A stretch of 20,311 nucleotides of DNA from Candidatus Alcyoniella australis. GTDB lineage: Bacteria; Lernaellota; Lernaellaia; JAVCCG01; Alcyoniellaceae. Under the pieces are notes generated by a model that saw only the letters and a program-made list of their open reading frames with translations, was not told the DNA's origin and did not search any database. The position numbers were made by a program, and so were the translations under genes. Positions within the stretch are counted from its first letter, which is position 1; each line of letters begins with the position of its first letter. The stretch lies in contig JAVCCG010000076.1 in assembly GCA_030765605.1 (NCBI GenBank), positions 1 to 20,311 on the forward strand, given 5' to 3'. Shown in pieces: positions 1-20,311 of this stretch.

Positions 1-1
1 A

Positions 2-268
2 ATGAAAAAGTCGATTGTCACCGTAACGTTCGTGCTGGCCATGCTGGCCGTGGCGGCCCTGGTATTTGGCCCGACGATCTCTCAGGCGCAGACCACCAAG
101 CGTCCGGGATACTGTTGCTGCGAGACGACCTACCAGAACGACCCCAACAATCCGGCCGACGATTACGTCAACTACTCGTACATCGAGGCAGTGCATTGTG
201 TTGACCAGACCTACGTCAAGGCGACCCACGCCTGTGTCGAAGACGCCAAGTGCGGAGTGACGCAGTAA
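2..268 (+). CDS. Small secreted cysteine-rich protein (unknown)
   Basis: Encodes 88 residues. I do not recognise a family. An N-terminal Sec signal peptide is clear: two lysines, a hydrophobic core at about residues 5-23, and a likely cut after SQA near residue 29. The mature part of about 59 residues has six cysteines (38, 39, 40, 66, 78, 84), including a CCC triplet, which suggests disulfides or metal binding outside the cytoplasm. It is acidic and rich in Tyr, Asn and Asp. The ATG lies at the extreme left edge, so its ribosome binding site and promoter are outside the window and a start further upstream cannot be excluded. A strong hairpin terminator follows at once, so it is probably the last or only gene of its transcript. 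Confidence 0.6.
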   Translation: MKKSIVTVTFVLAMLAVAALVFGPTISQAQTTKRPGYCCCETTYQNDPNNPADDYVNYSYIEAVHCVDQTYVKATHACVEDAKCGVTQ

Positions 269-294
269 TCCCTCGGGACGACAACGTCATCAAG

Positions 295-324
295 AAGGCC
301 GGTAATACACCGGCCTTTTTCTTT
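295..324 (+). terminator. Intrinsic terminator after the small secreted protein gene
   Basis: A perfect 9-bp stem (AAGGCCGGT at 295-303 with ACCGGCCTT at 309-317) encloses a 5-nt loop and runs into a T-rich tract (TTTTTCTTT). It lies 27 nt after the stop codon and separates the first gene from the GH92 gene. Confidence 0.85.
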
Positions 325-374
325 GCCCGGCGGCAAGCTAGTATTCGTACGGTCAAACCGCGCGGAGTTGATAA

Positions 375-2714
375 ATGAGCATCTCCAGATTCTTCTTGTT
401 CCTGCTGTTGCTGATCGTGCTGCTATGTTGCGGCGTAGTCTGGTCCGGCTGCGACACGGACGACGACGACGATGACGATGACGACGTCGCTGGCGACGAT
501 GACGATGATGACGACGACGACAACCAACCGCTTGAGCCGTTGGAGCTGGTGGACGTGTTTATCGGCACCGGTGGCCAGGGGTTCGGCCAGGGCAGCCTGC
601 TGCCCGGACCCTCGATGCCGTGGGGCATGGTCAAGCTCAGCCCGGACACCAGCGTGGCCGACCTGCAACTGGATTTCACCCACTACGGCGGTTACTACTA
701 CGGCGACAAACAGATCCGCGGATTCACGCACACGCACATCATCGGCACCGGCGCGGGGGACGCGGGCAACCTGCTGCTGATGCCGACCCGCGGGTTCGAG
801 ACCCAAACCGGCGACACGCTCGAGTCGTACTACCGCTCGAGCTTCTCCCACGACACCGAGCAGGCCAATCCGGGCTACTACTCGGTGCTGCTCGACCGCT
901 ACTACATCCACGCCGAGCTCACGGCCACCGAGCACGCGGGCATGCACCGCTACACCTTCCCCGAGGCCTCGGATGCCCAGGTGGTGATCAACGCGGGCAA
1001 CTCGATCCAGCCCCATTGGGTCAGCGCGGCCCAGGTCAACGTGGATCAGCCAAACTCCGCGGTCTACGGCTGGCTGGACCACACCGGCGGATTCGCGGGC
1101 CGCGACGGCGGCTACATCCTTTATTTCGTGGTCGAGTTCGACCGGCCGTTCACCCATTACGGCACGTTCGTGGGACGCAACATCAGCCCCGGCTCGCTTC
1201 AGGCCCTGCAGGACGGCACAGGCATCGAGAATCAGGCCGGCGCCTACGTCGAGTTCGACGCCGATCCGGACACGCCGGTGGTGGCGCGGGTCGGCATCTC
1301 CTATATCTCGCTGGAACAGGCGCGGATTAACCTGGCGGCCGAGATCCCGGATTTTGATTTCGACGACGTGCGCACTGAGGCCGAGAACGGCTGGCGCGAA
1401 GTGCTCGAACAGTTCGAGGTCGACGGCGGCACGGACCTGCAACGCGAGATCTTTTACAGTGCGGTCTACCACCTGTACATGATGCCCTCGCTGTTCTCCG
1501 AAGTCGGCGAGATCTACCGCGGGTTCGACCGCGAGCTGCACGCGGACGAGGGCCACCGCTTTTATTCGGACATGTCGCTGTGGGACACCTTCCGCAGCTT
1601 CCACACGCTGATCGACCTAATTAATCCCGAGGCCCAGCTGAACTTCCTCAACTCAATGGTCAGGATGTACCAGCAGGGCGGGTCGTTCCCAAAGTGGCCG
1701 CGCGCCCTGGGCTACACCGGCTGCATGATCGGCACATCGGCCGACATCGTGTTCGCCGGCTCATACCTCAAGGGAATCGACAACTTCAACGTGAACACGG
1801 CCTACGAGGGGCTGCGCCTGCACGGCCTGGGACCGACCGAGCACGGCCGCACGGACATGCAGGACTACCTGGCCCTGGGCTACTGCTCGATCGAGAACGG
1901 CAGCAAGTCGGTCTCCAATACGCTGGAAAACTGCTACGACGATTACGCCCTGGGGCTGTGGGCCCAAGCCTTGGGACACGACGAGGACGCCGAGCGCTTT
2001 TTGGCGCAGTCGCGCAACTGGATCAACCTGTTCGACAAGCCCAGCGGATTCCTGCGCGCGCGGCACCGCGACGGCAGTTGGGTCGATTCGTTCATTCCGC
2101 TGTGGTTCAGCGAGGACTACTGCGAGGGGAACGCCTATCACTGGTCGTTCTACGTGCCCTACGATGTGGACGAGCTGGCGTTCGCCCACGGCGGCCGCGA
2201 CGTGCTGATCTACCGCCTGGAGCAGATGTTCCAAAACTCGGTCAACTGGCCGAACACACCGCTGCCCGACATCTTCTACTGGCACGGCAACGAGCCGGAC
2301 ATCCTGGTGCCCTATCTCTTCAACGAGCTGGGACGGCCCGACCTGACCCAGAAGTGGGTGCGCTGGGTGATGGACGCCCACTACACCGGCGGGCCCGACG
2401 GCGTGGACGGCAACGACGACGGCGGCACGCTCTCGGCCTGGTACGTGTTCAGCGCAATGGGCATCTATTCGCTGCCGGGCACCGATATCTACTACATCGC
2501 CAGCCCGATCTTCGAGAATCTGGTGCTGCACCGCGACCAGGGCGATATCACGATCACCGCGCACAACGCCTCACCGGACAACATCTACGTGCAGTCGGTG
2601 CAGCTCAACGGCGAGCCGCTGGACGAGCCGATCTTCCATCACGATCAGATCGCCGACGGAGCGACGTTCGAATTCGTAATGGGACCGCAGCCCTCGGGCT
2701 GGGGACGAGAGTAG
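375..2714 (+). CDS. GH92 family alpha-mannosidase-like lipoprotein
   Basis: This 779-residue protein matches glycoside hydrolase family 92, calcium-dependent exo-alpha-mannosidases that trim mannose from glycans. Seen in the sequence: the family's N-terminal signature VDVFIGTGGQG...PGPSMPWGMVKLSPDT at about 59-92; an EGNAY motif (E584); HGNEP (E640); and GNDDGG followed by SAWYVFSAMGIY (D681, D682). These carry the acidic active-site residues known in the family. The N-terminus is a hydrophobic signal ending SGC, so Cys26 is the likely lipidation site although the lipobox is atypical (Trp at -3). An Asp-only linker follows at residues 29-49. The start is supported by GGAG 7 nt upstream of ATG. 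The length is near the family norm. It should be cell-surface or periplasmic. No other carbohydrate gene lies nearby, so the substrate is unknown. Confidence 0.9.
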   Translation: MSISRFFLFLLLLIVLLCCGVVWSGCDTDDDDDDDDDVAGDDDDDDDDDNQPLEPLELVDVFIGTGGQGFGQGSLLPGPSMPWGMVKLSPDTSVADLQLDFTHYGGYYYGDKQIRGFTHTHIIGTGAGDAGNLLLMPTRGFETQTGDTLESYYRSSFSHDTEQANPGYYSVLLDRYYIHAELTATEHAGMHRYTFPEASDAQVVINAGNSIQPHWVSAAQVNVDQPNSAVYGWLDHTGGFAGRDGGYILYFVVEFDRPFTHYGTFVGRNISPGSLQALQDGTGIENQAGAYVEFDADPDTPVVARVGISYISLEQARINLAAEIPDFDFDDVRTEAENGWREVLEQFEVDGGTDLQREIFYSAVYHLYMMPSLFSEVGEIYRGFDRELHADEGHRFYSDMSLWDTFRSFHTLIDLINPEAQLNFLNSMVRMYQQGGSFPKWPRALGYTGCMIGTSADIVFAGSYLKGIDNFNVNTAYEGLRLHGLGPTEHGRTDMQDYLALGYCSIENGSKSVSNTLENCYDDYALGLWAQALGHDEDAERFLAQSRNWINLFDKPSGFLRARHRDGSWVDSFIPLWFSEDYCEGNAYHWSFYVPYDVDELAFAHGGRDVLIYRLEQMFQNSVNWPNTPLPDIFYWHGNEPDILVPYLFNELGRPDLTQKWVRWVMDAHYTGGPDGVDGNDDGGTLSAWYVFSAMGIYSLPGTDIYYIASPIFENLVLHRDQGDITITAHNASPDNIYVQSVQLNGEPLDEPIFHHDQIADGATFEFVMGPQPSGWGRE
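459..521 (+). repeat. GAC/GAT microsatellite encoding an Asp linker
   Basis: Two runs of nine Asp codons (residues 29-37 and 41-49) are separated by Val-Ala-Gly. The low-complexity DNA directly follows the lipoprotein cysteine and probably encodes a flexible, highly charged tether between the membrane anchor and the GH92 enzyme domain. Such trinucleotide runs may vary in length by replication slippage without shifting the frame. Confidence 0.8.
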
Positions 2715-2725
2715 GAGAAACAACA

Positions 2726-2929
2726 GTGGCGGATTGCAAGAACCTCAAGGCCAACAACAAGCTGTGTAACTGCACCTACCCGGGATGCTCGCGGCACGGA
2801 ATGTGCTGCGAGTGTCTGCAATATCACTTGGCGCAAAACGAGCTGCCCGCGTGCTGCTTCCCCGATAATGTAGAGCGCACCTACGACCGTAGCTTCCGCC
2901 GCTTCGTCGAGCTGCACCGCAACGACTAG
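2726..2929 (+). CDS. DUF6485-like cysteine-rich small protein
   Basis: Encodes 67 residues from a GTG start. The start is chosen because TAGGAG lies 8 nt upstream and the similarity begins there; the same frame upstream is antisense-like noise within the GH92 gene. Nine cysteines (4, 14, 16, 21, 27, 28, 30, 43, 44) occur in a pattern CNCTYPGC...GMCCECLQYH...LPACCFP, followed by ERTYDRSFRRFVE. I recognise this as resembling the small DUF6485 family, of unknown function and probably metal binding. There is no signal peptide, so it is likely cytoplasmic. The gene begins 11 nt after the GH92 stop, so the two are probably co-transcribed, although a functional link is not evident. Confidence 0.75.
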   Translation: MADCKNLKANNKLCNCTYPGCSRHGMCCECLQYHLAQNELPACCFPDNVERTYDRSFRRFVELHRND

Positions 2930-3053
2930 GCACCCTTGAGGTGCCCGCATGGCACGCGAGCGAACCCTGGTCGTATTCCCTACGAACCACGCCGCGATGG
3001 CACCTTTGAGCCGGCCCTGCTCGCGCCTACCAAATATTGTTATTCAACAATAT
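2930..3053. other. Convergent intergenic region with several inverted repeats
   Basis: No gene is seen. Three hairpins can be drawn: GGCACC/GGTGCC at 2929-2945, an 8-bp stem with one bulge at 2968-2989 (loop TTCCC), and the AT-rich palindrome at 3032-3055. A 12-nt near-repeat, GGCACC(C/T)TTGAG, occurs at 2929-2940 and 2999-3010. The only long T-rich 3' flank is that of the AT-rich palindrome. Confidence 0.5.
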
Positions 3054-3055
3054 TT
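3032..3055. terminator. AT-rich perfect palindrome, possible bidirectional terminator
   Basis: AAATATTGTT at 3032-3041 pairs perfectly with AACAATATTT at 3046-3055 around a 4-nt loop. It lies between converging genes and overlaps the stop codon of the minus-strand gene. Its AT content is very different from its surroundings. The stem is weak for a classical terminator and no separate U tract follows, so the role is inferred from position. Confidence 0.4.
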
Positions 3056-3539
3056 ATTCGATTTCGACTTTGCGGATGCGCTTGTGCGCGTCGGGATCGT
3101 CCGCGCGCTTGCTGGCGCGCTCGCGCTCGACTTGCAGCACGCGGCGGATCGCCTCGAGTGCTTCGAGCTTCTCGGCGTCGCCCTCGAGCGCCTCGGGGTG
3201 CGTCTTGATGCGACGTTCCTCGTCGGAGAGCACCTCGAGGATCGCACTGTAGGCCTCGATCATCACCTCGTCGGTCTGGGCCGGTTCCTCGGGCGGGGTC
3301 TTGGCGATCAGGAAGTCCAGGCCGCTGCGGATCAGGATCAGCACGTTGAGCCGCAGCATCTCCTCGTCGCCCTCCTGGGCGAAGCGGATCAGCACGTCGA
3401 CGATCGAGCGGAAGCCCATCAGCAGCTCGCGCTGACCGGCTTCGAAGTGCCCCTTGGCCTCGTCGAACTCGTTGAGCAGCTCGCGCAGTCGCGCGTAGCC
3501 CGCTTTGGTTCCGGCCTTTTTCTGCTGCTCGGGACTCAT
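3054..3539 (-). CDS. Unknown helical protein coupled to the ArsA-type ATPase
   Basis: Encodes 161 residues that I cannot assign to a family. It has no signal peptide or membrane segment and looks all-helical: long charged amphipathic stretches (about 15-45 and 100-145), with a more hydrophobic central helix near 60-80 (LRLNVLILIRSGLDFLI). The C-terminus is strongly basic/acidic and coiled-coil-like. The ATG overlaps the stop codon of the upstream ATPase gene (ATGA), so the two are translationally coupled, which suggests stoichiometric production and perhaps a physical partnership. It is the last gene of the long minus-strand run. Confidence 0.7.
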   Translation of the reverse strand: MSPEQQKKAGTKAGYARLRELLNEFDEAKGHFEAGQRELLMGFRSIVDVLIRFAQEGDEEMLRLNVLILIRSGLDFLIAKTPPEEPAQTDEVMIEAYSAILEVLSDEERRIKTHPEALEGDAEKLEALEAIRRVLQVERERASKRADDPDAHKRIRKVEIE

Positions 3540-4699
3540 GCTCGTCCAAAGGTGATGACGAAGTCCTCACCTACCATGCGGGCGCGTTTGACCCGCTTGC
3601 CGATTAAGGTGTCGGGCAGCAGCAGATTGCGCTGGTAGCCCATCACGGTCAGGATCAGCTCGTTCTCCTTGACCCACAGATCGACGTCGCCCTTTTTAGC
3701 ATGGGGCATGTGCAGCCGCATCTCGGACACGCCGTTGTTGGTCTGGATGCGCATCGGCCGCAGGTTGTGGAACACCTCGTCGGGCCGACGATTGGCGAAC
3801 AGGTTGCTGCCCAGTTGCTGGAGCGCCTCGACGCCCAGGGTCTCGCCGTCGTACAGCGGCACCTCGAGGATCGGCAGCGGCGCGAAACTCTCGTGGATCA
3901 ATTTGAGGTACTTGCTCTGGATCTCGGGCCACGCACCGTAGGCCCCGTTTCCCGCGGGAAGCACGCGGTTGACGATCAGCAGGTCGACCGGAAAGTTGAA
4001 CAGCGAGAGGTAGGTGTAGGCGCGTTGCGACTCCTTGACCACCATCTTCTCCGGGTTGCACACGATGCGGATCGAGCTGTGCTCCGGGTCGGTGAGGTAC
4101 TTCTTGATTTTGACCATTCGTTCGTACATCGCGAACACCTGGTCGTAGACGTCGTCGCCGGGCATCGGCGCTTTCATCACCCGCTCGGCGATCGGCTTGA
4201 TCACCCGGCTGACCTTGCGGTTGAGGTCGAAGAAGCGCTCCATGTACCATTGCAAAATGTCGGTGAAGCTCAGCAGTTTGAGCGTCGCCCCGGTGGGCGC
4301 GCAGTCGATGACGATCAGGTCGTACTTTTTCTCGTCGAGGTAATCGCCGAGCTTGAGCAGACAGAACAGCTCCTCCATGCCCGGCATGATCGCCAGCTCC
4401 TCGGCCATCACGTCGTCGTAACCTTGGCTGGTTAAAAACCGCCGCACGTAATCCTGGATGCGGTTCCAATGCGTGGCCAGCTCGTTGTGGACGCTGATTT
4501 CCTCGACCCAGAGGTTGGGTTCGATCTCGCGCAGCTCGTTGCCGATCTCGCAATCGAGCACATCGGCCAGGCTGTGGGCTGCATCGGTCGAGATAACAAG
4601 GGTTTTCCGGCCCTGGCGCGCTGCGATCACGCCGGTGGAGGCTGACAGCGTGGTCTTGCCCACTCCGCCCTTGCCCGTGTAGAGAAGTACCCTTGTCAT
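3536..4699 (-). CDS. ArsA/Get3-family ATPase with C-terminal HSP20-like domain
   Basis: Encodes 387 residues of the SIMIBI-class ArsA/GET3 ATPase family. Visible motifs: deviant Walker A GKGGVGKT (residues 9-16), switch I DAAHS (39-43), switch II IDCAPTGATL (131-140) and the adenine-loop type CNPEKMVVKES (214-224). Residues from about 316 to the end look like the small HSP20-like domain found at the C-terminus of many bacterial ArsA-like proteins. Family members drive arsenite export or deliver membrane proteins. No arsenite pump, regulator or reductase is nearby, so an arsenic role is not supported, and a chaperone-like or targeting role is equally possible. The start is supported by AGGTGGG about 8 nt upstream. 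The gene is coupled to the following unknown gene. Confidence 0.85.
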   Translation of the reverse strand: MTRVLLYTGKGGVGKTTLSASTGVIAARQGRKTLVISTDAAHSLADVLDCEIGNELREIEPNLWVEEISVHNELATHWNRIQDYVRRFLTSQGYDDVMAEELAIMPGMEELFCLLKLGDYLDEKKYDLIVIDCAPTGATLKLLSFTDILQWYMERFFDLNRKVSRVIKPIAERVMKAPMPGDDVYDQVFAMYERMVKIKKYLTDPEHSSIRIVCNPEKMVVKESQRAYTYLSLFNFPVDLLIVNRVLPAGNGAYGAWPEIQSKYLKLIHESFAPLPILEVPLYDGETLGVEALQQLGSNLFANRRPDEVFHNLRPMRIQTNNGVSEMRLHMPHAKKGDVDLWVKENELILTVMGYQRNLLLPDTLIGKRVKRARMVGEDFVITFGRA

Positions 4700-4729
4700 T
4701 GATTAATCCCACCTTTTAACCCGCTCGAA

Positions 4730-4757
4730 ACTATCACAGCTGCTCGGGCATGTTCAA
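4730..4757 (-). promoter_or_regulatory. Candidate sigma70-type promoter for the ATPase gene
   Basis: On the minus strand, TTGAAC (4757-4752) is followed after 16 nt by GATAGT (4735-4730). Each matches four of six consensus positions. It lies in the 89-nt gap after dnaB and ends 30 nt before the ATPase start codon. Similarity alone supports it. Confidence 0.35.
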
Positions 4758-4788
4758 CCGATCGACGGGGCCTCTGCAAGCCGCCGGG

Positions 4789-6207
4789 CTACTGCGCGAA
4801 CTCGGAGTCGGAGCGACTCTTGTCTTGGTTCTCGAAGCGGGTGAAATGTTTGAGGAAGGTCAGGAACACCGTGTCGGTAGGGCCGTTGCGCTGTTTGGCC
4901 ACGATCACCTCGGCGCTGTTGTCCTCGGGCAAGGCATCGCCGAAACCGTCCGATCCCTCGGCCGCCGCCTGTCTACGTTTGTAGTAGGCATCGCGGTAGA
5001 TGAACATGATCACGTCGGCGTCCTGCTCGATGGCGCCGGACTCGCGCAAATCGGCCAGGCGCGGGCGCTTGTCGTCGCGCGCCTCGACCTGGCGGTTGAG
5101 CTGGGACAGGGCGAGCACCGGCACGTCGAGTTCCTTGGCCAACGCCTTGAGGCCGCGGCTCATCTCCGAGACCTCCTGTTCGCGGCTGTTGACCCCGTCG
5201 CGCCCCTTGAGCATCTGGATGTAGTCGATCACCACCAGGCCCAGGCCGTGCTCGGCCTTGATCCGCCGCGCCTTGGAGCGGATCTGGGTCACGGTGATGC
5301 CCGGCGTGTCGTCGATGTAGATCGGCGCCTCGGCCAGCACCCCGGTGGCCAGGGCGATGCGCGACCAGTCGCGGCCGCTGACGATCCCCTTGCGGATGCG
5401 TCCGACGTCGATGCGGGCGTGGGAGCACAGCAGGCGCACGCCCAGCGACTTGGCGCTCATCTCCAGCGAGAACAAGGCCACGGGCGTTCCGGCCAGCGCG
5501 GAGTTCTCGGCGATGTTCAGCGCCAGCGCGGTCTTGCCCATCGAGGGCCGGCTGGCGAGGATCACCAGCTCGGAGGGTTGCAGGCCGGCGGTGAGGTTGT
5601 CCAGATCAGTGTAGCCGGTGGCCACGCCGGTAATCTGGCTGCCGCGCGAGTGCAGCGTGTCCAGATGGTCGTAGGCCTCGGTGGCCACCTCGCGCATGCT
5701 CTGGTAGCTCTTTTTAATTTGCCGGTCGCAGATCTCGAACAGCGCGGCCTCGCTGTCGTTGACAAGCTGGTCCACGTCCTCGACTGCGGAGTACGACTTG
5801 GACTGGATGAACTGCGCGGCCCTGATCAGCCCGCGCTGAACCGAGCGGCTGGCGATCAGCCCGGCGTAGTGGACGATGTTCACGGCGGTCGGCACCTGAT
5901 CGGTGAGCGCGGCCAGGTAGGAGTTGCCCCCCACGCGCTCGAGCAGGTCGCGCGACTTCAGCGAGTCGGCGACGGTCAGCATGTCGATCGGCTCGCCACG
6001 GCTGGCCAGCGCCTGCATGCTCTCGAAGATTTGGCGGTGCGCCTCGCGATAGAAGTCGCTGGGCTTGATTATATCGTTGACGCGATCCAGGGCCGTCGGG
6101 TCAAGCAGAATCCCGCCGAGCACCGCAATCTCGGCGTCTTGGGCATGGGGCAGCACCTTGCCCTCGAACACATCGGGCTGGGTTGCTGCTGCGGGCCTGC
6201 CGACCAA
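4789..6207 (-). CDS. dnaB: Replicative DNA helicase DnaB
   Basis: Encodes 472 residues, the usual size for DnaB, the hexameric helicase that unwinds DNA at the replication fork. The N-terminal domain (about 18-120) begins with HAQDAEIAVLGGILLD. The RecA-like motor has Walker A ASRPSMGKTA (218-227, K225), DDTPG (299-303), Walker B VVIDYIQML (325-333), the LSQLNRQVEAR...LADLRESGAIEQDADV block (367-399) and the arginine-finger region AKQRNGPTDT (437-446). No intein is present. The start is TTG: AAGGAG, spanning the rplI stop, lies 6 nt upstream, and the next in-frame Met is inside the N-terminal domain. It is the last gene of the ribosomal/replication operon, 3 nt after rplI. Confidence 0.97.
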   Translation of the reverse strand: MVGRPAAATQPDVFEGKVLPHAQDAEIAVLGGILLDPTALDRVNDIIKPSDFYREAHRQIFESMQALASRGEPIDMLTVADSLKSRDLLERVGGNSYLAALTDQVPTAVNIVHYAGLIASRSVQRGLIRAAQFIQSKSYSAVEDVDQLVNDSEAALFEICDRQIKKSYQSMREVATEAYDHLDTLHSRGSQITGVATGYTDLDNLTAGLQPSELVILASRPSMGKTALALNIAENSALAGTPVALFSLEMSAKSLGVRLLCSHARIDVGRIRKGIVSGRDWSRIALATGVLAEAPIYIDDTPGITVTQIRSKARRIKAEHGLGLVVIDYIQMLKGRDGVNSREQEVSEMSRGLKALAKELDVPVLALSQLNRQVEARDDKRPRLADLRESGAIEQDADVIMFIYRDAYYKRRQAAAEGSDGFGDALPEDNSAEVIVAKQRNGPTDTVFLTFLKHFTRFENQDKSRSDSEFAQ

Positions 6208-6210
6208 ACG

Positions 6211-6654
6211 CTACTCCTTAACCACCCACACCTTGCACTGGGCCTGAACATCATGGCTCAGTTTGCAGGTCACGGTAAAGATGCCGAGGTTCTTGATCGG
6301 CTCGTCCAGGACGATGTGACGCCGGTCGATCTCGATCCCCTCGGTGATCAGTGCCTTTTGTATGGCCATGTTGGTCACCGAGCCGTAGAGCTTGTCGCCC
6401 TCACCGACCTGGGCCGGGATGGTCAGCGACACGCTCTCGATGCGCCGTTTGAGCTTGTCGGCCTCGTCGCGCTCTTTACGCAGCTTGATCTCGGCCAGCC
6501 GCTTCTGGTGCTCCAGTCCGTTTACGCTGCGGGTGGTTGCCCGAGCGGCCTTCTTGCGCGGGATCAGGAAATTACGGCCGTAGCCGTCGGAGACGGTTAC
6601 CACGTCGCCGATGTTGCCGAGGTTCTCGATATTCTCCATCAGGATGACCTTCAT
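6211..6654 (-). CDS. rplI: 50S ribosomal protein L9
   Basis: Encodes 147 residues, the normal length for L9. The N-terminal rRNA-binding domain has the family signature MKVILMENIENLGNIGD and GYGRNFLIPRKKA (residues 1-37). A long charged connecting helix (about 45-75) and the C-terminal domain follow (KLYGSVTN...). L9 binds domain V of 23S rRNA and helps maintain reading frame. AGGAG lies upstream of the ATG. It is 15 nt after the DUF2232 gene and 3 nt before dnaB, the usual order of this operon. Confidence 0.97.
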   Translation of the reverse strand: MKVILMENIENLGNIGDVVTVSDGYGRNFLIPRKKAARATTRSVNGLEHQKRLAEIKLRKERDEADKLKRRIESVSLTIPAQVGEGDKLYGSVTNMAIQKALITEGIEIDRRHIVLDEPIKNLGIFTVTCKLSHDVQAQCKVWVVKE

Positions 6655-6669
6655 GATCTCTCCTATTAA

Positions 6670-7638
6670 TTATCTGTCGTCTAACGAATCGCGGTCGGGT
6701 TGATCGTCGTCGTCGGAACCGTCGTCGAGCTCGTCGTCTTCGGCTTTACGCGACATGCGGCGCAGGTCGAACCAAAGGTCGCCCACGCCCGCAGCAGCCA
6801 GAACCACAATCGTAACCGGTTGAATGATTATCATCGCCAGCAGCAGTGCCTTGAGCCAGCCGGCGATCCTTAGTCGGACGAACCAGAAGCTGAGAATCGC
6901 CAGCCCCTGAAAAATGTAGGGCACCATCCCCACCAGAAACAGGTTGATTCCCAGGTCGGCCCAGAAACCCTTGGGGCCCAGCAGCGCCAACGCCGCCGCT
7001 ACGATCGCCGCAAAGATCAGCGGCTCGGGCGAACGCCAGCGGTCCAGACGCTCGAGGGAAAGCTGCCAGCCCTCGCGGGCCAGCACGTGCCGTGCGCCGA
7101 TCAGGGTGATGATCGCGGCCAGCGCCACGTTCTGGGCCAGCAGCGCGCCGGTGAAGCGCAGCAGCTGCGCTCCGGTCTCGGTGTCGACCGCGGCCCCGCT
7201 CGCCGGCAGCAGCCCCTGCATGCCGATCAGGATCCCCAACAGCGGGTCGGTCCCCTCGGCCCACAGCAAGCCCCATTCGATGGGTTGCAGACCGTAGAAC
7301 GCGGCCACATTGGCCATTGCCGCGCAGAACAGGAAGCGCATTGCCACGGTCAGACCCACAGCGCTGATCATCACGCGCGTGGCGTCCAGCCGCAGCCGCA
7401 GCCCCTCGCCCACTGCCGGTCCGAGCAGTCCCAACCCGATAAGGTAGGGCAGCGCCAGATCGCCTTGCTCCAGCGGCCAGCCGATGGCGATCCAGATCCG
7501 CTCGATCAGCAGCAGCGCCAGCGCGGCGAGTATCGGCAGACCGAAGCCGTAGAGCCTTCCACGCCGCACGTGCAGCGCCGCCGTGATCGGACCCAGCCCG
7601 ATCAGGCAGAACCACAGCACGAACAGCGCAATCGCCAT
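6670..7638 (-). CDS. DUF2232/YybS-like integral membrane protein
   Basis: Encodes 322 residues with about eight predicted transmembrane segments and a cytoplasmic-looking acidic tail. It fits the DUF2232 (YybS) family by position, since such genes often sit between rpsR and rplI, and by the overall hydrophobic layout. Individual motifs are weak, so family assignment rests largely on context. Function in the family is unknown. The last roughly 30 residues are Asp-rich (DDELDDGSDDDD...), the same habit as in other proteins of the window. The ribosome binding site is poor, so the start is less certain than for neighbours. It lies 54 nt after rpsR. Confidence 0.75.
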   Translation of the reverse strand: MAIALFVLWFCLIGLGPITAALHVRRGRLYGFGLPILAALALLLIERIWIAIGWPLEQGDLALPYLIGLGLLGPAVGEGLRLRLDATRVMISAVGLTVAMRFLFCAAMANVAAFYGLQPIEWGLLWAEGTDPLLGILIGMQGLLPASGAAVDTETGAQLLRFTGALLAQNVALAAIITLIGARHVLAREGWQLSLERLDRWRSPEPLIFAAIVAAALALLGPKGFWADLGINLFLVGMVPYIFQGLAILSFWFVRLRIAGWLKALLLAMIIIQPVTIVVLAAAGVGDLWFDLRRMSRKAEDDELDDGSDDDDQPDRDSLDDR

Positions 7639-7692
7639 CCGTTGCGGCTCGAATGCGGCCTGGGCCTCGATCGTCCTTACTCCCCGTCAGTC

Positions 7693-7965
7693 TCAGACGT
7701 GCTTGGACGCGGCGGGCAGCAACGCCAGGTAGCGCGCGCGTTTGATCGCCAGCGACATTTTGCGTTGGTCCTTGGCGCAGTTGCCCGAGATACGGCGCGG
7801 AATGATCTTGCCCCGCTCGGTAATGAAGTAGCTCAGCGTCTTTACGTCTTTATAGTCGATCACCAGGGTGGTGTCAGCGCAGAAGCGGCAAACGCGGCGT
7901 CGGCCGAACGTGCGGCGTTTGCGGCCCTTCGTTGTCGGCTTCCTTTTGAAATTTCTTGCGGCCAT
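7693..7965 (-). CDS. rpsR: 30S ribosomal protein S18
   Basis: Encodes 90 residues with the S18 core: a basic N-terminus, [16 protein letters not shown] (25-40), [24 protein letters not shown] (48-70) and a C-terminal helix. S18 forms a heterodimer with S6 on the platform of the small subunit. Cys26, Cys29 and Cys63 resemble the zinc-binding form of S18, but the position after CAK that is usually His in that form is Asp66 here. GGAGG lies 8 nt upstream of ATG. It is co-directional with ssb, 36 nt downstream of it. Confidence 0.96.
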
Positions 7966-8001
7966 TTTATATCCTCCAGGCGCCGGGTGCGGCGCTGTTG
8001 A

Positions 8002-8433
8002 TCAGAACGGGATGTCGTCGTCGGGCAGCGGCTCGTCCACCGGCGGTTCGGGATGGGCCTGACGGCCTCCTCCTCCTCCGCCGCCCTGGGCCTCCTGATC
8101 GCGCGGACCGCCCAGGAAATGGACGCGGTCGGCCACGATCTCGACCTTGCTGCGGTTCTGGCCGTCGGGGTTTTGCCAGCGGCTTTGCTGCAAACGGCCC
8201 TCGACCAAAATCGGGCGGCCCTTGCTCAGGTACTCCGCGCTGGTCTCGCCCGTGCGACCCCAGGCGACGATATCGAAAAAACTCGTCTCCTCTTTGAGAT
8301 CCTCACCCTGGCGGTAACTGCGGTTGGCGGCTATCGCCATCTTACACACGGCAGTGCCCGATGGCGTGTAGCGCAGTTCCGGATCGCGGGTCAGGTTGCC
8401 GGAGACAAACACTCGATTAATGGTAACAGCCAT
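8002..8433 (-). CDS. ssb: Single-stranded DNA-binding protein SSB
   Basis: Encodes 143 residues. The OB-fold (about 1-110) has the typical NRVFVSGNLTRDPELRYTPSGTAV start, a FDIVAWGRTGETSAEYLSKG segment and LVEGRLQQSRW. A Gly-rich, then Pro-rich, linker leads to the acidic tip DDDIPF (138-143), which recruits repair and replication partners. It coats single-stranded DNA during replication. The ribosome binding site GAGGAGG is formed by the last codons of rpsF (Glu-Glu-Asp then stop), and only 3 nt separate the genes, so the two are tightly coupled. Confidence 0.97.
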   Translation of the reverse strand: MAVTINRVFVSGNLTRDPELRYTPSGTAVCKMAIAANRSYRQGEDLKEETSFFDIVAWGRTGETSAEYLSKGRPILVEGRLQQSRWQNPDGQNRSKVEIVADRVHFLGGPRDQEAQGGGGGGGRQAHPEPPVDEPLPDDDIPF

Positions 8434-8436
8434 CGA

Positions 8437-9132
8437 TCAATCCTCCTCGGATTTCGACCCCTCTTTGCTGTCTTGCTTATCGTCGTCGTCATCGTTTTTC
8501 TTGCCGTCGGCGTCGTCTTTCTTGCCGTCGTCATCGTCTTTCTTGCCGTCGTCATCGTTTTTCTTGCCGTCGGCGTCGTCTTTCTTGCCGTCGTCGTCGT
8601 CTTTCTTGTCGTCGTCATCGTTTTTCTTGCCGTCGTCATCGTCTTTCTTGCCGTCTTTGTCTTTGTCGTCTTTGTCGTCGTCATCGCGGGAGCTACGAAG
8701 CGGCTTCTCTTCGGACGCCTCTTCCGCATCGCGGTAGGGATTCTCGTCGCTGACCTGCTCGCCGCGCTCCTCTGCTTCCTTGCGCTCGGCCTCGCGCTTC
8801 TTGCGCTTCTCTTCCTCGCGCACGCGGATCGCATCGAAGTCCATGCGGTCGTCGAGCTTGATCGTCAGGAACCGCAGCACGTTCTGATGAATTTTGAGGT
8901 TACGCTCGATCTCGTGGATGTGATCGGGCTGCGCCTCGAACAAGAAGTTGACGTACAGGCCTCGACTGAAGCCCTCGATCTCGTATCCCAGGCGTTTCTT
9001 GCCCCAGACGTCGACCTTAACCACTTCGCCCTTCTGATTCACGATGTCGCGGAAGCGGTCGATGATCTGGTCGTTGACTTCCGGGGGAAGATCGGACTTG
9101 AGAATAAAGGTGAGCTCGTACTTTCGCAGCAT
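8437..9132 (-). CDS. rpsF: 30S ribosomal protein S6 with long Asp/Lys repeat tail
   Basis: Encodes 231 residues from the ATG at 9132, chosen because AAAGGAG lies 5 nt upstream and family similarity begins there (MLRKYELTFILKSDLP); an in-frame ATG 45 nt earlier is ignored. The S6 domain spans about 1-95 (VWGKKRLGYEIEGFSRGLYVNF, LRFLTIKLDD). A charged helix-like stretch follows (about 100-125), then an acidic linker, then eight 7-residue repeats of the type KKDDDDG (162-217), ending KSEED. Bacterial S6 is usually about 95-140 residues, so the tail is exceptional. S6 pairs with S18, encoded two genes downstream, on the 30S platform. It heads the operon rpsF-ssb-rpsR-DUF2232-rplI-dnaB. Confidence 0.95.
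   Translation of the reverse strand: MLRKYELTFILKSDLPPEVNDQIIDRFRDIVNQKGEVVKVDVWGKKRLGYEIEGFSRGLYVNFLFEAQPDHIHEIERNLKIHQNVLRFLTIKLDDRMDFDAIRVREEEKRKKREAERKEAEERGEQVSDENPYRDAEEASEEKPLRSSRDDDDKDDKDKDGKKDDDDGKKNDDDDKKDDDDGKKDDADGKKNDDDGKKDDDDGKKDDADGKKNDDDDDKQDSKEGSKSEED
8482..8649 (-). repeat. Eight tandem 21-bp units in the rpsF coding tail
   Basis: Eight in-frame 21-bp units encode KKDDDDG, KKNDDDD, KKDDDDG, KKDDADG, KKNDDDG, KKDDDDG, KKDDADG and KKNDDDD. The last six form two copies of a 63-bp super-unit (DDDDG, DDADG, NDDD types), which implies stepwise duplication. The unit length is a multiple of three, so gains or losses keep the frame and the essential downstream coupling to ssb. Confidence 0.9.
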
Positions 9133-9149
9133 TGAGTCTCCTTTCGGGT

Positions 9150-9177
9150 TTGCTCTCGGAATTGAGTATGAGAGCAA
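9150..9177 (-). promoter_or_regulatory. rpsF leader hairpin, candidate S6:S18 autoregulatory site
   Basis: A perfect 8-bp inverted repeat, TTGCTCTC/GAGAGCAA, with a 12-nt loop lies 11 nt upstream of the rpsF ribosome binding site. In the RNA the 3' side of the loop reads CCG at the stem junction. It is known that S6:S18 can bind a CCG-containing structure in rpsF leaders to repress its own operon. That this hairpin is such a site is inferred from position and the CCG only; the typical second helix is not evident. Confidence 0.45.
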
Positions 9178-9234
9178 GGAGTTGTCGCCAGCGGTCGCCG
9201 ACAGGGGACGACCTATTTCCTTCGCAGGGGGCGG

Positions 9235-9263
9235 ATAAGACCACAGCGGGCCGTAAAAAGCAA
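9235..9263 (-). promoter_or_regulatory. Candidate promoter for the rpsF operon
   Basis: On the minus strand TTGCTT (9263-9258) is followed after 17 nt by TCTTAT (9240-9235). The -10 matches four of six positions and the -35 three. It lies in the 138-nt gap after folK, upstream of the leader hairpin. Placement is sensible but the match is modest. Confidence 0.35.
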
Positions 9264-9270
9264 GCCCGAA

Positions 9271-9729
9271 TCAGAGGGTTTGGAGCAGCTGGGCCACTGT
9301 CTTTTGCAGCAGCGGGTGACGCCAGTGCGCAGCGATGGAGCAAAGCGGCTCGAGCACGAAGCGCCGCAAGTGCATCCGCGGATGGGGCACGATCAGGCGC
9401 GGATCGTCAAGCGTCAGCTCGTCGTAAAGCAGCAGGTCCAGGTCCAGGGTGCGCGGCGCGTTGGCAGCGCCGCGTTGCCGTCCGCGCTCGCGTTCGATGG
9501 CGAGCAGCCGCTCGAGCAGTTCCAGGGGATCCAGCGCTGTTTCGACAATTGCCGCGGCGTTTTGAAACAACGGTTGATCCGCGTTGCCCTCGGGCTGGGT
9601 CTCGATAAATTCCGAGGCCGCGATCAGCCGCAGACCGTCGGCGTCGAGGCGTTCGCAGGCATAAACCAGGTGTGCGCGGCGCTGGCCCAGGTTGGAGCCC
9701 AGCCCGATCGCCGCCGCGTGCAGCGTCAA
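9271..9729 (-). CDS. folK: HPPK, 6-hydroxymethyl-7,8-dihydropterin pyrophosphokinase
   Basis: Encodes about 152 residues if begun at the TTG that overlaps the dapL stop (TTGA); the similarity starts there with AAAIGLGSNLG, and length then equals the family norm. The enzyme transfers pyrophosphate from ATP to 6-hydroxymethyl-dihydropterin in folate synthesis. Visible motifs: GLGSNLG (9-15), DQPLFQNAA (51-59), RTLDLDLLLYD (93-103) with the two magnesium-binding Asp residues (96, 98), and VPHPRMHLRRFVLEPL (114-129). The exact start is uncertain because no strong ribosome binding site precedes the TTG; coupling to dapL may drive translation. It is the last gene of the lysine cluster. No other folate gene is in view. 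Confidence 0.93.
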   Translation of the reverse strand: MTLHAAAIGLGSNLGQRRAHLVYACERLDADGLRLIAASEFIETQPEGNADQPLFQNAAAIVETALDPLELLERLLAIERERGRQRGAANAPRTLDLDLLLYDELTLDDPRLIVPHPRMHLRRFVLEPLCSIAAHWRHPLLQKTVAQLLQTL

Positions 9730-10892
9730 AGCTTGAACTTCCCCAGCCGCTCCATGGCCTCGGACAGCCGCTCCTCGCCCACGGTCAGCGCGATGCGGCA
9801 ATAGCCCTCACCCGCCGCGCCGAAGCCGACCCCCGGCGTGACCAGCACTCCGGTCTCGCGCAGCAGGCGCGAGGCGAACTCGGCCGATCCCACCGCCTCG
9901 GGGCAGGAGAACCAGACGTAGAACGTGGCTTGCGGCTCCAGCGACCACAGCCCGATCTCGCGCAGTCCGGCCAGCACCAAATTGCGGCGCGCGGCGTAGA
10001 CCGCGTTGTGTTGCTCGACCCAACTAAAGTCGCTTTGCAGGGCGCAGATCGCCGCGTACTGCACCGCGTTGAACGCGCCGGAGTCGGCGTTGGTCTTGAC
10101 CGCGGCCAGGGCCGCGATCAGCTCGGGGTTGCCCGCGGCAAAACCGATGCGCCAGCCGGTCATGGAAAACGGTTTGGATAGCGAGTGGAACTCGATGCCC
10201 ACGTCCAACGCTCCTGCGGCCTGCAGAAAGCTCGGCGGCCGATACCCGTCGAACCCCATCTCGACGTAGGCCGCGTCGGCCGCCACGGCGATCGAATGTT
10301 CGCCGGCAAAGCGCGCCGCGTCAGCGTAGAACTCGAGGTCCACAGTCGCGCCGGTGGGGTTGTTCGGATAGTTGAGAAACATCAGCTTGCAGCGATCGAG
10401 CGATCCGGAGTCGATGGCCGCCAGGTCGGGCTTGAATCCGTTTTCGCGCAGCAGCGGCATGGACAGCGGGCGGCCGCCGGCGAGCAGCGTGGCCGCGCGG
10501 TAGACCGGGTAGGCCGGGTCCGGGACCAGGGCCGCGTCGCCTTGGTCGAGCAGGCCGATCGGCAGATGGAAGATCCCCTCCTTGCTGCCGACCAAGGCGC
10601 AGATCTGAGTCGCCGGGTCCAGCTCCAGGTCGAAGCGCCGCCGCAGGTAGGCGGCCGCGGCCTCGCGCAGGCTCATCATCCCGCGGTAGCTGGGGTAGCG
10701 GTGGGTGCTCTTGTCGTGGGCCGCGCGGCACAGTTCCTCGACGATCGGCTCGGGGGTCGGCAGGTCCGGATCGCCCACTCCCAGATCGATTACGTCGACG
10801 CCCGCGGCGAGCACCTCGCTACGTTGGCGGTCGAGGTCGGCGAACAGGTAGGGCGGCAGCTTGCCGATGCGCTCGCTGGGTTTAATCTTCAT
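9726..10892 (-). CDS. dapL: LL-diaminopimelate aminotransferase
   Basis: Encodes 388 residues of a class I/II PLP aminotransferase. The N-terminus (RIGKLPPYLFADLD, then VIDLGVGDPDLPTP at 33-46) is characteristic of DapL-type enzymes, which convert tetrahydrodipicolinate directly to LL-diaminopimelate using glutamate and bypass the succinylase or acetylase route. Further motifs: NYPNNPTGA (174-182), ADAAY (205-209) and the PLP lysine K240 in SLSKPFSMTGWRIGF. The neighbouring dapA, dapB, dapF and lysA genes strongly support this over another aminotransferase role. No dapD, dapC or dapE is present. The ATG follows GAGG and overlaps the end of the upstream gene by 11 nt. Confidence 0.93.
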   Translation of the reverse strand: MKIKPSERIGKLPPYLFADLDRQRSEVLAAGVDVIDLGVGDPDLPTPEPIVEELCRAAHDKSTHRYPSYRGMMSLREAAAAYLRRRFDLELDPATQICALVGSKEGIFHLPIGLLDQGDAALVPDPAYPVYRAATLLAGGRPLSMPLLRENGFKPDLAAIDSGSLDRCKLMFLNYPNNPTGATVDLEFYADAARFAGEHSIAVAADAAYVEMGFDGYRPPSFLQAAGALDVGIEFHSLSKPFSMTGWRIGFAAGNPELIAALAAVKTNADSGAFNAVQYAAICALQSDFSWVEQHNAVYAARRNLVLAGLREIGLWSLEPQATFYVWFSCPEAVGSAEFASRLLRETGVLVTPGVGFGAAGEGYCRIALTVGEERLSEAMERLGKFKL

Positions 10893-11661
10893 GTTGTTCC
10901 TCTTGGCGCTGGATCACCGGGTTGACCAACGATCCCACGCCCTGGATCCGCACCTCGACCACGTCGCCGGGACTCAGCGGACCGACGCCGCCGGCAGTGC
11001 CGGTGGAGATCACGTCGCCGGGTTCGAGGGTCATCACGTTGCTGATGTGCTCGATCAGGAAATCGGGTGGAAAGATGAACTGCGATGTGCGGCTGTCCTG
11101 CTTGCACTCGCCGTTGAGAAAACACTGCACGCGCAGATCCGCGGGGTCCAGCTCGGTCTCGATGCACGGCCCCAGCGGCGCGAAGCTGTCAAAGCCCTTG
11201 GCGCGGGTGTACTGCACGTCGCGGCGCTGCAATTCGCGCGCGGTGACGTCGTTGATGCAGCAGTAGCCGAGGATTACCTCGTGGGCTTGTTCGCGCTTTA
11301 CGCGGCGGGCGCGCTTGCCGATCACGATCCCCAGCTCGGCCTCGTAGTCCACGCGTCCGGCCCACAGCGGCACCTCGATCGGATCTTCGGGCCCGATCAC
11401 CGCGGTGCTCGGCTTTAAAAACAGTAGCGGCTCGGAGGGAATTTTACGTCCCATCTCCAGGGCGTGGTCGCGGTAATTGAGCCCCACGGCCACGATCTTG
11501 CCCGGCTTGCACGGCGCCAGCGCTTTGATCTTTGCGCGCGCGGTCGAGCCGACGAACACCGGCTTGTCCACGAACGGGTCGTTGCCGATCTCGCGCACGC
11601 GGCCGTCCTCGATCGCCCCGAAGCGCTGCTGTCCGCTGCTGACGTACCTGATGATCTTCAT
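10882..11661 (-). CDS. Fumarylacetoacetate hydrolase-family protein
   Basis: Encodes 259 residues of the FAH superfamily. Motifs: VGLNYRDHALEMG (59-71), LFLKPSTAVIGPEDPI (80-95), the metal-binding E-x-E (E107, E109) in DYEAELGIVIGK, Asp138 in CINDVTARELQ, KGFDSFAPLGP (155-165) and STGTAGGVGPL (219-229, where the family usually has GTPxGVG). Members are divalent-metal-dependent hydrolases, decarboxylases or keto-enol tautomerases acting on beta-keto acids; the substrate cannot be told from sequence. It lies between dapB and dapL, 18 nt after dapB and overlapping dapL by 11 nt, so it is made with the lysine enzymes. A side-product repair or oxaloacetate-related role is possible but is inference. 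Confidence 0.88.
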   Translation of the reverse strand: MKIIRYVSSGQQRFGAIEDGRVREIGNDPFVDKPVFVGSTARAKIKALAPCKPGKIVAVGLNYRDHALEMGRKIPSEPLLFLKPSTAVIGPEDPIEVPLWAGRVDYEAELGIVIGKRARRVKREQAHEVILGYCCINDVTARELQRRDVQYTRAKGFDSFAPLGPCIETELDPADLRVQCFLNGECKQDSRTSQFIFPPDFLIEHISNVMTLEPGDVISTGTAGGVGPLSPGDVVEVRIQGVGSLVNPVIQRQEEQHED

Positions 11662-11679
11662 CGTTGCAATCTCTTTGTT

Positions 11680-12501
11680 TCAGTAGAGTTCGAGCACGTC
11701 GAACATCGAGTAGACCCCGGGGTCGCGGCCGATCAGCCAGCGCGCGGCGAGCAGTGCGCCGTCCACGAACAGCTCGCGGCTTTGCGCGCAATGCTCGATG
11801 CGCAGGGTCTCGTTGGGACCGGCGAACAATACCGTGTGCTCGCCGGTGATCTGACCGGCGCGCACCGCGTGTACGCCGATCTCCCCCGCGGCTCGCAGGG
11901 CCTCGCCGCGCGGCCGTCCGTACTGGACAACATCTTCGGGCAGGCTGTCTTGACCGCAAGCCGCGGCCCGAGCCAACGCCAGAGCGGTGCCCGAGGGCGC
12001 GTCGCGCTTCTGGCGGTGGTGGGCCTCGACTATCTCGACGTCCCAGTCCGGCCCCAAAGTGCGCGCGGTGCGTTCGACGAGCTTGAGCATCAGGTTGACG
12101 CCCACCGCGAAGTTCGGCGCATGCACGCAGGGCACGCTTCGAATCAGGCTGTACAGCTCATCACGCTGCTTGTCGCTGAAACCCGTGGTGCCCAGCACCA
12201 GCGCAATGCCGAACTCGGCCGCGATCTGTGCGCTGCGCAACGCGGACTCGGGCTGGGTGAAGTCGATGATCACCTGGGCCGAGATCACGGCGTTGCGCAG
12301 GTCGTTCTCCAGCGAGACTTCGCACGGCTCCAGGCCCAGCAGTCGCCCCACATCCTTGGCGATCTGCGGATGGTCGTGGCGTTCGGTGGCCCCGACCAAC
12401 GTCAGGCCCTCCTCCGCGATCACGCGCGAGGCCAGCAGCGCGCCCATCCGACCCAGCGCGCCGGTGACTGCGACCCTGACGGCGGATTCCGTTTCAGGCA
12501 T
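11680..12501 (-). CDS. dapB: 4-hydroxy-tetrahydrodipicolinate reductase
   Basis: Encodes 273 residues. DapB reduces the DapA product to tetrahydrodipicolinate with NAD(P)H. The nucleotide-binding GALGRMG motif is at 14-20. VIIDFTQPE (77-85), VLGTTGFS (102-109) and the catalytic EAHHRQKRDAPSGTA segment (159-173) follow, with the active-site His pair (161, 162) and Lys165. The C-terminus FAGPNETLRIEHCAQSRELFVDGALLAARWL is typical. The start overlaps the end of dapA by 8 nt, so translation is coupled. Confidence 0.97.
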   Translation of the reverse strand: MPETESAVRVAVTGALGRMGALLASRVIAEEGLTLVGATERHDHPQIAKDVGRLLGLEPCEVSLENDLRNAVISAQVIIDFTQPESALRSAQIAAEFGIALVLGTTGFSDKQRDELYSLIRSVPCVHAPNFAVGVNLMLKLVERTARTLGPDWDVEIVEAHHRQKRDAPSGTALALARAAACGQDSLPEDVVQYGRPRGEALRAAGEIGVHAVRAGQITGEHTVLFAGPNETLRIEHCAQSRELFVDGALLAARWLIGRDPGVYSMFDVLELY

Positions 12502-13369
12502 CGAGGATTCCGCACTCGCGCAGTACGCCCTGAAGCTGTGCGTGATTCTCCGGCGAAATCTGGGTCAAGGGCAGCCGCAACTCGGGCCCGCAGCGTCCCA
12601 ACATCACCATTGCGGCCTTAACCGGCATGGGGTTGGATTCGATGAACATCGCCTTACAGGCCGGGAACAGCCGCAGGAAAATGCGCTGCGCCTCGCTGAA
12701 ACGTCCGGCCGCGAAATGCTCGTAGAGCTGTGACCAGGGTGCGGGCGCTACGTTGGCCAGCACCGAGATTATGCCTTGAGCCCCCACGGCCAGGTGCGGC
12801 AGGTAGAGGTTGTCATCGCCGGAGAGCACAGCCAACCGCGGCGCGCGCGCGCGGATTTCGATCGTCTGATGGATCGTACCGCCCGCCTCCTTGACCGCCA
12901 CGATCTGCGGCAGCGCGGCCAGACGCTCGACGGTCTGGGGCAGCAGGTTCACGCCGGTACGCGAGGGCACGTTGTAGAGCACCATCGGCAGGTCGGCCTG
13001 CTCGGCCACGGCCGCAAAGTGCTCGTAGAGCCCCTGCTGACTGGGCTTGACGTAGTAGGGAGTGACCACCAGCGCGGCGTCGGCTCCGACCTGTTTGGCC
13101 GCCTGCACCAGCGCGACGGCCTCGACCGTGCCGTTGGCTCCGGCGCCGGCGATCACCGGCACGCGTCCCTTGACGATCCGCACAGCGGCTTTGATGCAGT
13201 CGATGTGCTCTTCGACGCTCATCGTGGCTGCCTCGCCGGTGGTGCCGCAGGGGACCAGCCCGTGCACGCCCGAGTCGATCAGCCATTCCAGGTGGTCGCC
13301 AAAGGCCCGCATGTCGATCGCGCCGCCTTGAAACGGCGTGACAGAGGCAACAAAACATCCGCGGAACAT
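12494..13369 (-). CDS. dapA: 4-hydroxy-tetrahydrodipicolinate synthase
   Basis: Encodes 291 residues of a TIM-barrel, Schiff-base aldolase. DapA condenses pyruvate with aspartate semialdehyde, the committed step of lysine and diaminopimelate synthesis. Motifs: GTTGEAATMS (42-51), VVTPYYVKPSQQGLYEHF (101-118), YNVPSRTG (132-139, with the catalytic Tyr132), the Schiff-base Lys160 in AVKEAGG, SGDDNLYLPHLAVGAQGIISV and ESNPMPVKAAM. AGGAGGG lies 6 nt upstream of the ATG. A 70-nt gap separates it from dapF; it contains an AT-richer stretch and a 5-bp inverted repeat (CGATC/GATCG), so an internal promoter is possible but none is clear. Confidence 0.97.
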   Translation of the reverse strand: MFRGCFVASVTPFQGGAIDMRAFGDHLEWLIDSGVHGLVPCGTTGEAATMSVEEHIDCIKAAVRIVKGRVPVIAGAGANGTVEAVALVQAAKQVGADAALVVTPYYVKPSQQGLYEHFAAVAEQADLPMVLYNVPSRTGVNLLPQTVERLAALPQIVAVKEAGGTIHQTIEIRARAPRLAVLSGDDNLYLPHLAVGAQGIISVLANVAPAPWSQLYEHFAAGRFSEAQRIFLRLFPACKAMFIESNPMPVKAAMVMLGRCGPELRLPLTQISPENHAQLQGVLRECGILDA

Positions 13370-13439
13370 CGCCGTCCCTCCTATTAATTCGATCTGATGA
13401 AAACTGATCGTTGCATTTTACACGACCGTGGGCCCGAAA

Positions 13440-14264
13440 CTAGAGCGCCTCGGGCAGGATCTCGCCGCGGGCGATCATCCGCGCCGGGCCCGCCAGGTAC
13501 ACATCGCGGAATACGCCGGGCTCGGCCGCAGGCACGAAGTCCACGATCAGGGTCTCGCCCGAGCGCGTGACCACGCTCACCGGCGACTGCAATCCATGGG
13601 CGAGATGGGCAATCAGCGCGCTGGCCACGGCCCCGGTGCCGCAGGCCAGGGTCTCGGCCTCGACGCCGCGCTCGTAGGTGCGCAGCAGCAAGCGGCCCTG
13701 GTCGACCTGTGCGAAGTTGGCGTTGGCCCCGGCCGAGGCGAAGCGCCGATGAAAGCGCAGCCGCCCGCCCAGCTTCTCGACCGGGAACGAGTCCAGGTCG
13801 TCGATAAAGACCACGGCGTGCGGCACGCCGCTGTCGATGAACCATACGTCGAGCTCGCGGCCCGCTAGATCCATGCGCCGGGCCGGCTCGAACCCGCCGG
13901 GGTCTGTAACCTTGATCCGCGCGCCCTCGGTCGTAAGCTCGGCCTGGATCGGCCCGGCCAGGGTGCGAAAGGTCATCTTTGTCCCGGCCATGCCCAGCTC
14001 GTGGGCAAAGCGCGCGGCGCAGCGTGCGCCGTTGCCGCACATCTCGGCCTCGGAGCCGTCGGCGTTAAAAAAGCGCCACTGAAAATCGTATTGCGGATCG
14101 TCGAGCACCATAATCACGCCGTCCGCGCCCAGACTCAGCTTGCGGCGGCAGACCGCCCGTACCAGTTCCGCGCTGCGATCCGGGTCGGGATATCCCGAGC
14201 GGGCGTCGATCAGGATGAAGTCGTTGCCCGCGCCCGTGGCTTTGTAAAACCCGATCGGTTTCAT
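13440..14264 (-). CDS. dapF: Diaminopimelate epimerase
   Basis: Encodes 274 residues. DapF interconverts LL- and meso-diaminopimelate by a two-cysteine, cofactor-free mechanism. The start MKPIGFYKATGAGNDFILID is the family N-terminus, and the ATG overlaps the lysA stop (ATGA), so longer upstream readings are rejected. Both catalytic cysteines are present: Cys76 in AEMCGNGARC and Cys208 in ETLACGTGAVAS. The product feeds both cell wall and LysA. Confidence 0.96.
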   Translation of the reverse strand: MKPIGFYKATGAGNDFILIDARSGYPDPDRSAELVRAVCRRKLSLGADGVIMVLDDPQYDFQWRFFNADGSEAEMCGNGARCAARFAHELGMAGTKMTFRTLAGPIQAELTTEGARIKVTDPGGFEPARRMDLAGRELDVWFIDSGVPHAVVFIDDLDSFPVEKLGGRLRFHRRFASAGANANFAQVDQGRLLLRTYERGVEAETLACGTGAVASALIAHLAHGLQSPVSVVTRSGETLIVDFVPAAEPGVFRDVYLAGPARMIARGEILPEAL

Positions 14265-15520
14265 TTGACGAACGCCCGGAAGTGTTCGTTGTCGATCAGG
14301 TCGTCGTACTCCTCGCGCTCGCGGATCAGGTGGGCGCGGCGGCCCTTGACCATCACCTCGGCCGGACGCGGGCGCGAGTTGTAGTTGCTCGCCATCGAGA
14401 AACCGTAGGCCCCGGCCGAGAGTACGCACAGCAAACCGCCGGGATCGACCGGCGGCAGCTCGCGACCGCGCGCCAGGAAGTCGGCCGACTCGCAGATCGG
14501 ACCCACCACGTCCTGCACTACCTTGCGCTTGCGCGTGCGCAGCACCGGGCGGATCTCGTGGCGGCTGTTGTAGAGCGCCGGTCGGATCAGGTCGTTCATC
14601 CCGGCGTCGACGATGGTGAAGCGCTTGCCGTGCTGGTCCTTGTGATAGAGCACCCGCGTGATCAGCGCACCGGCGTTGCCCGCGATCATTCGTCCGGGCT
14701 CGAGCACCAGGCACACGTCGAGCCCATTCAGCTCGGCCCGCAGCGCCGCAGCGTAGCTGCGCGGATGCGGCCCCGGCCCGTTGCCGTAGTCGATGCCCAG
14801 ACCGCCGCCCACATCGAGCAGACCGATGCGGTGCCCGTCGGCCTCAAGTCGTTCGATCAACGCGCGCAGCTTGCGCAGCGCCTGGGTAAAAGGATCGAGC
14901 TCGAGAATCTGACTGCCAATGTGACACGAGAGGCCGACGATATCGACGTTGCGCAACCGCGCGGCGCGCCGATAGAACGCGGGGGCCTCATCGATGTCCA
15001 CGCCGAACTTCTCGCTTTTAAGCCCCGTGGCCAAGTGGGGATGGGTCTTGGGGTCGATGTCCGGATTGACGCGAATCGCGATCGGCGCGCGGCGTTTAAC
15101 GCGGCCGGCGATCTTGTCGATCCGCAGCAGCTCCTGCCCGCTTTCGACGCTGAACATCTTGATCCCGGCGTTGAGCGCGTAGGAGATCTCCTGGTCGGTC
15201 TTGCCCACGCCGGAGTAGACGATGCGCCCGGGCAGCACCCCGGCGTACAGCGCGCGAAACAGCTCGCCGCCCGAGACGATATCCGCGCCCGAGCCCTGGG
15301 CGGCCAGCACCGCGAGCACGGCCAGCGAGCTGTTGGCCTTGACCGAGTAGCAGATCTGATGCTCCAGGCCGGAGAAGGCCCGGTCGAACACCTTGTAGTG
15401 CTTGACCAGCGCGGCATGGGAATAGACATAGAGCGGCGTGCCGTAACGCGCGGCCAGACGCCGCAGTTTAAGCCCCTCGCAGCACAGATCTCCGCGCAAA
15501 TCGTAGTTGAAGTGATGCAT
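14261..15520 (-). CDS. lysA: Diaminopimelate decarboxylase
   Basis: Encodes 419 residues of a fold-type III PLP enzyme that decarboxylates meso-diaminopimelate to lysine. PLP Lys61 is in CYSVKANSS. Other motifs: KSEKFGVD, CHIGSQI, LDVGGGLGIDY, EPGR, VDAGMNDLIRPALYNSRHEI, GPICESADFLA and SAGAYGFSMASNYNSRPRPAEV. GAGGGC lies just upstream of the ATG, which overlaps the stop of the preceding lipoprotein gene (TGATG). The dapF start overlaps its own stop. The whole lipoprotein-lysA-dapF block is thus translationally linked. Confidence 0.97.
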   Translation of the reverse strand: MHHFNYDLRGDLCCEGLKLRRLAARYGTPLYVYSHAALVKHYKVFDRAFSGLEHQICYSVKANSSLAVLAVLAAQGSGADIVSGGELFRALYAGVLPGRIVYSGVGKTDQEISYALNAGIKMFSVESGQELLRIDKIAGRVKRRAPIAIRVNPDIDPKTHPHLATGLKSEKFGVDIDEAPAFYRRAARLRNVDIVGLSCHIGSQILELDPFTQALRKLRALIERLEADGHRIGLLDVGGGLGIDYGNGPGPHPRSYAAALRAELNGLDVCLVLEPGRMIAGNAGALITRVLYHKDQHGKRFTIVDAGMNDLIRPALYNSRHEIRPVLRTRKRKVVQDVVGPICESADFLARGRELPPVDPGGLLCVLSAGAYGFSMASNYNSRPRPAEVMVKGRRAHLIREREEYDDLIDNEHFRAFVK

Positions 15521-15870
15521 CAGCCCTCGCCGTCCCCCTGGTCGTCCTGCTGCTGGTCCTCGTCGTTCCCTTGATCGTCCTGCTGCTGCTCCGGCGTTGA
15601 GGCCGCCTTGGCCGGGTCCTGGATTGCGGGCTGCGCGTTGCGATCAATGGCCGGGCCGAAACCGTATTCGCCCAGCGGCGGAGGCGTCGGCTCGGCGAGC
15701 GGACTGTCGGCCTGGTCCGCATCGTCGTCGTCGTCATCGTCGGCGGTTGCCGCGTCGTCCGCGGTCTTATACGGCTCGGGCGGCAGCTTGTAGCCGCAGG
15801 CGCAGATCAACGTCAGCGCGGTCAACAACGCGGCCAGCGCCAGTCGTGCCATGGGTCTGCGCCGCAGCAT
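15520..15870 (-). CDS. LptM/LppL-like small lipoprotein with acidic tail
   Basis: Encodes about 116 residues. An N-terminal basic and hydrophobic signal leads to CACGYKLPPEP, with Cys25 the likely lipidated residue. The stretch after the Cys resembles the CGxKGPLxxP signature of LptM (YifL)/LppL lipoproteins. Genes of that type are known to sit just upstream of lysA or dapF in proteobacteria, as here, and LptM helps assemble the LPS translocon LptDE. Beyond residue 38 the protein is low-complexity: an Asp run (44-50), a Pro-rich piece and two 11-residue repeats (95-105 and 106-116, QQQDDQG type). The start could also be the ATG at 15852. The LptM link is inferred from motif and position. Confidence 0.65.
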   Translation of the reverse strand: MLRRRPMARLALAALLTALTLICACGYKLPPEPYKTADDAATADDDDDDDADQADSPLAEPTPPPLGEYGFGPAIDRNAQPAIQDPAKAASTPEQQQDDQGNDEDQQQDDQGDGEG

Positions 15871-15881
15871 GGTGATCCAGC

Positions 15882-17417
15882 CTAGAAGTGGAAAACGAAG
15901 TTGCTCTGGATCGTGAACAGGTTCTCCACGTCCTCGTAGCTGTCGTAGAAATACTGGCCGGGCCAGAACCCGCCGAACAGCAGCGAGGCGGTGAAGTGAT
16001 CGTAGAGCGTGTACGACGTCTCGTAATTCAGCTCGAAACCCAGCTCGTGACTGGCGTCCGAGCCGTCGCGCCCCTTGCCCGACTCGTTGATCCACGAGTA
16101 CAGGCCAAAGAGGCTGAAGCGCAGGTCCGCCAACTGTAGATAGCCGCCGGCCTTGGCGTACATGCCGTTTTGCACCTGGCCGAAGATCTCCTCCCACAGA
16201 ATCATGTCCACGTTGTAGTCCGCGTCAAAGGGGTAGGTATAGACCTTCTTGCCAAAGGCGGCCTGGTTGGCGACCACCGAGCTGATGAAGTCGATCTTGT
16301 TGTCCGGATCGTCCGGGTCCGCGTCGTAGATCGCCTTGGCCTCGGCCAGATTGGCCGCAGCGTCGGCGTCCCACTCGCGCAGCGGATCGGAGTCGCGCGG
16401 CGAGCTGAAGCCGGAGTAGATCCCCGCGCCCCAGAAATCGTCGTCCCAATGCGCCTCGAGCGCCGCGATGTAGGCGCTGAGCTCGATCTTGCCGCCGCCC
16501 TCGCCCACCGGCAGACCTTGCTCTTCCAGTTCGCTGACCACGCTGTGCGGAATCTGGGTCATCGAGCCGTTGAACAGCACGCCCTCGGCCTCGATGGTCA
16601 TCCGGCTGAACATCACCTTGGCCCAGGCGTCGTAGATGAAGATCCGCGCGTTGGTCGAGTCCTGGTTGCGGTGGGCCAAATACAACCCGCCGGTGAACGG
16701 CCGGTCCAGCCAGTTGAACAGGGCGAAGAACTGGTGCACGTCGTTGGTGCCGCTCTTGAAATCGCTCTCGGCCAAACGGTCGTAGCCCAGAGCGGGCAGC
16801 GCCGGGCCGACCTTGAGCAGCCACATAAAGCGGTCGTAGGTGTCGCCGTTGTCCGAGTCCAGGCCGTTGCCGTCGTTGGAGAAAATCCCCAGGCCGTAGT
16901 GCGAGCCCTGGCGGCCGATGCGCAGCTGGCCCAGAGGCGTGGTCACCTGGCCCCAAGCCCGCGAGAGCAATACCGAGGGGACCTCGTCGCCCGAGCGCGT
17001 GGTGTACGAGGTATCGCTGGACATCACGCCGCCCTGCGCAAGCTCGTACTCGCCCAAATCGAAACTGTCGATCACCGAGCTGTCGTCAGGGTCGCGCATC
17101 ACGTCGATTATCGGCTCGCGCTCCACCAGGTTCTGACCCAGCAGCACGTTGCGCAGGCAGTCCAACTGCATGTGCAACGAGATGTTGTCGCCCACGGACA
17201 GCGACGGGTCGAGCTTGAGCCGTTGGTCCATGTAGCTCCACCAGTCGGAGTCCTCGGCAAAGTACCAACCGGTGCCGAAGATATTGTCGTAGCGCACGCG
17301 GTAGTAACCCGAGATGTCCAGGTCCACGTTGCTCGACAGGTCGACCGCGACCGCGGGCGTACACAGCGTCAGCATCAGACACAACGCGACAAGGGCCGGT
17401 GCGATTCGATAGATCAT
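15882..17417 (-). CDS. Predicted outer-membrane beta-barrel protein (large)
   Basis: Encodes 511 residues with a signal peptide (cut after AVA near residue 24). The mature part shows alternating hydrophobic/aromatic strands and ends in FVFHF, the C-terminal Phe signal for Bam-dependent insertion. The early segment VDLDISGYYRVRYDN and the RAWGQVTTPLGQLRIGRQ stretch resemble porin or alginate-type channel strands, but I cannot name the family. Length would suit a 16-18-strand barrel. GGGAGG lies 7 nt upstream of the ATG. It ends 11 nt before the lipoprotein gene, so it is probably co-transcribed with it and with lysA. Confidence 0.75.
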   Translation of the reverse strand: MIYRIAPALVALCLMLTLCTPAVAVDLSSNVDLDISGYYRVRYDNIFGTGWYFAEDSDWWSYMDQRLKLDPSLSVGDNISLHMQLDCLRNVLLGQNLVEREPIIDVMRDPDDSSVIDSFDLGEYELAQGGVMSSDTSYTTRSGDEVPSVLLSRAWGQVTTPLGQLRIGRQGSHYGLGIFSNDGNGLDSDNGDTYDRFMWLLKVGPALPALGYDRLAESDFKSGTNDVHQFFALFNWLDRPFTGGLYLAHRNQDSTNARIFIYDAWAKVMFSRMTIEAEGVLFNGSMTQIPHSVVSELEEQGLPVGEGGGKIELSAYIAALEAHWDDDFWGAGIYSGFSSPRDSDPLREWDADAAANLAEAKAIYDADPDDPDNKIDFISSVVANQAAFGKKVYTYPFDADYNVDMILWEEIFGQVQNGMYAKAGGYLQLADLRFSLFGLYSWINESGKGRDGSDASHELGFELNYETSYTLYDHFTASLLFGGFWPGQYFYDSYEDVENLFTIQSNFVFHF

Positions 17418-17430
17418 TTATCGTCCTCCC

Positions 17431-17450
17431 GCCCGGATCGATTTCCGGGC
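17431..17450 (-). promoter_or_regulatory. Hairpin between the two outer-membrane protein genes
   Basis: A perfect 7-bp stem, GCCCGGA/TCCGGGC, with a 6-nt loop occupies the 39-nt gap and ends just before the ribosome binding site of the downstream barrel gene. No U tract follows. It may stabilise or partly stop the transcript, or modulate initiation of the next gene. Confidence 0.4.
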
Positions 17451-17456
17451 CTGCAA

Positions 17457-18245
17457 TCAGAAGTTGCTGGTCAGGCCCAGGCGCAGTCCGATGCCGCCCA
17501 AGTCGCCGTCCAGATCGTATTCCTGCCAATGCCATGTCCCGTCGCCATCGTCGATCAGCTCGGCCTCGACGCCGGTCCAGCGGCAGGTCTCGTACGACAG
17601 CGCCGCGCTCAGTCCCACTCGGCGCGTAACGAAATAGTCCAGGCCAATCAGGCCGTGGTAGCCCGCGGCCCAGCCCGAACGCTCGAAGCGTTGACTCTGG
17701 TAGAGGTAGTCGCGCTCGCCCGCGGCCGCCCCGGGGTCGAGCTGCCGGTCCTGCAGGTCGGGGCCGGAGATCACACTTTGTACGTAATAGGCGCCCGCGC
17801 CCACGCCGACAAAGGGCCGGATCTGGTCGCGCTCGCCTAGAAACATCTGGTATTTAAGGGTAATCAGCGTCGGGAGCACTAGTTGCGAAAACCCGACGTC
17901 GACTTCGCTGTCGGGCTGGAAGTACAGCCAGGAGAAGCGTTCGCTGATCTCGAATCCCAGGCCGATGCGCGAGATGTATTTGAATTGCAACGCCGGGCCG
18001 AGCACCAGGCTCTCGCGATTGGGTCCATAATAGGATGCACCCTGGCTATCGTAGCTGTAGGTGATGCCCGACATGGTCTTGGCCCAGTCGTTGTCGAGCA
18101 TGGTCGCGCCGTAGATATCGCTGTCCAGCGGCACGATCCCGTCCAGACTCAGGCCCACGGCGATGCCGCTGCGATGGGCCGCGGCCGGAGCCGCAACGGC
18201 CAGCACCAGCAGTGCGGCGATCAGCATCATCGACCTGTCGTGCAT
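17457..18245 (-). CDS. Predicted outer-membrane beta-barrel protein
   Basis: Encodes 262 residues from the ATG at 18245, preferred because AAGGGGG lies 8 nt upstream and a proper signal peptide begins there (cut near residue 22, APAAA). An in-frame start 33 nt earlier lacks support. The mature protein has many short amphipathic strands (LGPALQFKYISRIGLGFEISERF, RPFVGVGAGAYYV, WAAGYHGLIGLDYFVTRRVGLSAALSYE) and ends in SNF with terminal Phe. The pattern fits an 8-10-strand barrel of the broad OmpW/OmpA-like type; no function can be assigned. It is the first gene of the minus-strand run, transcribed from the divergent region. Confidence 0.75.
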   Translation of the reverse strand: MHDRSMMLIAALLVLAVAAPAAAHRSGIAVGLSLDGIVPLDSDIYGATMLDNDWAKTMSGITYSYDSQGASYYGPNRESLVLGPALQFKYISRIGLGFEISERFSWLYFQPDSEVDVGFSQLVLPTLITLKYQMFLGERDQIRPFVGVGAGAYYVQSVISGPDLQDRQLDPGAAAGERDYLYQSQRFERSGWAAGYHGLIGLDYFVTRRVGLSAALSYETCRWTGVEAELIDDGDGTWHWQEYDLDGDLGGIGLRLGLTSNF

Positions 18246-18435
18246 CGGGCATTCCCCCTTGAACCGCAAAACCCACACTTATCGACCGCCGCGGCCGCGC
18301 TGAAAACGGATCAACGCGGCGCATGCAATACACCGCTCCTTCCCCCCCCGGGACAACGCGTTTATCAGCGCCCGAAGATTGGGAAAAGCGCAAAAATCTC
18401 TTTGCCGCTTGGAAAAAACGGCCTATGAACGCGCC

Positions 18436-18465
18436 AAACTAGCACTTGCCCCACGAGCCTGTCAA
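18436..18465 (-). promoter_or_regulatory. Candidate left-facing promoter
   Basis: On the minus strand a perfect TTGACA (18465-18460) is followed after 18 nt by TAGTTT (18441-18436), a poor -10. If real it would give a leader of about 185 nt for the barrel gene starting at 18245. Its -35 lies inside the palindrome at 18458-18477. Confidence 0.35.
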
Positions 18466-18477
18466 CGCGCTGACAGG
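18458..18477. promoter_or_regulatory. Operator-like palindrome CCTGTCA-N6-TGACAGG
   Basis: A perfect 7-bp inverted repeat with a 6-nt spacer covers the left-facing -35 and ends 20 nt before the right-facing -35. The 20-bp symmetry and position between diverging promoters fit a dimeric repressor or activator site. The regulator is not in the window. Confidence 0.45.
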
Positions 18478-18497
18478 GGCGCTAAACAGGACCGTGC

Positions 18498-18527
18498 TTG
18501 ACACCCTACGACAAGCATCTCGATAAT
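18498..18527 (+). promoter_or_regulatory. Sigma70-type promoter, right-facing
   Basis: TTGACA (18498-18503, perfect) is followed after 18 nt by GATAAT (18522-18527, five of six). This is the best promoter match in the window. Transcription would start near 18534, giving a leader of about 190 nt before the beta-barrel gene. Confidence 0.6.
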
Positions 18528-18578
18528 GGCCGCACTTGGCCTGGAGTATTAATAAGGGTTCGTAGCGAGGCGCATAAG

Positions 18579-18695
18579 ATGCCGCAAGAACGAGAAAGCC
18601 GAGTCGATCCTCCGCAGGCGTACTTGATTCAGTACGTCGAGGACGGATCGGCGAGAATGACGAAATTATTGCGAACATATTGTGCGCCGCAGTAG
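18579..18695 (+). CDS. Possible 38-residue leader peptide or small protein
   Basis: An ATG preceded by GAGG at 8 nt opens a 38-codon frame ending 28 nt before the chosen start of the beta-barrel gene. The peptide is charged, with no signal or membrane segment, and resembles nothing I know. Base composition is less GC-rich than the surrounding genes. It could be a true small protein, a leader peptide, or chance within an untranslated leader; a hairpin (CGTACT/AGTACG) lies inside it near 18618-18636. Confidence 0.25.
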   Translation: MPQERESRVDPPQAYLIQYVEDGSARMTKLLRTYCAPQ

Positions 18696-18723
18696 ATCCC
18701 TTATGAATAATCCAGGCCTATTT

Positions 18724-19392
18724 ATGAACGCTGATAACCCGCGAATGTTCCCGCTGATCTGCACGATGATCGCCGTGCTGCTGCTGCTGTGCGCGGCCGC
18801 GCCTTGCGTTGCGCAGGAAGTAGCGGACCAGGCCGAAGAAACCCAGGGGGCAAAGAAGGCCGAATCCACGCCCCTGGACCTGTTTTTCGGTCCCCAGGCC
18901 GGAATGATGTGGCTGTTTCTGTTCGCCGAGGACGTCGAGGAGTACAAGCTGCCGCCGCACTGGGGTTACGGCGGGCACATTGTGAAAATCTGGCACTTTT
19001 CCTGGTCGCGCAACATGGCCCTCGAGGGCAGTTTCTTACACAGCGAGGGGGACGGCGAGGTCGAACGACTCGATGGCTCGACCTACACCATCGACGTGAT
19101 CGCCGACCAAGCCTCGGCAATGGTGGCCTACTTCTTTCCCGGCGCGCGGATCACGCCCTACATCGCCGGCGGGTTCGGCGCGACCTATCTGCGCTGGACG
19201 ATCAGCGATTCCAACGAGTCGGACGACGAGTGGGACTTGACGCTCAACGCCGGAGCGGGAATGGACGTGCAGATCATCCCCCACTGGACCTTCGGCCCGA
19301 CCATGCGCGTAACCCAAATTTTCCCCCAAGAGCTGACCAAGGGCTGGATCACCGGCACTTCGTTGTTGCTCCGCACATCGCTTAGGTTCTGA
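18724..19392 (+). CDS. Small outer-membrane beta-barrel protein
   Basis: Encodes about 222 residues from the ATG at 18724. Other in-frame starts at 18682 (GTG), 18703 and 18745 are possible; 18724 is preferred only because AGG lies 7 nt upstream. A signal peptide is clear (MFPLICTMIAVLLLLCAAAPCVAQ). The mature part has alternating strands (MALEGSFLHSEGDG, SAMVAYFFPGARITPYIAGGFGATYLRW, LTLNAGAGMDVQIIPHWTFGPTMRVTQIF) and ends LRTSLRF with terminal Phe. The segment PGARITPYIAGGFGATY is typical of OmpA-like 8-strand barrels. The next gene starts 1 nt after its stop. Confidence 0.75.
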   Translation: MNADNPRMFPLICTMIAVLLLLCAAAPCVAQEVADQAEETQGAKKAESTPLDLFFGPQAGMMWLFLFAEDVEEYKLPPHWGYGGHIVKIWHFSWSRNMALEGSFLHSEGDGEVERLDGSTYTIDVIADQASAMVAYFFPGARITPYIAGGFGATYLRWTISDSNESDDEWDLTLNAGAGMDVQIIPHWTFGPTMRVTQIFPQELTKGWITGTSLLLRTSLRF

Positions 19393-19393
19393 A

Positions 19394-20011
19394 ATGAAAT
19401 ACCCAAAACTGATCGCCGTACTCTCCCTGGCCCTGCTCCTCAGCGCACTGAGCGCCCAGCCCTGCGCGGCCGTGACCGAGCGCGAGCTGGGCCTGGCGGC
19501 CCAGGGCGGCTACGAGCTGCTTTTGGGCGAGGCCTCCGACGTGCTCGACGGCGGACCGTGCTTTGGCATCAACGTCTCCTACGGCCTGACCCGCTGGTTC
19601 GGACTGGCCCTGGACTCGACCTACGGCATGCACTCGGTGGCGGACGAGGAAAAGTACGGCAAGCTGGATCTGACGCTGGTCAACGTGCTGGCCGGGCCAC
19701 GATTTACCCTCGACCTCGACCCGGTGTTCCCCTACGCCCAGCTGCTGGCCGGAGCCTCGATCTGGCGCTACGACGTGGAGTACGAACAGGACGACGGCGA
19801 GACGTTCACCGATGACGATCAGCGCGGACGCGGCGCCCTGGCCGCGAGCCTGGGGTTCGACGCCGCACTGTCGGACAACTTCCAACTGGGCATCAACGGA
19901 CGCTATTTCCATTTACTCGACGGCCTGAACCTGCCCAACGCCCACGACGACCTGCACGACGTGAACCTAAGCGGCGTACAGATCATGCTCCGCGCCGGCC
20001 TGATCTTTTAG
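19394..20011 (+). CDS. Small outer-membrane beta-barrel protein (second of the pair)
   Basis: Encodes 205 residues with a signal peptide (MKYPKLIAVLSLALLLSALSAQPCAA, cut near 25). Strand-like segments (GGPCFGINVSYGLTRWFGLALDSTYG, NVLAGPRFTLDLDPVFPYAQLLAGASIWRY, GALAASLGFDAALSDNFQLGINGRYFHL) and the end QIMLRAGLIF with terminal Phe fit an 8-strand OmpA-like barrel. It shares overall layout with the gene before it but not close sequence, so an old duplication is possible. The ATG is 1 nt after the preceding stop, with TTAGG 9 nt upstream. Confidence 0.78.
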   Translation: MKYPKLIAVLSLALLLSALSAQPCAAVTERELGLAAQGGYELLLGEASDVLDGGPCFGINVSYGLTRWFGLALDSTYGMHSVADEEKYGKLDLTLVNVLAGPRFTLDLDPVFPYAQLLAGASIWRYDVEYEQDDGETFTDDDQRGRGALAASLGFDAALSDNFQLGINGRYFHLLDGLNLPNAHDDLHDVNLSGVQIMLRAGLIF

Positions 20012-20023
20012 CGGGGGGTGGGG

Positions 20024-20045
20024 AAAGATCGTTAAAACGATCTTT
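20024..20045 (+). terminator. Hairpin terminator after the beta-barrel pair
   Basis: AAAGATCGT (20024-20032) pairs perfectly with ACGATCTTT (20037-20045) around a TAAA loop, 12 nt after the stop. The 3' arm ends in TTT, but the flank then reads GTGTG, so termination may be partial or factor-aided. Confidence 0.6.
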
Positions 20046-20064
20046 GTGTGTGGCGCGAGCGGCG

Positions 20065-20311
20065 GCGGCTTGGAGCCGCAGCAAGGCTCGCATATTTCCC
20101 GGATCGTTTAGCGTCGATCTATGCCGCGTCGCGGAGAGCATCGTCGAGCCACATGCAGGTCACGTACGCGAGTTTTGCCCCGGCTCGAAGCCGGGCGGCT
20201 ATGAGCCGCAGCAAGGCTCGCATATTTCCCTGGTCATTTTGCGTAGACCCATGCCGCGACGCGGAGAGCATCGTCGAGCCACATGCAGGTCACGTACGCG
20301 AGTTTTGCCCC
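20065..20311. repeat. Tandem 130-bp non-coding structured repeats (array cut by window end)
   Basis: Copy 1 is 20065-20194; copy 2 begins at 20195 and is cut at 20311. Over the 117 shared positions 107 agree. A 130-nt period cannot keep a reading frame, and no open frame spans it, so it is non-coding. Each copy folds into several small hairpins: GCGGCT/AGCCGC with a 3-nt loop, a 4-5-bp stem at 20102-20119 and 20232-20249, a CCGC/GCGG hairpin at 20124-20134, and CCCGGCT/AGCCGGG with a CGA loop at 20179-20195. The last 51 nt of each copy (20131-20181 and 20261-20311) are identical. I recognise no named repeat family; strand of any transcript is unknown. Confidence 0.9.

Follow-up and report, generated by a model that had tools for sequence, protein, structure and literature searches.

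Double-hairpin palindromic repeats dispersed in the genome of Candidatus Alcyoniella australis and lying mostly just 3′ of genes, in sense

The repeats at the contig end and their half unit

The window, that is, the whole stretch of DNA analysed here, is contig C76 in its entirety, 20,311 bases of a genome that is held in 157 contigs and amounts to 4.29 Mb. At its right-hand end, two copies of a 130-nt unit stand behind a gene for a predicted outer membrane protein, and further repeat elements lie to their left:

19394..20011, + strand: predicted outer membrane beta-barrel protein, 205 aa (PF13505, 48.5 bits), with the array at its 3′ end
20012..20050, + strand: module C, consisting of a G-rich leader, the hairpin AAAGATCGTTAAAACGATCTTT (20024-20045) and then GTGTG, between the TAG at 20009-20011 and copy 1
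20065..20130, + strand: left-arm half unit of copy 1, lineage a; R2 67.5 bits, half-unit profile 50.9 bits
20065-20079 and about 20102-20119, + strand: hairpins 1 and 2, respectively, of the copy 1 left arm
20128..20195, − strand: right-arm half unit of copy 1, which meets the left arm head to head; R2 64.5 bits and arm homology
20180-20194, − strand: hairpin 1 of the copy 1 right arm, CCGGCTCGAAGCCGG
20194..20260, + strand: left-arm half unit of copy 2, lineage b; R2 64.4 bits
20258..20311, − strand: right-arm half unit of copy 2, its 5′ end lost at the contig end; R2 39.1 bits
2929..2998, + strand: further single half unit, directly after the TAG of a short + strand reading frame; R2 52.4 bits
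18538-18721: copy of family B, with complementary ends AGCCCGGATTATTCATGAGG/CCTCATGAATAATCCGGGCT

A hairpin of the module C type (about 3029-3054) lies 3′ of the single half unit. Elsewhere, the window encodes a glycosyl hydrolase family 92 protein (375-2714, + strand), in which a GAC-rich repeat at 459-521 gives rise to poly-Asp near the N terminus, and ribosomal protein S6 (8437-9177, − strand), whose long Asp/Lys-rich C-terminal tail comes from a 21-bp tandem repeat at 8484-8655.

Analysis of the window with TRF revealed a repeat of period 130 with a score of 426. Copies 20065-20181 and 20195-20311 differ at 10 of 117 positions (20071, 20072, 20101, 20103, 20106, 20110, 20115, 20118, 20120 and 20129), all of them at sites given by an earlier, sequence-only reading of this DNA; the hairpins that it named and the change from A-T to G-C at 20103/20118 are likewise present. 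One of the two identical flanking stretches is 28 nt long, as had been claimed, and the other counts 52 nt rather than 51 nt. A blastn search of this genome with copy 2 returned 41 matches (E ≤ 0.001), a count that takes in the two from the window, and the repeat is therefore not a product of chance. Since the window ends at the contig end, the array is cut off there. Contig C5 starts with 90 nt identical to copy 2 and may, from its sequence, be the continuation of the array, but other copies are also 97–98% identical. Several contigs of this genome begin or end inside the repeat.

Alignment shows that left arms of the 130-nt unit are homologous to the reverse complements of right arms. The unit is an inverted pair of halves of about 66 nt and, because its two arms are homologous, we take the half to be the basic unit. 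The sequence-only reading had described a structured repeat and was right as to the hairpins, but it saw the structure only in part, the whole 130-nt unit being one imperfect palindrome. Each half spans 66–67 nt and contains, in order, hairpin 1 (GCRSCTTNGAGSYGC), a linker (CAAAACTCGCG), hairpin 2 and CCGCG. Its consensus reads GCRSC-TTNGA-GSYGC for hairpin 1, then NNCAAAACTCGCG, about 12 nt, a hairpin 2 of the type GGTCGT...ACGACC, and CYCCGCG.

A sequence-only model built from 19 full copies gave 180 matches on many contigs; many of these hit the same place on the two strands, and many cover just half of the model. With a profile of the half unit, 227 halves were found in the 323 kb of stretches fetched around matches, and a structured model adds at least about 40 outside those stretches, so that from the two together the family numbers at least about 260 halves in the genome, which is a lower bound. 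The halves occur singly, head to head with a shared central CCGCGwCGCGG (the 130-nt form), and head to tail in arrays with as many as eight members, spaced about 65 nt apart. Full units repeated in a row (+-+-) are rare, with four loci at spacings of 130, 114, 265 and 265. The array of 130-nt units that had been proposed is thus tandem in the window, but it is not the main form of an element whose basic unit is 66 nt and which is dispersed over many contigs. A mixed bin was considered as the cause of clustering and rejected, contigs with and without the repeat overlapping in tetranucleotide make-up. A further 20 contigs were chosen without matches and so have no bearing on overall density.

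Outside this genome, we found no convincing member of the family. The window has no Rfam match at the gathering score; blastn in 40 relatives returned the organism's own genome only; and degenerate exact patterns found nothing in GTDB contigs and IMG/VR, where records of the same or a very near genome may be absent. The structured model gave three weak matches in six class-level relatives (E 0.0015–0.008), which we take as chance, hairpin 1 fitting imperfectly and most of the middle being missing. Samples of two sister genera, searched for repeats de novo, held only CRISPR-like arrays, coding repeats and short simple repeats. In one sister genome (G002, L146:133-513 and 799-1183), regularly spaced repeats resemble a CRISPR array. 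The many dispersed copies mark a lineage-specific expansion, which would probably have come about through transposition by a mobiliser.

Mosaic partners and folding

The half units, which we call family A, occur together with two other elements. Module C consists of a G-rich leader and a hairpin, GGGGNGGTGGGGTAAAGATCG...CGATCTTTGTGTG, with stem variants AATAATGT and AAATATTG; the stem occurs in several complementary versions. Of 48 AT-rich perfect hairpins of this type, 40 are no more than 120 nt away from a half, a zone that takes up 21% of the sample at most. Family B is a separate dispersed palindromic family of about 181 nt with 46 blastn matches in the genome; blastn did not find it in 59 other genomes. 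Five B copies (in stretches L214, L215, L216, L217 and L220) hold a half unit of family A, at one internal site that all five share; next to it, at least two of them also retain part of a second half. These copies show that A and B are nested and carried together, and the two appear to have been copied as one. When B copies without the A element are taken as the empty site, 10 nt are seen to be replaced in those that carry it, with no clean target duplication; among the five, neither a clean empty site nor a target duplication for A was found.

Exchange is also evident within the family. All four combinations of two left-half and two right-half types exist, from which we conclude that copies exchange modules. 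The left halves of the window copies are of types a (GGATCGTTTAGCGTCGATCT) and b (GGTCATTTTGCGTAGACC), each of which is also present elsewhere in the genome. The A-T to G-C change had been read as a compensatory event of the window copies themselves; the change is real, but to judge from these sequences it is a difference between two old lineages. Because these lineages pre-exist and halves are exchanged among copies, the window copies are not independent evidence of compensation.

Folded as RNA, full units form a single long hairpin (z −2.0, −2.9 and −4.2). Among 70 diverse halves, 87.5% of cells pair, compared with 81.3% in shuffles and 33–45% with slid partners, and both-sided changes are found in 74 cells against 28.5 in shuffles, with none of 500 shuffles as high. 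The signal is greatest in hairpin 1, which is 94.8% paired and in which three well-populated pairs show exchanges on both sides. Both of its central variable pairs are Watson–Crick in 179 of 194 halves, where 79 would be expected if the two sides were independent, and three main stem types at these pairs (107, 41 and 30 halves) together make up 178 of the 194. At least 47 changes of stem type are required by a tree of the remaining unit sequence, which is short and poorly resolved. The covariation is carried by these three main stem types and by exchanged modules.

The genome matches and the stem covariation in the 70 halves bear out the earlier proposal of a multi-copy structured element. Selection on folding had been proposed as well, and the stems do covary; covariation alone, however, is also compatible with mutational upkeep of palindromes. 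The stable folds and the covariation would likewise suit the form envisaged in the sequence-only reading, either a small RNA in many copies or an RNA array that is processed at a spacing of 130 nt. This we consider highly improbable, given the basic unit of 66 nt, the mere four +-+- loci with their differing spacings, the lack of an Rfam match, and the lack of a promoter-like (sigma-70) site by consensus.

Placement relative to genes

Gene calls are our own and come from an ORF scorer based on codon usage, for which long ORFs served as the training set. The sample comprises the stretches fetched around matches and so yields no absolute density after genes; orientation is not affected by this sampling. 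Of 100 clusters of halves, 38 lie between convergent, 29 between tandem and 8 between divergent genes; 6 overlap a called gene, and the rest have no neighbour in the stretch. The median distance to the neighbouring stop is 11 nt, with 70 of 119 distances at 30 nt or less, and no such distance to a start codon (0 of 50) is that short. At 67 of the 72 stop codons that have a half within 30 nt, the half is in sense (binomial p 6e-15), its hairpin 1 being the closer of the two to the stop. Half-to-stop distances peak at 0, +1 and −10 nt, the last reflecting a TGA inside the hairpin loop; a start 0–1 nt after the stop is commonest. TAG is commoner among the stops adjacent to halves (34/72 versus 59/195, p 0.014). 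Thus, the repeats are located mostly just 3′ of genes, in sense.

Head-to-head pairs follow the same pattern. Where both neighbours are known and there is no overlap, 19 pairs lie between convergent, 15 between tandem and 1 between divergent genes, and in the convergent cases each gene has its own sense half. At C119:139744-140256 (L128:1002-1514), eight head-to-tail halves stand in sense, the first beginning at the base after a tRNA-Leu gene, and a stop codon is therefore not needed.

The position after stops and between convergent genes, together with the hairpins, might indicate that the repeat is the organism's standard transcription terminator, copied to many genes. Searching by consensus gave no intrinsic terminator in 19900-20311, however; hairpin 1 is followed by CAAAAC and not by a T-run, and tandem arrays of up to eight would not be expected of a terminator. 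We regard this explanation as improbable. A second alternative is that the repeats are parasitic DNA only, with no RNA role: the palindromes would be kept perfect through template switching or gene conversion from arm to arm, complete 15-nt hairpins would pass from copy to copy, and copies would survive after stops since insertions elsewhere are harmful. The restriction to three main stem types, exchanged as blocks in the at least 47 changes on the tree, the existence of all four left/right combinations and the mosaic and nested elements all agree with such an origin. Tolerance alone, on the other hand, predicts neither the sense orientation at 67 of 72 stops nor the sense array directly after the tRNA gene, unless insertion is itself oriented, and we think it doubtful that parasitism is the whole explanation.

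Known repeat systems and the proposed origin

Several known systems resemble the family in part. ERIC-like palindromes and MITEs are imperfect palindromes of about 130 nt, intergenic, dispersed and bounded by terminal inverted repeats, all of which applies here too, but in the present case no target duplication was seen and no related transposon ends were found, each end is itself a hairpin, and the half unit stands alone. Integron attC sites are also imperfect palindromes, with ends RYYYAAC/GTTRRRY, that keep their structure while their sequence varies and lie in sense just after a stop codon. The likeness of our repeats to attC in these respects does not extend to the ends of the half unit, which are GGC... 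and CCGCG... by column counts at both ends of 194 halves, or to the arrays, which have no genes between units; the repeats are, moreover, scattered between convergent chromosomal genes.

The closest parallels are with REP (PU) sequences and BIMEs, so that the earlier statement that no family matches, which is accurate for Rfam, does not extend to the kind of element. Like these, the family is a set of high-copy, extragenic palindromes whose stem complementarity is kept (PMC3733652, PMC8266576, PMC2817692), that occur as singles, inverted dimers and tandem mosaics, and that lie downstream of genes in convergent or unidirectional arrangement. Published REPs are extragenic, form inverted dimers and BIMEs, and have palindromes kept through complementary changes (PMC3733652; PMC2817692); they are found downstream of coding regions, between convergent or unidirectional genes (PMC3733652), often 1–20 nt after stops (PMC12306157). 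For the strong sense orientation (67 of 72, taken against the gene upstream), we found no published figure for comparison. REPs differ from the half unit, with its 66–67 nt and two hairpins, in their size of 20–50 nt (PMC8266576), which hairpin 1 alone would fit, and no conserved tetranucleotide tag precedes hairpin 1 here (GTAG in 10 and CGTC in 7 of 182 halves). Compared with REPINs (PMC3116915), the 130-nt form is similar in that two inverted palindromic halves form a longer hairpin, of about 100–130 nt, but differs in that halves are common as singles and in direct arrays, and in that the pair often coincides with two convergent gene ends.

The genome has a single intact RAYT gene (L031:1351-1923, on contig C95 at 13328-13900; 190 aa; NF047646, 146 bits against a cut-off of 80). 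As with RAYT-associated REPs and REPINs, then, a RAYT gene is present, but it is not flanked by two inverted copies: no half unit lies beside it, the best R2 score nearby being 7.7 bits, and its flanks are not repeated as members of the half-unit family. The sister genomes have 2–16 RAYT-like matches each, yet lack the repeat. On a strict REP/REPIN model, this RAYT would recognise hairpin 1 and move halves or pairs. Its presence as one intact gene, the REPIN-like inverted pairs and the high copy number speak for the model, and the missing GTAG or CGTC tag, the missing unit beside the gene and a unit longer than that of REPs speak against it; we treat it as a tentative possibility. Because the tag and the RAYT flanking were tested and not found, we have not filed the family as REP. 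By analogy, it may function as REPs do, being a variant of larger size with two hairpins.

Overall, with a rough probability of 0.6, we favour the view that these are lineage-specific, high-copy, REP/BIME-like palindromes that have spread as non-autonomous mobile DNA and are kept as sense 3′-end hairpins. Most likely, then, they are mobile DNA ending up as hairpins in mRNA tails, presumably through transcription and the action of a mobiliser. Support is greatest for the lineage-specific palindromic expansion, then for the sense location at gene 3′ ends, and then for a role at RNA 3′ ends. Spread might have involved a folded single strand recognised by a Y1/HUH transposase, the genome's one RAYT being a candidate. 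Copies would be kept at gene 3′ ends; in sense, their hairpins would become part of the transcribed 3′ UTR, where, as the orientation suggests, they may act as RNA 3′-end structures, as a barrier to exonucleases or through an effect on termination or translation. Such roles have been proposed for REPs. In Escherichia coli, REPs at 15 nt or less from the stop are reported to lower translation (PMC12306157). Two convergent genes, each with its own sense half, would give the head-to-head 130-nt palindrome. A bolder version seems to us unlikely: the family would represent a new class of mobile palindrome with gene 3′ ends as its target or as the site of its selection, always in the same orientation. 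It would be a portable double-hairpin module of 3′ UTRs that has spread without the REP tag and RAYT logic, and the 130-nt form would appear where each of two convergent genes had acquired a copy.

The family adds an untagged, two-hairpin, strongly sense-oriented member to a class of palindromic repeats whose spread and function are debated, and it accounts for where the contigs of this genome break. Its orientation and stop-codon distances make it testable whether such repeats have an RNA role at gene ends or are merely tolerated there, and the natural copies, several hundred in number and with stems exchanged among them, already amount to a series of mutants.
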